Below the pieces are notes generated by a model. The model had not been told where the DNA came from, did not search any database, and worked only from the letters and a program-made list of their open reading frames with translations. A DNA stretch of 64,000 bases, from assembly GCF_016862955.1 (NCBI RefSeq), contig NZ_BONY01000027.1, positions 62,001 through 126,000 of the forward strand. Reading direction: 5' to 3'. This document shows, piece after piece, positions 1 to 64,000 of this stretch; position 1 is the first letter of the stretch, and each line of letters begins with the position of its first letter. The translations under genes were made by a program, and so were the position numbers. The stretch comes from Rhizocola hellebori (GTDB lineage Bacteria; Actinomycetota; Actinomycetes; Mycobacteriales; Micromonosporaceae).

Positions 1-1242
1 GAGACCGCGGGAAGGCGCATCCTCGCCATCAACCCGAACGTGCTCATCCTCTGCGAGGGCATCGAGGTCTACCCGCGCGAAGGCAAATCCTGGAGTTCGC
101 CGAACACCAACCCCGACCAGAGCCCGAACTACTACTACAACTGGTGGGGCGGCAACCTGCGCGGAGTGGCGACCAACCCGATCAACCTGGGCGCCAACCA
201 GGATCAGCTGGTCTACTCCCCCCACGACTACGGACCACTGGTCTTCGACCAGCCGTGGTTCCAGAAGCCGTTCGACAAGGCCACGCTGACCACCGATGTG
301 TGGCGTCCCAACTGGCTCTACATCCACGAGGGCGGCACCGCTCCGCTGCTCATCGGGGAATGGGGCGGCCGCCTCGGCCAGGACGCCCGACAGGACAGGT
401 GGATGACGGCCCTGCGCGACCTCATCGTCGAAAACGGCCTGCACCAAACGTTCTGGGTACTGAACCCGAACTCCGGCGACACCGGCGGCCTGCTCCTGGA
501 TGACTGGGTCACCTGGGACCAGACCAAGTACAACCTGCTCAAGCCGGCGCTGTGGCAGTTCCAGAACAAGTTCGTCAGCCTGGATCACCAGATCCGGCTC
601 GGCGGGATCGACAGCACCACCGGCATCAACCTGGCCGACCGCTACGGCGGCGGGTCCGGCTCCGACACGACACCGCCCAGCGTGCCCGGCACGCTGCGGG
701 TCACCGCCACCACGTCGAATTCGGTGTCGCTGGCCTGGAACGCGTCCACCGACAACGTCGGGGTCGCCGGCTACAACGTCTACCGGGCCGGAGTCCAGGT
801 CGGAACCCCTGCCGGGACAACCTTCACCGACACCGGGCTCTCCGCCGCCACCGCTTACAGCTACACGGTGCGGGCCCGTGACGCGGCCGGAAACCTTTCC
901 GCCGCTTCAACCGCGGTCACCGGAACCACCCAACCAGGAGGCGGCGGGGGCGGCGGATGCACAGCCACCTACCGGACGACCGGCTCATGGCAGGGTGGCT
1001 TCCAAGCGGAGGTCACTGTGGCCAACAGTGGCACCGCAGCAATAGCCGGCTGGACGGTGTCGCTCTCCATCGCCTCCGGACGTTCCATCAACAACCTTTG
1101 GAACGGCACGCTGACCGGCAGCAACGTCACCAACGCCCCACACAACGGCAACCTCGCCCCCGCGGCTACCACCTCCTTCGGGTTCGTGGCCAATGGCGAC
1201 GTCACCGGTGGGGTCAGCGTGGTGGGCTGCACGGCCCGCTAG
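1..1242 (+). CDS. Secreted GH5 cellulase, C-terminal part (GH5-FN3-CBM2), 5' end outside window
   Basis: An endo-beta-1,4-glucanase-type enzyme that cuts cellulose outside the cell. The reading frame is open from base 1, so the N-terminus, signal peptide and the acid/base Glu lie before the window. The visible part holds the end of a GH5 barrel, with the nucleophile Glu in LIGEWGG (codon 358-360) and aromatic cleft motifs NYYYNWWGG and YSPHDYGP. A TPPSVPGTL-type FN3 domain follows at about bases 670-930, then a Gly-rich linker and a CBM2 at 955-1239 bounded by two Cys. In the CBM2 one position that is usually Trp (NAxWNG) is His (NAPHNG), as in the next gene. A strong hairpin follows the stop codon. 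Assignment to GH5 is firm; the exact substrate is inferred. Confidence 0.93.
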   Translation, partial: ETAGRRILAINPNVLILCEGIEVYPREGKSWSSPNTNPDQSPNYYYNWWGGNLRGVATNPINLGANQDQLVYSPHDYGPLVFDQPWFQKPFDKATLTTDVWRPNWLYIHEGGTAPLLIGEWGGRLGQDARQDRWMTALRDLIVENGLHQTFWVLNPNSGDTGGLLLDDWVTWDQTKYNLLKPALWQFQNKFVSLDHQIRLGGIDSTTGINLADRYGGGSGSDTTPPSVPGTLRVTATTSNSVSLAWNASTDNVGVAGYNVYRAGVQVGTPAGTTFTDTGLSAATAYSYTVRARDAAGNLSAASTAVTGTTQPGGGGGGGCTATYRTTGSWQGGFQAEVTVANSGTAAIAGWTVSLSIASGRSINNLWNGTLTGSNVTNAPHNGNLAPAATTSFGFVANGDVTGGVSVVGCTAR

Positions 1243-1257
1243 TCACTTCGAAGTAAC

Positions 1258-1293
1258 CCGGCCGGCGGTCACATGCCCGAGACCGCCGGCCGG
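1258..1293 (+). terminator. Hairpin between the two cellulase genes
   Basis: Perfect 13-bp inverted repeat (CCGGCCGGCGGTC / GACCGCCGGCCGG) with a 10-nt loop, starting 16 bases after the GH5 stop codon. There is no T-run. It ends 25 bases before the GH9 start codon, so it could terminate or attenuate read-through between the two cellulases. Confidence 0.65.
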
Positions 1294-1318
1294 TCCATCC
1301 CCTTGGCAAGGAGTCGCC

Positions 1319-3943
1319 ATGACCCCTCGATGGCTAGCCGGCACCGTGTGCGCTGTGCTGCTTAGTTTCGCGATATCCGCTAACCCGGCTCAGGCCGATG
1401 TGGACACCAGCCCGGTCCGGGTCAACCAGATCGGCTATCTGGCGGGCGCGGACAAAATCGCCACCATCGTCACCACGACCACCACCCCACGTGCCTGGCA
1501 GGTTCGCCAGGCCAGCGGCGGCGCGAGCGTCGCCAGTGGCACCACCACCGTCTTCGGCAACGACCGAGCCTCCGGCGATCACGTGCACCGGGCCGACTTC
1601 AGCGCCTTCACCACCCCCGGCAGCTACCTGCTGTGGGTCGACGGCGTGGGCCAGAGCGTCCCGTTCACCATCTCCACCACGGCCCTGTATCCCGATCTGG
1701 GCCGGGAAGCCATGCAGTACTTCTACTTCCACCGCATGGGATCCGCCGTCGATGGCCAGTTCCTGCAGAACTCGGGACACGCCCACGCCGCGCTGCACCC
1801 AGGCGACGAATCGGTCGGGTGTTTCAACTCGTGGTGCGGCAGCCAGCGGCTCAATGTGCGCTACTCGTGGGCCGATGCCGGGGACTTCGGGATCTACGCC
1901 GTGAACCATGCCGTCTCCGCCTGGACCCTGCTCAACCTCTACGAGCGTTACCCCGACGCCTATCCGGACGGCTCCCTGCGCATCCCGGAGAACGCCAACG
2001 GGCGGCCCGACCTGCTCGACGAGGTCGAGTTCGGCTCGCGGTGGATGGCCGGGCTGCTGCCCAGCACCGGGCTCGCCTCGCACAAAGTGCACAACCACGC
2101 GTGGAGCGCCTTCCCGGTGACGTCGGTGGACTCGGAGAACGCCCTCGCCCGCTCGGCGATGCCGCCTTCCACCAACGCCACCTATGCGGTGGCCCGTACC
2201 AACGCCCAGATCGCCCGGGTGCTGTCCAGCTTTGACGCGGCCCGCGCCACCCAGCTGTGGAACGTGGCCAAGGACGCCTGGACCCGTGCCGAGGCGCAGC
2301 CGAACGTCGACTATCCAAACGGGACAGACGCCGAGGGTGGCGGCGACTACGGCGACACCAAGAACAGCGATGACCGCTACGCCGCCGCGGCCGAGCTCTA
2401 CCTGACCGCGCTCAAGCGCTCCGACTCCGCGCTGGCCGGCTACCGCAGCGCGGTCACCGGCTCGCCGCACTATCGCGAGGTCGGCCAGTTCGACTGGGCC
2501 GAGGTGGCGGCCACCGGTACCCTCTCCCTGCTCAGCGTCGGCAACGATCTGCCCGCGGCCGACCTGACCACCATGCGCGCCAACGCCCGCGCCTTCGCCG
2601 ACCAGATCGTCACCACCCTCGGCGGGGAAGGCTATCCGTCGCCGATCCCGGGGACCTCTGCCTATCCGTGGGGGTCGAACTCGTTCATCGCCAACCGGAT
2701 GCTGGTACTCGGCGTGGCCTACGACGCCACCGACGACCTGCGCTACCTCAAGGCGATGAACCGTTGCATGGACTACCTCATGGGCAACAACGCGATGCGG
2801 CTGTCCTACGTCACCGGCTACGGCGAGTTCTCCGAGTCCGATCTGCACGACCGCTGGGCGTGGGGGCGCTACCCGGGTCTGGCCTATCCCAAGGGCTGGC
2901 TCGCGGGTGGGCCAAACAGCGAGCTCATCAACGATCCGGCCACGCCGACCGGGCGGCCCGCCGCCAAGTCCTACGCGGCGAAGAACACCGCGCCCGACGC
3001 GTGGGGGTCCAAGGAGAACACCATCAACTGGAACGCGCCGCTGGCGTGGACAGCGACCTTCCTGACCCGCAACACCTCGGATCTGGCCGGGCCGCCGGGT
3101 GACGTCGTCCCGCCGACCGTGCCGCAGAACCTTCGCTCCACCGGTACCACTTCCACCAGCATCTCGCTCGCGTGGAACCCGTCCACCGACAACGTCGGCG
3201 TCGTCGGTTACGACGTCTTCCGCGGTGGGGTGCTCATCGCCTCGCCGACCGGGATCACCTTCACCGACACGGGCCTGGCCGCCGACACCGCATTCACCTA
3301 TGCGGTAAGGGCCAAGGACGCGGGCGGGTTCCTTTCCGCGCTTTCGACGGCGCTGACCGTGCGCACCCAGCCGGGCAATGTCCAGCCGCCGCCGGCGCCG
3401 CAGAACCTGCGGGTCGTCGGCACCACGTCAACCACGGTGAGTCTGGCCTGGGATCCGGTTGCCGTGGCTGCGGGCTACAACGTCTATCGCGGGTCCACTT
3501 TGGTGGGTACCCCGACCGGCACCACCTTTACTGACACCGGATTGGCACCCTCCACCACCTACACCTACTCGCTTCGCACCCGCGACGCGGCGGGCAACCT
3601 TTCGGCCGCCTCCGCCTCGGTCAGCGCGGCAACGCTTGCCGGGGGCGGTGGATCGACCTGCACCGCCACCTATCGCACCACCGGCAGCTGGAACGGCGGC
3701 TTCCAAGGCGAGGTGACGGTGGTCAACACCGGCACCACCACCATCGCCGGCTGGACCGTCGTGCTCTCCATCGCCAGCGGGCGCACCATCAACAACCTCT
3801 GGAACGGCGTGCTCACCGGCAACACGGTGGTCAACGCCAGCCACAACGGCGCGGTGCCGCCCGGGGGCAGCGCAAGTTTCGGCTTCGTCGCCAACGGGGA
3901 TGTCACAGGGGCAATCACCGTCATTAGTTGCACCACCAGATAG
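1319..3943 (+). CDS. Secreted GH9 cellulase (Ig-like, GH9, FN3, FN3, CBM2)
   Basis: A secreted processive or endo-acting cellulase of 874 aa. I chose the ATG at 1319 because AAGGAG lies just upstream and the protein then begins with a signal peptide (MTPRWLAGTVC..., cleavage near NPAQA-DV). Domain order: N-terminal Ig-like CelD_N (VRVNQIGYL, about 27-115); GH9 catalytic domain with ADAGDFG (D186/D189) and catalytic Glu 566 in SKENTINWNAP; FN3 at about 599-685 and 690-775; CBM2 at about 780-874. FN3 and CBM2 are close paralogues of those in the preceding GH5 enzyme, so the pair probably acts synergistically on cellulose. The CBM2 again has NASHNG in place of the usual NAxWNG. Confidence 0.95.
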   Translation: MTPRWLAGTVCAVLLSFAISANPAQADVDTSPVRVNQIGYLAGADKIATIVTTTTTPRAWQVRQASGGASVASGTTTVFGNDRASGDHVHRADFSAFTTPGSYLLWVDGVGQSVPFTISTTALYPDLGREAMQYFYFHRMGSAVDGQFLQNSGHAHAALHPGDESVGCFNSWCGSQRLNVRYSWADAGDFGIYAVNHAVSAWTLLNLYERYPDAYPDGSLRIPENANGRPDLLDEVEFGSRWMAGLLPSTGLASHKVHNHAWSAFPVTSVDSENALARSAMPPSTNATYAVARTNAQIARVLSSFDAARATQLWNVAKDAWTRAEAQPNVDYPNGTDAEGGGDYGDTKNSDDRYAAAAELYLTALKRSDSALAGYRSAVTGSPHYREVGQFDWAEVAATGTLSLLSVGNDLPAADLTTMRANARAFADQIVTTLGGEGYPSPIPGTSAYPWGSNSFIANRMLVLGVAYDATDDLRYLKAMNRCMDYLMGNNAMRLSYVTGYGEFSESDLHDRWAWGRYPGLAYPKGWLAGGPNSELINDPATPTGRPAAKSYAAKNTAPDAWGSKENTINWNAPLAWTATFLTRNTSDLAGPPGDVVPPTVPQNLRSTGTTSTSISLAWNPSTDNVGVVGYDVFRGGVLIASPTGITFTDTGLAADTAFTYAVRAKDAGGFLSALSTALTVRTQPGNVQPPPAPQNLRVVGTTSTTVSLAWDPVAVAAGYNVYRGSTLVGTPTGTTFTDTGLAPSTTYTYSLRTRDAAGNLSAASASVSAATLAGGGGSTCTATYRTTGSWNGGFQGEVTVVNTGTTTIAGWTVVLSIASGRTINNLWNGVLTGNTVVNASHNGAVPPGGSASFGFVANGDVTGAITVISCTTR

Positions 3944-3954
3944 AGGAAAAGGCC

Positions 3955-3988
3955 GGCCGGCAACGGGTGCTATCGCCTGTTGCCGGCC
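3955..3988. terminator. Bidirectional hairpin between convergent genes
   Basis: 13-bp near-perfect inverted repeat (GGCCGGCAACGGG / CCTGTTGCCGGCC, one G-T pair) with an 8-nt loop. It lies just after the GH9 stop and overlaps the last codons of the convergent DUF1801 gene, so it can serve both. Confidence 0.65.
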
Positions 3989-4296
3989 AGTCGCTTGGCC
4001 ACCTCGGCGATGAGCTCGTAGGGGATTGGCTTGTCGAACATGAACCTGAGCGTGCCCTTGGCCGCCAGATAGGGCGCCAGCTCCTGCTCCATTCCCGCCG
4101 GGACGGGGTACACGGAGAGGTGCTTCTTCCACGCCGCCATGTAGACGAAGTATTTTCCGTCGAGCGTGAACGTGGGAATCCGATAGCTTGTCTTCTCGCC
4201 CGCGCCCGGAACAGCCTCGTGGATCCGGCGGCGAACCTCCTGCAGGATCTCTTGAATCTCGCCAGGGTACGAGCTGATGTAGTCGTCGACCTCCAT
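3970..4296 (-). CDS. DUF1801 / YdhG-like small protein
   Basis: 108-aa cytoplasmic protein of the DUF1801 (YdhG-like) family. Family features seen are the N-terminal MEVDDYISSYP helix, the RIPTFTLDGK strand and the YFVYMAAWKKHLSVYP core. The family has been linked to iron handling in Bacillus, but no biochemical role is certain. It begins 9 nt after the TfoX-like gene, so the two are probably cotranscribed from the region that also holds the LexA box. Confidence 0.8.
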   Translation of the reverse strand: MEVDDYISSYPGEIQEILQEVRRRIHEAVPGAGEKTSYRIPTFTLDGKYFVYMAAWKKHLSVYPVPAGMEQELAPYLAAKGTLRFMFDKPIPYELIAEVAKRLAGNRR

Positions 4297-4305
4297 GCGC
4301 CGAGA

Positions 4306-4638
4306 CTATTTGGGGGGAAGGCCGCGGGCGAAGATGATGCCGCGATTGACCCAGCGCTTCAGGTCGGCCGCCTTGGCGCAGGCCGATGGGTCGACCTCTA
4401 TCCAGCCCGGCATGGCCTTGCCCCGCATGACCATCGCTTGAGCGCCCCGCTCGCCCAGGACTTTCTGGGAGGACGCCGGGTCGGCGCGCACCAGCAGGCC
4501 GCCCTTGCCCCGGACAGCGACCGCCATGTTTCCGTTGACCAGCATGGCCAGGCCGCCGAACATGCGCTGCTCGGTGAGGCCCTTCTCCCCGCTCACGAGC
4601 TCGCGCACCCGGTTGGCCAAATCCTCGTCGTAAGCCAT
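4306..4638 (-). CDS. TfoX N-terminal-domain protein
   Basis: 110-aa protein made only of a TfoX N-terminal domain (MFGGLAMLVNGNMAVAVRG core, then a lysine-rich end). Full TfoX/Sxy proteins regulate competence in proteobacteria; short actinobacterial forms have no known function. It is divergent from dinB with 46 bases between start codons, and the LexA box lies in that gap, so it may be part of the SOS response. It is followed by the DUF1801 gene. Confidence 0.82.
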   Translation of the reverse strand: MAYDEDLANRVRELVSGEKGLTEQRMFGGLAMLVNGNMAVAVRGKGGLLVRADPASSQKVLGERGAQAMVMRGKAMPGWIEVDPSACAKAADLKRWVNRGIIFARGLPPK

Positions 4639-4657
4639 GGCCCGATCCTATCCCTAT

Positions 4658-4677
4658 TCGAACATATGTTCTATCAT
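4658..4677. promoter_or_regulatory. LexA (SOS) box and overlapping -10 of dinB
   Basis: TCGAACATATGTTCTA (4658-4673) is a near-perfect palindrome matching the Gram-positive/actinobacterial LexA consensus CGAAC-N4-GTTCG. TATCAT (4672-4677) fits a TANNNT -10 and ends exactly 7 nt before the dinB ATG, so the transcript would be leaderless. LexA would cover the -10. The box also lies 20 bases from the start of the divergent TfoX-like gene. Confidence 0.85.
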
Positions 4678-4684
4678 CACTCGT

Positions 4685-5875
4685 ATGCGTGACCCCGCAT
4701 CCATCTTGCACGCAGATCTTGACGCTTTCTACGCATCCGTGGAACAGCGTGACTTCCCGTGGCTGCGCGGGCGGCCGGTGATCGTCGGCGGTGGCGTGGT
4801 GCTCGCGTGCAGCTATGAGGCGAAGGCCCGCGGCATCCGTACCGCGATGGGCGGACGCACGGCACGCCAGCTGTGCCCGGAGGCGATAGTCGTGCGCCCG
4901 CGCATGTCGGCCTATTCGCAAGCCAGCAAACAGGTTTTCGAGGTCTTCCGCGACACCACCCCGCTGGTCGAGGGGATCTCCATCGACGAGGCCTTCCTCG
5001 ATGTCGGTGGGCTGCACCGGATCAGTGGCACGCCCACCGAAATCGCGACCCGGCTGCGCTCGGAGGTGCTGCGCCGGGTGGGGTTGCCGATCACGGTCGG
5101 GGTGGCGCGCACCAAGTTCCTGGCCAAAGTGGCCAGCCGGGTAGCCAAGCCGGACGGTTTGCTGGTGGTGCCGCCCGATCGCGAGCTGGCCTTCCTGCAC
5201 CCGTTGCCGGTGCAGATGCTGTGGGGCGTGGGCGAGGTCACCGCGGGCAAGCTTCACCAGCACGGCATCCGCAAGGTCGAGCAGGTCGCCCGGCTGGGCG
5301 AGGCGGCGCTGGTCTCGATCCTCGGCAAGGGCGCGGGCAGGCATCTGCACGCGCTGGCGAACAACAGCGACCCGCGCATGGTGGAGGTCGGGAAGCGGCG
5401 CGGCTCGATCGGGTCGCAACGCGCCCTCGGCCGCGGCCCGCACTCACCCGCTGAAGTGTCGGCGACCCTGGCCGGGCTCGTCGATCGCGTCACCAAGCGC
5501 ATGCGTGCCTCCGGCCGTCCGGGCCGCACCATCGTGCTGCGCCTTCGCTTCGCCGACTTCTCCCGCGTCACGCGCTCGCGAACGCTGCCGAGGGCAACCG
5601 TGCAGACGCAGACCATCCTCGAGGTGGCGAGGGAGCTGCTGCACGAGGCGCAGCCGCTGATCACCGAGCGGGGCCTGACCCTGGTCGGCATAGCCGTGAG
5701 CAACCTTGGCCGCACCGACCATCTCCAGCTGGAGCTCCCCTTCGACGAGCCCGACCACGCCTCGCTCGACGCGGCCATGGACGCCGTACGTGATCGCTTC
5801 GGCTCCGCTTCCATCTCGCGCGCCGTCCTGGTGGGCAAGGACCCTGGGATCTCGGTGCCGATGCTGCCCGATTGA
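4685..5875 (+). CDS. dinB: DNA polymerase IV (Y-family translesion polymerase)
   Basis: 396-aa error-prone polymerase that copies past damaged bases. The Y-family signature is complete: ILHADLDAFYASVEQ (metal-binding D11), SIDEAFLDV at about 100, the little-finger region, and near the C-terminus QLELPF, which fits a beta-clamp-binding motif. I chose the ATG at 4685 rather than the upstream in-frame ATG at 4637 because homologues start near MRDPASILHADLD and because the LexA box and -10 sit between the two. SOS control is read directly from the sequence. The gene probably has its own unit; the next gene has a separate RBS. Confidence 0.96.
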   Translation: MRDPASILHADLDAFYASVEQRDFPWLRGRPVIVGGGVVLACSYEAKARGIRTAMGGRTARQLCPEAIVVRPRMSAYSQASKQVFEVFRDTTPLVEGISIDEAFLDVGGLHRISGTPTEIATRLRSEVLRRVGLPITVGVARTKFLAKVASRVAKPDGLLVVPPDRELAFLHPLPVQMLWGVGEVTAGKLHQHGIRKVEQVARLGEAALVSILGKGAGRHLHALANNSDPRMVEVGKRRGSIGSQRALGRGPHSPAEVSATLAGLVDRVTKRMRASGRPGRTIVLRLRFADFSRVTRSRTLPRATVQTQTILEVARELLHEAQPLITERGLTLVGIAVSNLGRTDHLQLELPFDEPDHASLDAAMDAVRDRFGSASISRAVLVGKDPGISVPMLPD

Positions 5876-5974
5876 CCGTGTCGACATCATCCGATCGTGC
5901 TGATTCATTCATTTATAGATATCTTCGAATCTACGTTACCTTGGTGCTTTCCCGTCCCAGTAAGGAGGATCACC

Positions 5975-6568
5975 ATGCTCCGGAACATTCGCAAGTCCGG
6001 CACAGCGGCCCTTCTCTCCATCACCATGGCCGCGACAGCCACCGTGGTCGGCATCCTGTTCTCCGCCCAGGCCACGGCTGGAACGGCGGCGGCACCACCC
6101 GTGCCGACCGCGGCCCCCCTGGTCAGCATGCAGTGTGGGGCTCCGAGCGTGAACACGTTCGGCTTCCAGCCCTACCTGTCGCTGGTCACCCAGTTCACGA
6201 CCGTCCAGCGCACCACCGCCTACCGCAAGTGCACCGGTCCCGGCTTCCCGGCCATCCACTCCGGCTACGACACCCGGACGGTCAACCTCAATGACGACTG
6301 CGTCATCATGCTGACGTCCACCGGGACAGCGAACTTCAACATCATCTGGAACACCACGCAGACCACCACGTTCACGGCGAACCGCAGCGCGACCCTGGTC
6401 GGCAACGTCTTCACCATCACCTTCATCGGCCAGGTGACCGCGGGGCTGTTCGTCGGCAGGAGGGTGAAGCAGGTCTTCACCGCCGACGCGACCGAGCTCA
6501 ACCAGTGCCTCGCCGGCGCCGGTGTGGTGCCGTTCCTGATCTCAGATGTGGTGCTGACCATCTTCTGA
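5975..6568 (+). CDS. Secreted hypothetical protein
   Basis: 197-aa protein that I do not recognise. It has a classical signal peptide (MLRNIRKSG, a hydrophobic stretch, then cleavage near QATA-GTA). The mature part is rich in Thr, Val and Ile with alternating hydrophobic residues, suggesting a beta-sandwich, and has four Cys. The ATG at 5975 is favoured by AAGGAGG at 5962-5968. The 99 bases upstream are unusually AT-rich for this genome (for example TTCATTTATAGATATC), consistent with a strong promoter. Confidence 0.75.
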   Translation: MLRNIRKSGTAALLSITMAATATVVGILFSAQATAGTAAAPPVPTAAPLVSMQCGAPSVNTFGFQPYLSLVTQFTTVQRTTAYRKCTGPGFPAIHSGYDTRTVNLNDDCVIMLTSTGTANFNIIWNTTQTTTFTANRSATLVGNVFTITFIGQVTAGLFVGRRVKQVFTADATELNQCLAGAGVVPFLISDVVLTIF

Positions 6569-6572
6569 CCGC

Positions 6573-7634
6573 TCAGCGGACAAGCTCTGCCACCACCGCC
6601 GTAGCCCCAAGGTCTTCGGCGGTGGTGATCTGCGCGCGCAAACCGTGCCGCAGCGCCGCCTCAACCAGTTGCGGCGCTTGCCTTTCGCTCGACTCGACCA
6701 GCAGATGCCCGTCGGCCGCGAGCCAATCCGGCGCGCCCGCAATCACCCGCCGCAGGACGTCGAGCCCGTCCGCGCCACCGTCAAGCGCGACGGGCGGCTC
6801 ATACACCCGCGCCTCCGGCGGCATCAGGCCGACCTCGCCGGAGGGCACATACGGCGCGTTGGCGATGAGAACGTCTATGCGCCCCTTCAGCTCAAGGGGC
6901 AACGCCTCATAAAGATCACCTCGGTAAACCGGCCCGGGAACATTACGCCGAGCACACCGCACCGCAGCCGGATCAACATCCGCAGCAAACACCTCCACCC
7001 CACCCCCAGCCGCCAAGCCGCGCAACGCCGAGCCTTCCGCAGCAGGGCCGCGCAACGCCGCGCCTTCCGCAGCAGAGCCGCGCAACGCCGCGCCTTCCGC
7101 AGCAGGGCCGCGCAACGCCGCGCCTTCCGCAGCAGGGCCGCGCAACGCCGAGCCTTCGGCAGCAGGGCCGCGCAACGCCGCGCCTTCCGCAGCAGAGCCG
7201 CGCAACGCCGCCCGACCATCTGTCGCCGAGCCGCGCAACGCAGCGCCTTGCGCCGCGGGGCCATGCAACGCCGCCGGACCATCCGCGGCGCGGCCGCTGT
7301 CGCGCAGGGCGGCGGCGACGGCGGCGGCTAGGGCGCCGGTGCCACAGCACAGGTCGACGACGACGGCACCGGCGGGGGCGAGGGCAATGGCTTGGTGGAC
7401 AAGGAATTCGGTGCGTTTGCGGGGGACGAAGACGCCGGGCTCGACGGCTATGCGCAGGCCGCAGAACTCGGCCCAGCCGAGGATCTGCTCCAGTGGCAGG
7501 CCCGACTCCCGCTGGCGCACCATCGCGGCGAGCTCTTCGGCCGGGCGGGCCTCGGCGAGGAGCAGATCCGCTTCTTCTTCGGCGAAGACGCAACCCGCCG
7601 CCCTCAGCCTCGCCACGATGGTGTCGTGCCGCAT
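6573..7634 (-). CDS. PrmC-related SAM methyltransferase with internal repeat insertion
   Basis: 353-aa methyltransferase related to PrmC/HemK, which methylates the GGQ glutamine of release factors. It has an N-terminal helical domain, SAM motif I VDLCCGTGALA (about 96) and a late motif VFAADVDPAAVRCARRN. The catalytic NPPY of true PrmC is NAPY (about 256), typical of the actinobacterial PrmC-like subgroup whose substrate is unknown. Between motif I and the next strand lies an insertion of about 90 residues made of AALRGPAAEG-like 10-aa repeats, absent from normal family members. The start is the ATG at 7634, 5 nt after the upstream glyoxalase-fold gene, so they form an operon. The last codons contain an 11-bp hairpin (6591-6627). 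Confidence 0.85.
   Translation of the reverse strand: MRHDTIVARLRAAGCVFAEEEADLLLAEARPAEELAAMVRQRESGLPLEQILGWAEFCGLRIAVEPGVFVPRKRTEFLVHQAIALAPAGAVVVDLCCGTGALAAAVAAALRDSGRAADGPAALHGPAAQGAALRGSATDGRAALRGSAAEGAALRGPAAEGSALRGPAAEGAALRGPAAEGAALRGSAAEGAALRGPAAEGSALRGLAAGGGVEVFAADVDPAAVRCARRNVPGPVYRGDLYEALPLELKGRIDVLIANAPYVPSGEVGLMPPEARVYEPPVALDGGADGLDVLRRVIAGAPDWLAADGHLLVESSERQAPQLVEAALRHGLRAQITTAEDLGATAVVAELVR
6591..6627. terminator. Hairpin overlapping the 3' end of the methyltransferase gene
   Basis: CACCACCGCCG pairs with CGGCGGTGGTG (11 bp, 15-nt loop) just downstream of the secreted-protein stop, inside the last codons of the convergent methyltransferase gene. It could terminate the plus-strand gene. 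Confidence 0.4.
7013..7290. repeat. 30-bp in-frame minisatellite inside methyltransferase gene
   Basis: Six 30-bp units at 7021-7200 (starting CGCAACGCCG and ending GCAGGGCCG or GCAGAGCCG) differ at only a few positions; degenerate copies continue on both sides. The period is a multiple of 3, so each unit encodes about 10 residues and the frame stays open. Confidence 0.95.
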
Positions 7635-7639
7635 CGGGG

Positions 7640-8050
7640 TCAGCCGAGGATCTCTAGGTAGTGCGGGTTGTACATGACTCCGAGCACGTTGCCGAAGGGA
7701 TCGACCACCGAGGCGGTGACGAAACCCGCGTCGCCGCGCTTGGTCAGCGGGTCGTGCTCCAAGGCGCCCATCGCCAGCAGCCTGTCCAGCGTGCCCTGCA
7801 CATCGTCGACGTGCCAGTAGAGGACCGCGCCGCCGGGCGCGTCGGCCGGGCCGGCGTAAGGCGCGAAGCGCCGATCGATGATGCCCAGCTCGTGCTGGTA
7901 GTCGCCAATGCGAAACTCCAGGTAGGCGGGACTCCCGTCGGGGCCGGGCCGCTCGAAGTAGGGCTCGATGCCGAGCAGCTCCGCGTACCACTGCCTGGCG
8001 GTGGCTATGTCATCGGCGAAAAAGTTGACTGTCGCCATTCCTCGCAGCAT
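7640..8050 (-). CDS. Glyoxalase/VOC-fold protein
   Basis: 136-aa single-domain vicinal-oxygen-chelate protein (FFADDIATARQWYAELLG at the start, SVVDPFGNVLGVMYNP at the end). Members bind a divalent metal for isomerase, dioxygenase or resistance reactions; the substrate here cannot be told. The ATG at 8050 is preferred to the one at 8038 because GGAAGG lies 8 nt upstream. It leads a two-gene operon with the PrmC-like methyltransferase. Confidence 0.85.
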   Translation of the reverse strand: MLRGMATVNFFADDIATARQWYAELLGIEPYFERPGPDGSPAYLEFRIGDYQHELGIIDRRFAPYAGPADAPGGAVLYWHVDDVQGTLDRLLAMGALEHDPLTKRGDAGFVTASVVDPFGNVLGVMYNPHYLEILG

Positions 8051-8178
8051 CGCGCGATCCTTCCGTTTCTCGATCTACAACTACCATCCTGGACCGCAAC
8101 GAGGAGTTTGCCCAAATTGGGGACATAAAGGACCAGCGCGGGCCATGCTGAGACCTAAAGCCAAAGGAGGTTGAAGCG

Positions 8179-9744
8179 GTGGCTGCCACGGTCAACGGTT
8201 TCAATCCGACGCCGTCACGGCAGCACCCGGCCAAGGTCGTGGTCGAAGCCGTGTCCGCCGGAAAGGTCGCCGCCTATCTGGGCGGCGCAGTAGCGGTGCC
8301 GATCAGCTCGACCGGGGAGGTACCCGCGTCCGCCGGGCTGAGCCGGCAGGCGCTCAGCGAAGCTGGGTTCGATGGCCGCCTTGGCCAAACCCTGGTCCTG
8401 CCACGCTCCGACGGGCCACCACTGGTGGCGGTCGGAGTAGGCGATCCAGACCGCTTGGACACCAACGCCCTGCGCGACGCCGCGGCCGCCTTCAGCCTTG
8501 CCGTCGGCCGCCAGGCGCATCTGGCGGCAAGCCTGGCAGACCTGCCCGGAGTGCCCATTTCCGTTGCGGCACAGGCGGTCGTGGAGGGTGTGCTGCTCGC
8601 GCGCTATCACTACGGGCCGCTGCAGCGCCGGGCCACCCGAGAGGCGCTGGAGTCGCTGACGTTGCTCGTGCCGGCCAAGGCCGATGTCGACAGCGCGACC
8701 GAGGGCGTGCACCGGGGCACCACCTTCGCCGCGGCGACCGCGCTGGCGCGCGATCTGGCCAACACCCCGCCATCTAGGCTCACCGCGGCAAGGATGGCCG
8801 AGTGCGCTGCGGAGATCGCGGGCGGCTGCGGCTTGGAGATCGAGGTCTTCGACCGTGAGGCGCTTATCGAGCTGGGCTGCGGCGGGCTGCTCGGCGTCAA
8901 CGCGGGCAGCGCCGAACCACCCCGGATGATCATATTGCGCTATCGCCCGGCCAGCGGCGAACCGAGTGGCCACCTTTGCTTGGTGGGCAAGGGAATCATG
9001 TACGACTCGGGTGGGATCAGCCTCAAACCCAGTGACGCCGTGCATGCCACGATGAAGAACGACATGTCCGGTGCCGGGGCGATCCTGGCCGCCATGTCGG
9101 CTCTATCCGAATTGGACTGCCAGGTGGCGGTGACCGGTTACCTGATGTGCACGGACAACATGCCGTCTGGTACAGCGATGAAGCTCGGCGACGTGATCAG
9201 CATTCACGGCGGGACAACAGTCGAGGTGCTCAACACGGATGCGGAGGGCCGCCTGGTGATGGCGGACGCCCTCGTGATGGCCGCCGAGTCCCAACCGGAC
9301 GCGATCGTCGACATAGCCACCCTCACCGGCGCCTGCCTGCGCGCGCTGGGCTCGGAGGTGGCGGGCCTGCTCGGAAACAACCCGGCTCTGATCGACCAGA
9401 TTCAGGCGGCCGCCGTGGCCACCGATGAGCCGGTGTGGCAGCTGCCCTTGGACTATCGCCATCGCAAGCAGCTCGATTCGGACATCGCCGATATCAAGAA
9501 CATGGGTGGCCTCAACGCGGGCACCATCACCGCGGCGCTCTTCCTCGCCGAGTTCGTCGGCGGCCTGCCGTGGGCACACCTCGACATCGCCGGCACCGCC
9601 CAGAACGACGCCGCAGCCCTGTGGCGGCCGGCCGGCTGCACCGGCTTCGGTGCTCGCCTCCTGCTGGAACTAGCCACCACCTTCATTGGCCCCGAGCACA
9701 AGAAACCCAGCGCCACCACCGCCAGCCGAGGAGCACGGGCATGA
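8179..9744 (+). CDS. pepA: Leucyl aminopeptidase (M17)
   Basis: 521-aa cytosolic M17 aminopeptidase that releases N-terminal residues from peptides with two metal ions. The N-terminal macro-like domain is followed by a catalytic domain with GKGIMYDSGGISLKP (active-site Lys and metal Asp) and NTDAEGRLVMADAL (about 353: metal Asp/Glu and catalytic Arg). The start is a GTG preceded by AAAGGAGG. It opens an operon: its stop codon overlaps a small relay ORF, then the AbgT transporter, SLC13 transporter and glutaminase. A role in using peptides or aminoacyl-glutamates is inferred from this context. Confidence 0.95.
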   Translation: MAATVNGFNPTPSRQHPAKVVVEAVSAGKVAAYLGGAVAVPISSTGEVPASAGLSRQALSEAGFDGRLGQTLVLPRSDGPPLVAVGVGDPDRLDTNALRDAAAAFSLAVGRQAHLAASLADLPGVPISVAAQAVVEGVLLARYHYGPLQRRATREALESLTLLVPAKADVDSATEGVHRGTTFAAATALARDLANTPPSRLTAARMAECAAEIAGGCGLEIEVFDREALIELGCGGLLGVNAGSAEPPRMIILRYRPASGEPSGHLCLVGKGIMYDSGGISLKPSDAVHATMKNDMSGAGAILAAMSALSELDCQVAVTGYLMCTDNMPSGTAMKLGDVISIHGGTTVEVLNTDAEGRLVMADALVMAAESQPDAIVDIATLTGACLRALGSEVAGLLGNNPALIDQIQAAAVATDEPVWQLPLDYRHRKQLDSDIADIKNMGGLNAGTITAALFLAEFVGGLPWAHLDIAGTAQNDAAALWRPAGCTGFGARLLLELATTFIGPEHKKPSATTASRGARA

Positions 9745-9848
9745 GCGCCGCCGCCAGACCGTCGGGAAGCTCAGGCATGAGCGCCGTCGCCGGCCCAAGC
9801 TCAGCCATGAGCGCCACCAACGCCGGCCATTGGGGGGTTCGGGCATGA
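9741..9848 (+). CDS. Small relay ORF between pepA and the AbgT transporter (35 codons)
   Basis: A 35-codon ORF whose ATG overlaps the pepA stop as ATGA and whose TGA overlaps the next ATG in the same way. It contains three MSA starts (9741, 9777, 9807), each followed by similar Ala/Pro/Ser-rich text, and the downstream transporter also begins MSAAAA. The DNA is therefore a tandem duplication of the gene-start region. It may encode no functional protein and serve only for translational coupling. There is no RBS apart from the overlaps. Confidence 0.5.
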   Translation: MSAAARPSGSSGMSAVAGPSSAMSATNAGHWGVRA

Positions 9849-11488
9849 GCGCTGCTGCTGCGGTTGAGAAGCGCGGTTTCTCGCAACGGATGCTTGACGG
9901 CATCGAGAGGCTGGGCAACAAGGTGCCTCACCCGGTGATGATCTTCTTGATCCTCATCGGCCTGATCATTGTTCTCTCCGGGATCTTCGCCGCGATCGGG
10001 TTGAGCGTCACCTACGAGGTGGCCGAGCCGGTCCCTATCGTGGGCGAGGAAACGTATCCTGGCGGCACTATCGAGCCGTCGCTTGAGTTCCCGCCGGGCG
10101 AGGTCTATCACCCGCCGGTCGAGACCCACACCGAGACCACGGCCATCAAGAGCCTGATGACCGCCGACGGGATCCGGTTCATCTATACCTCCGCGGTGCA
10201 GAACTTCACCAACTTCGGTGTGGTGGGCGTGATCCTGGTGGCGATGATCGGTGTCGGGCTGGCCGAACATGCCGGGCTGATCGGCGCGCTCATCCGCAAG
10301 CTCGTGGCGGTCGCCCCGAAATGGGCGCTCACTTTCATCATCGTGCTGCTGGGCATCCTGTCGTCGATCGCCTCCGACGCGGGTTACCTGGTGCTGATTC
10401 CCCTTGGCGCGGTGGCGTTCATGAGTGTCGGGCGACATCCGCTGGCCGGGCTGGCGGCCGCCTTTGCCGCGGTGGGTGGCACCTTCGGTGTCAACGTGCT
10501 CATCACCCCGATCGACGGCATCGTGACCGAGGTGACCAACGAGGCCGCGGCCCTGGTCGATCCCACCCGGTCCATCAGTTTGACCGCCAACCTCTTCTTC
10601 GGCATCGGCTCGACCCTCTTCCTGGCTTTCCTCATCACGTTCATCACCGACAAGGTGATCGAGCCGCGGCTGGGTCGCTACACCGGCAAGGCCGCGGCGG
10701 CGGATGAGGCCGAGGTCACCGAGGCGCAGCAGGCACGCGGTCTGCGTTACGCGCTCTACGGTTTTCTCGCGGTGCTCGTGGTGTTGCTGGTACTTACCGT
10801 GCCCAGCAACGGAATCCTGCGCAACCCGGAGACCGGCAGCCTGGTGGAAGACTCGCCGCTCATGGATGGGCTCATCTTCCTCATCATGGCTATCTTCCTG
10901 GTGACCGGTCTGTGCTATGGGGCCGGCGCGGCCACGCTCAAGGGCAGCAAGGCCGCCATGGAAGCCATCACGAAAACCTTCGCGGGCCTGGGCGGCCTGA
11001 TCTTCATGCTCCTGGTCATCGCCCAATTCATCGCCTACTTCAACTACACCAATATGGCGACCGTCGCCGCGGTGAAGATGGCCGACTGGCTGGAGAGCGC
11101 GAACATCGGCCCGCTCTGGCTGCTGGTGGGCTTCATCCTGGTCACGCTGATCCTCGACATCATCATCCCGGGCGTGATTCCCAAGTGGGCCATCTTCGCG
11201 CCGGTCTTTGTCCCGCTCTTCCTGCGCCTGGGGGTCGCGCCGCAGACCGTGCTCGCCGCCTACCGGGTCGGTGACTCGCCGATGAACGTGGTGACGCCGT
11301 TGATGGTCTACCTTCCGTTCATCGTGCTGCTGACCCAGAAGTACAAGAAGGAGGCGGGGATGGGGACCGTGGTGTCCCTGATGATCCCTTACACGCTCAT
11401 CATCGCGGTGGCGTGGACTCTGTTCTTCGTCGCCTGGTATCTGCTCGGCATCCCGCTGGGCCCGGGAGCGCCCGTCGAGCTGAAATGA
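9845..11488 (+). CDS. AbgT-family transporter
   Basis: 547-aa polytopic membrane protein of the AbgT family (p-aminobenzoyl-glutamate uptake or drug efflux, MtrF/YdaH type). Family signatures are the start RLGNKVPHPVMIFLIL, GVGLAEHAGLIGALIRK, and the re-entrant-type segments SSIASDAGYLVLIPLGA and VGDSPMNVVTPLMVYLP. An extracytoplasmic loop at about 57-100, rich in Pro and Glu (GEETYPGG... THTETT), is longer than in E. coli AbgT. The ATG overlaps the relay ORF stop, and its own TGA overlaps the next ATG. Next to an aminopeptidase and a glutaminase, a glutamate-containing substrate is plausible but inferred. Confidence 0.92.
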   Translation: MSAAAAVEKRGFSQRMLDGIERLGNKVPHPVMIFLILIGLIIVLSGIFAAIGLSVTYEVAEPVPIVGEETYPGGTIEPSLEFPPGEVYHPPVETHTETTAIKSLMTADGIRFIYTSAVQNFTNFGVVGVILVAMIGVGLAEHAGLIGALIRKLVAVAPKWALTFIIVLLGILSSIASDAGYLVLIPLGAVAFMSVGRHPLAGLAAAFAAVGGTFGVNVLITPIDGIVTEVTNEAAALVDPTRSISLTANLFFGIGSTLFLAFLITFITDKVIEPRLGRYTGKAAAADEAEVTEAQQARGLRYALYGFLAVLVVLLVLTVPSNGILRNPETGSLVEDSPLMDGLIFLIMAIFLVTGLCYGAGAATLKGSKAAMEAITKTFAGLGGLIFMLLVIAQFIAYFNYTNMATVAAVKMADWLESANIGPLWLLVGFILVTLILDIIIPGVIPKWAIFAPVFVPLFLRLGVAPQTVLAAYRVGDSPMNVVTPLMVYLPFIVLLTQKYKKEAGMGTVVSLMIPYTLIIAVAWTLFFVAWYLLGIPLGPGAPVELK

Positions 11489-13218
11489 GCCACGCCGCCA
11501 TTTCCTTTGTGGTACTGGGCGCAGCGGTCGCATTGTTCATCTGGAACCGATTGCCCGTTGAGGTGGTGGCGGTCGGATCGGCTTTGGTCCTTTACTTCTG
11601 CGGCGTCCTGAGCGCGGCGCAGACCCTGGCCGGGTTCGGCGATCAGGTCGTGGTCTTCATCACCGCCCTGTTCATCGTGAGCCAGGCGCTGGATTCCAGC
11701 GGGGTCACCGCCTGGGCCGGTCAGCAGCTCATCACCCGGGCGTCCACCCCGCAACGCCGACTGTTGCTGATGATGCTTCTGGTGGCCGGGCTCACCGCGC
11801 TGATCAGCGTCAACGGCGCGGTGGCCGCGCTGCTCCCGATGGTGGTGCTGATGGCTGTGCGATCGGGGCAGTCGCCGTCAAGGCTGGTCATGCCACTCGC
11901 TTTCGCAGCTCATGCCGGATCGTTGCTGCTTTTTACCGGTACCCCGATAAATGTCATCGTCTCAGAAGCCGCTCAGGACGCGAGCGGGCATGGCTTCGGC
12001 TTCTTCGAGTTCAGCCTCGTCGGCGTGCCGTTGCTGGCGGGCACCATCGCCATCATCATGGCTTTCGGCAACCGGCTGCTGCCCGACCGCGTGCCGCACA
12101 GCATCCCACCCGACCTGAGCGGCCATGCCCGCACCTTGATCAAACAATACCGGCTGGATGAGCACGCGTATCGCTTGCAGGGCAGGCGTCCAGCCAGTTA
12201 CCCGGCCGGGGTGGCGGTGGTCGGCGCGCAGGGGCCCGACACCATCATCGTGCGCGGCGAAAGCGCTGCGGTGCAACGCTTCGCGGCCGACAACCAGCTG
12301 CAGTTCCTGGCCGAGCCGGCGGCCACCCACCTGGAGGGCGCGCTCATCACACCGGACTACGGCGTGGCGGAGGTCGTCGTCGGGCCGCGGTCGGGCCTGG
12401 TCGGGACCACGGTGTTCCCCGGCATGACCACCGACAGCGGAGATCTCATCATCCTTGCCGTGCAACGCAAAGGACTCGACGCGGGCAGGCAGGAAACCGT
12501 GCTCGCCATCGGTGACACGCTGCTGCTGCAGGGGACGTGGCGGGCGCTGGACCGCAACATCGACGCCGACCCCGGCGTGCTCGCGGTCGACGATCCCGAG
12601 GCGGTCCGCCGCCAAGCTGCTCCCCTTGGTGCTCTTGGGATCCGGGCGATCGCGGTGCTCGCCGGGATGGTGCTGCTGCTGGCCGTCGACCTGGTGCCAC
12701 CGGCGATCGCCGGCCTGATCGCGGCCGGGGCCATGATCCTGCTGCGGGTCATCCCGCCCACCCAGGCCTACCGCGGGATCCCTTGGAGCACAGTCATTCT
12801 CGTGGCAGGAATGATCCCGGTGTCCACGGCCATCGCCGAGTCGGGCGCGGCCGACACGATGGCCCAAGCATTGGTCAGCCTCGTCGGCGATCGCGGACCC
12901 TACCTGCTGCTGGCCGGAATTTTCGTCTTCACCGCCACGCTCGGGCAGATCATCAGTAACACGGCCACGGCGCTCATCATCGTCCCGATCGCCATCGCGG
13001 CCGCCACCGAGCTGGAGGTGTCTATCCGGCCGGTACTGATGTGCGTCGCCGTGGCGGCCACCGCCGCGCTGCTCACCCCGGTGGCCACCCCGGCCAACAT
13101 GATGATCAAAGGGCCGGGCGGCTACCGATTCGGCGACTACTGGAAGCTCGGCCTGCCGATCCTCCTGCTCTTCGGCGTCGTCAGCGTGGGTGTGGTCCCG
13201 TTGTTCTGGCCGCTGTGA
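11485..13218 (+). CDS. SLC13-family permease with TrkA-C/RCK domains
   Basis: 577-aa membrane transporter of the SLC13/DASS group (dicarboxylates or sulfate). Two membrane halves with the typical re-entrant signatures (ISVNGAVAALLPMV, FTGTPINVIVS and ISNTATALIIVPIA, TPVATPANMMIKG) flank a cytoplasmic insert at about 210-390 that looks like two TrkA-C/RCK_C domains (VVVGPRSGLVGTTV, DLIILAVQRKG). The ATG overlaps the AbgT stop by 4 nt, and the stop shares one base with the glutaminase ATG, so translation is coupled. A dicarboxylate such as 2-oxoglutarate would fit the operon, but this is inference. Confidence 0.9.
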   Translation: MSHAAISFVVLGAAVALFIWNRLPVEVVAVGSALVLYFCGVLSAAQTLAGFGDQVVVFITALFIVSQALDSSGVTAWAGQQLITRASTPQRRLLLMMLLVAGLTALISVNGAVAALLPMVVLMAVRSGQSPSRLVMPLAFAAHAGSLLLFTGTPINVIVSEAAQDASGHGFGFFEFSLVGVPLLAGTIAIIMAFGNRLLPDRVPHSIPPDLSGHARTLIKQYRLDEHAYRLQGRRPASYPAGVAVVGAQGPDTIIVRGESAAVQRFAADNQLQFLAEPAATHLEGALITPDYGVAEVVVGPRSGLVGTTVFPGMTTDSGDLIILAVQRKGLDAGRQETVLAIGDTLLLQGTWRALDRNIDADPGVLAVDDPEAVRRQAAPLGALGIRAIAVLAGMVLLLAVDLVPPAIAGLIAAGAMILLRVIPPTQAYRGIPWSTVILVAGMIPVSTAIAESGAADTMAQALVSLVGDRGPYLLLAGIFVFTATLGQIISNTATALIIVPIAIAAATELEVSIRPVLMCVAVAATAALLTPVATPANMMIKGPGGYRFGDYWKLGLPILLLFGVVSVGVVPLFWPL

Positions 13219-14198
13219 TGGAAACCTACATCTCCACCGGGCACCTGCCCGCCGAGGATCGCGTCAGGGGCATCGTTTCCGAGGCCCACCAAACGTTTTC
13301 CGCAAATACGCACGGCGCGCTGTCTGACGTATATCCGGCGCTGACCCGGGTGGACGCAAGCCTGTTCGGCATCAGCGTGGTGGGGGCCGACGGCACCACC
13401 TTCAGCGTCGGCGACGCCGGCCACGAGTTCACCATCATGAGCGTGGCAAAGCCTTTCGTTTTCGCCCTGATGTGCGACGAACACGGCAGCGAGGCGATGC
13501 GTGAACAGATCGGTGTCAACGCGACCGGCCTGCCCTTCAACTCGCTGGCCGCGATGGAACGCACCGCCGACGGCCGGACCAACCCGATGGTGAACCCGGG
13601 CGCGATCGCCACCACCGGCCGCGCGCCCGGCGCGACCGCGCACGCCCGGTGGGAGTTCGTGCGGCGCGGGCTTTCCCGCTTCGCCGGGCGCGAGCTTGCC
13701 CTCGACGAACAGATGTATGCCAGCGCCACCGCCACCAACCAGCACAACCGCGCCATCGTCGCGGTGCTGGAAGACCTGGGCCGCATCGGCCCCGACCCCG
13801 CCGAGGCGCTGGACGCCTACACCCGGCAGAGCTGCCTGCGGGTCACCGTCGCCGACCTCGCCACCATGGGCGCGACCCTCGCCGACGGCGGGCTGAACCC
13901 GAAAACCGGCGAGCAGGTGGTCGATCCGGAAAGCTGCCGTGCCGCGCTGGCCGTCATGACCACGGCCGGGCTCTACGAGACCTCCGGCGATTGGCTCTAC
14001 ACCATAGGTTTGCCGGGCAAGAGCGGGATCGGCGGCGGCATAGTCACCGTCTCACCGGGCAAGGGCGGCCTGGGCACCTTCGCCCCACTGCTCGACACGG
14101 CCGGCAACAGCATCAAAGGCCAGCTCGCGACCCGATTCCTGTCCCGCCGACTGGGCCTGGACCTCTTCGCCTCCGCCCCGCTGAAGCGCGCAACATAG
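13218..14198 (+). CDS. glsA: Glutaminase A
   Basis: 326-aa serine-dependent beta-lactamase-fold glutaminase (glutamine to glutamate plus ammonia). The SxxK nucleophile motif is IMSVAKPF; MVNPGAIAT, NQHNRAIV and GIGGGIV are further family signatures. The upstream in-frame extension is rejected because homologues begin near METYISTGHLP. The ATG shares one base with the stop of the SLC13 gene (TGATG). It is the last gene of the pepA-abgT-slc13-glsA operon, followed by a convergent two-component system and a hairpin. Confidence 0.94.
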   Translation: METYISTGHLPAEDRVRGIVSEAHQTFSANTHGALSDVYPALTRVDASLFGISVVGADGTTFSVGDAGHEFTIMSVAKPFVFALMCDEHGSEAMREQIGVNATGLPFNSLAAMERTADGRTNPMVNPGAIATTGRAPGATAHARWEFVRRGLSRFAGRELALDEQMYASATATNQHNRAIVAVLEDLGRIGPDPAEALDAYTRQSCLRVTVADLATMGATLADGGLNPKTGEQVVDPESCRAALAVMTTAGLYETSGDWLYTIGLPGKSGIGGGIVTVSPGKGGLGTFAPLLDTAGNSIKGQLATRFLSRRLGLDLFASAPLKRAT

Positions 14199-14219
14199 GC
14201 GCGGCGCTCCACGCCGCGC
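14199..14219. terminator. Hairpin between convergent glsA and response regulator
   Basis: 8-bp perfect stem GCGCGGCG / CGCCGCGC with a 5-nt loop, directly after the glsA stop. It is suited to terminate either side; no T-run is present. Confidence 0.5.
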
Positions 14220-14268
14220 GGCCGGTGCTGGGGCTCAGGGCCCGCGCGGCCGGTGCTGGGGCTCAGGG
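14213..14268. repeat. 28-bp tandem duplication at the 3' end of the response regulator
   Basis: Two adjacent 28-bp copies (core CGCGCGGCCGGTGCTGGGG) differing at one base. The second copy overlaps the stop codon of the response regulator, so the gene end was duplicated into the intergenic space. Confidence 0.9.
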
Positions 14269-14898
14269 TAGGTGGGCGGCGTAGACGGCTAGCTGGACCC
14301 TGTTGGCGCTGCCGGTTTTTGTCATCAGGTTGGCCACATGGGTTTTTACCGTGGTCACCCCAAGATGCAGGCGGGCAGCTATCTCCGGATTGGACAGACC
14401 GGCGCCCACCAGCTCCAGCACTTCTCGCTCGCGTTCGGTGACACCCGGCGGCGCTTGCCTTGGGATCGGTGCCGATTGGGCGCGCAATGCCTGTTCCACC
14501 AAGCGTTTCAGGACCGCCTTGCCGAACGGGCTGTCGCCCGCGGCAGCCCTTCTCACGCCGTCGAGCAACTCCGCCGGGCTCGCATCCTTGACCAGGAAAC
14601 CGCAAGCGCCGGACGCCAGCGCCGGATAGAGGTGGTCATCATCGTCGAAAGTGGTGAGCACCACCACCCGCGCGGACGGGCGCTGCGCAAGGATGCGCGC
14701 GGTGGCTGTTGTCCCATCCATGCCCGGCATGCGCAGATCCATGAGAATCACGTCCGGGTGAACCTGCTCGGCGAGGCGCACCGCAGCAGCGCCATCGGCC
14801 GCCTCACCCACCACCTCCATCTCCGGATCGGATTCACACAGCATGCGCAGCCCGGCCCGCACCAGCTGCTGGTCGTCCACCAGCATCACCCGGATCAC
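14263..14898 (-). CDS. NarL/LuxR-family response regulator
   Basis: 211-aa DNA-binding response regulator. The receiver domain (VMLVDDQQLVRAGL, phosphoacceptor Asp near 54 in VILMDLRMPG, Lys in FLVKDASP) is followed by a LuxR-type HTH (TEREREVLELVGAGLSNPEI, about 150-205). The ATG overlaps the stop of the upstream histidine kinase gene by 4 nt, so it is the cognate partner. Targets are not visible. Confidence 0.95.
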   Translation of the reverse strand: MIRVMLVDDQQLVRAGLRMLCESDPEMEVVGEAADGAAAVRLAEQVHPDVILMDLRMPGMDGTTATARILAQRPSARVVVLTTFDDDDHLYPALASGACGFLVKDASPAELLDGVRRAAAGDSPFGKAVLKRLVEQALRAQSAPIPRQAPPGVTEREREVLELVGAGLSNPEIAARLHLGVTTVKTHVANLMTKTGSANRVQLAVYAAHLP

Positions 14899-16145
14899 CC
14901 TGCGCTCGCTTCCGCCGCCGCCTGCTGACCGGTAACCGCCAGCACCTCTTCCGCTGCGGTCCGCGGGCTGGCGACCCCCGAGAGCCCGGGGTCGGCGAAG
15001 GGGATCCGGGCTTGCAGGTGCCAGCCGGTTTCGGCGGAGCCCGCCTGAAGCTGGCCACCCAGCACCTCGACCCGCTCGCGCAGGCCGATCAGGCCGTGGC
15101 CGCCGCCGGGTCCGCCGCTGTGGCGCAGGCCGGTTTCGGCCGGGCCGATGCCGTTGTCGCGCAGGGCGAACTCGACGTGGTCGGTGCCGACCTGGATGTC
15201 GAGCCGAGCGTGGGCGGAGGTGCCCGCATGCTTGGCCACGTTGGCCAGGCCCTCCTGGGTCAGGCGCAACACGGCCAGTGCCGTGCGCGAGTCGAGGCGG
15301 ACCACCTCAGGGTCCACGGCCGCCTCGACCGTCAGGCCGATCTGTTCGCTTCGCTGCACCGCCGAGCGCAACGCCACCGGCAACCCCTCCGGGTCCACAA
15401 AGGACGGCTGACGCACCGAGCCGGGATCGCGCAACACGCTGACCAGACGGCGCAGATCGGCAAGCGCGGACGTGCCGGTGGCATGGACGTCGTCGAGGAC
15501 CTGGCTGACCCGCGGGTCGTTGAGCGGCAACACATTTCGTGCTACGGCCACCCGCAGCACGATCGACGCCACGTGATGGGCCACCAGGTCGTGCAGCTCG
15601 CGGGCGATGCTTGTGCGCTCGTCGGCCCGCACCCGGGACAGCTCCTGTGTCGCGCGATCGGCGGCCTGCCTCGCCAGCAGGCCCATCGCCCGGATGTAGA
15701 GGCCGAACAGCAGCGGCATCGCCATCGCGCCGACACTGCTGTAGAGGGCGGTGAACGGCCGGTCGAGAACTTCGGAATAGTCCGAGGCCAGGCATCCCGC
15801 GATCGCGAGGGGAAGGCCGGCCCAGACCTGCCAGCCCGACCTTCTCGCGCCCAGCTCCACCATGGCCCACGCCAACCCGACGGTCGGGATCATGTCGTTG
15901 TCGGCGCCGGCGACGAACCCGATCCCGGACACAGTGGACAGTGCTAACACGACACCGAACGGCGATCGCAGATGCAGGTAACCGACGGCGAAGCAGAAAA
16001 TCGCGATCACCAGGTCGGTGGTGCTCACCGTGCGCCCATCGGGCGACAGCACCAGATAGCCCACACCGGACAGGTTCAGCACAGTGATCCTGACGAAGGT
16101 GTAGCGCTCGTCGAAAAGCCGCCCCACCCAAAGCATGCTGGCCAT
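14895..16145 (-). CDS. NarL-type sensor histidine kinase
   Basis: 416-aa membrane histidine kinase of the HisKA_3 group. The N-terminal half has about five or six membrane helices with no obvious sensor domain. The phosphoacceptor His is in IARELHDLVAHHVASIV (about 185). The ATPase domain has the N box (LTQEGLANVAKHA) and DNGIGPAE, GGGHGLIGLRER. An alternative start (MLWVGRL) lies three codons downstream. It overlaps the response regulator and begins 1 nt after a membrane-protein gene ends, so the three probably form one operon. Confidence 0.93.
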   Translation of the reverse strand: MASMLWVGRLFDERYTFVRITVLNLSGVGYLVLSPDGRTVSTTDLVIAIFCFAVGYLHLRSPFGVVLALSTVSGIGFVAGADNDMIPTVGLAWAMVELGARRSGWQVWAGLPLAIAGCLASDYSEVLDRPFTALYSSVGAMAMPLLFGLYIRAMGLLARQAADRATQELSRVRADERTSIARELHDLVAHHVASIVLRVAVARNVLPLNDPRVSQVLDDVHATGTSALADLRRLVSVLRDPGSVRQPSFVDPEGLPVALRSAVQRSEQIGLTVEAAVDPEVVRLDSRTALAVLRLTQEGLANVAKHAGTSAHARLDIQVGTDHVEFALRDNGIGPAETGLRHSGGPGGGHGLIGLRERVEVLGGQLQAGSAETGWHLQARIPFADPGLSGVASPRTAAEEVLAVTGQQAAAEASAG

Positions 16146-16146
16146 A

Positions 16147-17136
16147 CTATCCAGCCCGCACTGGGCGCACCCACGAGATCACGCCTGCCAGCACGGTCGC
16201 CCCGGCCAGCGCCGCGAAAGCGAACACCGTGGCGGAATCCGGTGCGGTCACCGGCTGACCTCGCAAGGCCTGCCAGGTAACCAGGGTCAACAGCCCGGCG
16301 TAGGCGAAGGCGAACACCATCACCAGCCGGGTTCGCCGCGCCGCGTCCGTCACCAGCCAGGAGAGCAACATTCCGAACAGGAGAATCGCCTGCAGCCCGT
16401 GAATTCCTATGAAATGACCGATCCGCAGGTCGCCGCCGGTGGTGCTCCAGCCGGTCAACGGCATGCCCGGCCCGCCGTCGGGCACACCCACCGCGTGCGC
16501 GCCCAACAGGGTGTCGACGCCCTGCTCGTCCAGCGCGATCTGCTCCGGCCTGGGGATGACCATGAAGAAGCCCTGTAGCAGCCCGGCCAGCAGGAGCACC
16601 ATTCCCAATCGGACGGTCCAGGTGCCGGCCCGGTCGGGCATCCCGTCGCGCCACACCAGCACAGCGATGACCGCCGTGGCCAGCCAGAGCACCACGATCG
16701 TGGCACCCATCGCCCGCCACACCACCTCGTCGAGCATGCTGCTGGTGTTGAAGTGGCTCGACCGGCCGCGAGCCGCCTGGAAGGTGATCAGGCCGACCTC
16801 CAGGACCGAGGTGACGGCGATGACGTTCGCCGACCATTTGGCCACCCGCTTGCCGCGACGCAGGTGGGCCATCAGCCAGGCCAGGCTCAGTCCGTACACG
16901 ACAAAGGAGACCGCAAACTTGAAGGGCTTGAGCCACACCGGCTGGCCCAGCAGCATCCGGTCGTCGGCCACCGGGCCGACCACGGTGACCAGGGTGAGAG
17001 CCGCCATTAGCGCGGTGAGATAGACGAGGGCCCGGCTGCCGCCGAAGGCCGTGCGCAAAACATTGGTCATGGGTTCACTGTCATCGGCCGCGGTGGGCGC
17101 CACCTCCTGCCATGAGCCCGCGTTGCCTCCTGCCAT
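16147..17136 (-). CDS. Polytopic membrane protein of unknown function
   Basis: A membrane protein with about seven or eight predicted helices that I do not recognise. Features seen are LKPFKFAVSFVVYGLSLAWL, an RSSHFNTSSMLDE motif on one face, and IGHFIGIHGLQAILLFG with two His. Either of two starts is possible: ATG 17136 (329 aa, GGGGGAG about 10 nt upstream) or ATG 17070 (307 aa, MTNVLRTAFGG, closer to the first helix). It sits directly upstream of the histidine kinase with 1 nt between, so it could be part of the signalling unit. Confidence 0.75.
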   Translation of the reverse strand: MAGGNAGSWQEVAPTAADDSEPMTNVLRTAFGGSRALVYLTALMAALTLVTVVGPVADDRMLLGQPVWLKPFKFAVSFVVYGLSLAWLMAHLRRGKRVAKWSANVIAVTSVLEVGLITFQAARGRSSHFNTSSMLDEVVWRAMGATIVVLWLATAVIAVLVWRDGMPDRAGTWTVRLGMVLLLAGLLQGFFMVIPRPEQIALDEQGVDTLLGAHAVGVPDGGPGMPLTGWSTTGGDLRIGHFIGIHGLQAILLFGMLLSWLVTDAARRTRLVMVFAFAYAGLLTLVTWQALRGQPVTAPDSATVFAFAALAGATVLAGVISWVRPVRAG

Positions 17137-17150
17137 CGCAGGAGCGCTCC

Positions 17151-17160
17151 CCCTGCCGGT
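17151..17160. promoter_or_regulatory. GGAGCGCTCC palindrome, possible CebR-like operator
   Basis: A perfect 10-bp palindrome matching the core of the streptomycete CebR box (TGGGAGCGCTCCCA), located between the divergent membrane-protein gene and the DUF6458 gene. Outer bases match on one side only. Chance occurrence in GC-rich DNA cannot be excluded. Confidence 0.25.
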
Positions 17161-17227
17161 TTCTCACCAGCCGATTCGGGTACCTGTTGGTCGAGCAACG
17201 AAATTCGTGCTCCTAAGGAGGCTCGTC

Positions 17228-17455
17228 ATGGGTATTGGCGCCAGCATTTTCCTGATCGTGGTCGGCGCGATTCTCACCTTCGCGCTGGACGTCACCGTGG
17301 CCGGCGTCGACCTGGATGTCGTCGGCTGGATTCTGATGGTGGGCGGGGTGGTCGGCCTGATCTTCACCGCGTTCATCTGGGGGCCGCGCAACCGTGCCGT
17401 GGTCACACGGGAACCAGGCGAATACACCCGGGTTGAGGAACGCAGCGACATCTGA
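17228..17455 (+). CDS. DUF6458 small membrane protein
   Basis: 75-aa actinobacterial protein with two hydrophobic helices (GIGASIFLIVVGAILTFAL and GWILMVGGVVGLIFTAFIW) and a charged C-terminal tail. AAGGAGG precedes the ATG at 17228. The function of the family is unknown. A terminator-like hairpin follows. Confidence 0.85.
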   Translation: MGIGASIFLIVVGAILTFALDVTVAGVDLDVVGWILMVGGVVGLIFTAFIWGPRNRAVVTREPGEYTRVEERSDI

Positions 17456-17464
17456 GGTACCTCG

Positions 17465-17496
17465 TCAGGCCGCAGCGGAGTGCGACTGCGGCCTGA
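17465..17496. terminator. Hairpin after DUF6458 gene
   Basis: 11-bp perfect stem TCAGGCCGCAG / CTGCGGCCTGA with a 10-nt loop, 9 nt after the stop codon. Confidence 0.6.
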
Positions 17497-17518
17497 AAAA
17501 GCCGTATAGGGTGAAAAG

Positions 17519-17896
17519 ATGTTCAAAGACACAGCGGCGTTCTCCGGGTTCTCGGCCGACGACATCGCGGCGGCCAAGAAGTTTTACGGCGAGACGCTGG
17601 GGCTTGAGGTAGCCGAGTTCAACGGGATGCTGGAGCTGCGGCTCGGGACGGGCGGCCGAGTGCTGATCTATCCGAAGCCGAACCACGTCCCGGCAACATT
17701 TACCGTGCTGAATTTTCCGGTCGCCGACCTCGACCAGGCCGTGGCGGAGCTGCGCCGGCGCGGGGTGAGCTTCGAAAGCTACGACATGCCCGGCCTGAAG
17801 ACCGATGAGTCCGGCATCGCCCGGGGTGGCGACGGCCCGGCCATCGCCTGGTTCACCGATCCGGCCGGCAACATTCTCGCGGTGCTCGAACAGTAG
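17519..17896 (+). CDS. Glyoxalase/VOC-fold protein
   Basis: 125-aa single VOC domain ([18 protein letters not shown]..., [17 protein letters not shown]). The conserved C-terminal Glu in LAVLE is kept, but a His/Gln metal ligand at the N-terminus is not obvious, so it may be a binding protein rather than an enzyme. It resembles the protein at 33897-34280, sharing the YDMPGLKT / YDLPGMKT segment. The substrate is unknown. Confidence 0.85.
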
Positions 17897-17911
17897 AACT
17901 CATCGGCTTCA

Positions 17912-17923
17912 ATCCTATAGGAT
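17912..17923. promoter_or_regulatory. ATCCTATAGGAT perfect palindrome (GntR/FCD-type operator candidate)
   Basis: A 12-bp perfect palindrome about 180 bases upstream of the ThuA-like gene. Sites of this form are typical of FCD-type GntR regulators of sugar-acid metabolism. A leader hairpin (AGCCGGGG / CCCCGGCT, 17946-17967) follows. No other gene lies between, so it most likely controls the ThuA-like gene. Confidence 0.45.
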
Positions 17924-18100
17924 GTTGGAGACCTACTAGTCACCAAGCCGGGGACGGCGCCCCGGCTCGGCCGCGCCTGCACGGCCGAAGGCAGAGGAAC
18001 GCGACATGCCTGATTCGCCGAATCCATCCAGCGGTGCACCAGCGTGCGCGTCTGCGGCCGGGCAAAGCGCCTCGCAGACCCCCGATAAAAGGAGCACGCG

Positions 18101-19270
18101 ATGCGAAAACGTCTACTGTCGATGGCTGCCAGCCTCGCCGTCTTGGTGAGCGCCGGGCTGGTGTGGCCAGCGACGCCGGTGTCGGCGGCACCACTGACCC
18201 GGGTTCTGGTCTTCTCCAAGACGGCCGGGTTCCGTCATTCCTCCATTCCAAACGGGATAGCCGCGATCCAGCAACTCGGCTCCGCCAACGGTTTCACCGT
18301 CGTGGCGACGGAGGACGCCAACCAGTTCACCACCGCCAACCTCGCCCAGTTCCAGGCGGTCATCTGGCTTTCCACCACCGGTGACGTGCTCAATGCCGCG
18401 CAGCAGACCGCGTTTCAGTCCTACATCGCCTCCGGCGGCGGCTACGTGGGCGTCCACGCCGCGGCCGACACCGAATACGACTGGGCCTGGTACGGCGGCC
18501 TCGTCGGCGCCTACTTCGCCTCCCACCCCGCGATCCAGAACGCGCAGCTGCGCATAGAGGACGCCACGAACCCGTCCACGGCGCATCTTCCCGCCACCTG
18601 GACCCGCAGCGACGAGTGGTACAACTACCGGACCAACCCGCGGTCGGCGGTGCGTGTCCTGATGAACCTCAACGAGTCCAGCTACACGGGCGGGACCATG
18701 GGCGATCACCCGATCACCTGGTGCCAGGCCTACGGTGGCGGCCGGGCTTGGTACACCGGGCTCGGGCACACCGAGCAGTCCTACACCGACTCCAACTTCA
18801 CCCGGATGTTGTTGGGCGGCATACAGATCGCGGCCGGCTCGGTCACGGCCGACTGCAGCCCGGTCACCCAGCCGGCCCCCTTCACGGCGCTACGCGCCCG
18901 CGCCAACAACCGTTTCGTCTCCGCACCCAACAACGGCACGTCCGCGCTGATCGCCAGCGCCACCGCGATCGGAGCGACCGAAAAGTTCGACCTGATCGAC
19001 CGCGGCGGCGGCAATGTCGCCCTGCGCGCCCAGGTGAACAGCCGCTACGTGTGCGCGGAGAACGCCGGCGCGGCACCGCTGATCGCCAACCGCACCGCCA
19101 TCGGCGGGTGGGAAACCTTCGCGCTGATCCGCAACTCCAACGGATCGGTGAGCCTGCGGGCGCAGGCCAACGGCCGCTATGTGGTGGCCGAAAACGCAGG
19201 CGCCGCAGCGCTTATAGCCAACCGCACCGCGATCGGGCCATGGGAGCAATTCGACCTGGTGACCTCTTAA
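18101..19270 (+). CDS. Secreted ThuA-domain protein with fascin-like beta-trefoil
   Basis: 389-aa secreted protein. A signal peptide ends near TPVSAA-PLTR. Residues about 30-250 form a ThuA-like (trehalose-utilisation, class I glutamine amidotransferase-like) domain (VLVFSKTAGFRHSSIP, GGGYVGVHAAADTEYDWAWY, GGRAWYTGLGHTEQSY). Residues about 262-389 are three LRAxxNxRYVxAENAG-type repeats, matching the fascin-like/actin-crosslinking trefoil used for sugar binding in actinomycete enzymes. An AAAGGAG RBS lies upstream. A role in carbohydrate breakdown is likely; the catalytic reaction of ThuA domains in this setting is not established. Confidence 0.9.
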   Translation: MRKRLLSMAASLAVLVSAGLVWPATPVSAAPLTRVLVFSKTAGFRHSSIPNGIAAIQQLGSANGFTVVATEDANQFTTANLAQFQAVIWLSTTGDVLNAAQQTAFQSYIASGGGYVGVHAAADTEYDWAWYGGLVGAYFASHPAIQNAQLRIEDATNPSTAHLPATWTRSDEWYNYRTNPRSAVRVLMNLNESSYTGGTMGDHPITWCQAYGGGRAWYTGLGHTEQSYTDSNFTRMLLGGIQIAAGSVTADCSPVTQPAPFTALRARANNRFVSAPNNGTSALIASATAIGATEKFDLIDRGGGNVALRAQVNSRYVCAENAGAAPLIANRTAIGGWETFALIRNSNGSVSLRAQANGRYVVAENAGAAALIANRTAIGPWEQFDLVTS

Positions 19271-19275
19271 CCGTG

Positions 19276-19321
19276 CCGGTCGGTCCGTGGCCTTGGCGGC
19301 GCTTGGCCACGGACCGACCGG
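19276..19321. terminator. 17-bp perfect hairpin between convergent genes
   Basis: CCGGTCGGTCCGTGGCC pairs exactly with GGCCACGGACCGACCGG across a 12-nt loop. It starts 5 nt after the ThuA gene stop and ends 10 nt before the convergent reductase stop, so it serves both. Confidence 0.8.
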
Positions 19322-19331
19322 TAACGCCGGA

Positions 19332-19907
19332 TCACTTCACCGCATAGGTGAGGTTGACGAATTGGCCGTTACGCTGCACCTCGGTCAACGTCAGGTTGGC
19401 CGAGGTGAGCCGCCGCGGCAGCACCGGCGCACCGCGCCCGAGCGTGACCGGGGCGACGCTGAGATAGATCTCGTCGAGCAGGCCCTGGTCGGCGAAGGCG
19501 CCCACCAGCTCGCCGCCGCCCACGAGCCAGATGTCGCGGCCTTGTGCGGCGGCGAGCATCGCCTCGTGGACCGGGCGCACGTCGCCCTGCACGAAGGTGA
19601 TGTCGACGCCGGGCAGCGCCGGCAGCTCGCGGTGGGTGAAGACCCAGGCGGGCACATCGCCGTACCACCCGTGCCAGGGCGACGGATCGGCGAGCAGCTT
19701 CTCGTGATCGATGACCCACTCATAGGTGGTGGCGCCCATGGCGAAGGCGCCGACCCCGGCGAAGAAGGCGGCGAACGGGCTGCGGCCGTCCGAGTCGACC
19801 TCGAAGAGCCAGTCGAGGGAGTTGTGCTCGTCGGCGATGTAGCCGTCGATAGTGGTCGCGGTGTAGTAAAGCGTCTTGCTCACGCCTCTGACTATCTCAC
19901 CGGGCAC
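19332..19907 (-). CDS. RibD C-terminal / DHFR-fold reductase
   Basis: 191-aa NADPH-dependent reductase-fold protein of the RibD_C group. Signatures: YYTATTIDGYIADEHNSLDWL at the N-terminus, GATTYEWV, and IWLVGGGELVGAFADQGLLDE in the cofactor region. The true start may be the GTG at 19883 (VSKTLYYT), since the first eight residues are not family-like. It overlaps the end of the CopC-like gene by 11 bases. Physiological substrate unknown. Confidence 0.87.
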   Translation of the reverse strand: MPGEIVRGVSKTLYYTATTIDGYIADEHNSLDWLFEVDSDGRSPFAAFFAGVGAFAMGATTYEWVIDHEKLLADPSPWHGWYGDVPAWVFTHRELPALPGVDITFVQGDVRPVHEAMLAAAQGRDIWLVGGGELVGAFADQGLLDEIYLSVAPVTLGRGAPVLPRRLTSANLTLTEVQRNGQFVNLTYAVK

Positions 19908-20553
19908 CGACAGAACGCCGACGCCGCCACGCCACCACCGCGGCCAGCACCAACCCGGCCGGGACCATGATGAGCCAGGGTGACGGCGACGACGACGACC
20001 CAGGCTGGGCCGCGGGCGTCGATGCCTGTGCCACGGCCGTGTGGTTTCCGCTGCCGCCGGTCAGGGCGGCTTCCGGCTGATTGACCGGCGGCTGCCATCC
20101 GGCCGGGGCGGCGACGGGCGCGCCCTGGTAGTCGAAGCGGACCGTGCCGGAGACCTTGTCGCCATCGGACGCCACGGTCATGTATTGAACTGTGTAGACG
20201 CCCTTCTGCGGCCAGTGCGAAACGCCGACCATCGCGGGAAAGCCGGTGCGGTAGAAGACCGGCTCCCACTTGCCGTCCTTGAGGTTGAGCTCCTGCACGG
20301 GTGGTTCGAGCGGCTTGGGCTCGCCGTGGGTCCAGCCCTGATCCACCCGCACGCCGTCGGGCGAGGTGACCGTGAAGAACGCGAAGGAGGCCGGTTTCTC
20401 CGTGAAGTAGAGGGCGACCTGGGCGCGGGGCTCCATCAGCGTGCTCTGGTTGGCCGGCTCCGCGAGGGCCAGCTGGCCGTGGGCGAAGGCAGGGGCGGGC
20501 AACATGATCACGGCGAGGGCCACCGCCGCGGCGAGGGCGAGCAAGCGACGCAT
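19897..20553 (-). CDS. CopC-domain protein, membrane-anchored
   Basis: 218-aa exported copper-binding-type protein. The ATG at 20553 gives a signal peptide ending AFA-HGQLAL, so the mature N-terminus would be His, as in copper-binding CopC proteins. The CopC-like beta sandwich (EPANQSTLMEPRAQVALYF...) is followed by a Pro/Ser-rich linker and a C-terminal helix with an RRRR stop-transfer. No CopD partner is adjacent. It overlaps the next reductase gene, suggesting cotranscription. Confidence 0.8.
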   Translation of the reverse strand: MRRLLALAAAVALAVIMLPAPAFAHGQLALAEPANQSTLMEPRAQVALYFTEKPASFAFFTVTSPDGVRVDQGWTHGEPKPLEPPVQELNLKDGKWEPVFYRTGFPAMVGVSHWPQKGVYTVQYMTVASDGDKVSGTVRFDYQGAPVAAPAGWQPPVNQPEAALTGGSGNHTAVAQASTPAAQPGSSSSPSPWLIMVPAGLVLAAVVAWRRRRSVGAR

Positions 20554-20623
20554 ACGCAACACAATAGCTATCGATTCAAGGGAATCGTGTTTATGGTCCG
20601 CTCGCCGGGGGCACCCAACCGCC

Positions 20624-20917
20624 ATGAGCACAGTAGTCGACTTTGACGCCCCCAGAACGAACTCGGCCGAGCCACCGGTGCAGAGCCTGGACCTCCTGCA
20701 GGCGCGGTGGGCCGACCAGGTCGACGAGTCGGCCGACCCGGAGTTCGCCGACATCTATGACCTGCCCGGGTTGGATCTCTCCGAGGACGAGCTGACCGCC
20801 CCGGTGATTCCCGTGCAGGCCAACGAGTTTCGCTGTGGAGGCTGCTTCCTTGTGCTGCGCCAGACCCAGCGGGCCGGCAGCCGTGACGGTCACGACGTCT
20901 GCCGTGACTGCGCCTGA
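20624..20917 (+). CDS. DUF4193 protein
   Basis: 97-aa acidic actinobacterial protein. The family pattern is clear: MSTVVDFDAPR start, a middle segment LPGLDLSEDELTAPVIP, then a four-Cys zinc-finger-like end (FRCGGCFLVLRQ ... HDVCRDCA). Function is unknown. It is divergent from the CopC-like gene, and its last 28 bases overlap the convergent reductase gene. Confidence 0.9.
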   Translation: MSTVVDFDAPRTNSAEPPVQSLDLLQARWADQVDESADPEFADIYDLPGLDLSEDELTAPVIPVQANEFRCGGCFLVLRQTQRAGSRDGHDVCRDCA

Positions 20918-21519
20918 GGCGTCACCACGTACCGCAGGTGTGTCGCAAGTGGAGAGACCAGGACGCGATCCTGCTTCAGCGTGAATGGTGCGCTGGTCAG
21001 GTTTTCGAAGAGCCTTTTGCCGGTACCCAGAAAGACCGGGGCCAGATGCAGATTCAGCTCCTCGACCAGGCCGGCGCGCAGGAACTGCTGCGCGACGTTG
21101 GCTCCACCGCCGATGCTGACATCCTTGTCCCCCGCCACCGCCCGCGCCTGGCGCAGCGCGCTTTCGATGCCGTCGGTGACGAAGGTGAACGTCGGCGCCA
21201 AGGCCCGCAGCTCGTCGTCGACCCGGTGGGTCAGCACGAAACATGGGGCCTGGAAAGGGTTCTGGTAGCCCCATCCCTCGACTACGTCGAACATGCGCCG
21301 CCCCACGATGTGCGCCCCGGAGGCGGTGAAGATCTCGTCGAGCACCTCCCGGTCCACCCCGGCCGCGCTGCCGGCCTCGTCGCCATAGGACCAGTCGCCC
21401 CCGAACAGCCAGCTGTGCAAGCGTTCCCCGCCGACACCCAAGCCTTGGCCGAACCCGTCGTCCGGTCCCGCGCTGAACCCGTCGAGCGACATCGAAATGT
21501 CCACAGATACCTTGCCCAT
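20890..21519 (-). CDS. RibD C-terminal / DHFR-fold reductase
   Basis: 209-aa reductase-fold protein (VDISMSLDGFSAGPDDGFGQ, AHIVGRRMFD, VSIGGGANVAQQFLRAGLVEE). The ATG at 21519 matches the usual family start. It shares the fold with the protein at 19332-19907 but is clearly a different subfamily. Its 3' end overlaps that of the DUF4193 gene, and it is divergent from the MocR regulator with 46 bases between, so it is a candidate target of that regulator. Confidence 0.9.
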   Translation of the reverse strand: MGKVSVDISMSLDGFSAGPDDGFGQGLGVGGERLHSWLFGGDWSYGDEAGSAAGVDREVLDEIFTASGAHIVGRRMFDVVEGWGYQNPFQAPCFVLTHRVDDELRALAPTFTFVTDGIESALRQARAVAGDKDVSIGGGANVAQQFLRAGLVEELNLHLAPVFLGTGKRLFENLTSAPFTLKQDRVLVSPLATHLRYVVTPQAQSRQTS

Positions 21520-21565
21520 GCATTGACCGTATGGTTCCCAGCGGCCTGCGCTAAGGTCCAGTTTC

Positions 21566-22966
21566 ATGCCGATCGAGTGGGCCGGTTCGCCGCCGGAGCT
21601 CCTCCTGCACCTCGACCGTGATCGTCCCGAGCCGCTGCGCTCGCAGCTGGAGGACGGGTTGCGTGCCGCGATCCGCGGCGGCCGCCTGCGGGCCGGGGAA
21701 AGGCTGCCCTCCTCCCGCGAGCTGTCCCGCCAGCTGGGCGTCTCACGCGGCCTGGTCCAGGAGTGCTACGGCCAGCTCCATGCGGAGGGATATCTGAGCG
21801 CCCGCCCCGGTTCGGCCACCCGGGTGGCGCAGGTGAGCACGGTTCGCCCAGCCACCCCGGCTCGTCCGGCCCAGGCCCGGCCCGCCATCGAGTTCCGCGC
21901 CGGTGTTCCCGATCTGGCCGGCTTTCCCCGCTCGGACTGGATCTGGGCGCAGCGCGAGAGCTGCCGCAGCGCGCCCACGGCCGCCTTCGACTACGGCGAC
22001 GCGCGGGGCAGCCTGGTGCTGCGCGAGGTGCTCGCCGGCTACCTGCGGCGGGTGCGGGCCGCGGCCGCCGAACCCGACCACATGGTGGTCTGTGCCGGTT
22101 TCGCCCAGGGCCTCGGGCTGACCCTGCGCGCCCTGGCCCAGGCCGGGATCGGCCGGGTGGCATTCGAGGATCCCGGCTACGGTGACGGGTCGACCCTGGC
22201 CGCCGCGGCCGCCTCCGGGATCCAGGCCGTCCCGGTTCGGGTCGACGAGGACGGGGTGGACGTGACCGCGCTCGCCGCCACCGGCGCCCGAGCCGTCGTG
22301 CTGACCCCGGCGCACCAATGGCCCACCGGTGTCGTGCTGGGCCCGCATCGGCGGCAGGCGCTGGCGGCATGGGCGTCCAAAGTGGAGGGATTCGTCGTCG
22401 AGGACGACTATGACGCCGAGTTCCGCTACGACCGCGAGCCGGTCGGGGCGTTCCAGGGGCTGGCCCCCGATCGCGTGGTGGTCATCGGCACCGCGAGCAA
22501 GTCGCTGGCCCCTGCTGTCCGGATTGGATGGATGCTCTGCCCGCCAGCCCTGCTGGACTCCATCGTCGCCGCCAAGGAGCTCAGCGACCGCGGCTCACCG
22601 CTGCTCGACCAGCTGACCATCGCCAAACTGATCGAGTCGGGCCGCTATGACCGGCACCTGCGCCGCATGCGAAGCGTGTACGCGGAGCGCCGCGCCGCCC
22701 TGGTCGAGGCGCTGCACGAACACGCCCCAGGGGTAGCCCTCACCGGGCTCGCCGCCGGATTCCATGCGGTGGCCCACCTGCCGCCCGCGGCGGACGAGAA
22801 AACCGTTGTCGCGGCGGCACTCCAGCGCGGCGTCGGGGTGACCGGCATGGGCACCCATCGCTCCACCGGCGCCACCCGGCCGGCGCAGCTGGTCCTCGGT
22901 TTCGGCAACCTCACCGAACGGGCCATCCGCAGCGGCATAGCCAAAATCGCCGACCTGCTGCGCTAG
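21566..22966 (+). CDS. MocR/PdxR-family regulator (GntR HTH + aminotransferase fold)
   Basis: 466-aa transcription regulator. The N-terminal winged HTH (LRSQLEDGLRAAIRGGRL, LPSSRELSRQLGVSRG) is followed by a fold-type-I aminotransferase domain from about 110. The PLP-binding Lys is in TASKSLAPAVRIGW (about 311), and VEDDYDAEFRYDR is the usual family motif. PdxR-type members control vitamin B6 genes and others control amine metabolism; no B6 gene is near. The last 45 bases are duplicated downstream. Confidence 0.93.
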   Translation: MPIEWAGSPPELLLHLDRDRPEPLRSQLEDGLRAAIRGGRLRAGERLPSSRELSRQLGVSRGLVQECYGQLHAEGYLSARPGSATRVAQVSTVRPATPARPAQARPAIEFRAGVPDLAGFPRSDWIWAQRESCRSAPTAAFDYGDARGSLVLREVLAGYLRRVRAAAAEPDHMVVCAGFAQGLGLTLRALAQAGIGRVAFEDPGYGDGSTLAAAAASGIQAVPVRVDEDGVDVTALAATGARAVVLTPAHQWPTGVVLGPHRRQALAAWASKVEGFVVEDDYDAEFRYDREPVGAFQGLAPDRVVVIGTASKSLAPAVRIGWMLCPPALLDSIVAAKELSDRGSPLLDQLTIAKLIESGRYDRHLRRMRSVYAERRAALVEALHEHAPGVALTGLAAGFHAVAHLPPAADEKTVVAAALQRGVGVTGMGTHRSTGATRPAQLVLGFGNLTERAIRSGIAKIADLLR

Positions 22967-23037
22967 GGTCCAGCAGACCCGAACACAACCGGGCCATCCG
23001 CAGCGGCATCGCCAAAATCGCCGACCTGCTGCGCTTG
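22921..23037. repeat. 71-bp-period duplication of the MocR gene 3' end
   Basis: Bases 22921-22966 recur at 22992-23037 with only a couple of changes; the TAG stop of copy 1 is TTG in copy 2. The spacing is not a multiple of 3, so the second copy is not an extension of the protein. It abuts the stop of the convergent membrane-protein gene. Confidence 0.95.
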
Positions 23038-23039
23038 GG

Positions 23040-24407
23040 CTAGCGCACCCGATCGCAGGGAATCGTCACCCGCCACCAGTAGCCGCCCCACACGACATGG
23101 CTGTCGATCGGCTGGCTCTGGCAGGCCAGGGTCGCCTGGCTCACCAGGTCGCTCCACGGCCACGTCTCCGAGCGGCGGTTGTCGGCGCGGAAGTTGACCG
23201 CCGCCACCACCACCATCACCGCGATGAGCACCAAAGCCGGGACCGCCGAGCGCCCTAGGCCCAGCCGCGAAGCCGAGAGCTGCCGGGTCTGCGGGCGCGA
23301 CGCCGGGGGCTGAGAGTCGTGCGGGCGCAACAGGGCGGCGAGCACGGTCAGCACCAGCAGCGCCGGGGCGATCAGATAGCGCGGCTGCACGCTGCCGATG
23401 TTGGTCACCGTGCCCGCGAAGAGGGCTGCTCCGGCGACGGTGGCGGCGATGGCCAGCGGCCAGTGCGGGTTGGTGAACTTGACCAGGGCCAAGATCAGCG
23501 CGGCGAGCACCACCAGCCACGCCAGCACCATCAGCCCCGTGTGCACCGCCGGGCTGCCTTGCGCGGCAACGGGCCCGGTGACATCCATGCCCGGCCCGCC
23601 CAGCCAGCGTTCCCCGAAGATGGTGCGCGGCACCGTCTTGGTCGCGTATTCCTGCGCCACCCAGAACAGGTCGTAGCGGCGGCAGCAGACCTCCGACCGG
23701 GTGGCCTTGCCCAGGGCCAGCCCCAGGAAGTGCAGGCCCAGCCCGGCGGAATAGGCCAGGCAGATCAGGCGGGTGGCCCAGTCTCGTACCACGTAAAAAC
23801 GCAAGGCGAACAAGGGAAGCAGGATGATCGGAATGATGCTGCTGAACGTCACGAAGGCCGTGGCGAGCACCGCGACCGCCTGAGCGGGCCGGGAGGCTGG
23901 ACGCCACAGCGCGATCCAGAACAGCACATAGAGGCCGGGAAATTGCAACGTGGCGATGTCGTTGTCGGCCTGCACCCGCGCCAGCGGAAGCAGCACCAGC
24001 GGCGCGGCCACCACCAGCTGAAGCCACCATCGCTGCAGGAAGGGCTTGCTCGCCACGTAGGCGATGGCGCCGAACCCGGCGGTGACTCCGGCGGCGGCGA
24101 TGGAGATCAGCGCCGCCGACCAGCGCACCGGGGCCAGGGAGACCAGCTCGGCGATGAGGCGCGGCCCGAAGTGGTAGTAACCGTTGAGCGACTTGAACAA
24201 ATTGTTCTTGAAGCCGTCGGTCAAAGCATCGTTGAGGAAGTTGTGCGCATCCTCGATCCAGATGGTGTTCAGGGCACCGGGCCTCGGACTGCGCGCGAGG
24301 CTGAGCGCAGCCGCGGCGACCACGGCGAGCAGAAGCCACCCGGTGTGCTTTAACGCCACGCGCCCGGGTGCGGGAGGGGAGGGGAACAGCGACCGCACGC
24401 CGGGCAC
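23040..24407 (-). CDS. Polytopic membrane protein, possibly GT-C-like
   Basis: About 455-aa membrane protein with roughly ten helices. The first extracytoplasmic loop has WIEDAHNFLNDAL, an acidic pair placed like the catalytic site of GT-C glycosyltransferases, and GYYHFGPRLIAELV. A soluble C-terminal segment ends with CDRVR. GTG 24407 (GGGGGAAGG 4 nt upstream) or GTG 24398 are the likely starts; the longer in-frame extension overlaps the TAXI gene and is not protein-like. It follows the TAXI gene by 16 nt, so it is probably in the same operon. The glycosyltransferase idea is weak. Confidence 0.7.
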   Translation of the reverse strand: MPGVRSLFPSPPAPGRVALKHTGWLLLAVVAAAALSLARSPRPGALNTIWIEDAHNFLNDALTDGFKNNLFKSLNGYYHFGPRLIAELVSLAPVRWSAALISIAAAGVTAGFGAIAYVASKPFLQRWWLQLVVAAPLVLLPLARVQADNDIATLQFPGLYVLFWIALWRPASRPAQAVAVLATAFVTFSSIIPIILLPLFALRFYVVRDWATRLICLAYSAGLGLHFLGLALGKATRSEVCCRRYDLFWVAQEYATKTVPRTIFGERWLGGPGMDVTGPVAAQGSPAVHTGLMVLAWLVVLAALILALVKFTNPHWPLAIAATVAGAALFAGTVTNIGSVQPRYLIAPALLVLTVLAALLRPHDSQPPASRPQTRQLSASRLGLGRSAVPALVLIAVMVVVAAVNFRADNRRSETWPWSDLVSQATLACQSQPIDSHVVWGGYWWRVTIPCDRVR

Positions 24408-24423
24408 AATACCTTCCCCCGCC

Positions 24424-25365
24424 CTAAACCAGGGGTTTGGCCTGGCGATAGTAGAGGGCCGCACCCGGATGCAGCGGGACCGAATAGGTGGCCAGAGCTG
24501 AACGCTGGTCGAGCCGCCCCGCCTCCGGATGGGCCTGCGCCAGGCGTTGTTTCGCGGCGAAAAGCAGCTCGGTGAACCGGTAGGCCGTGGTGTCCGGAAT
24601 GTCGTCGCGCACCACAATCACGTTGGGAATCCCGATCGTCTCCACCTCGGTCTTGAGCTGATAGATGCCCGGCTGGATCGACCGTGAAAGATATGTCCAG
24701 CCGTAGATGCCCTGCATCTTGATCAGCTCGGCGGGCACCGGCAGCACCCGGATCGGCAGCTGTTGCGCGAGCTTGGCAATCTCCGGCGTCGGCACCCCGC
24801 CAAGGCTGAAAAAGGCGTCGATCCGCCCGGCCGCCAGCGCCTGCGAAGCCTCCACAATGGACAGCTCCAGGTGCGGCATGCCGAATAGCCGCGCCGCCTC
24901 CAACACCCGGCTCGAGACTATCTGGGTACCAGAGTCGCCCAGCCCGGTCGAGATGACCTTCCCCAACAGGTCGCTCACCGCGAGGATGGCACTGTCCGCG
25001 CGCACGACGATGTGCAGATAGTCCTCGTAAAGCCCGCCCAAGGCGTTGACCGGCTGGCCGGCGTCGAAGGGATAATCTCCCAGCCGCGCCAGCACACAGG
25101 TGTCCACGGTGGCAAAGCCCAGGTCGGCCTCGCCCTCCCCGACATAGCGCAGATTGTCCACCGACTCGGTGGTGGTCAGCACGTGGGTGGGCATCCCCCA
25201 CTCGTCCTGCGCCGCCTTCGCCAGCGCCTTTCCCAGCGTGTAGTAGACGCTGCCCTCCGGTCCGGCCGCGATGGTGAGGTGCTCGATATCGGGCGGATCG
25301 AGCCTGCTGCACGCACTGCCGGTGGTGGCCAGCAACGCGAGCGCCAAAGCGGTGCGGCGCTTCAT
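24424..25365 (-). CDS. TAXI-family solute-binding lipoprotein, orphan
   Basis: 313-aa TAXI-family (TRAP-associated extracytoplasmic immunogenic) binding protein. The N-terminal signal ends in SACSRL, a weak lipobox. The family core is IAAGPEGSVYYTLGKALAKA, LGFATVDTCVLAR, SLGGVPTPEIAKLA. No TRAP membrane subunit is present in the window. The ATG overlaps the stop of the histidine kinase gene by 4 nt, so it is made together with the two-component system and most simply serves as its extracytoplasmic ligand sensor. This role is inferred from context. Confidence 0.9.
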   Translation of the reverse strand: MKRRTALALALLATTGSACSRLDPPDIEHLTIAAGPEGSVYYTLGKALAKAAQDEWGMPTHVLTTTESVDNLRYVGEGEADLGFATVDTCVLARLGDYPFDAGQPVNALGGLYEDYLHIVVRADSAILAVSDLLGKVISTGLGDSGTQIVSSRVLEAARLFGMPHLELSIVEASQALAAGRIDAFFSLGGVPTPEIAKLAQQLPIRVLPVPAELIKMQGIYGWTYLSRSIQPGIYQLKTEVETIGIPNVIVVRDDIPDTTAYRFTELLFAAKQRLAQAHPEAGRLDQRSALATYSVPLHPGAALYYRQAKPLV

Positions 25366-26744
25366 GGCTGCGCGCCGAACGCGGGCAAGGTGATCTGCGC
25401 GTGCAGCCCGCTGGGCTTGGCCTCGGCGAGCTGGAACCGGCCGCCACACGCGGTGATCAGGGCCTCCGCGATGGTGATTCCCAAACCCGACCCCTCGATG
25501 TTCTGCGAAGCGGCCCGCCGCCAGAACGGGCTGGCCGCCCGGGCCAGGTCGGCCGCGGGCATGCCCGGACCGTTGTCCACCACGTGCACCTGCACCCAGT
25601 CGCGTTGCGAGCCGTCCACCATCAGCCGCACCTGCGCCCCCGGGCCGCAGAACTTGATGGCGTTGCTGATGAGCGCGTCGAGCGACTGATCCAGCGCCTG
25701 GTCCGCGGCACGCACCACCGCCCGCGTCTCGCCCGAGCGGATCAGCGTTATCCCCGCCTTCTCCGCGGCCGGACGCCACACCGCTATCCGGGCCTGCACC
25801 ACCGACGCGGCATCGACCTGCACTGTCCGGGCCCCGGTCACCTCGGCCAGGGCGTAGGTGAGCAACGCGTCGCACATCCCCGCCATGCGCTCGATCTCCT
25901 CGGCCACCATGCGGAAGTCGTCAACGCCGTCGGCGCGAACCGCCGGGCGCAGGTTTTCCACACACAGCCGCAGCGTGGCCAGCGGGGTGCGCAGCTGGTG
26001 ACTGGCATAGGAGGCGAAGGTGCGCTGCCGCTGCAGCAACGTGGTGACCCGGCTGGCCATCGACGTGAACGAGCGGCTCAGCCGGCGCAGCTCGGGCGGG
26101 CCGGAGCCGGCCAGGTCGGCCTGGCTGAAACGCCCTTCCGCCAACGCATGTGCCGCCTCGTCAAGCTCCTGCACCGGGCGCAGCATCCACCGCGACAGCG
26201 GCATGGTGGCGAAGGCACCCAGGCACAGGGCGGCCAGACTGAGCATGGCCAGCAGCAAGACGTTCTGCAGGATGGCCTGCCGAAGCGCGCCGGTGGGCGA
26301 AACCGTAAGCGCCACACCGATTGTCTCTCCGCCCCGGCCTATCGGCGCGACCACCACCAGCGCGCTGATCTCCCACGGCCACGGCACCTCGGCGTAACTG
26401 GTGTGCTGCCCGTTCAGCCCCACCCTGATGGCGTCGCGCACCTGCACGTCGCCCGGGTCGAAGGAGGCCCGCGAGGTCAGCACCAGCGCGCCGTCGCGGC
26501 CGACGATCGCCGCCGCGATGTTGAACATCTCGTCGTAGAGCGCCATCTCTGTGCGCAGCGCGTCGACCTGACCTGTCCCCATGGCCGGCTCGGCCAGGGA
26601 AGCGAAGCGGGTGGTGTCGGCGAGCCGGTCGATGAACATTTCCTGGGTCTGCCCAGCGGCCAGCGAATAGCCCAGCGGCACGCTCAGCCCTACCAGCACC
26701 ACGATGAGCAGCCCCACGTAGGTCGCGATCAGTCTGCGACGCAC
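25362..26744 (-). CDS. Sensor histidine kinase (HAMP-HisKA-HATPase)
   Basis: 460-aa classical kinase. Two membrane helices (about 8-28 and 175-198) flank an extracytoplasmic domain of about 145 residues, followed by HAMP, then HisKA with the phosphoacceptor in YASHQLRTPLATLR (about 246). The HATPase domain has N and G boxes (DNGPGMPAADLARAA, GSGLGITIAEAL). The start is a GTG. It lies 1 nt downstream of the response regulator and overlaps the TAXI gene. Confidence 0.94.
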   Translation of the reverse strand: MRRRLIATYVGLLIVVLVGLSVPLGYSLAAGQTQEMFIDRLADTTRFASLAEPAMGTGQVDALRTEMALYDEMFNIAAAIVGRDGALVLTSRASFDPGDVQVRDAIRVGLNGQHTSYAEVPWPWEISALVVVAPIGRGGETIGVALTVSPTGALRQAILQNVLLLAMLSLAALCLGAFATMPLSRWMLRPVQELDEAAHALAEGRFSQADLAGSGPPELRRLSRSFTSMASRVTTLLQRQRTFASYASHQLRTPLATLRLCVENLRPAVRADGVDDFRMVAEEIERMAGMCDALLTYALAEVTGARTVQVDAASVVQARIAVWRPAAEKAGITLIRSGETRAVVRAADQALDQSLDALISNAIKFCGPGAQVRLMVDGSQRDWVQVHVVDNGPGMPAADLARAASPFWRRAASQNIEGSGLGITIAEALITACGGRFQLAEAKPSGLHAQITLPAFGAQP

Positions 26745-26745
26745 G

Positions 26746-27399
26746 TCAACCGCCCGCCACTATCCTGTACCCGACCCCGCGGATGGTCTGAATCTCCGCT
26801 CCCGCACCGATCTTCGAGCGCAGCGCCGTCATGTGCGCGTCGAGCGTGCGCGACGTGCCCTGCCAGGAGGTGTGCCACACCTCGGCGAAAAGCCTGTCCC
26901 GGCGCACCGCCACCTCCGGCTCGGCGGCGAGGATGGCCAGCAGCTGAAACTCCTTGCGGGTCAAGGTGATCGGCTCCGAGCCGAGGTGAACGCTGTGCCG
27001 GTCGAGGTCGACCCGCAGCTTGCCGACCACCCGCAGCCCGCTGGGGCGGGAGCGGGCCCGCCGGAGCACGGCTTCCATCCTGGCCTGTAGCTCGGCGAAG
27101 CCGAACGGTTTAACCACATAATCGTCGGCGCCGCAGCGCAACCCGGTCACGGTGTCGCGCTCCTGCCCCCGCGCGGTAAGGATGATCACCCCGACGTCGC
27201 TCTGCTCACGGATGCTGCGGCACAGGTCCATCCCATCGCCGTCGGGCAACCCCAGGTCGAGCAGGACCAGATCGCACGCCGAAGCGGCCAGCGCGGCCGC
27301 GACCGTGGGTGCGTGTTCCACCTCGTACCCGGCCCGCCGCAACGCCACGGTCAGCGCGGTCGCGAACCTGTGGTCATCTTCGACAAGCAGTATCCGCAT
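26746..27399 (-). CDS. OmpR-family response regulator
   Basis: 217-aa regulator: receiver domain (ILLVEDDHRFATALT, phospho-Asp near 51 in LVLLDLGLPDGDG, Lys in YVVKPFGF) and winged-helix DNA-binding domain (LTRKEFQLLAILAAEPEVAV, about 125-215). First gene of the operon with kinase, TAXI protein and membrane protein. The 78 bases upstream hold the only promoter space; no operator is obvious. Confidence 0.95.
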   Translation of the reverse strand: MRILLVEDDHRFATALTVALRRAGYEVEHAPTVAAALAASACDLVLLDLGLPDGDGMDLCRSIREQSDVGVIILTARGQERDTVTGLRCGADDYVVKPFGFAELQARMEAVLRRARSRPSGLRVVGKLRVDLDRHSVHLGSEPITLTRKEFQLLAILAAEPEVAVRRDRLFAEVWHTSWQGTSRTLDAHMTALRSKIGAGAEIQTIRGVGYRIVAGG

Positions 27400-27477
27400 C
27401 CGCCTATACTTCTACTCCCGCGCGGCCCGCGCGATCCCGCGCTGCCACAAATGTTGGTAAAGAAATTTCCGCCCAGC

Positions 27478-29379
27478 TCACAGCCGCTGGAACGAGAACG
27501 AGTTCAAGAACCAGCCCCTCTTGCCCGGCGGCGCGGAGAGGGTGAGCAGATGGGTCCCGGCCGGCAACACGAGGTCCTCTTTGGACTGGAACGCCCGCCA
27601 GCCGCCATCGCTGTTCACCGGGGTCTCGACGAACCGATCGAGGATGGTCAGATCGATCACCGCGTTGTCGATCACGTCCAGGGTGCCCGCCTGGTACGAC
27701 AACCGGTAAGTGCCCGCGCTGGCGACCTCCACCAGATAGCTCAGCGGCCCGCCCAGGTGGCCGTAGCCCACGTCGTCGGTGACCACGAAGCCGTCGCCGG
27801 CCGCCTGGTCGTAGCCGCACCCGATCAGGCGCGGAAAGTCGCTGCACGCCCCCGCGTAGTTCAGCGAATCGACCTCGGTCACCCCGGCCGCGCCCTTCCT
27901 GCGCTCCGTGCCGGTGGTCAGGCTCCGCTCAGCCTGGACGGTGACCACCTGCCCCGGCGTGCTCGGCAGCCGAACCGGCTTGGGGGCAAACAGATCGGCG
28001 AGATCTATCGAGATCAGCCACTGGTCAAGCGAGCCGGGCGAGAGCCGGGGGCTGCTGTGGATCACCGGAAACCACAGCCGCAACCCGGAATCGATAGCGC
28101 CCACCTGATGCTCAAGAAAATCCCCGCGGGCGATCGGGAGCACCTTGCGCCCGATGTCCAGCGGATTGCCGGCCGTGAAGGTCATCTCAGGGCCGGCCCC
28201 CTGCACGCGAAAAGCCATCACCTGACCGTTTTCCAGGATGCTGACCACGGTGCCGGTCGCCGCGTCGGCGATCAGGCCACTGGACGTGCCAAGATCCTGG
28301 GCTTGCAACAGCTCGTAATCGGCCCGGCAGGGCCGCACGGTGTCCTGCTCCCCCTTCGACCGGCCGAAGGCGCAGGCCCCCGAGCTCGTCCTGCGGCCGG
28401 ACGCGGTGCGGGCGTAAACGGCCAGCCGGCCGCTCTCGCGATCGTGCCTGGTGGTGGCCCAGAGATTGCCCGAGCCGTCATAGGTCACCCGGTCGAAACC
28501 GTAGGCACGGCCGGTGTCCCTGTGGAACAGCCCGGGAAGCAGCGGCGCGGACACCGCCGCCACCGAACCGTCGCGCTGGTCATACTTGAACTCCTGCAAG
28601 AGCTGCACGCTCTTGCGATCGGCGAGATCGCGCAGCCCCATCACAAACCGCTCGTCACCGGCCACGCCGGTGGGATCGACCCGGACCGTGCCCGGGGAAA
28701 TGCTCATCTGCGCAAGGGGATATCTGTGCCGCGCCCTGATCTCGGGAAGGTAATGACCTGAGCTGTCCGGGCCACGGAGCTTCACCACGTTGACCGCCCG
28801 ATCGGTGAGCAACAGGTCACCCGAGACGGGCAGCCGCTGAAGCCCTTGCAGCCCTTCCGTTCCCAGCTGGGCGCCGGTGAACGTGTTGCCCGGCAGGGCC
28901 CGCCAGACGCCACCGGTCTTGGTCAGCACCCCGAACACCGGCCACGGCCCGGCCGGAGAAACCGTGAACGCCACCGCTTCCGCGGAGAGCACCAGCAGAT
29001 CGGTCACCGTCGGCTGGGCCTCGTGCGGCCCGGCCGACGTGGGCAGCCGGACGTCGGTGAAATCATTGGTATGCGGGTCGTAAACGCCGATCATCAGGGC
29101 CGTACAGGCCATCAGCACCGTGCCATCGGGGGCCACCACGGTGCGGCCCGGACGGGCGCCGGGCGGAAAGGACCACCCATTGACCGGCGCCAGCGCCTGC
29201 TCCTGCCCCGAGGGAAGCACCGCACCAAGCGCGCCAAAGGATCGGTAACGGCCATGCACCACGACCGTGGACTCGGGTCGGGACCAGCGCTGCTTGGCCG
29301 GTGGCGACGCCTCCGCCGAGATCATCGCCAGCACCATGACCGCCACCGTCGCGCCGCCGCCCCATCGCCGCACCGTCAT
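27478..29379 (-). CDS. Large secreted protein: propeller-like N-terminus, CBM6/35-like C-terminus
   Basis: 633-aa secreted protein. After the signal peptide, residues 40-470 show repeated W/G-D strand patterns like a beta propeller (for example YDGSGNLWATTRHDRESGRL, DLGTSSGLIADAATGTVVSI). Residues about 485-633 resemble a CBM6/35-type sandwich (VTVQAERSL, GTYRLSYQAGTLD, LPAGTHLLTLSAP). No catalytic motif is recognised. It begins 9 nt after the S8 protease gene ends, so the two are translated from one message and may cooperate outside the cell. Confidence 0.8.
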   Translation of the reverse strand: MTVRRWGGGATVAVMVLAMISAEASPPAKQRWSRPESTVVVHGRYRSFGALGAVLPSGQEQALAPVNGWSFPPGARPGRTVVAPDGTVLMACTALMIGVYDPHTNDFTDVRLPTSAGPHEAQPTVTDLLVLSAEAVAFTVSPAGPWPVFGVLTKTGGVWRALPGNTFTGAQLGTEGLQGLQRLPVSGDLLLTDRAVNVVKLRGPDSSGHYLPEIRARHRYPLAQMSISPGTVRVDPTGVAGDERFVMGLRDLADRKSVQLLQEFKYDQRDGSVAAVSAPLLPGLFHRDTGRAYGFDRVTYDGSGNLWATTRHDRESGRLAVYARTASGRRTSSGACAFGRSKGEQDTVRPCRADYELLQAQDLGTSSGLIADAATGTVVSILENGQVMAFRVQGAGPEMTFTAGNPLDIGRKVLPIARGDFLEHQVGAIDSGLRLWFPVIHSSPRLSPGSLDQWLISIDLADLFAPKPVRLPSTPGQVVTVQAERSLTTGTERRKGAAGVTEVDSLNYAGACSDFPRLIGCGYDQAAGDGFVVTDDVGYGHLGGPLSYLVEVASAGTYRLSYQAGTLDVIDNAVIDLTILDRFVETPVNSDGGWRAFQSKEDLVLPAGTHLLTLSAPPGKRGWFLNSFSFQRL

Positions 29380-29388
29380 GCCCAGAGG

Positions 29389-32300
29389 TTACCCGGGCGG
29401 GTCCACCACGAAAGCCCGCACTACGGTCTGCTCGGTCGCCGCGCCACTGGTGTCGGAAGCCTTGGTGCGCAAGGAGACAACTCCGGTCACCGCCGCCAGC
29501 TCCACCCGGAACCGGCCGGCCCCGGCCGGGCGCAGGCCCATCGTGTGCCAAGTCTTTCCGTCGTCTGTGGACAGCTGCAGCTGCACCCCGGCCAGCCTGC
29601 CGCCGGGATGGGTCACCTCCACGGTCATCGCCGACCCCGCCGGCACATGGTTGTTGGCATCCACCGGCGCGTGCACGGCCACCTCCACCAGCGCCGCCTC
29701 GGTCTGCTTTTCCGGTGGGGTGAAGAAGGTCCAGGACGTGTTCACCTCGGTGGACAGCCCGATCAGGCCCGGGCGCAAGACCAGCGAGCGGGTCAGCCGG
29801 TAGGCCGCCGGGCCAGGCGCTATCCGGTGCCCGCCCAGCGCATCCGGCCCTTGGGCTATCAGCACGTCGTTGCGGTACAGGGAGAAGGATCGCTCGGGGA
29901 AGACATAGCTGGCCAGCGAGCCCGCGTTGCCGGCGTCATCGGCCAGCTCGTCCATGCCCACGAACAGCCGGGTGCGGCTGAACGAGACCGCCGCCCTGGT
30001 CCGCAACGGTGCCCGGAGCCAATCCCGCTGCACGCTCTGAGCCCGCCGGTAGCCAGCCGGTGCCTGGCAGTAGCCGCCGATGCCCTCCTGCGCCACCAGC
30101 ACATTGGCGCATTGGAACCATTCTGCCTTGGTACCAGGCGAAAGCCACTCAACCCGCTGAGCTGGGGCCGCCGGTCCGGGTTGGAGGATCGCCACGCTCA
30201 CCGGGGTCAGTGGCGTGTGCACGAACCTGCCCTCCACGTACTCGGCCGGGGAATCCGGCACCCGGTAGGTGGTCTGCACCTGCGCCAGCGAGCGCGGATC
30301 GACCACGTAGTCCAGCGATGCCGGGAACACCCGATCGGCGAACTGCAGATCGTAGGTCGGCCCGCCGCCCACGGTGTCCAGCCGCCACTTGCTGCTCAGC
30401 TCCAGATCGCCATGCCTGGCCGGAGTGGTCGGCTCGATGAACAGCTTGCCCTCGATCACGTCCTGCGCGCTGGTGGCGTAGGACAGCACCGAGCTGTTGC
30501 CCGCCCGGTCCTTCGCGGCCACAAACACCTGCACGTCAACGGGAACGGTCTGACGTCCGGCCACCGTCGCGGTCAGCGGCCGGGCCTGCCGTGCGTCGAG
30601 CACCACCTCGCCGTCGGCGGCCACGGTCACCTCCGCCTTCGTGGCGATGGAGATCGAGGTGACCACCGGAACGTCGCCGCCGGGATCGGGCTCCCCCTCC
30701 TCGATGGTGGGAATCGCGGCGGTCACCGTGTAGACGCCCGGCCGCAACCGCACCGTCCCCTCTCCCCCGGTCAGCAGCACCGGGTCGGGCGGCGACTTCG
30801 TGGCATCCTGCAGGTTCACCAGCCAGGCGAGCGTCTCGATCTGTTCGGAGGCGCCGAGCCGGTCCACCGCGCGGATCTTCAGGTGATGGTGCACCTCTTC
30901 CCTGACCACCCCGAGCGGGATCCTTACCTTGCGCCCGGCCACCAGTGCCCCGGACACCGGACCGAACCCGCCCACGTCGACGGCGGCGGTCACGGTGACA
31001 GCGGCCTGACCGCCCGCGGGCAGGCTCACCCTCGAAGGGGTGACGCTGAAGTTGACCCCTTGCGTGGCAAGGTCGAGCGTGACCGGGCGGCTGCCCTTAT
31101 TGGCCAGGCTCACCTGAGCGCTGACCGGGGGAAGCCCCGCCTGCGGGTAGGCCGCGAAACCGAAAGCGGCCGAGGGCTGCGTGGCGATGACCGTCTGCGG
31201 CAGCGCGGCCGCCAGGTCCACCCGCCCCGCCCCGGCCTCGAACGCCCCGCCCACCGCGGTGGCGCTGCCCATCAGCAGGGCCTTGAGGTCGCTACCGGTC
31301 CACTGTGGATGAAGCTGGGCCATCAGCGCGGCGGCACCGGCCGCCTGCGGCGCGGCCATCGAGGTGCCACTGAGCCGGGTGTAACGCTCGCCCACCGGGT
31401 CACCCAGCTCTGTCCCGGCCGCGCGGGCGGCGATGATGTCCACGCCGGGCGCGACCAGATCCGGTTTCATGCCATAGTCACCCGGCCGCGGCCCGCGGCT
31501 GGAGAAATCGGCCAGCCGGTCGCGCAAGTCCACCGCCCCCACGGTCAGCGCTGCCGGCGCCGCCCCCGGCGACCCGACGCTCCCGCCCGCCGGGCCCCGG
31601 TTTCCCGCGCTGGCGACGAAGAGGGTGCCGTGAGCCTGGGTCAGCGACTGCACGGCGAGGCTGAGCGGGTCGTTGCCGGCACTGGGAAAGTCGCTGCCAA
31701 GGCTCATGTTGACGATCCGGGCACGGGCCGCCGCCCACTCCATCCCGGCGATGATGTCGGAGAAGCTGCCCGCCCCGTCATCGTCAAGCACCTTGCCCAC
31801 CAACAACGTCGACCCAAACGCCACCCCCCGCCGCGCCCCCCGCCTGTCCACGCCGCCCCCTGCCACGCCGCCCCCTGCGGCGTCACCCTCTGCGCCGCCC
31901 CCTGCGGCGTCACCCTCTGCGCCGCCTGATGCGGCACTGCCTGAGGCGGCGCTGCCTGAGGCCGCGCCGGAGCCGGCGAGGAGGGAGGCGACGTGGGTGC
32001 CGTGGCCGTTGCGGTCGACCGCGTCCGGGCCGGAGGTGAAGTTCTGCGCCAGCGCCACTCGCCCGGCGAGGTCGGGATGCGTGGCGTCGACGCCGGTGTC
32101 GAGCACCGCGACGGTCACGCCCGCGCCGCTGAGCCCGGCCGCCCACGCGGCCGGCGCGCCTATCTGGTCAAGGTTGGTGTCCCACTTGGGTTTCGGATTC
32201 TGAAGATGATCAGCGTGAACGCGAGAGTCAAGCCATATTCGCTCCACACCTGAGCGCGCCACCGCGGCTTCACCCGTTAGCGCCATCGCTTCGCCCGCGG

Positions 32301-32730
32301 AAAGCCCCACCGCCACCGCGTTGATGCTCGGCAACTGCTTACCTGATCTCCACCGTGTCCCGGCCGGTCCTTGCACGATTAGCGGAATAGAGTCCTGTGT
32401 AGACACTTCGGCCAGCGCCATAACGTCGAAGAGCCGCGGATCGAGCACGCCCGGAACCAGACGCGCCACATCACCGGGAACGACTCGGACCGAGCCGTTA
32501 ACCATCGTGGTGTGAAAGGTGGTCACCCTCCCCGGTTTGCGGGCCGGGACCACACTCACCCGCGGTGTCGCATCCGCGGCCCGGGTCACGGTGACCCGGT
32601 CGCCGGTAACCAGGGTGACCGTGACCGTGGCACGGCCATCGGAGTCGGCAGGCGTGCCCCGGGCCGGCTCCGGCGGAAGGGAAGCCAGCAGGGGTGCAAG
32701 CAGAGCGAGGGTGAGCGCGAGTCGTTTCAT
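29389..32730 (-). CDS. Secreted S8 subtilisin-like protease with repeat insertion
   Basis: 1113-aa secreted serine protease. A signal peptide (MKRLALTLALLAPLL, cleavage near ARG-TPA) and a propeptide precede the catalytic domain: Asp in VAVLDTGVDATHPDL (about 207), His in RNGHGTHVAS (about 240), Ser in SGTSMAAPQAAG (about 455). Long C-terminal beta domains follow. Just after the His motif there is a roughly 40-residue Ala/Gly/Ser/Glu insertion built from DNA repeats where relatives have only a short loop. The start at 32730 has GAGAGG upstream. Divergent from the M43 protease gene. Confidence 0.94.
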   Translation of the reverse strand: MKRLALTLALLAPLLASLPPEPARGTPADSDGRATVTVTLVTGDRVTVTRAADATPRVSVVPARKPGRVTTFHTTMVNGSVRVVPGDVARLVPGVLDPRLFDVMALAEVSTQDSIPLIVQGPAGTRWRSGKQLPSINAVAVGLSAGEAMALTGEAAVARSGVERIWLDSRVHADHLQNPKPKWDTNLDQIGAPAAWAAGLSGAGVTVAVLDTGVDATHPDLAGRVALAQNFTSGPDAVDRNGHGTHVASLLAGSGAASGSAASGSAASGGAEGDAAGGGAEGDAAGGGVAGGGVDRRGARRGVAFGSTLLVGKVLDDDGAGSFSDIIAGMEWAAARARIVNMSLGSDFPSAGNDPLSLAVQSLTQAHGTLFVASAGNRGPAGGSVGSPGAAPAALTVGAVDLRDRLADFSSRGPRPGDYGMKPDLVAPGVDIIAARAAGTELGDPVGERYTRLSGTSMAAPQAAGAAALMAQLHPQWTGSDLKALLMGSATAVGGAFEAGAGRVDLAAALPQTVIATQPSAAFGFAAYPQAGLPPVSAQVSLANKGSRPVTLDLATQGVNFSVTPSRVSLPAGGQAAVTVTAAVDVGGFGPVSGALVAGRKVRIPLGVVREEVHHHLKIRAVDRLGASEQIETLAWLVNLQDATKSPPDPVLLTGGEGTVRLRPGVYTVTAAIPTIEEGEPDPGGDVPVVTSISIATKAEVTVAADGEVVLDARQARPLTATVAGRQTVPVDVQVFVAAKDRAGNSSVLSYATSAQDVIEGKLFIEPTTPARHGDLELSSKWRLDTVGGGPTYDLQFADRVFPASLDYVVDPRSLAQVQTTYRVPDSPAEYVEGRFVHTPLTPVSVAILQPGPAAPAQRVEWLSPGTKAEWFQCANVLVAQEGIGGYCQAPAGYRRAQSVQRDWLRAPLRTRAAVSFSRTRLFVGMDELADDAGNAGSLASYVFPERSFSLYRNDVLIAQGPDALGGHRIAPGPAAYRLTRSLVLRPGLIGLSTEVNTSWTFFTPPEKQTEAALVEVAVHAPVDANNHVPAGSAMTVEVTHPGGRLAGVQLQLSTDDGKTWHTMGLRPAGAGRFRVELAAVTGVVSLRTKASDTSGAATEQTVVRAFVVDPPG
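31849..31975. repeat. 27-bp in-frame repeats in the S8 protease gene
   Basis: Two exact 27-bp copies (31867-31893 and 31894-31920, starting GCCGCCCCCTGCGGCG) with degraded copies on both sides. They encode AEGDAAGGG-type repeats in a loop next to the catalytic His. Confidence 0.92.
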
Positions 32731-32892
32731 GGCAACCTCTCCGGCCGCGTGAATCCCACTCAGGATAGGCCAGCGCCCGGCATCACTCATCGCCAATCAA
32801 GTCATTTATCCAAAGATATGGTTTCGACACCCCTCGATCGCCACTTAGCGTAATCGCCAATTCGCACAAGCGTGACGAGAAAGGTGGATCAG

Positions 32893-33843
32893 ATGGATCT
32901 GAGGCGTTCCCTCAGCACAGTCGCGGTTTCCGCACTCGCGATCGCGTCCGTGGTCACGGGCACCGCTCCGGCCGGGGCGCAGGCCCAACGGACGCAGTCC
33001 TGCGTGGACCACGCCGCGCCGGCCAAGGTCCGGGCCGGCTATCCCACCGCCCACGACCCCAACCACCTCAGCCCGGCCCAGGTCGCGCAGATCGAACAAC
33101 AGACCGCACAGCTCCTGCGTCAGCTGGGTCATCCCAACGGCATGAGCGCACAGCTGCTCATCACCGTCCCGGTCGCGGTGCACGTGATCCGGCGCGGGGC
33201 CGGGCGCGCCAACGGCGACATCCCGGACTCGATGATCCAGAACCAGATCAGCGTGCTCAACCAGTCTTTCGGCACCGGCACCGGTGGCGCCGAGACGGGC
33301 TTCCGCTTCGCGTTGCAGTCGATTTCCCGTACCACCAACGCATCCTGGTATACCGCGACGCCCGGCTCCGCGGCCGAGTCGCAGATGAAGAACGCGCTGA
33401 GGGTCGGCGGGGCCGGCGTCCTGAACCTCTACACCGCCAACATCGGGCAGGGCCTGCTGGGGTGGGCCACCTTCCCGTCCAGCTACGCGGCCAGCCCCAA
33501 GATGGACGGCGTGGTCGTGCTCACCGAGTCCCTGCCCGGCGGGACGGCGGTGCCCTATCACCTCGGTGACACCGCCACTCACGAGACCGGGCACTGGCTC
33601 GGGCTTTACCACACGTTCCAGGGTGGCTGCAGCACGGTAGCCGGGGATTACGTCGCCGACACCCCGGCCGAAAGCTCGCCCGCCTTCGGCTGCCCGCTCG
33701 GCCGGGACACCTGCAGCGCGCCGGGGCAGGACCCGATCCGCAACTTCATGGATTACACCGATGACGCGTGCATGTACGCCTTCACGCTCGGTCAGTCCAC
33801 CCGCATGCTCACCTCGTGGACCGCTTACCGAGCACTGGTTTGA
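32893..33843 (+). CDS. Secreted pappalysin-like zinc metalloprotease (M43)
   Basis: 316-aa secreted metalloprotease. Signal peptide to about 36 (GTAPAGAQA), a propeptide-like region, then the zinc site HETGHWLGLYHTF (about 230) and Met-turn FMDYTDDACMYAF; paired Cys (GGCSTV, FGCPLG, DTCSAP) fit M43 cytophagalysin/ulilysin-like enzymes. The ATG at 32893 with AGGTGG 5 nt upstream is preferred to GTG 32872. Divergent from the S8 protease, so both may answer to the same nutritional signal. Confidence 0.93.
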   Translation: MDLRRSLSTVAVSALAIASVVTGTAPAGAQAQRTQSCVDHAAPAKVRAGYPTAHDPNHLSPAQVAQIEQQTAQLLRQLGHPNGMSAQLLITVPVAVHVIRRGAGRANGDIPDSMIQNQISVLNQSFGTGTGGAETGFRFALQSISRTTNASWYTATPGSAAESQMKNALRVGGAGVLNLYTANIGQGLLGWATFPSSYAASPKMDGVVVLTESLPGGTAVPYHLGDTATHETGHWLGLYHTFQGGCSTVAGDYVADTPAESSPAFGCPLGRDTCSAPGQDPIRNFMDYTDDACMYAFTLGQSTRMLTSWTAYRALV

Positions 33844-33852
33844 AAGACGTGC

Positions 33853-33890
33853 GACCCGGCCGGAACACCCGCAAGGGCGCCGGCCGGGTC
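33853..33890. terminator. Hairpin between M43 protease and convergent VOC gene
   Basis: 11-bp perfect stem GACCCGGCCGG / CCGGCCGGGTC with a 16-nt loop, 9 nt after the protease stop. Confidence 0.65.
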
Positions 33891-33896
33891 AAGCGT

Positions 33897-34280
33897 TCAC
33901 ATCGGCATGGGTTCCGAGATGGCGATCAGGTTTCCTTCCGAGTCCTTGAAGAAGGCGGACCTGATCGGCCCCGAAGTCACGATGCCGTTCTCGGTCTTCA
34001 TGCCGGGCAGGTCGTATTCCTCGAAGACCACGCCATGGCCCTTCATGTCGGCAACCTGAGCGTCGAGGTCGTCGACCTCAAAGACAGCCTGGGTGTGATC
34101 GCCGCTGGCCCGGCCCGAGGACGGGAAGAGCAGAATTTTGGTGTTCTCGTTGCATTCGTAAATCAGGCCTTCTTCCGTTTCGCTAACCGGTTTGAGGCCG
34201 AGGTTCTGCGTGTAGAAGTCCTTGGCTCGCGCCAGGTCAGAGGCGGGCAAGGTGCCTAACACGCGCCCAGTGACAGCCAT
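33897..34280 (-). CDS. Glyoxalase/VOC-fold protein
   Basis: 127-aa VOC protein (TLPASDLARAKDFYTQNLGL, AFFKDSEGNLIAISEPM). The ATG at 34280 has GGGAGGGG upstream and removes an unlikely N-terminal extension. It has a close paralogue at 17519-17896. Divergent from the ADP-ribosylglycohydrolase gene. Confidence 0.87.
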   Translation of the reverse strand: MAVTGRVLGTLPASDLARAKDFYTQNLGLKPVSETEEGLIYECNENTKILLFPSSGRASGDHTQAVFEVDDLDAQVADMKGHGVVFEEYDLPGMKTENGIVTSGPIRSAFFKDSEGNLIAISEPMPM

Positions 34281-34398
34281 GACGATTCCCCTCCCAGAAG
34301 ACAACCGTCTTTGATCGTAGTCCGATATGCCCGTTATAGGAACCCGGTCCCCTGCCCGGGGAGTTGCTGACGTTGCGCATGTGTCTGACGATGCAGGG

Positions 34399-35358
34399 AT
34401 GAACACTGATCGGTTGGCCGGCGCACTGCTCGGTGTGCACGCCGGAGACGCCCTTGGCGCGACCGTCGAGTTTTCGCCCTGGTCGGCCATACGCGCGAGT
34501 TATCCCGATGGCCCTCGCGAGATCGTGGGCGGCGGCGCGTTCGGCTGGCCGCCCGGTCACGCCACCGACGACACCGACCTGACCCGGGCGGTCTTGCTCG
34601 CCTATCTGGAGTCCGGCGACGAAGACGTCGTGCGGTCCTCGGCGCGCCACATGCTCGACTGGCTCGAGGGCCGCTGGCCCGGCCGGGCGCAGGGCTCCAA
34701 CCCCCGTGACGTGGGCCGGGCGACGCTGACCGGCCTGCGGCGCTTCGCCGCCAGCGGCGATCCGTATACCAGCGGCTGCGGGCAGGGCCAGGCGGGCAAC
34801 GGCTCGCTGATGCGCTGCATCCCCACCGCGCTGGCCGTGCCCGACCGGGAGCGGCGCATCAGCGAGTCGATGCAGATCTCCGGGATCACCCACAGCGACA
34901 CCCGGTGCACGGTGGCCTGTGCCGCGTACAACGAGATGGCCGCCGCGCTGCTGGAGGGCCAGCCGCCCGCCGAGGCAGTCGCGATTGGACAGACGACCGC
35001 GCAAGAGCTTGGCAGCAAACCGGTTGCCGACGCCATCGGCTACGGAAGCCAGCTCAAGCCGGCCATGCTCGTGCTGACCGGGCAGACCTTCCTCGAAGAT
35101 GACGCGGCCGGGTACGTGCTGGACTCGCTGAGCCTTGCCGTGGCTGCGGTCCTCGACGAACGCCCGTTTCCCGACGTCGTCGTGGACATCGTGCGCCTGG
35201 GCAATGACGCCGATACCAACGGCGCCATAGCCGGAGGCCTGCTCGGCGCGCGCGACGGCGCCGCCGCCATCCCGCCGCGGTGGGTTTCCCTGCTTCAGTT
35301 CGAGGAGGAGTTCCACGCCGCCGCCACGGTGCTGGCGGTCAGGCGCTCAGCCGCCTGA
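34399..35358 (+). CDS. ADP-ribosylglycohydrolase-family protein
   Basis: 319-aa hydrolase that removes ADP-ribose from proteins or small molecules with two Mg ions (DraG/ARH type). Metal motifs: HATDDTDLTRAVLLAY near the N-terminus and GNDADTNGAIAGGLLGA near the C-terminus. The ATG at 34399 gives MNTDRLAGALLGVHAGDALG, the usual family start. The last 20 bases overlap the convergent hydrolase gene. No ADP-ribosyltransferase is adjacent, so the partner is unknown. Confidence 0.92.
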   Translation: MNTDRLAGALLGVHAGDALGATVEFSPWSAIRASYPDGPREIVGGGAFGWPPGHATDDTDLTRAVLLAYLESGDEDVVRSSARHMLDWLEGRWPGRAQGSNPRDVGRATLTGLRRFAASGDPYTSGCGQGQAGNGSLMRCIPTALAVPDRERRISESMQISGITHSDTRCTVACAAYNEMAAALLEGQPPAEAVAIGQTTAQELGSKPVADAIGYGSQLKPAMLVLTGQTFLEDDAAGYVLDSLSLAVAAVLDERPFPDVVVDIVRLGNDADTNGAIAGGLLGARDGAAAIPPRWVSLLQFEEEFHAAATVLAVRRSAA

Positions 35359-36085
35359 TGAATTCGGCGCTGCCGTCGAAGATGCGCGGCGCGTCGTGGT
35401 CGAGCGTGGCCACGTGGAAGCTGTCCTGCAGCACGACCTCGGTCACGTCCGCCGACTTCACCGTCGACAGCACGATCTCGCTGTTGACCGGCTCCACCAC
35501 GTGGTCGTTGGCCGAGCGGAACAGCAGCAGCGGCTGGGTGACCCGGTGCAGATCGCTGCGCACCACCGAGTGGAAGGCGCGCAGCGAGGCGGCGGCCCGC
35601 ACCGGCGTGCGGTCGTAGGCGCCCTCGAAGGTGTCCGGCTTGGCGATGTCGTTGCCGATCGCCTTGGCCGACGGCAGCACGTGGGCCAACAGCGGCAGCA
35701 GCTTGGCGTCCCAGCGCACCAGGATCACCGACGGGTTCACCACCACGACCCCGGCCACCTCGTCGCCACGCTCCTCCGCCAGACGCAACGCCAGCCCGCC
35801 GCCCATCGACAGCCCGCAGACGAAGACCTTCCCGCACCGCTCACGCAGCCGGGTGAAGGCGTCGTCGATCGTGGAGTACCAGTCGTGCCAGCTGGTGCGG
35901 TTGGCGTCGCGCCAATGCGTGCCGTGGCCCGGAAGCAGCGGCAGGCTGACCGACCAGCCCTGCCCGGCGAGGTATTGCGCCCACGGCCGCATGCTGTGCG
36001 GGGAGCCGGTGAAGCCATGGCAGACCAGCACGCCTATTTCAGCGGAGCCCTCGTGGGCGAAAGGCGAGGTGTCGATAGAGGTCAT
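35339..36085 (-). CDS. Carboxylesterase-type alpha/beta hydrolase (Est30-like)
   Basis: 248-aa serine hydrolase. Oxyanion motif HGFTGSPHSM, nucleophile elbow CGLSMGGGLA, Asp in SANDHVVEP and His in DSFHVATLDHD are all present, as in thermophilic carboxylesterase/monoacylglycerol-lipase relatives. No signal peptide, so cytosolic. 3' ends overlap with the ADP-ribosylglycohydrolase gene. Confidence 0.92.
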   Translation of the reverse strand: MTSIDTSPFAHEGSAEIGVLVCHGFTGSPHSMRPWAQYLAGQGWSVSLPLLPGHGTHWRDANRTSWHDWYSTIDDAFTRLRERCGKVFVCGLSMGGGLALRLAEERGDEVAGVVVVNPSVILVRWDAKLLPLLAHVLPSAKAIGNDIAKPDTFEGAYDRTPVRAAASLRAFHSVVRSDLHRVTQPLLLFRSANDHVVEPVNSEIVLSTVKSADVTEVVLQDSFHVATLDHDAPRIFDGSAEFIRRLSA

Positions 36086-36130
36086 GAGCGCAGGTTACTG
36101 GTCGGTTAAACACGGCGTAAGGTCTGCGGC

Positions 36131-36994
36131 ATGCTCATCGGTTTCGGCGCGCCCAATTCTGGCTCCTGGGCCACTCCCGCGATCATGACCCGCGTCGCCC
36201 AGCGGGCCGAAGAACTCGGATACCACTCACTTTGGACCTTCCAGCGGCTGCTGTCCGGCCCCGACTGGCTCCCGCAGTACCGCAGCGTGCAAGACCCACT
36301 GGTGACCCTCGCCTTCCTCGCCGCCCAGACCAGCCGGATCGGGCTGGGCGTGGCCGTGCTCAACATGCCCTTCGCCTCCCCGGTGCTCACCGCCAAGCAG
36401 CTCACCAGCCTGGACATCGTCTCCGGCGGCCGGCTGACCATTGGCCTGGGCAACGGCTGGTCCGATGAGGAGTTTCAGGCCGTGGGCGCCAGCAAGGAGG
36501 GCCTCGGCAAGCGCGCCGAGGAATACCTCCTGTTGCTGCGCAAGCTTTTCCGCGACGAGTTCATCGAGCACGAGGGCCGCTTCTACTCGGTGCCACGAAG
36601 CACCTTCGAACCCAAGCCCGGCTCGCCGCCGATCCTGCTCGGCGGCTCAGCTCCCAGCGCGCTGCGCCGGGCCGGTCGGCTCGCCGACGGCTGGGTTTCC
36701 AGCAGCAGAACCGATCTGGCCGCGATCGCGGAGGCCATCGGCATCATCAAGCTCGCCGCCGAAGGTGCCGGCCGCGACCCGGGGCAGCTGCGCTTCGTGA
36801 CGCGCAAGCCCATGGTCTCCTCGTTCGGGCAGACCCGGGAGGATCTGGCGCAGTTGCAGGAGGCCGGGGTGACCGAGGTGTTCCTCGATCTCAACTTCAA
36901 CCCGGAGGTCGGCTCGCCCGACGCCGACCCGGCCAGCTCGCTGGAGCTGGCCGAGCAGGTGCTGGAGGAGTTCAGCCCGCGTCGACAAAGCTGA
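36131..36994 (+). CDS. LLM-class F420-dependent oxidoreductase
   Basis: 287-aa luciferase-like TIM-barrel oxidoreductase of the F420 subgroup common in actinobacteria (RVAQRAEELGYHSLWTFQR, VLTAKQLTSLDIVSGGRLT, GLGNGWSDEEFQAVG). The substrate is unknown. The 3' end overlaps the convergent hydrolase by 23 bases. Confidence 0.9.
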   Translation: MLIGFGAPNSGSWATPAIMTRVAQRAEELGYHSLWTFQRLLSGPDWLPQYRSVQDPLVTLAFLAAQTSRIGLGVAVLNMPFASPVLTAKQLTSLDIVSGGRLTIGLGNGWSDEEFQAVGASKEGLGKRAEEYLLLLRKLFRDEFIEHEGRFYSVPRSTFEPKPGSPPILLGGSAPSALRRAGRLADGWVSSSRTDLAAIAEAIGIIKLAAEGAGRDPGQLRFVTRKPMVSSFGQTREDLAQLQEAGVTEVFLDLNFNPEVGSPDADPASSLELAEQVLEEFSPRRQS

Positions 36995-37739
36995 CGATCG
37001 CCTCGGCGAAGTCGGGGTTGCGCACCACCGTCAGGTGATCCCCGGCGAGCACCCTCCACCGCGCGTCGCTGAGCGCGGCGGCCAGCACCTCGGGGCGGGT
37101 CGCCAGCGGATCGTCCTGCCCGGCGAGCACCAGCGCCGGGATGGTGATGCGCTCCAGCCCGATCGGCCGGTGGTGGGCGGCGGTGGCCTGCGCGGCCAGC
37201 GCCCGCCTGTCCGCGCCCGAGGCGTCGGCGAAAGCGCGGAAGGCCATCACCTGCAGATCGGTGATGGTCGCTGGGTCGTCGGCGAGCAGCCCGGAGATCA
37301 GCTCGTGGCCCGGCACCGCACCGCGGTCCACACCGCCGGTTTCGGCCGCGCTCGCCCCGATGCCCCCGGTCACCAGCCGCCGCACCCGGCTGTCGTTGGC
37401 GGCCACGATGAGCGCCACGATGCCTCCCATCGAGTACCCGACCACGTCCACCAGATCCACGGCGAGCAGATCGAGCAGGCGAGACACGTCGCCCGCCATC
37501 CGGTCCTCGCCATAGCTAGCCGCATCGTGGGGCTTCTGTGAGGCGCCGTGCCCACGGGCGTCCGGCACGATCACGTGGCGGCCCCTGTCCACGAGCGCGT
37601 CCACGATCCCGGGCCGCACCCAGTTGGCGGTGCCGTCGGTGCTGAAGCCGTGATGGAGCAACACGGGTGGCTGCGGGCCGGCCGGGCCGAACTCTTGATA
37701 GGCAAGCTCGACGCCGTCGGACGCGACGAAGGTCTTCAT
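36972..37739 (-). CDS. Alpha/beta hydrolase
   Basis: 255-aa cytosolic hydrolase. Motifs: LLHHGFSTDGTANWV (oxyanion), VVGYSMGGIVALIVA (Ser nucleophile), GQDDPLATRP (Asp), AGDHLTVVRNPD (His). The ATG at 37739 with TGAGG upstream is favoured over 37760. It is divergent from the cutinase gene across a 34-bp inverted repeat, suggesting shared control. Substrate not inferable. Confidence 0.9.
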   Translation of the reverse strand: MKTFVASDGVELAYQEFGPAGPQPPVLLHHGFSTDGTANWVRPGIVDALVDRGRHVIVPDARGHGASQKPHDAASYGEDRMAGDVSRLLDLLAVDLVDVVGYSMGGIVALIVAANDSRVRRLVTGGIGASAAETGGVDRGAVPGHELISGLLADDPATITDLQVMAFRAFADASGADRRALAAQATAAHHRPIGLERITIPALVLAGQDDPLATRPEVLAAALSDARWRVLAGDHLTVVRNPDFAEAIVSFVDAG

Positions 37740-37772
37740 GCGCCTCAGTCTGGTGATCACGTGGGCAGTCCC

Positions 37773-37806
37773 GCATCGGCGAAATGACCGGTGATTTCGC
37801 CGATGC
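37773..37806. promoter_or_regulatory. 13-bp inverted repeat operator between hydrolase and cutinase
   Basis: GCATCGGCGAAAT and its exact complement, separated by 8 nt, lie between the two divergent hydrolase genes. The same 13-mer recurs upstream of the DUF3311/SSS operon (40615-40627). A perfect arm of this length fits a dimeric repressor. Confidence 0.65.
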
Positions 37807-37871
37807 AGTTCTCACCCGCCCCTGCGAACAATGGCGATTGTCAATGCAAGCACGAGAGCACGGAGGCAAGA

Positions 37872-38747
37872 ATGCACTCGTCAAGCAGGGTCAGAACCGC
37901 CGCGGTCGCCGCGTTGGCGCTGACATTCTCGCTGGTCAGCGCCGTTGTCGCTCCCACGGCGCAAGCAGCGGACAACCCGTTCGAGAGGGGGCCGGCGCCC
38001 ACCACCGCAATCCTTGACGCGACGCGCGGTCCCTTCGCCACAGCACAGGTTTCCGTCCCGTCCTCTGTCGCCGGCTTCGGCGGCGGCATCATCTACTACC
38101 CCACAGACACCAGCCAGGGCACATTTGGTGCGATCGCCATGTCCCCCGGCTACACCGCGGCGTGGTCCAGCATCAGCTGGCTCGGGCCGCGTATCGCGTC
38201 GCACGGCTTCGTGGTCATCGGCATTGAGACCAACAGCCGCTTCGACCAACCGGCCAGCCGCGGCGCCCAGCTTCTCGCCGCGCTGGACTACCTGACCCAG
38301 AGCAGTTCGGTGCGCACCCGCGTCGACGCCAGCCGGCTCGCCGTCGGCGGGCACTCGATGGGCGGCGGCGGCACCCTGGAGGCCTCCTCCGACCGTCCGT
38401 CGCTTCAGGCCGCCGTCCCGCTGGCGCCCTGGAACACCGACAAGAGCTGGTCTGAGATCCGGGTTCCCACCCTGATCATCGGCGGGGAGTCCGACACGGT
38501 CGCCCCGGTCAGCTCGCACTCCGAACCGTTCTACAACAGCATCAGCCAGACGGAGAAGGCGTACCTCGAGCTGAACAACGCCAGCCACTTCTTCCCGCAG
38601 TCGGTCAACACCCTCACCGGCAGGATGGCAGTGGCCTGGCTCAAGCGCTTTGTGGACAACGACACCCGCTATGAGCAGTTCCTCTGCGCGGGCCCGACCG
38701 GCTCAAGCGTGCAGGAATACCGAGCCACTTGCCCGATGGTCTCGTAA
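37872..38747 (+). CDS. Secreted cutinase-type polyester hydrolase (PET-hydrolase-like)
   Basis: 291-aa secreted hydrolase closely resembling Thermobifida cutinases and LCC. Signal peptide (RMHSSSRV ... PTAQA), mature start [12 protein letters not shown]. Catalytic Ser in [10 protein letters not shown], Asp in GGESDTVAP, His in NNASHFFP; oxyanion Tyr in [10 protein letters not shown]; subsite Trp in [11 protein letters not shown]-terminal disulfide between QFLCAG and RATCPM. His in SSHSEPFY places it with ordinary (type I) enzymes, not IsPETase. The unusual part is TAAWSS where relatives have TGTEAS, next to the active site. RBS GGAGG. Confidence 0.94.
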
Positions 38748-38764
38748 AGCTCTGTCCGCAAGGT

Positions 38765-38798
38765 CAAGGACGGCGGGTGTGGTCACCCGCCGTCCTTG
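38765..38798. terminator. 15-bp perfect hairpin, bidirectional
   Basis: CAAGGACGGCGGGTG pairs with CACCCGCCGTCCTTG across a 4-nt loop, 17 nt after the cutinase stop and overlapping the stop codon of the convergent symporter gene. Confidence 0.8.
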
Positions 38799-40402
38799 GC
38801 GTGTGCACCCACCTTGGCCCGGGGCAACCCGTCCACGAGGATGTCGAGGCGCTGCAGGCTCGGGCTGTCGCCGTCGGCGAGGTAGTCCTCGGGACGGGTG
38901 AGGTCACGCCCGGCCGGAACTCGCATCGCTTTGAAGGCCATGGTCGCCACGACCACCACCGCGACGTTGACGGCGAGCGCAATCAGTCCGATGTAGACCG
39001 ACCCCAGGGCTCCCACCGGCCAGCTGGACCCGCCGAAGTGCGCCTTGACGATCCGCCCGTCCGCGGCCCGCTGTGGGACCTGGTAGAGCATGAGCATGCC
39101 CACGGCCAGCCCGCCGAGCAGTCCCCCGGCCAGGGCGAAGCGATGGAACCAGCTGGTCCACAACCCGGCCACCACCGCCGGCAGGGTCTGCAGGATGACA
39201 ACGCCGCCGATCAGCTGCAGCTCAATGGAAAGCTGCTGATCGAAGGCGACTATGCAAGCGACGGCGCCGAATTTCATCAGCAGCGAGGTGTAGCGGCTCA
39301 CCGTCGCCTCCTCCGCTTCCGAAGCGTTGCGGCGCAGGTATTCGCGGTAGATGGATCTGGTGAACAGGTTCGCTGCGGCGATGGACATCACCGCAGCGGG
39401 AATGAGCGCCGCCACACCTATTGCCGCATAAGCGATCCCGGCCGACCAGGCGGGCAGCGTGACATCGAACAGCTGCGGCATCACCGTGTTCAGGTCGCCG
39501 CCCACCGGCCGTACCCCCTGGCCGATGGCGAAGATCCCGAGCAGCGCCATGAATCCCAGCGCCAGGCAGTAGAGCGGCATCGCCGCCGCGTTGCGCTTGA
39601 TGGTCGCCCGGTCCTTGGCGGCGAGGATCCCGGTGACCGCGTGCGGGTAGGCGAAGATGGCCAGCGCCGAGCCGATGATGAGGGTGAAGTAGCCCAGCCG
39701 GCCGTTGTCAGGCAACAGCAGGCCGCTGACCGGGGAGGCATCGAAGGCCAGCCGCCGATCGGCTCGCTCGAACGCCACCCGCCACCCGCCCGACCAGGCG
39801 ACCACCATCGCCATCGAGAGCACGAGCCACACCAGCAACACGTCCTTGGCGATCGAAAGCAGCGCCGGGGCGCGAAGCCCGGACCGGAACGTGCACAGCG
39901 ACACCGCCACCACCGCCACGAGCAGCGGCCACTCCCCAGGCACCCCAGCCGATTTCAGGATCGCCTGCAGCGCGATGAGCTGCACCGCGATATAGGGCAT
40001 CGTGGCCGCGATCCCGGTGAGCGCGATGAGCGCGGCGAGGCCGCGTGAGCCGAACCGGGCACGGGCGAACTCGGCCGAGGTGACGAAGCCGTGCACGTGC
40101 GACACCGACCAGGCGCGCGTGCTGATCAGGTACATCATCGGCGTCGTAATGACCGCGAACGGAACGGCGAAGAACCCGATGGCGCCCACCCCATAGGTGG
40201 CAGCGGGCACCGCCACGAAGGTGTAGGCGGTGTACATGCTGCCGCCCAACAGGAACCAGGTGACCCAGTTGCCGAAGGCCCGGCCGCCCACCCCCCACTC
40301 CTCCAGCGAATGCGGGCGGGCCGGGCGACGCCAGCGGGCGGCGGCGAAGCCCAACCCGAGCATCGCCAGGGTGAGGGCGGCGAAGAACCATATGTCGGTC
40401 AT
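38783..40402 (-). CDS. Sodium:solute symporter (SSS family)
   Basis: 539-aa transporter with about 13 helices. SSS signatures are EWGVGGRAFGNWVTWFLLGG, the sodium-site region TAYTFVAVPAATYG and AIGVAALIPAAVMSIAAAN. The ATG at 40402 overlaps the stop of the DUF3311 gene by 4 nt, a pairing typical for this SSS branch, members of which carry monocarboxylates. The C-terminal tail is hydrophilic. Substrate not determined. Confidence 0.92.
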   Translation of the reverse strand: MTDIWFFAALTLAMLGLGFAAARWRRPARPHSLEEWGVGGRAFGNWVTWFLLGGSMYTAYTFVAVPAATYGVGAIGFFAVPFAVITTPMMYLISTRAWSVSHVHGFVTSAEFARARFGSRGLAALIALTGIAATMPYIAVQLIALQAILKSAGVPGEWPLLVAVVAVSLCTFRSGLRAPALLSIAKDVLLVWLVLSMAMVVAWSGGWRVAFERADRRLAFDASPVSGLLLPDNGRLGYFTLIIGSALAIFAYPHAVTGILAAKDRATIKRNAAAMPLYCLALGFMALLGIFAIGQGVRPVGGDLNTVMPQLFDVTLPAWSAGIAYAAIGVAALIPAAVMSIAAANLFTRSIYREYLRRNASEAEEATVSRYTSLLMKFGAVACIVAFDQQLSIELQLIGGVVILQTLPAVVAGLWTSWFHRFALAGGLLGGLAVGMLMLYQVPQRAADGRIVKAHFGGSSWPVGALGSVYIGLIALAVNVAVVVVATMAFKAMRVPAGRDLTRPEDYLADGDSPSLQRLDILVDGLPRAKVGAHAKDGG

Positions 40403-40581
40403 CGCGGCCCTCGCTTCTCGAGCTGGAAAACAAGCGTGATGGTGACCATCGCGATGAGGGCGCAAGCCATCTGCGCCCAGTAGAAGAACGGCACGCCCCA
40501 AAGCCGGGGCTCCGTCCGGTTGTAGACGGTGACCAGAAGCGGCAGCACCAACGGGACGACTAAGAGCCAGCGCCATGACAT
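40399..40581 (-). CDS. DUF3311 small membrane protein
   Basis: 60-aa protein with two helices (WLLVVPLVLPLLVTVY and PFFYWAQMACALIAMVTITL) and a basic end. DUF3311 proteins are encoded just before SSS symporters and probably assist them. Its stop overlaps the symporter start (ATGA). The 13-mer GCATCGGCGAAAT lies 34 bases upstream of its start. Confidence 0.88.
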   Translation of the reverse strand: MSWRWLLVVPLVLPLLVTVYNRTEPRLWGVPFFYWAQMACALIAMVTITLVFQLEKRGPR

Positions 40582-40614
40582 GCGGGGAGTGTGAGCGTAT
40601 CCACTACCCCCGGC

Positions 40615-40627
40615 GCATCGGCGAAAT
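40615..40627. promoter_or_regulatory. Second copy of the GCATCGGCGAAAT motif
   Basis: Exact match to the arms of the palindrome at 37773-37806. Here it is followed by CGCC, giving GGCGAAATCGCC, a shorter near-palindrome. It lies upstream of the DUF3311/SSS operon and suggests a common regulator with the cutinase gene. Confidence 0.5.
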
Positions 40628-40691
40628 CGCCAGTCTTCGTGCACATACCACGGCAGTGTTGCAACAAAATTGCACATAATTGGCGCTGTCA

Positions 40692-40728
40692 TTGACTCCG
40701 CTCGGTAAGTACATACACTCTGCGTGTA
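40692..40728 (+). promoter_or_regulatory. liv operon promoter with TetR operator on the -10
   Basis: TTGACT (-35, 40692-40697), 16-bp spacer, TACACT (-10, 40714-40719). The -10 is the left end of TACACTCTGCGTGTA (40714-40728), arms TACAC/GTGTA. A near-identical site lies before the TetR gene (45506-45520). Binding would block this promoter. Confidence 0.75.
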
Positions 40729-40746
40729 AATAACTCGGAGGTGGCG

Positions 40747-41502
40747 ATGGAGCTGCACGGCATAGGCGTGCGATTTGGCGGCCTGGTCGCGCTCGACGAC
40801 GTGAGCCTGGACGTGCCCATCGGCAAGGTGCTGGGCATCATCGGCCCGAACGGCGCCGGCAAGACCACGCTGTTCAATGTGATCTGCGGCCTGGTGCAAC
40901 CCACGTCGGGCAGGCTCACCCACGACGGCCGGGTGCTGCGGCCGCAGCCGCACAGCCTTACCCGCCATGGCATCTCGCGCACCCTGCAGGGCGTCGGGCT
41001 CTTCAAGGGGCTGACCGTGGTGGAAAACGTCATGGCGGGGGCCACCTGCCAGGCCCGCCCCGGGTTCTTCTCGGCCCTGTTCGCCCTGCCCGCAAGCGAA
41101 CGCGATGAGGGCAGGCTCAACGGCCTCGCCCTCGACCTGCTCGACGAGCTGGGAGTGGGCGACTACGCCAACGCCTACCCGCACACCCTGCCCTACGCGG
41201 TGGGCAAACGTGTCGCCCTGGCGCGGGCCCTGGCCGCCCAGCCCCGCCTGCTGCTGCTCGATGAGCCGGCCGGCGGTCTGGGCGAGGAAGACATCGGCGA
41301 GCTGGCGGCGCTCATAGCCGGGCTGCCCAAAAGGCAGGAAGGCTGCACCGTCCTGCTCGTCGAGCACCACATGGATCTGGTGATGCGGGTGTGCGATCGG
41401 GTGGCCGTGCTCGACTTCGGCCGCCTGATCGCCACCGGCACACCGGCACAGATACGCGAGAACCCGGCCGTGGCCGATGCCTACCTGGGAGCGGCGGCAT
41501 GA
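40747..41502 (+). CDS. livG: Liv-type ABC transporter ATPase (LivG)
   Basis: 251-aa ATPase of a branched-chain-amino-acid-type (HAAT) importer. Walker A IIGPNGAGKTTLFN, Walker B LLLLDEPAGGLG, H-loop VEHHMDLV. The signature is LPYAVGKRVALARALA instead of canonical LSGGQ, a variation seen in this subfamily. The ATG at 40747 with GGAGG 5 nt upstream is preferred to GTG 40741, which lies in the RBS. First gene of a six-gene liv unit under a TetR-type operator. Substrate unknown; livG is used by homology. Confidence 0.92.
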   Translation: MELHGIGVRFGGLVALDDVSLDVPIGKVLGIIGPNGAGKTTLFNVICGLVQPTSGRLTHDGRVLRPQPHSLTRHGISRTLQGVGLFKGLTVVENVMAGATCQARPGFFSALFALPASERDEGRLNGLALDLLDELGVGDYANAYPHTLPYAVGKRVALARALAAQPRLLLLDEPAGGLGEEDIGELAALIAGLPKRQEGCTVLLVEHHMDLVMRVCDRVAVLDFGRLIATGTPAQIRENPAVADAYLGAAA

Positions 41503-42188
41503 CCGAGATTCTCCAGGTACGCGGTCTGGTCGCCGGATACGGCGCGGCCCCAGTGCTGCGCGACATCGACCTCACCGTCCCCACCGGTTCCATCGTCACC
41601 GTGCTGGGCGCCAACGGCGCGGGCAAAACCACGTTGCTGCGCACGCTTTCCGGGCTGTTGCGCCCGACCGCCGGGCAGATCCTGCTCGATGGCAAGGATC
41701 TGCGCCGGGTCAAGGTGGAACGCCTGGTGCGCTTGGGAATGGCGCACGTGCCCGAGGGCCGCGGGGTGGTCGCGGAGCTGACCGTGGACGAGAACCTGCG
41801 CCTGGGCGGGTTGTGGCGCAACGACGTCAACGCCGCAGTGGCCGAGGTCTATGAACTGTTCGAGCCGCTGGCGCAGCGCAAGCGCAACGCCGGGCACCTG
41901 CTTTCCGGCGGCGAGCGCCAGATGCTGGCCATCGGGCGGGCCCTGGTGGCCCGGCCGCGGCTGCTGTTGCTCGACGAGCCCTCGCTGGGGCTCGCGCCGA
42001 AGATCACCGCACAGATCATGGCGCTGCTGCAAAAGCTGCGGACCCAGACCGGCCTGACCGTGCTTCTCGTCGAGCAGAACGCGCGCAGCGCCCTGTCCGT
42101 GGCCGATTCGGGGGTCGTGATGTCGCTCGGACGGATCGCCACCGCCACGACCGCCCAAGAGCTACGCAACGCGTATCTCGGAAGCTGA
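41499..42188 (+). CDS. livF: Liv-type ABC transporter ATPase (LivF)
   Basis: 229-aa second ATPase of the importer. Walker A VLGANGAGKTTLLRT, signature LSGGERQMLAIGRALV, Walker B LLLLDEPSLGLAP, H-loop VEQNARSAL. The ATG overlaps the LivG stop by 4 nt. It pairs with LivG on the cytoplasmic face. Confidence 0.94.
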   Translation: MTEILQVRGLVAGYGAAPVLRDIDLTVPTGSIVTVLGANGAGKTTLLRTLSGLLRPTAGQILLDGKDLRRVKVERLVRLGMAHVPEGRGVVAELTVDENLRLGGLWRNDVNAAVAEVYELFEPLAQRKRNAGHLLSGGERQMLAIGRALVARPRLLLLDEPSLGLAPKITAQIMALLQKLRTQTGLTVLLVEQNARSALSVADSGVVMSLGRIATATTAQELRNAYLGS

Positions 42189-42213
42189 ACCAGCAAAAGG
42201 AGGATCCACCACA

Positions 42214-43092
42214 GTGGACCGCTTTGTCTTTCTCACCTTCGACGGCCTGTCCAACGGGGCCGTCTACGCGGCCTTCGCGCTCGCGCTGGTGCTCATCTGG
42301 CGGGCCGCCCGGGTGGTCAACTTCGCCCAGGGGGCGATGGCGGTTGCGGCCGCGTACGCGGCCTACAGCGTCACTCAGGCGACCGGCTCGTATTGGATCG
42401 GGTTTGCGGCTGCTCTTGGTACCGGACTGATGATCGGCGCATTGGTGGAACGCGCTGTCATGCGGTTCGTCGGCCACGCCAACCCGCTCAACGAGGTGAT
42501 TGTCGCGTTAGGACTCGTGCTGTTCATCCAAGCCGTGCTTGGCATGCTCTACGGCAACGAGTTCCTCCCCTCCCACACGCCCTTCAGCCGCAACGCGATC
42601 GAAGTGGGCGGGGTACCGCTGCTGTCGCGCTACGACCTTTTCGTCTTCGGCGCGGTGGCGGCACTGGTGCTCCTGCTGGCGTTGCTGTTCACGAAGACCT
42701 CGACAGGGCTGCGGATGCGGGCGGCGGCCTTTGCCCCCGAGGTGTCGCGCCTGTTGGGCGTGAACGTCGGCGGGATGCTCACCCTCGGCTGGGCCCTGGC
42801 CTCCGCGGTGGGCGCGCTCGCCGCAATGCTCGTCATTCCCACCGAACTCGGCCTCAACCCGCACGCGATGGATCTGGTCTTCGTCACCTCCTTCACCGCG
42901 GCGGTCATCGGCGGCCTGGACAGCCCACCCGGCGCGGTCACCGGCGGCATGGCGGTCGGCCTGATCCTGTCGTATGTCAGCGGCTATCTGGGCAGCAGCG
43001 TCACCCCGATCGCGGTGCTCGCCCTGCTGCTCATCGTGCTGCTGGTGCGCCCGGGCGGCCTGTTCTCCGCAACCGTGGCGAGGCAGGCATGA
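42214..43092 (+). CDS. livH: Liv-type ABC transporter permease (LivH)
   Basis: 292-aa inner-membrane permease with about eight helices. LivH features: TFDGLSNGAVYAAFALALVL at the start and ASAVGALAAMLVIPT with TAAVIGGLDSPPGAVTGG near the end. The start is GTG 42214 with AAAGGAGG upstream. Its last codons (FSATVARQA) are repeated in the relay ORF that follows. Confidence 0.94.
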   Translation: MDRFVFLTFDGLSNGAVYAAFALALVLIWRAARVVNFAQGAMAVAAAYAAYSVTQATGSYWIGFAAALGTGLMIGALVERAVMRFVGHANPLNEVIVALGLVLFIQAVLGMLYGNEFLPSHTPFSRNAIEVGGVPLLSRYDLFVFGAVAALVLLLALLFTKTSTGLRMRAAAFAPEVSRLLGVNVGGMLTLGWALASAVGALAAMLVIPTELGLNPHAMDLVFVTSFTAAVIGGLDSPPGAVTGGMAVGLILSYVSGYLGSSVTPIAVLALLLIVLLVRPGGLFSATVARQA

Positions 43093-43199
43093 CGCTGCCC
43101 GAACCCCCTGTCGCCTTCGCTGCAAACACTGCGAGCGCAGGCATGAGACCGCCCGCACCCCCGGCCGACTTCTCCGCAAGCTTTGCGAGGCAGGCATGA
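43063..43199. repeat. Junction repeat, about 54-bp period, between livH and livM
   Basis: Three related units start at 43063, 43116 and 43170 (TTCTCCGCAA, TTCGCTGCAA, TTCTCCGCAA), each ending with an AGGCATGA-type start/stop overlap. The outer copies are nearly identical across the ATGACGCTG junction, so the livH end/livM start was duplicated. Confidence 0.88.
43089..43199 (+). CDS. Small relay ORF between livH and livM (36 codons)
   Basis: 36-codon ORF coupled by ATGA overlaps to livH upstream and livM downstream. It begins MTLPEPP, like livM (MTLQKHL), and ends FSASFARQA, like livH (FSATVARQA), so it is a by-product of junction duplication. It contains an internal ATG at the middle repeat. 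No separate RBS. It may only carry ribosomes forward. Confidence 0.5.
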   Translation: MTLPEPPVAFAANTASAGMRPPAPPADFSASFARQA

Positions 43200-44182
43200 C
43201 GCTGCAGAAGCACCTTATCTTCACCGCGCTCGGTGGCATCTTCCTCTTCGCGGTGACCCAGCAGCTGGAGCCCTTCCGCAACTACCAGCTCGCCACGATG
43301 GCCGCATACCTTTGCGCCACAGCGGGTCTGACCATCCTCACCGGGCTCAACGGGCAGATCTCGCTCGGCCATGGCGCGCTGATGGCGGTGGGCGCCTACA
43401 CGATGGCGTTCGCGCAGAACGGGATTGGCAACCTCTATCTCTCGCTGCTGCTCGCCATGCTCGCCACCACCGCCGTGGGCGCCATCATCGGGGTGGCCGC
43501 GGCCCGGCTGCGCGGCCCGTACCTGGCCGGCCTGACCCTGGCCGTGGCGCTGGCCATTCCGGCTTTCACGGTCACCTTCGACGGGCTGTTCAACAGCGAG
43601 CAGGGCCTTCCGGTCAGCTTCACCCCACCGGAGACGCTGCCGATCGAGACATGGCAGGCGCTGACGGCTGGGGGCAGCGCCCTGCTGGTCATGTTCCTGT
43701 TGGCCAACGTGGTATCCAGCCGCTTCGGCCGGGCCATGCGAGCGGTCCGCGACAACGAGGTCGCGGCCCGCCTGGCCGGGATCCACGTGGCACGCACCCA
43801 GGTGCTGTCGTTCGTCATCAGTGCCGCACCGGCCGGTCTGGGCGGAGCTCTGCTGGCGTTCCTTGCCCAGAACGTTTCCCCGGGCGCGTTCTCGCTGACC
43901 CTTTCGCTGTACCTGTTGCTGGCCATAGTCATCGGCGGTCTGGGCAACCTGGCCGGGGCGGTATGGGGGGCCTTCCTGCTCGTCGCGCTGCCCGACCTCA
44001 CCAACTCCCTCACCGAAGGGATCACCGCCTCGCCCGAGCTGGCTCGCAAGCTCGACGGCAACCTGGCACTCGCGATCTTCGGCCTCACCTTGATCGTCGT
44101 GATGCTTGTCGCTCCGGGCGGTCTGCAAAGCCTCGTTCAACGCATCTCCCACCGGATAAGGAAAGGGCGCAACCATGTATAG
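43196..44182 (+). CDS. livM: Liv-type ABC transporter permease (LivM)
   Basis: 328-aa second permease, about nine helices. LivM features: GLTILTGLNGQISLGHGALMAVGAY, RGPYLAGLTLAVALAIP and SRFGRAMRAVRDNEVAARLAGI, the coupling helix that contacts the ATPase. Translation starts at the ATG overlapping the relay ORF stop. The 3' end overlaps the SBP gene by 8 bases. Confidence 0.94.
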   Translation: MTLQKHLIFTALGGIFLFAVTQQLEPFRNYQLATMAAYLCATAGLTILTGLNGQISLGHGALMAVGAYTMAFAQNGIGNLYLSLLLAMLATTAVGAIIGVAAARLRGPYLAGLTLAVALAIPAFTVTFDGLFNSEQGLPVSFTPPETLPIETWQALTAGGSALLVMFLLANVVSSRFGRAMRAVRDNEVAARLAGIHVARTQVLSFVISAAPAGLGGALLAFLAQNVSPGAFSLTLSLYLLLAIVIGGLGNLAGAVWGAFLLVALPDLTNSLTEGITASPELARKLDGNLALAIFGLTLIVVMLVAPGGLQSLVQRISHRIRKGRNHV

Positions 44183-45452
44183 GACTTTCAGACGGGGCAT
44201 GATCATCATCGCCGCCTCGGCGCTGCTGGCCGCTTGCAGCAGCGGGGGCGGGGGTCAGCCGGCCGCGCCGAAGGGGGACTCGACCGGCGTCACCGCCACC
44301 GAGATCCTGGTCGGCACCCACCAGCCGCTGACCGGGCCTGCCGCGGCCGGGTACTCGGAGATCTCCCCGGCCACCAAGGCCTACTTCGACTTCGTCAACG
44401 CGGCGGGCGGGATCAACGGCCGCAAAATCACCTACAAGGTGATGGACGACGGGTACAACCCCGCCAACACCCAGACCGTGGTTCGCCAGCTTGTCTTGCA
44501 GGACAAGGTGTTCGCGATCCTCAACGGGCTCGGCACGCCCACCCACACCAACGTGCTCGACTTCCTGAAGACCAACAAGGTGCCCGACCTTTTCGTGGCC
44601 TCGGGCAGCCGCAGCTGGGACCAGCCGCAGAAGTACCCGCACACCTTCGCCTACAACCCCGACTACACGGTCGAAGGCAAGATCCTTGCCAACCACATCA
44701 AGGAGAACTTCGCCGGCAAGAAGGTCTGCTACATGGGCCAGGACGACGACTTCGGCCGCGACGAGCTGGCCGGTCTGGAGAAGGTGCTGGGCGCCTCGGG
44801 CATCGTCGAGCGGCAGAAGTACGTCACCAGCAACCCCGACGTCGGCCCGCAGATCGGCGCGCTGAAGACGGCGGCCTGCGAGGTGGTCGTGCTGGCGACC
44901 GTGCCCGGTTTCACCGCCCTGTCCATCGGCACGGCGGCCCGGCTGGCCTTCAAACCGCAGTGGGTCGTCTCCAACGTGGGCTCGGACTACCCGACCCTGG
45001 CCAAGCAGCTGGGCGCCAACAAGGGTCTGCTGGAGGGGATGCTCGCGGTCTCCTATCTGCCTTCGCCGATCGACATGTCCGACCCGTGGACGGCGATGTT
45101 CAAGAAGATCCACGACCAGTACAACGGCAAGGCGCCGTTCAACGGCAACGCGATTTACGGCCTTTCCGTCGGGTACCTGTTCGTGCAGGCCCTCGTCGCG
45201 GCCGGTAAGGATCTGACGCGGGAAGGCATCATCGCGGCGATCGAGAAGGGCGGCTTCAAAGGTCCCGGCATTGCCCCGCTTCGCTACGCCAAGGATGACC
45301 ACTCCGGGTACGGCGGCCAGCGCATGACGAAGATCTCGGCCGACGTGCAGTCCTACTTCGGCAAGGTCTTCGAGACCGACTCGGAGGGCGGCCCGGTGAT
45401 CGAATTCACCGGTGAGCGCCCGGCTCCCCCAACCTCGTCAATTCCGAGCTAG
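44175..45452 (+). CDS. livK: Liv-type substrate-binding lipoprotein
   Basis: 425-aa extracytoplasmic binding protein. Lipobox LLAAC gives a lipid-anchored Cys, followed by a Gly-rich linker and the type-I periplasmic fold (ILVGTHQPLTGPAAAGYSEI, INGRKITYKVMDDGYNPANT, NVGSDYPTLAKQLG). The ligand pocket cannot be read reliably; amino acids, amides or aromatic acids are possible. Last transporter gene, followed by a strong terminator and the TetR gene. Confidence 0.92.
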   Translation: MYRTFRRGMIIIAASALLAACSSGGGGQPAAPKGDSTGVTATEILVGTHQPLTGPAAAGYSEISPATKAYFDFVNAAGGINGRKITYKVMDDGYNPANTQTVVRQLVLQDKVFAILNGLGTPTHTNVLDFLKTNKVPDLFVASGSRSWDQPQKYPHTFAYNPDYTVEGKILANHIKENFAGKKVCYMGQDDDFGRDELAGLEKVLGASGIVERQKYVTSNPDVGPQIGALKTAACEVVVLATVPGFTALSIGTAARLAFKPQWVVSNVGSDYPTLAKQLGANKGLLEGMLAVSYLPSPIDMSDPWTAMFKKIHDQYNGKAPFNGNAIYGLSVGYLFVQALVAAGKDLTREGIIAAIEKGGFKGPGIAPLRYAKDDHSGYGGQRMTKISADVQSYFGKVFETDSEGGPVIEFTGERPAPPTSSIPS

Positions 45453-45463
45453 TCGGATGAGTA

Positions 45464-45492
45464 GAGGCGGGCCGGTCTACCCGGCCCGCCTC
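45464..45492 (+). terminator. 12-bp perfect hairpin after livK
   Basis: GAGGCGGGCCGG / CCGGCCCGCCTC with a 5-nt loop, 11 nt after the stop codon. It separates the transporter operon from tetR. Confidence 0.75.
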
Positions 45493-45503
45493 GCCGCGCT
45501 GCG

Positions 45504-45531
45504 TTTACACTCAGCGTGCAGGTTTGATATT
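45504..45531 (+). promoter_or_regulatory. tetR promoter with operator matching the liv operator
   Basis: TTTACA (-35), 16-bp spacer, GATATT (-10, 45526-45531). TACACTCAGCGTGCA (45506-45520) overlaps the -35 and matches the liv operator at 12 of 15 positions as written. It implies that the TetR protein represses its own gene and the transporter. Confidence 0.7.
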
Positions 45532-45554
45532 GGCGAGCTGCAAGGAGCAGTCGT

Positions 45555-46157
45555 GTGACCAGCACCGAAGCGCCAGGCCGGGTGGATGGCCGGACAGCCC
45601 GTGCCGAGCGCACCCGCGCCGCGATCGTGGAGGCCCATCTGGCCCTGATCGCCGAGGGTGATCTGCGCCCGACCGGGGAGAAGATCGCCGACCGGGCCGG
45701 GGTGTCGCTGCGCGCGCTGTGGACCAACTTCAAGGACATGGAAACGCTGTTCGAGGCGAGCGGGGAGAAGGTGCTCGCCCAGGTCGACGCGGCCTTCAAA
45801 CCCGTTTCGCCCGCCTTGCCGCTGCCCAAACGGGTGGACGCGTTCTGCCGCCAGCGCGCCTCGATGCTTCAGCTGATCGGCCCCAACGCGCGCGCGTCGC
45901 ACATGCGCGAGGCGATCTCGCCGCAGCTGCAGCGCAACCGCGCCAAGCACATCGAGCGGCTGCGCGACGAGGTGGAGACCCTCTTCGCCGTCGAGCTGGA
46001 GGCCGCGGGCGCCAACCGTGACCAGCTGCTGCACGGGATTTTGGCGGCGACGATGTGGCCGGCCTGGTCGATGCTGCGCGACGGTCTGGGCCTGTCTGTC
46101 GACAAGGCGCGGGCAGTGATGACCCGCACTGTGGGAGCCCTTTTGACAAGCGCCTGA
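45555..46157 (+). CDS. TetR-family regulator of the liv operon
   Basis: 200-aa repressor. N-terminal HTH (RTRAAIVEAHLALIAEGDLR, ADRAGVSLRALWTNF) and a helical ligand-binding C-terminal part (MREAISPQLQRNRAKHIERL). GTG start with AAGGAG upstream. The matched operators before this gene and before livG suggest that it senses the transported compound or its product. Confidence 0.9.
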   Translation: MTSTEAPGRVDGRTARAERTRAAIVEAHLALIAEGDLRPTGEKIADRAGVSLRALWTNFKDMETLFEASGEKVLAQVDAAFKPVSPALPLPKRVDAFCRQRASMLQLIGPNARASHMREAISPQLQRNRAKHIERLRDEVETLFAVELEAAGANRDQLLHGILAATMWPAWSMLRDGLGLSVDKARAVMTRTVGALLTSA

Positions 46158-46202
46158 TAACAAGGCCTTTCCATCTGGTTTCTTCTGGGTAACACTGGTC
46201 AT

Positions 46203-48920
46203 GTGAATAGTGCATCCCCGGTGCATATACATGAGCTCCGCGGTCGGTCCACGCAGACACTGCGGGGCCGGTCCTGGGAGCGCGAAGCGATATCGGGCCT
46301 GGTGGCCCTGGCTGCCCAGGGGGCGGGTAGCGCGTTGGTCCTGCACGGCGAGCTGGGCACGGGCAAATCGGCGCTACTCGAGCACGCCGCCGCCGAAGCG
46401 GGCGGCCACACCATCCTTCGCTGCCGCGGCTATGCCGAGGAAAGCGAGCTTCCCCTCGCCGCCATCTATGACCTCATCAAGCCGCTGCGTGCGGACGCGG
46501 CGATCCTGGACACCCCGGACAGGCTCGCGCTTTCCCGTGCCCTGCTTGACCTTTTGACCGCAGCCGGTGCGCAGCGTCCAGTGCTGTGCCTGATCGACGA
46601 CGCCCATCTGATCGAGCCATCCACTTTGGACATCCTGCTGTTCGCCGCCCGCAGGCTCAGTGGCACGCCGATCGCCGCGGTGATCGCCACCGGGACGGAC
46701 CTGCCCCTCACCGGCATCCCCCGGCTGCGGCTCGGCCCGCTCGATGCGCAGGCCTGTCTCCTGCTCGCCGAAGACCTCGGCCTCACCGAGCCGGCCCGCA
46801 CCCGCGTGGTGGAGGCGGGCGAGGGCAATCCGCAGGCCATCATTGACCTGGCCGGTGGCGCGATGCGCAGCGCCACCGCGCTTGCCACGCCTGAGGATCT
46901 CACCCGGCCGCTGCGGCTGCCCGCCACCAGCGTGCTGCGGCGGGCCTATCAGGCGCAGCTCGACCGGCTGCCCGCCGACACCCGCTGGCTGCTCCTGCTC
47001 GCCGCCGCCGATGACGAGATCGGCCAGGCCGGGCTCCTCAAAGCGGCCAAGCTCTCCGCGATCGAGATCGGCGCGCTGGCGCCCGCCGAGCGATCCGGGC
47101 TGATCCGGCTCAGCGACGATCGGGTGGACTTCGCTCTCGCCCTGCTGCGTCCCCTGATCTACGAGTCGGCGACGCTCGCCCAGCGGCAGGCGGCCCACGG
47201 TCTACTCGCGCGGGCCTGCGACCCGCATCGCCAGCGGTTGCAACGGGCGGTCCACCTCGCGGCCGCCGCCAGCGGGCCCGACCCCGGCCTGGCCGACGAG
47301 CTGGAGAACGCCGCCACCCACGGCGGCTATTCGCGCGCTTCGGCGGCGCTGGAACGCGCGGCACAGCTCACCTCGGAACCGGCCGACGCGGCCAACCGGC
47401 TCGTCAGCGCGGCCCGCTATGCCTGGATGTCGGGCAGCGCCGACCGTGCCCGCAGCCTGCTCACCAGCGCCGCACCGGTCGCCGATCCCGACGCGGGCAA
47501 CCGCAGCGAGCTTCTCGCCGGGGAGATCCAGCTGCGCTCGGGGGCGGCTGCGTCCACATTGGACGCCATGCTCACCGCCTACGACCGGCTCATCTCGGCC
47601 GACCGCAGGCTGGCCGTGAACGCGTTGATGCGCGCCTCGGAGGCGGTCTGCTTCTCCGGTGACACGGCTCGTTTCACCGACATCACCCGCCGCGCCAAGG
47701 TGCTGCGCCGCGCGGATGACTCGCCGCGTGTCGAGCTGGCCCTGGACTATCTGGCCGGGGTCGCCGCCACGTTCCAAGGCCACCATGCGGGTGCGGGCAA
47801 AGCGCTGCGGCGGGTCAACGATCTGGCAAACCAGATCGACGACGCGGCCGCGCACACCTCCGCCAGCGCCGCCAGCCTTCTGCTCGCCGACGACCACTCC
47901 GCCCACCGCCACGCCTCACGCGCGGTCGAGGTGGCCCGCGCCGCCGGCGAGATCGCCGCGATTCCGATCGCGCTGGAGATGCTGGCGTGCGCCGAGTACT
48001 GGCTCGGCCGCTACGACGCGGCGGCCACCACGTCGTGGGACGGCCTGGCTTCGGCCCGCGCGAGCGGGCAGGACAACTACGCCAGCGATCATCTCGCCAT
48101 GCTCGCCGTTCTGGCCGCCATCCGCGGCGACCGCGAGGACTGTCTAAACCGGACCTATCAGGTGGCCGTCGCCCCGGGCGCGGGCCAGATCAACCGGCCC
48201 AAGGCGCTGTGCCGCTGGGCTTTGGCGGTGCTCGACGTCATCGCCGGACGCCCCACCGACGCGGTGACCCGGCTCGCCTCCATCGCCGACATGACCACCG
48301 GCAACGGGCAGGTGGTCATTCAGGTCATGGCCACTCCGTGGCTCGCCGAGGCGGCCGCCAAATCCGGTGAGCACACCGCCGCGAAGGCCGCCCTTTACGG
48401 CTTCGACCTGTGGGCCAGCACCACCGGAGACCCGGTGCGGCGCGCGCTGTCGGCGCGCTGCCACGCACTGCTCGCGCCGCGGGGCAGTGAGCGGGCCGAG
48501 GAACACTTCCGGGAGGCGCTGCGGCTGCACCTGCAAGGCGAGTCCGACTTCGAGCGCGCCCGCACCGAGTTGCTCTTCGGCCAGGAGCTGCGGCGCAGCA
48601 GGCGCGCCCGCGATGCCCGCGAGCATCTGCACCGGGCGCTGGAAGCCTTCTGCCAGATGGCTTTGCCGGCCTGGGTCGACCGATGCCGGGCCGAGCTGCG
48701 GGCCGCCGGCGAGTCCGTCGACACCAAGCCCGCGTGCCCGTCGGAAAACCTTACCCCGCAACAGCTTCAGATCGCCCGGTTGGTGGCCGAGGGTGCCACC
48801 AACCGGGAGGTCGCGGCGAGCCTGTTCCTCAGCCCGCGCACGGTCGACCATCACATGCGCAACATCTTCACCAAACTCGGCATCCGTTCCCGGATCGAGC
48901 TGACCAAGGTGTTGCTATAG
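46203..48920 (+). CDS. LAL-family (large ATP-binding LuxR) regulator
   Basis: 905-aa STAND-type regulator. AAA/NTPase module at the N-terminus (Walker A LHGELGTGKSALLEHAA, Walker B VLCLIDDAHLIEP), a long helical TPR-like middle, and a C-terminal LuxR HTH (LTPQQLQIARLVAEGATNRE, residues 848-905). The GTG start at 46203 has a poor RBS. Convergent with the GH19 chitinase gene, with only one base between stop codons. Such regulators often activate sugar or antibiotic genes; the target is unknown. Confidence 0.93.
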   Translation: MNSASPVHIHELRGRSTQTLRGRSWEREAISGLVALAAQGAGSALVLHGELGTGKSALLEHAAAEAGGHTILRCRGYAEESELPLAAIYDLIKPLRADAAILDTPDRLALSRALLDLLTAAGAQRPVLCLIDDAHLIEPSTLDILLFAARRLSGTPIAAVIATGTDLPLTGIPRLRLGPLDAQACLLLAEDLGLTEPARTRVVEAGEGNPQAIIDLAGGAMRSATALATPEDLTRPLRLPATSVLRRAYQAQLDRLPADTRWLLLLAAADDEIGQAGLLKAAKLSAIEIGALAPAERSGLIRLSDDRVDFALALLRPLIYESATLAQRQAAHGLLARACDPHRQRLQRAVHLAAAASGPDPGLADELENAATHGGYSRASAALERAAQLTSEPADAANRLVSAARYAWMSGSADRARSLLTSAAPVADPDAGNRSELLAGEIQLRSGAAASTLDAMLTAYDRLISADRRLAVNALMRASEAVCFSGDTARFTDITRRAKVLRRADDSPRVELALDYLAGVAATFQGHHAGAGKALRRVNDLANQIDDAAAHTSASAASLLLADDHSAHRHASRAVEVARAAGEIAAIPIALEMLACAEYWLGRYDAAATTSWDGLASARASGQDNYASDHLAMLAVLAAIRGDREDCLNRTYQVAVAPGAGQINRPKALCRWALAVLDVIAGRPTDAVTRLASIADMTTGNGQVVIQVMATPWLAEAAAKSGEHTAAKAALYGFDLWASTTGDPVRRALSARCHALLAPRGSERAEEHFREALRLHLQGESDFERARTELLFGQELRRSRRARDAREHLHRALEAFCQMALPAWVDRCRAELRAAGESVDTKPACPSENLTPQQLQIARLVAEGATNREVAASLFLSPRTVDHHMRNIFTKLGIRSRIELTKVLL

Positions 48921-48921
48921 G

Positions 48922-49998
48922 TCAGCAGGAAAGGTTGCTCCCCGCTGTCGTGCCGAGGATCTGCACGAACTGCTGATACTTGGTGACCCGGCTCTGCACC
49001 TGTGCCGGGTTGCCGCCGTTGCACTCGATGGACCCGTTGATGCTGCGGATGGTCTCACCGAAGCCACGGCTGTTGACCATCGCGTTGTGCGGGGTCATCG
49101 TGCCCGGCCCGTTCTGGGTCATCCAGTACCAAAGCCCGGTGCGCCAAGCCACCGAAGCGTCGTTCTGCACCAGCCACGGGTTGGTCAGCAGCGGCAGCCC
49201 AAGCGCGTCGCCGGCCGCCTTGTAGTTGAAGTTCCAGCTCAGCTGGATCGGCCCGCGCCCGTAGTAGGCGGCCTGTCCCGCCGGGCAGCCGTAGGACTGG
49301 CTCGCGTCGCAGTAGTGCGGATAGTTGGCCGTGTTCTGCTCCACGATGTAGACCAGGCCACCGGTTTCGTGGCTCACGTTGGCCAGGAAAGCCGCGGCTT
49401 CCTGGCGGCGGATGGTGTCGCTGCCGGTCTTGGCGAAGGCCGGGAATGCGTTCAGCGCCGCCAGCAGGCCCGAGTAGGTGTAGAAGGAATTGCGGCCGGG
49501 GAACATCTGGTTGAAGTTCGCCTCGGTGACCACGAATCCGCCCGGGTTGGGTGGAGTCGTGGTGGGCGGCGGGTTGCCGCTGCACGCATAGGGATCCCAG
49601 TACCAGGTGCTGATGGTGGGGTCGTAGCCCGGGTTGTCGTGCTCGGCGATGTAGTACAAACCGTTGGTGTAACGCACGATCGCTCCGGTGGCGTACCACT
49701 GACCAGCCACCCAGTTGGGATAGTTGCACGTTGCGGGCGGCGGCGTGGTGCCCCCGCCGCAGGTGCCCTGGTCGGCCCAGACGCCGGTGGTACCGGGCGG
49801 CGCCTCGTTCTGGGTCCACCACTTCGCCAGCCAGTTGTGCCCGTTGTGGGATGCGGTCATCCCTCCCGTGTAGACGGCCGAGGCCGTCCAGGGGGTGGCG
49901 CACGCGGCCGCGGAGGCGAGCGTGGGCGCCAGGACCACGGCGAGCGCGCTGACGACGGTCAGCGTCGCGGCAGCGGCGAGGATGCGAAATCTCGACAT
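48922..49998 (-). CDS. Secreted GH19 chitinase with two chitin-binding domains
   Basis: 358-aa secreted endochitinase. Signal peptide ends near LASAAA. Two CBM5/12-type domains follow (ACATPWTASAVYTGG ... WTQNEAPP and CNYPNWVAGQWYATG ... WYWDPYAC), then a Pro/Thr linker and the GH19 domain with catalytic Glu in NVSHETGGLVYI, the second Glu in IVEQNTAN, and YYGRGPIQLSWNFNY. ATG 49998 has AAGGAG upstream. Divergent from a GH18 chitinase, giving two mechanistically different chitinases under one control region. Confidence 0.95.
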   Translation of the reverse strand: MSRFRILAAAATLTVVSALAVVLAPTLASAAACATPWTASAVYTGGMTASHNGHNWLAKWWTQNEAPPGTTGVWADQGTCGGGTTPPPATCNYPNWVAGQWYATGAIVRYTNGLYYIAEHDNPGYDPTISTWYWDPYACSGNPPPTTTPPNPGGFVVTEANFNQMFPGRNSFYTYSGLLAALNAFPAFAKTGSDTIRRQEAAAFLANVSHETGGLVYIVEQNTANYPHYCDASQSYGCPAGQAAYYGRGPIQLSWNFNYKAAGDALGLPLLTNPWLVQNDASVAWRTGLWYWMTQNGPGTMTPHNAMVNSRGFGETIRSINGSIECNGGNPAQVQSRVTKYQQFVQILGTTAGSNLSC

Positions 49999-50046
49999 AG
50001 GTACTCCTTCATACGTCGATACATCCGTTAACATAACAGCTATAAA

Positions 50047-50055
50047 GAAAGTTTC
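50047..50055. promoter_or_regulatory. GAAAGTTTC palindrome between divergent chitinases
   Basis: GAAAGTTTC within AGAAAGTTTCCT, in the AT-rich 86-bp gap between the two chitinase starts. Its complement matches the centre of LacI-type XlnR boxes (CGAAACTTTCG). No DasR-type site (ACTGGTCTAGACCA) is visible. Functional assignment is tentative. Confidence 0.35.
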
Positions 50056-50084
50056 CTAATAGTCTCTCGATGGCTGGAGTCCAC

Positions 50085-51998
50085 ATGAAACAGTTGCGAT
50101 TAGCGGCCGCGGCCGCGCTCGCCGTGCTCCTCTCCGCCGTAGCGGTCGCCGCCACGCCGGCCTCCGCCGCGGAAGTGCTCGTCAACGGCGGCTTCGAGTC
50201 GGGCAGCCTCTCCCCGTGGACCTGCTCCGCGTCGTCAGGAAGCGTCGTGACCAGCCCGGTGCGCACCGGAACCCGGGCACTGCAGGGCGTCCCGGCCGGG
50301 CTGGACAACTCGCAATGCGTCCAGACCGCTTCGGTCGTCTCGGGGACCCAGTACACGCTCAGCGCCTGGGTGCGCGGAAGCTACGTCTACCTCGGCGTGA
50401 CCGGCGGCTCGTCGACCTGGACGCCCAACGCGACCGACTGGACCCAACTCACCGTCACCTTCACCGCCTCGGGCAGCACCGCCCAGGTCTATCTGCACGG
50501 CTGGTACGGCACCGGCAACTACTACGCCGACGATGTGTCCCTGCAAGGCGCGGGCGGCACGCCGGTACCGGGAACACCCGGAACCCCGGTCGCCGGCACT
50601 GTCACCAACACCTCGATCGCCCTGTCCTGGACGGCATCCTCGGGTACGGTCACCGGCTACCGGGTCTACGAGGGCAGCACGGTCGTCTCCTCCCCGACCG
50701 GCGCCTCGGCCACCATCTCCGGGCTGGCCACCTGTTCGACCCACACCTATTCGGTGGCGGGCGTCAACAGCGCGGGCGAATCGGCCCGATCCGGCAGCGT
50801 CACGGTCACCACCACCGGCTGCGGCACGGGCGTGCCCGGCGCACCGGCCAACCTGCGGGTGACCGCCACCACCAACACCTCGCTCGCGCTGGCCTGGAAC
50901 GCTTCCACCGGAACGGTTTCCGGCTACCGGGTCTATGAGGGCACGGCCCTGCGCACCACCGTCACCGGGCTTTCGGCCACGCTCACCGGCTTGGTCGCAT
51001 GCACCAGCCACACCTATGCGGTGCGGGCTTACAACGCCAGCGGTGAATCCTCACCGGCCACGATCACCGCCGCCACCACCGGATGTCCGGTGGGCAATCT
51101 GCCCAAGCATCTTCTCACCGGGTACTGGCAAAACTTCACCAACGGCGCCACCCCACTGCGGCTGTCGTCGGTTCCGACCACCTACGACATCGTGGCGGTC
51201 GCCTTCGCCGACGCCAACCCGAGCCTGCCGGGCGCGGTCACCTTCAACGTGGACTCGGGCCTGTCCTCGGCGCTCGGCGGCTACACCAACGCCCAACTCC
51301 GCACGGACATCACCACGCTGCACTCACGCAACCAGAAGGTGATCCTGTCGGTGGGCGGCGAACGGGGCACGGTGTCGATCGGAAGTTCCACGGCCGCAAC
51401 CAATTTCGCCAACAGCATCGTCGACCTCATCACCAGCTTCGGCTTCGACGGCGTCGACATCGACCTGGAAAACGGCCTCAACCCGACCTTCATGGAGCAG
51501 GCGCTGCGATCCATCCGCTCCCGGGTGGGCGCCAACCTCCTCATCACCATGGCCCCGCAGACCATCGACATGCAGTCGACCGGCGCGGGCTACTTCACGC
51601 TGGCGCTGAACATCCGCGACATCCTCACCATCGTGCACACCCAGTTCTACAACTCGGGCAGCATGCTCGGCTGTGACCAGATGTTCGCCTACGGGCAGGG
51701 CAGCATCAACTTCCTCACCGCCCTGGCCTGTATTCAGCTGCAGAGCGCCCTGCGCCCGGACCAGATCGCGCTGGGTCTTCCCGCCAGCCCCTCAGCCGCG
51801 GGCGGCGGCTACGTCAACCCGACCGTCATCAACAGCGCGCTCAGCTGTCTGGCGGCCGGAACCAGTTGCGGCAGCTTCGTTCCACCGGCCCGCTGGCCGA
51901 ACATCCGGGGTGCCATGACCTGGTCCATCAACTGGGATGCCAGCAACGGCTACAACTTCGCCAACACCGTCCACAACCACCTGGTGACGATGCCCTGA
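50085..51998 (+). CDS. Secreted GH18 chitinase (CBM, FN3, FN3, GH18)
   Basis: 637-aa secreted chitinase. After the signal peptide (ending near TPASAAEV) comes a CBM4/16-like sandwich (LVNGGFESGSLSPWTCS), two FN3 domains (about 166-250 and 255-335) and the GH18 barrel from about 345. The catalytic DxxDxDxE motif is FDGVDIDLEN (about 454), with MAPQTIDM and QFYNSGSM also matching. ATG 50085 is preferred (GGAG 5 nt upstream) to 50070. A terminator follows. Confidence 0.95.
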   Translation: MKQLRLAAAAALAVLLSAVAVAATPASAAEVLVNGGFESGSLSPWTCSASSGSVVTSPVRTGTRALQGVPAGLDNSQCVQTASVVSGTQYTLSAWVRGSYVYLGVTGGSSTWTPNATDWTQLTVTFTASGSTAQVYLHGWYGTGNYYADDVSLQGAGGTPVPGTPGTPVAGTVTNTSIALSWTASSGTVTGYRVYEGSTVVSSPTGASATISGLATCSTHTYSVAGVNSAGESARSGSVTVTTTGCGTGVPGAPANLRVTATTNTSLALAWNASTGTVSGYRVYEGTALRTTVTGLSATLTGLVACTSHTYAVRAYNASGESSPATITAATTGCPVGNLPKHLLTGYWQNFTNGATPLRLSSVPTTYDIVAVAFADANPSLPGAVTFNVDSGLSSALGGYTNAQLRTDITTLHSRNQKVILSVGGERGTVSIGSSTAATNFANSIVDLITSFGFDGVDIDLENGLNPTFMEQALRSIRSRVGANLLITMAPQTIDMQSTGAGYFTLALNIRDILTIVHTQFYNSGSMLGCDQMFAYGQGSINFLTALACIQLQSALRPDQIALGLPASPSAAGGGYVNPTVINSALSCLAAGTSCGSFVPPARWPNIRGAMTWSINWDASNGYNFANTVHNHLVTMP

Positions 51999-52024
51999 TC
52001 CAGCTGTGTCCGCTCAATGTCGTA

Positions 52025-52055
52025 CCCGCGCCCATGTTTGATCCATGGGCGCGGG
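52025..52055 (+). terminator. 12-bp perfect hairpin after GH18 chitinase
   Basis: CCCGCGCCCATG / CATGGGCGCGGG with a 7-nt loop, 26 nt after the stop. The following 100 bases, rich in A/T (TTTTATGATCAAATC), probably hold the promoter of the next unit. Confidence 0.75.
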
Positions 52056-52177
52056 CGTGACCGAAGGCTTATGTGACAAATGGGATGTTTTATGATCAAA
52101 TCAACCTGGCGCTGAGAATGCCTGACCGAGCAACGGCATCGCGGCTGAAATCCAATCCCTGATCGTGGAGGTAGTAA

Positions 52178-53059
52178 GTGGCACATACATTCGGCCAGTC
52201 TGATGCCGATGACGCCGTGGTGGGCAAAAGTGGCAGCGGACGAGGGATTGTCGGCGAGAGCAAAGATCAGGCAGGAGTGGCCGGTATAAGCAAGAACTTC
52301 GTCGGTGTCTGGGGTGAGAGCGCCAGCGATGGCCATCCTGGCGTCTTCGGGCGCAGCCAAAAATGGCAAGGCGTACACGGCGAAAGCGACAACCAAGCGG
52401 GAGTAGTCGGCATCAGCAAGAATTTCGTCGGCGTCTGGGGTGAAAGCAGCAACGATAAACATCCAGGCGTGTTCGGGCGCAGCCAAAAATGGCAAGGCGT
52501 ACACGGCGAAAGCGACGACCAGGCAGGCGTTGTCGGCGTCAGCAAACACTTCGTCGGGGTCTGGGGCGAGGGCTCGCCCGCCGGCTTTTTCAAAGGAGAC
52601 GTTCACGTCACGGGTGACCTGATCCTGGAGGGCGCCGACTTGGCCGAACAGTTCGAGGTCGCCGACACGCTCGGCTGCGGCGAGGAGGTCGGTCCAGGGA
52701 TGGTAGTTGTCCTCAACGACGACGGCGCGCTTGCACCGTCCACACGCGAGTACGACACCCGCGTTGCCGGCGTCGTCTCGGGCGCGGGGGATCGGGTCCC
52801 GGCCATCGTCCTGGACCGCCAGGAGACCGGTGGGTCGTCCTGGCGTCGGGCCGTGGCGCTCGTCGGCAAAGCGTGGTGCCAAGCCGACGCGACGACCCGG
52901 CCCATACAGGTCGGCGACCTGTTGACCACCTCGTCATCGCGCGGCCACGCGATGGCCGCCTCCGACCGGCACGCCGCGTTCGGTGCGATTATCGGCAAGG
53001 CATTGACCCCGTTGACTTCCGGTACAGGGCTGGTCTTGGTTCTGGTCGGGTTGGGCTGA
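52178..53059 (+). CDS. Tail-fibre-like repeat protein with peptidase-G2/chaperone-like C-terminus
   Basis: 293-aa protein with no signal peptide. Residues about 10-135 contain three copies of a 42-aa repeat (AGVVGISKNFVGVWGES, HPGVFGRSQKWQGVHGESD), typical of beta-solenoid fibres. A short linker (FFKGDVHVTGDLILEGADLA) leads to a C-terminal domain (YDTRVAGVVSGAGDRVPAIV, VALVGKAWCQADATTRPI) resembling domains at the ends of phage tail fibres and G2-type intramolecular chaperones, though the catalytic residues cannot be confirmed. GTG start with GGAGG. First of three genes; the ATG of the metallopeptidase follows its stop by one base. Codon use is less GC-biased than in the neighbours. Confidence 0.75.
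   Translation: MAHTFGQSDADDAVVGKSGSGRGIVGESKDQAGVAGISKNFVGVWGESASDGHPGVFGRSQKWQGVHGESDNQAGVVGISKNFVGVWGESSNDKHPGVFGRSQKWQGVHGESDDQAGVVGVSKHFVGVWGEGSPAGFFKGDVHVTGDLILEGADLAEQFEVADTLGCGEEVGPGMVVVLNDDGALAPSTREYDTRVAGVVSGAGDRVPAIVLDRQETGGSSWRRAVALVGKAWCQADATTRPIQVGDLLTTSSSRGHAMAASDRHAAFGAIIGKALTPLTSGTGLVLVLVGLG
52271..52575. repeat. 126-bp coding repeat in fibre-like gene
   Basis: Units start at 52271, 52397 and 52523 with exactly 126-bp spacing (42 codons). The DNA is highly similar, for example GCAGCCAAAAATGGCAAGGC at two positions 126 bp apart, so the duplication is recent or kept homogeneous. Confidence 0.95.
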
Positions 53060-53060
53060 C

Positions 53061-53741
53061 ATGCCCAACCTCACAGACTCCTGCCGAGCCAACCGTTTTC
53101 CGTTAAGCCTTAGGCAGATGGCGAGCGCGGTCGGCATGACAGGCCGGGTGTCGGCCCGCACCTTCCTGCGCACGGCTCGATGCAGTCACGGCGAGTGCGT
53201 CACACTCCACCTCAAAATCCTCGCGTTGCCGCAAGTGCCGATCCCGACAATGCTCGTGTCGATGCGCGAAGTCTACGACGGCGCTGGCATCGGGGTGCGG
53301 GTCGCAAGCCGTGAGTTTCTCACCGGACCAGCGTTCGCCACGCTGGCTGTCCTACAGGTCGGTAACTGCACCAACACGCTCACCGCCGACCAGATCCAGC
53401 TGTTCACCAATCGCAACAACGTCGGCGCCAACGAGATAGCTATCTACTTTGTCCTTGCCACCGTCCAAAGCTTCAATGGATGCGCGGCTCACCTCGCCGG
53501 GCAGCCTGCCGCGGTCGTCACGGGCATCGCCTCTCGCTGGACGCTAGCCCACGAGGTCGGCCACGTCCTAGGCCTCGCTCACGTCGATGATCCGGCACCG
53601 CCTGACCCGAACGCTCCTGCGGCGCTGTTGGACCGGCTGATGACAGGACGCGGAACTCACATGATCACCAATCCGCCGCCGGACCTCATCGATACCGAGG
53701 TCAGGACAATGCGCGACTCACAGCTCACGCCCAACTGCTGA
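53061..53741 (+). CDS. Zinc metallopeptidase (HExxHxxGxxH)
   Basis: 226-aa protein with the metzincin-type site LAHEVGHVLGLAHVDD (about 170-185) and a possible Met-turn at LMTGRGTHM. The N-terminal half (CVTLHLKILALPQVPIP, MREVYDGAGIGVRVASREF) is like M10/M43-type folds. There is no clear signal peptide, although the N-terminus has several Cys. One base separates it from the fibre-like gene and 11 from the HEAT gene. Target unknown. Confidence 0.82.
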   Translation: MPNLTDSCRANRFPLSLRQMASAVGMTGRVSARTFLRTARCSHGECVTLHLKILALPQVPIPTMLVSMREVYDGAGIGVRVASREFLTGPAFATLAVLQVGNCTNTLTADQIQLFTNRNNVGANEIAIYFVLATVQSFNGCAAHLAGQPAAVVTGIASRWTLAHEVGHVLGLAHVDDPAPPDPNAPAALLDRLMTGRGTHMITNPPPDLIDTEVRTMRDSQLTPNC

Positions 53742-53752
53742 ACGGTGCCGCT

Positions 53753-54121
53753 ATGCCAGTGACCCATGCTGATGTCGTCAACGTGCTTCAGCCCGACGAG
53801 ATCGACTATCCAAACGCCGCGCGGCACCTCAGTGCCGAAGCTGTACCGATTCTGGCCGAGATCGCCGCTGGTCCCGACCCGGGACTCGCCTCCAAAGCGG
53901 CGTCCCTGGCCGGGTTCCTGCCCGGCAATGCGGCAAGCGTCATACTCCCCAAGGCGGCGACACACCCAAATCCGGTCGTCCGGATAGCCGCCGCGGCATC
54001 GATCGCCCACCATGCCGAGCTTTTAGAACTGGCCGACCATCTCGCCAAGGATCCCGACGAAGGCGTTCGCAGATGGGCATCCAGTTCCGCCCACGCCCTC
54101 CGCACCCAAACCCCAAACTGA
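53753..54121 (+). CDS. HEAT-repeat protein
   Basis: 122-aa alpha-helical protein of about three HEAT-like repeats (AVPILAEIAAGPDPGLASKA, VVRIAAAASIAHHAELLELA, DEGVRRWASSSAHAL). Such modules bind proteins. Its position, 11 nt after the metallopeptidase, suggests a binding partner or immunity-type protein, but this is inference. Confidence 0.8.
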   Translation: MPVTHADVVNVLQPDEIDYPNAARHLSAEAVPILAEIAAGPDPGLASKAASLAGFLPGNAASVILPKAATHPNPVVRIAAAASIAHHAELLELADHLAKDPDEGVRRWASSSAHALRTQTPN

Positions 54122-54149
54122 CCGACCTGGGGTCGGCACCGCCGTTCAA

Positions 54150-54530
54150 TCAACAGAGACGCTCAGGCACCACCACGTCGGAGAGGGCATACATCTTCCA
54201 GCCCTCTCCGGTCTTTTTGAAGGCATAGAAACCCGAGACGGTCTCGATCAGCGTGCCGTCCTCGCGCACCCGATCGCCGTGGTGCAACACGACATGGGCC
54301 TTGTCTGCCGATACCGCGACCACCTCGTAGCGCATGTTGAGCGTGGTGTGCCAGCCGGTCATCCGGATCAGCTCGCCCGGGTCCACCGGGAACGAGTCGC
54401 ACTGGCGCACATCGCCGGGCCCGATGTAGGTCAGGGGATATTGCACGAGCGCGTCTATCCCGGCGATGTCGTTGCTGATAAAGCACTTCAGATACCGCTC
54501 GTAGGCGGCCAGCACCTCGTCGCGAGTCAT
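54150..54530 (-). CDS. SnoaL/NTF2-like protein
   Basis: 126-aa cone-fold protein (VLAAYERYLKCFISNDIAGI, YPLTYIGPGD, GFYAFKKTGEGWKMYALSD). Starts at ATG 54530, sharing one base with the ADH stop; a GTG at 54533 is also possible. Last gene of the ALDH-ADH operon. NTF2-like proteins can be isomerases, hydratases or binding proteins; the role here is unknown. Confidence 0.82.
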   Translation of the reverse strand: MTRDEVLAAYERYLKCFISNDIAGIDALVQYPLTYIGPGDVRQCDSFPVDPGELIRMTGWHTTLNMRYEVVAVSADKAHVVLHHGDRVREDGTLIETVSGFYAFKKTGEGWKMYALSDVVVPERLC

Positions 54531-55548
54531 CACATCACCACCACGCTGCGGGCGCCCTCACCCCGGGCCATCCGCGCGAACGCCTCCGGCGCCTCGTCCA
54601 GCGAGATGGTGTCGGTGATCAGCTTCTGCATGTCGAACTCGCCGGCGAGCACCGATTGAGCTAGCCGCGGGACATCGCGGTCGGGGTCGGAGGAGCCGTA
54701 CACCGACGATCGCAGCACGCGCGCCGAGGAGAAGATGTCCAGCGCGCTCAGCTGAACCATGTCATCGTTGGAGCCCATGCCCACCACGGTCACCTGACCA
54801 CCGCGGCGGGTACAGCGCCAGGCCGCCCGGATCGTCGAGGATCGGCCCACGCATTCGAAGGCGTGGTCGACCCCGCGCCCCTCGGTCAGGCCGCGGATGG
54901 CCTTGGACAGCCCGTCGTCGGAGATCACGAAGTCGGTCGCGCCCAGGGCGAAAGCCAAGTCGCGCTTGGCTTCCGAGACATCGATCGCGATCACCTTCGC
55001 GGCGCCCGCCGCTTTCGCCGCGATCACCGCCGAAAGTCCCACTCCACCCAGGCCGATCACGGCCACCAGGTCACCGGGCTGCACTCCCGCCGTCCGGCGC
55101 ACCGCGCCCGACCCGGTGAGCACGGCACAGCCAAGCAGCGCGGCTGCCTCGAAGGGAAGCTCGCGGGGAACCGAAATCATGGCATGGGTGGGCACGACCA
55201 CCTCCTCGGCGAGCGCGCCCAAGCCAAGCGTCACATGGAAATCGCCGCGCGGCCGGGAGGCCCCGAGGGCGTTGGCGCACAGCCACGGCTCGCCGCGCTC
55301 GCAGAACCAGCAGGCGCGGCAGGCCGGCGCCCAGTTGAGCACCACGTGCTCACCGGTCTCCACCACCACTCCGGCCGCCTCGTGACCCAGCACCAGCGGC
55401 GTGGGCGGGTTGAGCGTGCCGTTGATCATCGAGAGGTCGGAATGGCACACCCCGGCCGCCTTGATGCGCACCCGCACCTCCCCCGGGCCGGGCGCAGGCA
55501 GCTCGATCTCCTCGACCTCAGGCTGGGAACCGCGCCACACCAATGCTT

Positions 55549-55552
<4 letters not shown>
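54530..55552 (-). CDS. Zinc-dependent alcohol dehydrogenase
   Basis: 340-aa MDR-family enzyme that oxidises alcohols with NAD. Catalytic zinc ligands Cys in GVCHSDLS, His in LGHEAAG and Cys in LLGCAVLTG; structural zinc Cys cluster CRACWFCERGEPWLC; NAD motif VIGLGGVGLSAV followed by IAIDVSEAKRD. The start overlaps the ALDH stop by 4 nt, so the alcohol-to-aldehyde-to-acid steps are coupled. Confidence 0.94.
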
Positions 55553-56955
<1,403 letters not shown>

Positions 56956-56961
56956 CGGCAT

Positions 56962-56980
56962 AAACTATCACTGCAAGTTT
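56962..56980 (-). promoter_or_regulatory. AAACT-N9-AGTTT operator over the ALDH -10
   Basis: AAACT (56962-56966), 9 nt, AGTTT (56976-56980). On the minus strand the -10 TAGTTT ends at 56962, 6 nt before ATG 56955. The site overlaps the tetR stop codon. Its twin is at 57638-57656. Confidence 0.75.
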
Positions 56981-57600
56981 AGGTCGTCATAGACCTTGCC
57001 CAGACCGGTAATGAGCGACTCGAGCCCCAGCATGAAGGCGCCTTCGTCCACGCTCTGCTGATGCCCGGCGAGCCGGTGCGCCTGGGTCAGATGTGGATAG
57101 TGGGCCGCGTACAACTGCGGGTCCTCGACAAAGCCGCGGGCGAACGAGCCCAGCGCCGAGCCGGCCACGTAGTAACGCATCAGGGCACCGATGTGGGTGG
57201 CACGCGCGGGCGGCCAGCCCGCCTTGACCAGGCCGCCGTAGACCGCGTCGGCCACAGCGAGGGCGGCCGGCCGCCGGCCGGGGCCTTGCGCCAGATAAGG
57301 CACGATGTTCGGATGGGCCATCAGGGCGTCGCGATAGGACTTGCCCCATAGCAACAGCGCCTCGCGCCAGGAGTGCGTGGAGAAGAAGGACACGTCGACC
57401 TTGGCCGTGATGGTGTCGGCCACCGCATCCAAAATTTCATCCTTGGTACGGAAGTGGTTATACAGCGACGGGCCACGAACCCCCAGCGAGGCCGCCAGCT
57501 TGCGCGTCGAGAAGGCGGCCAGCCCATCGGAGTCGATGAGGGTGGCTGCCGTCTCCACGATGCGCTCGCGGCTCAGCAGGGCTTGACGTGGCCTGGCCAT
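56968..57600 (-). CDS. TetR-family regulator of the ADH/ACAD regulon
   Basis: 210-aa repressor with N-terminal HTH (RERIVETAATLIDSDGLAAF, AASLGVRGPSLYNHF) and a helical effector domain (MRYYVAGSALGSFARGFVED). It is divergent from the acyl-CoA dehydrogenase genes and precedes the ALDH operon. The same spaced palindrome lies before both operons, and the first copy lies 38-56 bases from its own start, so it probably represses both operons and itself, with an acyl-CoA or aldehyde as likely effector. Confidence 0.92.
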   Translation of the reverse strand: MARPRQALLSRERIVETAATLIDSDGLAAFSTRKLAASLGVRGPSLYNHFRTKDEILDAVADTITAKVDVSFFSTHSWREALLLWGKSYRDALMAHPNIVPYLAQGPGRRPAALAVADAVYGGLVKAGWPPARATHIGALMRYYVAGSALGSFARGFVEDPQLYAAHYPHLTQAHRLAGHQQSVDEGAFMLGLESLITGLGKVYDDLNLQ

Positions 57601-57637
57601 GACCCAAACTTTGCCACATCATCCTCTGGACGCAATA

Positions 57638-57656
57638 AAACTTCCAGCGCTAGTTT
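57638..57656 (+). promoter_or_regulatory. AAACT-N9-AGTTT operator over the acyl-CoA dehydrogenase -10
   Basis: AAACT (57638-57642), 9 nt, AGTTT (57652-57656). TAGTTT (57651-57656) forms a -10 ending 7 nt before the ATG at 57664, implying a leaderless message. The arms and spacing are identical to the site before the ALDH gene. Confidence 0.78.
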
Positions 57657-57663
57657 ATGTGCC

Positions 57664-58810
57664 ATGGATCTGACGCTCTCGTCCGAGCAGGCCGACGCCC
57701 GCGCGCTGGCCGCCGACTTCGTCGACCGCGAGGTGCTGCCCAATGCCGCGCAGTGGGATCGGCAGGAATGGGTCGACCCCGACATCATCGCCAGGCTCGG
57801 CGCGCTCGGCTTCCTCGGCCTGACGATCCCGGAGGAGCTGGGCGGCTCCGGCGGAGACCACCTCACCTACTGCCTGGTCCTCGAAGAGCTGGGCCGCGGC
57901 GACTCCTCTGTGCGCGGCCTGGTCTCGGTCTCCCTCGGCCTGGTCGCCAAGACGATCGCCGCGCACGGCACGCCCGCGCAGCGCGAGCGGTGGCTCTCGG
58001 CCCTGTGCGAAGGCCGGGCGCTGGGCTGCTTCGCCCTCACCGAGCCGGGCACCGGCTCGGACGCCGCGTCCCTGACCACCCGGGCCGTGCGCGACGGCGA
58101 CGAATGGGTCATCACCGGGACGAAGATCTTCATCACCAACGGGACGTGGGCGGACATCGCGGTGGTCTTCGCCCGCACCGGGGAGCCCGGCCCGCGTGGC
58201 GTGACCGCCTTCCTCGTGCCCACCGAGCTCATCGAGCGCAAGGAGATCAAAGGCAAGCTGGGTCTTCGCGGCCAGCCCACCGCCGAGCTGGTGTTCGACG
58301 GGGTGCGGGTGCCCGGCGATGCCGTGCTGGGCCAGGAGGGCCGCGGGTTCCACCTAGCGATGTCCACATTGGACAAAGGCCGGATGTCGGTGGCCGCCGG
58401 CTGCGTCGGCATCGGCCAAGGTTGCCTGAACGCGGCCGTCACCTACGCCACCCCAGCGCACCCAGTTCGGCAAGCCGATCGCCGGGCATCAGCTGGTTCA
58501 GCAACTCCTCAGCCAGATAGCCGTAGACACCGCGGCCGCCCGCATGCTCACCTGGCGGGTAGCCGATCTGATAGACCGGCATGAGCCGTTCGCGACCGAG
58601 GCCTCGATGGCCAAACTGTTCGCCAGCGAGGCCGCGGTGCGTTCGGCGAGCAACGCCCTGCAAGTATTCGGTGGATATGGGTATGTCGATGAGACCCCGG
58701 TCGGCAAATACCTTCGCGACGCCCGGGTCACCACGCTCTACGAGGGAACCAGCCAGATCCAGCACCTTCTCATCGGCCGGGCTTTGACCGGCGTGAACGC
58801 TTTCGGATAA
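57664..58810 (+). pseudogene. Acyl-CoA dehydrogenase with a +1 frameshift
   Basis: Acyl-CoA dehydrogenase (flavin enzyme of beta-oxidation), about 381 aa if the frame is restored. The first frame gives MDLTLSSEQAD through VTYATP; the family sequence then continues in the next frame as QRTQFGKPIAGHQLVQQ up to the catalytic-Glu motif LYEGTSQIQ and the stop at 58810. One extra C in the run at 58451-58454 explains the shift. As read, translation would end at 58584 with a junk tail and lose the catalytic Glu. It could be a sequencing error, a real inactivation, or a slippage site. The FAD/substrate motifs CFALTEPGTGSDAAS and ITNGTWAD are intact. Confidence 0.88.
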
Positions 58811-58822
58811 AGGAGAAACCCG

Positions 58823-59995
58823 GTGGACTTCTCGCTCACAGACGAGGAAAAGGCGATCCGCGACACGGCTCGCGCCTTCATCCGCAGGGAGGTGATGCCG
58901 CTGGAGCAGGAGGTGCTGCGCCGCGAACGGGCCCACCAGCCCGGCATAACCCGTGATGAGCTGCGTGAGCTTCAGCTCAAGGCGAAGGAGTTCGGCTTCT
59001 GGGGCCTCTCCACGCCCGAGGAGCACGGCGGCATGAACCTCTCCGCGGTCGCCCAGTCACTGATCTGGACCGAGATCGGGCGCACCTTCGTACCCTTCCG
59101 CTTCGGCGGGGAGGCCGACAACATCCTTTACTACGCCAACGAGTCGCAGAAGGCCGAGTACCTCATCCCGACCATCGAGGGCGAGCGCATCTCCTGCTTC
59201 GCGATCACTGAACCGGGCGCCGGATCCGACGCGGCCAACATCAAGCTCTCCGCCCGCCCCGACGGCGACGACTGGATCCTCAACGGCGAGAAGACCTTCA
59301 TCACCAACGGAAACGACGCCGACTTCGCGATCGTGGTGGCCATCACCGACAAGGAGAAGGGCGTGCACGGCGGCGGCAGCACGGCCTTCCTCGTCGACCG
59401 CTCGATGGGCTGGAAGTCGGAGTGGATCCAGGTCATGGGCGAAGGCGGGCCGGCCGCGCTGGTCTTCGACAACGTTCGCGTGCCCGGCCGCAACATCCTG
59501 GGCGAAGTGGGCCAGGGCTTCCAGCTCGGCATGCAGTGGATCGGCAAGGGCCGCTACATCATCCCCTCGCACGCGATCGGCCTCTGCGAGCGGGCGCTGC
59601 AGATGGCGGTGGACTACGCCAACACCCGGGAGACCTTCGGCTCGAAAATCGCCAGCTACCAAGCGATCCAATGGATGATCGCCGACTCGGAGACCGAGCT
59701 GGAAGCGGCCCGCTGGCTCATCCTGCGCGCCGCGTGGACGGTCGACCAGGGCATGGACCCACGCCACTCCTCGTCGATGTCCAAACTCTTCGGCGCCCGC
59801 GTCGCCAACGACATCATCGATCGGGTGATGCAGATCCACGGCGGCATGGGTTACACCCGCGAGCTTCCCATCGAGCGCTGGTACCGCTACGTCCGACTGC
59901 TGCGCATCTTCGAGGGCACCGACGAGATGCAGCGCCTGATCATCTCCCGCGACCTGCTCCGCGGCTACACCAAGATCGGAGGCCACCTGGCATGA
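58823..59995 (+). CDS. Acyl-CoA dehydrogenase
   Basis: 390-aa intact acyl-CoA dehydrogenase. Motifs CFAITEPGAGSDAANIK (FAD/substrate), ITNGNDADFAIVVA, ETFGSKIASYQAIQWMIA and the region FEGTDEMQRLIISRDLL. GTG start with AAAGGAG upstream, 12 nt after the frameshifted paralogue. It could take over the step if the first copy is dead. The stop overlaps a relay ORF. Confidence 0.94.
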   Translation: MDFSLTDEEKAIRDTARAFIRREVMPLEQEVLRRERAHQPGITRDELRELQLKAKEFGFWGLSTPEEHGGMNLSAVAQSLIWTEIGRTFVPFRFGGEADNILYYANESQKAEYLIPTIEGERISCFAITEPGAGSDAANIKLSARPDGDDWILNGEKTFITNGNDADFAIVVAITDKEKGVHGGGSTAFLVDRSMGWKSEWIQVMGEGGPAALVFDNVRVPGRNILGEVGQGFQLGMQWIGKGRYIIPSHAIGLCERALQMAVDYANTRETFGSKIASYQAIQWMIADSETELEAARWLILRAAWTVDQGMDPRHSSSMSKLFGARVANDIIDRVMQIHGGMGYTRELPIERWYRYVRLLRIFEGTDEMQRLIISRDLLRGYTKIGGHLA

Positions 59996-60114
59996 GCACA
60001 CCCCTCCCCGCGGCCACGACTCTCCCGGCCGCCCCCACCGCGACGCCAGCCCTCCTGGCGACCACTCTCGCCGCGACCCTCCTCGCCGCGGGCACCGGGG
60101 AGGCGGCGGCATGA
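59992..60114 (+). CDS. Small relay ORF between acyl-CoA dehydrogenase and ligase (40 codons)
   Basis: 40-codon Ala/Thr/Leu-rich ORF joined by ATGA overlaps on both sides. Its second half (LATTLAATLLAAG, GEAAA) resembles the start of the next protein (MTATLSLATVLAEAAR), as expected from junction duplication. No RBS of its own. It could form one hydrophobic helix, but no conservation can be tested here. Confidence 0.5.
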   Translation: MSTPLPAATTLPAAPTATPALLATTLAATLLAAGTGEAAA

Positions 60115-61583
60115 CCGCGACCCTCTCGCTGGCCACCGTTCTTGCGGAGGCGGCCCGGCGCTATCCGGACAAGGTCGCAGTCATCGACGGCGACCAGCGC
60201 ATCACCTACGCGCAGCTGTGGCGCGAGGCCCGGTCGATGGCCGCAGGCCTTGTCGCGCAAGGGGTTCAGCCCGGCGACGCGGTGGCGCTGATCTGCCCCA
60301 ACATCGCCGACTTCCCGCGCGCCTACTATGCGATCCTCGCCGCCGGCGGTGTGGTGGTCCCGGTCCACCTCCTGCTCACCCCGGCCGAGGTGGCCTATGT
60401 GCTGCAGGACAGCGGTGCCAAGCTGGTGGTCTGCCACCCCGCCGTGGCCGCGCTCGCATCGCAGGCGGGCGTCACGGTGGTCACACCCTCCGAATTAGAC
60501 AGTCCACCGCTCGCGTCGTACGTCTCGCGTGTTCCGGAGGACCCCGCCGTCATCTTCTACACCAGCGGCACCACCGGCCAGCCCAAGGGCGCCGTGCTCA
60601 CCCACCTCAACCTGGTGATGAACGCGACGGTCAACGTCTTCGACGCCAACGACGCCCGGCCGGACGACATCGTGCTGGGCTGCCTGCCGCTGTTTCACAC
60701 CTTCGGCCAGACCGTCGGCATGAACGGCACGTTCCGCCTCGGCGCCACCCTGGTGCTGCTGGCCCGCTTCACCGGCGAGGCCGCGCTCGACCTGATGGTG
60801 CGCGAGAATGTCAACGTCATGCACGCCGTGCCCACGATGTATATCGCGCTGCTTGAAGCCGCCCAGGGCCGACAAACCTTGCCCCAGCTCAGATTCGGTA
60901 TCTCCGGCGGGGCTTCGCTGCCGGTCGCGGTACTCGAAAAATTTAGCGAAACCTTCTCCACAACCCTTTATGAGGGGTACGGCTTAAGCGAAACCTCACC
61001 CACGGCGACCACGAACCAGCCCCACTTCGGCACCAGGCCGGGCACCATCGGGCACCCGATCTGGGGCGTCGAGGTCGAGATCGCGCGCGCCGAGGTGGAG
61101 AACCGCATCGAGTTCGTGCCCGACGGCGAGCTCGGTGAGATCGTCATTCGGGGCCACAACGTCTTCGCGGGCTACCTCAACCGGCCCGCGGCCACCGCCG
61201 AGGCGATGGTCGACGGCTGGTTCCGCAGCGGTGACCTGGGCCGCAAGGACTCCGACGGTTTCATCAGCATCGTGGACCGCAAGAAGGATCTCATCATCCG
61301 CGGCGGGTTCAACGTCTATCCGCGCGAGATCGAGGAGGTCCTGGCCCGGCATCCCGCGGTCGCCCAGGTGGCCGTGATCGGCCTGCCGCACGACTCGCTC
61401 GGCGAGGAGATCTGCGCGGTCATCGTGCAGGCGTCACCGATCGACGAGACAGAGCTGCTGGCCTGGTGCCAGGAGCGGCTGGGCCGCCACAAGTACCCGC
61501 GGCGCTTCCATTTCATCGACGAGCTACCACTCGGCCCAAGCCACAAGGTCCTCAAACGCGAGCTCCGCAAAATGCTGACCTAG
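60111..61583 (+). CDS. AMP-dependent acyl-CoA ligase
   Basis: 490-aa adenylate-forming ligase activating a carboxylic acid to its CoA ester. Motifs FYTSGTTGQPKGAV (about 150), GYGLSETSP, WFRSGDLGRKD, GGFNVYPREIEE, and the C-terminal catalytic Lys in GPSHKVLKRE. It follows the relay ORF. With ALDH/ADH (making the acid) and the acyl-CoA dehydrogenases (next step), it completes an alcohol-to-enoyl-CoA route; chain type unknown. Confidence 0.94.
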   Translation: MTATLSLATVLAEAARRYPDKVAVIDGDQRITYAQLWREARSMAAGLVAQGVQPGDAVALICPNIADFPRAYYAILAAGGVVVPVHLLLTPAEVAYVLQDSGAKLVVCHPAVAALASQAGVTVVTPSELDSPPLASYVSRVPEDPAVIFYTSGTTGQPKGAVLTHLNLVMNATVNVFDANDARPDDIVLGCLPLFHTFGQTVGMNGTFRLGATLVLLARFTGEAALDLMVRENVNVMHAVPTMYIALLEAAQGRQTLPQLRFGISGGASLPVAVLEKFSETFSTTLYEGYGLSETSPTATTNQPHFGTRPGTIGHPIWGVEVEIARAEVENRIEFVPDGELGEIVIRGHNVFAGYLNRPAATAEAMVDGWFRSGDLGRKDSDGFISIVDRKKDLIIRGGFNVYPREIEEVLARHPAVAQVAVIGLPHDSLGEEICAVIVQASPIDETELLAWCQERLGRHKYPRRFHFIDELPLGPSHKVLKRELRKMLT

Positions 61584-61585
61584 TC

Positions 61586-61616
61586 TTGACTTCGAGTGCA
61601 CTCGAAGCGAAAGGCT
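61586..61616 (+). promoter_or_regulatory. MerR-type promoter with 18-bp palindrome
   Basis: TTGACT (-35), 19-bp spacer, AAGGCT (-10, 61611-61616), then 7 nt to the ATG. The palindrome CTTCGAGTGCACTCGAAG (61590-61607) lies between, the long-spacer layout typical of MerR activation. Leaderless start likely. Confidence 0.75.
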
Positions 61617-61623
61617 AGGTCCC

Positions 61624-62966
<1,343 letters not shown>

Positions 62967-63008
62967 GCGTGCCCCCCGCGGCTGGGCATCCTGCATTAGC
63001 CTGCGCTG

Positions 63009-63800
63009 ATGTTCTCGTTGCCGATGGAGATCCAGCCCGACCCCGACGACCCCGATCTGGCCGTGCTGTTCGTGGCCGGCCAGATCGACGGTCGCCCCTA
63101 CCGCCTGATGCTCGACACCGGCGCGGCCAAGTCGCGGGTGGCCGTCGACGAATACACCTCAACCCTGCCGGTGGCAGGCGAGCGGCAATCCAACGGCGTG
63201 TTCGGGGTAACTTTCACCGATGAGCTGGTCCTACTGGGCCAGCTCATCGTCGGCCCGATCGAGAAAACCAACCTCATGGTGGTCCGCTCGAGCGCAGACC
63301 GGCCAAGTCTCGTCGGCATGGACGCTCTGGGCGACATGGCTCTGGTCGTCGACTTCGACCGGTCCCAGGTCCATTTCGCCCCCGGCGGCTCCCTGCCGGC
63401 GAGCCAGCCACTGCACCGCAGCCCCGGTGGCCAGCCCTACCTTCACCTCCAGTTCCCCGGCGCCGTCGGGCTAACCTGTTGGGACACCGGCGCTTCGGTG
63501 ACCGTCGTCAACACCGCGTTCGTCGCCGCGAACAGCTCTCTGTTCACCCCTCTGGCCGCCAGCACCGGCACCGACTCGACCGGCGAGTCCCAGGAAACCC
63601 CGATGTACCGCATGGCCGCCGCCACCGTCGGCGGGATCACCCTCGCGGCCCACACGGTGGCCGCCGTGCCCCTTCCCCAAGACCCCATGCCGATGGACCT
63701 GGTGCTCGGCTACCCCGCGCTGCGCCAATACAACTGGACCATGGACTTCCCCCACAACCGCTGGGACGCCACACCCGTCACGTCCGACTCCGGCCAGTAG
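63009..63800 (+). CDS. Two-lobed aspartic-protease-like protein (two DTG motifs)
   Basis: 263-aa protein without signal peptide. Lobe 1 has MLDTGAAKSRVAV and ends LVGMDALGDMALVVDF; lobe 2 has CWDTGASVTVVNTAF and ends LVLGYPALRQYNWTMDF. Each is a retropepsin-like half with the DTG catalytic triplet and the partner hydrophobic-hydrophobic-Gly strand, so a single chain could form a pepsin-like active site. No propeptide or disulfide pattern. Its role and substrates are unknown. It stands alone after the AKR gene. Confidence 0.82.
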   Translation: MFSLPMEIQPDPDDPDLAVLFVAGQIDGRPYRLMLDTGAAKSRVAVDEYTSTLPVAGERQSNGVFGVTFTDELVLLGQLIVGPIEKTNLMVVRSSADRPSLVGMDALGDMALVVDFDRSQVHFAPGGSLPASQPLHRSPGGQPYLHLQFPGAVGLTCWDTGASVTVVNTAFVAANSSLFTPLAASTGTDSTGESQETPMYRMAAATVGGITLAAHTVAAVPLPQDPMPMDLVLGYPALRQYNWTMDFPHNRWDATPVTSDSGQ

Positions 63801-64000
63801 CACAGCTCACACCCGTCCGTCCACAACCGACAGCCGTTGCGGCGCAACGATTTCCTTCCCAATCATCGGCGGAGTCACCGGTCGCGCCAGCTTTCTTTGT
63901 GTGCCACCGTGAACCAACGCCAAATCCCTTATGCGGCAACCGTTTCCTTCACGCCCACGCAATCCGTTGCAGCGTAATACTTCTTGCATTCTTCGAACGT
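63801..64000. other. Intergenic region at the right edge
   Basis: No gene is supported here. A short inverted repeat (CGTTGCGGCGCAACG, near 63833-63848) might end the protease gene. The last bases (TTCGAACGT) may be half of another palindrome cut by the window. Confidence 0.5.

Follow-up and report, generated by a model that had tools for sequence, protein, structure and literature searches.

Polymorphic toxin systems with Tox-MPTase domains and Imm-HEAT proteins combine a modular protein that ends in a metallopeptidase with a small HEAT protein whose gene comes right after it, and HEAT-repeat immunity proteins are a described component of such systems (PMC3482391). Their N-terminal trafficking part is shared while the C-terminal toxin varies. 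A second kind of system, the extracellular contractile injection system (eCIS), uses tail fibres that are phage-derived and have exchangeable binding domains, and some of its effectors are proteases (PMC8213781, PMC12923769, PMC11297309). Here we describe a locus with likenesses to both. It lies in a 64,000-nucleotide stretch of DNA (the window) from a 10.8-Mb assembly whose relatives are actinomycetes, and it encodes a fibre-like protein (F), a metzincin-type zinc peptidase (P) and a HEAT-repeat protein (H).

The three genes are forward-strand open reading frames separated by gaps of 1 and 11 nt in the ORF listing of the window, as the original prediction had stated (Table 1). Their neighbours in the window are metabolic genes and, directly upstream, a gene for a GH18 chitinase with CBM_4_9 and two Fn3 domains (50070-51998); a tail module is absent. 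Base composition sets the unit apart in the two ways that had been claimed for it: the leader has a GC content of 0.492 against 0.68 for the whole window, and GC3 is 0.75 in F, 0.77 in P and 0.69 in H, as compared to 0.84-0.90 in four neighbouring genes. The leader is likely the promoter region, and a promoter pattern scan found no sigma-70 consensus within it. Of the terminator proposed upstream, what stands is a terminator-like hairpin, which folds as RNA at -29.7 kcal/mol (z -3.68; 0 of 200 shuffles equally good); it has no T run, however, and is absent from the output of a scan for T-run terminator patterns.

Table 1. Coordinates in the window of the F-P-H unit and of features within and before it.
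Feature	Position	Strand	Description	Basis
Hairpin	52025..52055	+	12-bp stem, GC-rich, between upstream chitinase gene and F; terminator-like, no T run	RNA fold
Leader of unit	52060..52177	+	118 nt, 49% GC; GGAGG-type ribosome site before GTG start of F	
F, fibre-like protein	52178..53059	+	293 aa	ORF call
F repeats	52199..52576	+	three 42-aa units of GVxGxS/VGVWGES type	TRF and register
F C-terminal domain	52595..53056	+	conserved; common to phage fibre ends	alignments and Foldseek
P, metzincin-type zinc peptidase	53061..53741	+	226 aa	ORF call
P N-terminal SLR tag	53103..53165	+	two-part: LSLRQM, residues 15-20; VSARTF, residues 30-35	
P zinc-binding active site	53550..53582	+	HEVGHVLGLAH, residues 164-174	
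P candidate Met-turn	53640-53642	+	M194	aligned P proteins
H, HEAT-repeat protein	53753..54121	+	122 aa; partner of P	ORF call

The peptidase motif that the original prediction had picked out in the second gene is present, and it matches the HExxHxxGxxH/D zinc motif of metzincins. Aligning 61 P proteins revealed that H164, E165, H168, H174 and M194, together with C103 and C141, are invariant (61/61). When an AF2 model of P (pLDDT 86.8, pTM 0.81) was compared with known structures by Foldseek, the top matches were all metzincins, among them the B. fragilis metalloproteinase II (4on1), ADAM and venom metalloproteinases (E 1.5e-6, prob 1.00, with TM scores of only 0.43-0.54 and 12-18% identity). 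By its HExxHxxGxxH site and its predicted fold, P is a metzincin and a candidate protease. The window's P falls under every Pfam and NCBIfam cut-off (best, Reprolysin_5, 22 against 27 bits; M10, 18.8 against 24); it is far below the NCBIfam cut-offs and belongs to no named family (M10, M12, M43). We saw no leader or signal peptide on reading the N-termini of the window's P and its relatives, and no known secretion signal on the window's F, P or H. The invariant pair C103/C141 would fit a disulphide, and with it an oxidising place of action.

An alignment of three P proteins (from the window, S. avidinii and Spirosoma) was used to scan 84,980 species genomes; 177 stretches fit the pattern, 88 encoded relatives, and the best 80 of these 88 were taken. 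H is the next gene on the same strand in all 80 of these other P loci, recognised at E 1e-14 or better by a profile built from three H proteins only. Because the loci were chosen by P alone, the linkage to H is independent evidence. The P stop and the H start are typically ~9-12 nt apart under a simple start-codon rule, and P and H distances correlate across 81 loci (r 0.76), indicating co-inheritance, not binding. Thus the conserved unit is P-H, and the F-P-H trio is the exception. Hosts of P-H include Arthrobacter, Streptomyces, Paenibacillus, Bradyrhizobium, Sphingomonas, Nitrospira, Algoriphagus and Pedobacter as well as Chloroflexi, Acidobacteria, Planctomycetota, Myxococcales and the archaeon Methanoperedens; several of these loci are MAG contigs, for which binning errors are possible. 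P is rare (3/396 genomes sampled across the phylum). Plasmid records yielded relatives of the window's P only in S. avidinii (57%) and Spirosoma (40%), both with a HEAT gene next, and a search of plasmids with H returned the S. avidinii P-H locus as its sole match.

Beyond an Algoriphagus-type synteny, P-H has no other conserved neighbour, except that in five loci H is followed by a free DUF6623 gene. In five loci with DUF6623-type or similar modules (L040, L042, L055, L061, L087) a related extra gene comes after P-H, and in several of them it is a free-standing DUF6623 copy, a further binding module with a gene of its own. As one option, the original prediction had the peptidase maturing the fibre. 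This is unlikely to be the purpose of P, and we rejected it as the main role, since P-H occurs in 80/80 retrieved loci (the best 80 of 88) and almost always without F.

Whereas its core is constant, the N-terminal part of P is exchanged: among 79 P proteins we found LGFP (26), DUF346 (17), FG-GAP (11), DUF6623 (10), B-lectin (2) and DUF5648 (2) modules. The cores of Spirosoma P, which has zinc-ribbon-like repeats, and Rufibacter P, which has DUF346 repeats, are 74% identical, and those of B-lectin and DUF346 versions up to 71%. Repeats of the LGFP, DUF346, FG-GAP, DUF6623 and B-lectin types are mostly lectin-like or surface-associated.

The description of H as pure HEAT repeats is fair: HEAT_2 scores 31.8 bits against a Pfam cut-off of 27.7 (E 1.8e-7), though the window's H is shorter than most of its relatives, which reach ~150 aa or more. 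Eight loci encode an H with C-terminal GLMPGE-type repeat tails (L036, L044, L047, L049, L050, L056, L059, L060). The earlier suggestion that H binds or inhibits P is plausible, and we regard H as the dedicated cytosolic partner of P and probably its inhibitor.

F is built as had been foreseen, from three 42-aa repeats and a C-terminal domain of phage-fibre type. TRF detected a period of 126 nt (42 aa; 2.3 copies, 84% match), and the best three-unit register gives 26/42 and 36/42 identities between neighbouring units. These repeats are predicted to form a short beta strand roughly once in 10 residues, in a structure model whose confidence is low there and overall (pLDDT 62). The C-terminal domain is similar in sequence to the termini of long, fibre-like proteins encoded on viral contigs (31-34% identity, tblastn E to 6e-10), and its predicted fold resembles models of phage preneck appendage and tail fibre proteins (Foldseek BFVD, E to 1.6e-10). 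Against the PDB it scores weakly (E 2e-3 to 1e-2), yet the proteins matched are phage fibre, appendage and decoration proteins, including the C-terminal fragment of phi29 gp12 (3gqh; E 0.01, prob 1.00). F has no Pfam, NCBIfam or PADLOC family, no signal peptide evident from its N-terminus as read by eye, and zero matches among 50,697 phage records. Four near relatives lie on contigs catalogued as viral, and three of these bear names of the kind given to prophages predicted in isolate genomes. The C-terminal domain follows repeats of various sorts in plasmids of actinomycetes, Bacteroidota, Proteobacteria and one cyanobacterium. It was found in 5/396 genomes phylum-wide (~1%), 14/239 in the family and 5/228 of a Bacteroidota centre set, three of these five being distant. 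The F homologue of an S. avidinii plasmid (L016, NZ_CP108617.1, 7245-7880) is unannotated; RefSeq places a hypothetical CDS over it on the opposite strand (7227-7769). One actinomycete carries two divergent F genes adjoining (L138, 5650-8036).

The P proteins of the window, of the S. avidinii plasmid (L016) and of a gammaproteobacterial MAG (L070) have in common a two-part SLR tag, which they share with unrelated F-linked genes and which occupies the place of other P proteins' binding modules. These three are exactly the P proteins with F adjoining, and the tag is found in 0/78 others (Fisher 1.2e-5). That the tag replaces the binding modules just where F adjoins is the main ground for reading F as the binding part in trans. 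Scored as S[LVI]Rx[hydrophobic], often present twice, within 60 residues of either end, the motif occurs in 16/22 F-linked genes as compared to 2/88 of the remaining annotated genes at the same plasmid loci, and in 3/80 P proteins without F; a shuffle control gave a mean of 1.3/22 and a maximum of 4. Because the motif was picked post hoc and some of the 22 F-linked genes are homologous to one another, the p-values of 1e-11 to 1e-12 make the case look stronger than it is, and the shuffle is no cure for this. Loci retrieved later offered a partial independent test under the same rule: the motif is present in L171, L172 and L174 (one genus) and in L173; in L170 and L176 it follows a twin-arginine-like signal and falls just outside the 60-residue limit; it appears as a variant in L175 and fails in L177. 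No convincing gene lies downstream of F in L169 or of the second F in L170. Among F-linked genes the motif is missing from L019_1, L018, L021 and the T9SS partners of L023, L150 and L151.

F usually lies closely upstream of other genes, and these are of several kinds: P-H in the window and L070; other metzincins (L025, L123, L137); HExxH or HExxH-like proteins (L019, L027, L121); proteins that by eye look papain-like from CGG/CGP and His motifs, with no Pfam match (L026, L122, L136, L138); possible beta-propellers, likewise by eye (L022, L122, L173); and a trypsin-like T9SS protein (L023, L150, L151). The last three loci, from Bacteroidota, have a signal peptide on F and another on the trypsin-like partner, an extracellular version of the pair, and a T9SS sorting domain is annotated on the partner in L023. 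The genes after F in L170, L175 and L176 belong to one family, whose members have a twin-arginine-like signal with an SLR-type region right behind it. As F is signal-less there and the cargo carries the twin-arginine-like signal, co-export of a docked F is conceivable.

Co-occurrence of all three families in other genomes had been anticipated, and this was borne out in part. The trio recurs in the same order in L070 and as P-H-F, with F downstream, in S. avidinii, and more distantly in a Rhodobacteraceae plasmid (L025, 4996-8240) and an actinomycete (L137, 4198-6926), but P-H almost always stands without F. The two distant loci have F, then a non-orthologous metzincin, then a larger HEAT-like gene whose HEAT matches are below the Pfam cut-off. 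That metzincins and HEAT-type genes pair up more than once suggests that the combination is functionally needed.

Together, the P-H linkage, the exchange of modules on a constant P core, the linkage of the tag to F, and the reuse of F and tag with unrelated neighbours lead us to propose, with a probability of roughly 0.4, that in the window a P-H module has been coupled to a fibre scaffold: F would recognise the target in trans and dock the tagged P, and H would silence P. P would be a protease working outside the producing cytosol, where it would cut an external target. H may bind P in the cytosol and keep it inactive until it leaves by an export route. P would in most organisms recognise its target through its own N-terminal binding modules, a role that F, derived from a phage fibre, would take over in the window by trimerising and binding a surface, with P docked through its two-part tag. 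The phage-fibre kinship of the C-terminal domain and the tag/F linkage support the scaffold reading, and it counts in its favour that in L025 and L137 another metzincin and another HEAT-like gene form the pair that follows F. Against it count the lack of a visible export signal on F, P and H; the post hoc choice of the motif, the homologous cargo and the F-linked genes without the motif; the position of F downstream of P-H in S. avidinii; and the pLDDT of 62 for the F model.

Parts of this proposal have competing explanations. H might be an adaptor or export chaperone, handing P to an export route or a cytosolic substrate, rather than an inhibitor. Strict P-H linkage and co-inheritance fit such a role equally well, since it predicts the same gene linkage; HEAT repeats are general protein-binding scaffolds, and the long C-terminal MPGE-type repeat tails of some actinobacterial H proteins (8 loci) suit an adaptor better than a simple inhibitor. 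A leaderless intact protease in the cytosol, however, would be expected to need control, and HEAT immunity proteins have precedent (PMC3482391). We consider an adaptor possible, and nearly as likely as an inhibitor. Less probable, and in our judgement unlikely, is that the SLR tag directs export or sorting by a secretion machine and that F is a fellow substrate, not a docking scaffold. The motif does sit at the extreme N- or C-terminus of otherwise unrelated proteins, as targeting signals do, but F itself has no obvious terminal SLR motif, the motif of L170 and L176 lies behind a twin-arginine-like signal and thus stays in the mature protein, and the Bacteroidota versions, with a signal peptide on F and a T9SS partner, lack it; the common factor is adjacency to F.

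Other readings concern the locus as a whole. F, P and H could be parts or payload of an eCIS: the marker Pvc16_N occurs in 16/40 P-H genomes, that of the window included, as compared to 22/246 random actinomycete genomes, and within Actinomycetota in 8/21 P-H genomes against 21/245 (Fisher 6e-4), an enrichment for which genome size and habitat may account. L177 (3177-8145), in which a distant F relative adjoins a protein with the LQKRLGNTAVQRL motif and baseplate-like proteins, suggests when read by eye an F-type fibre inside an eCIS locus. Pvc16_N is nevertheless missing from 24/40 P-H genomes, no eCIS gene (sheath, tube, baseplate, AAA) recurs beside P-H, and the Pvc16_N of the window's genome is on another contig (C31, 18942-19547; the window is on C27). 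We rejected the trio as an eCIS component, a reading we hold improbable: the marker, though enriched, is lacking in those 24 genomes and is not adjacent, and an eCIS is not required. Still further from the evidence, and very improbable, is a prophage tail remnant with P and H as passengers. The C-terminal domain of F is of phage type and the four near relatives on viral-listed contigs would agree with this, but it was rejected because F is unmatched in the 50,697 phage records and phage genes never recur beside F; moreover, P-H has spread without any phage gene. We give as little credence to the idea that F stands beside P-H by chance and that the three proteins do not cooperate. The absence of F from nearly all P-H loci speaks for chance, but independent recurrence in distant bacteria, the 1-nt gap here and the exact match of tag and F speak against it. 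An anti-phage defence system was rejected as well, as PADLOC matched neither F, P or H nor their L070 versions.

More broadly, SLR-tagged leaderless enzymes on F scaffolds and the P-H pair of protease and HEAT inhibitor, with the address either fused or supplied in trans, may form a new modular delivery class, a generalisation that we offer only tentatively. We found no published description of P-H, or of F with tagged cargo, in the open-access literature. If these readings are correct, an uncharacterised protease-partner operon went unnoticed in actinomycetes, Bacteroidota, Proteobacteria, Bacillota, Nitrospira, Chloroflexi, Planctomycetota and Methanoperedens. The SLR tag would then be a simple docking code linking phage-derived fibres to unrelated enzymes, and such a code would explain how bacteria reuse phage fibre parts outside injection machines.

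Compared with known systems, P has in common with fragilysin-like metalloproteinase II (4on1), the ADAM/adamalysins and the matrixins its zinc site, Met-turn methionine and predicted fold, but unlike these metzincins it has no visible pro-domain and always has H next to it. F is like the C-terminal domains of phage fibres and preneck appendages (the phi29 gp12 class, marine phage fibres) in sequence and predicted fold, and shares with phage fibres a repeat-rich beta N-terminus; unlike theirs, its gene sits in a bacterial chromosome or plasmid, has no tail module around it and is followed by peptidase-like genes. The fibres of eCIS resemble F in being phage-derived, and some eCIS effectors are proteases, as P would be (PMC8213781, PMC12923769, PMC11297309), whereas the window locus has no sheath, tube or baseplate genes and no DUF4157, and its F is the operon partner of its cargo. 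We saw no RHS, CDI, WXG or other trafficking domain on P, and the polymorphic toxin metallopeptidases listed in PMC3482391, although of HExxH type, have other signatures than P. The closest described kind is nonetheless the polymorphic toxin-immunity systems with Imm-HEAT, from which P-H differs by its reversed modularity: here it is the C-terminal peptidase that stays the same and the binding modules at the N-terminus that change. If our reading holds, the polymorphic-toxin layout is inverted here, with a constant enzyme and an exchangeable address.
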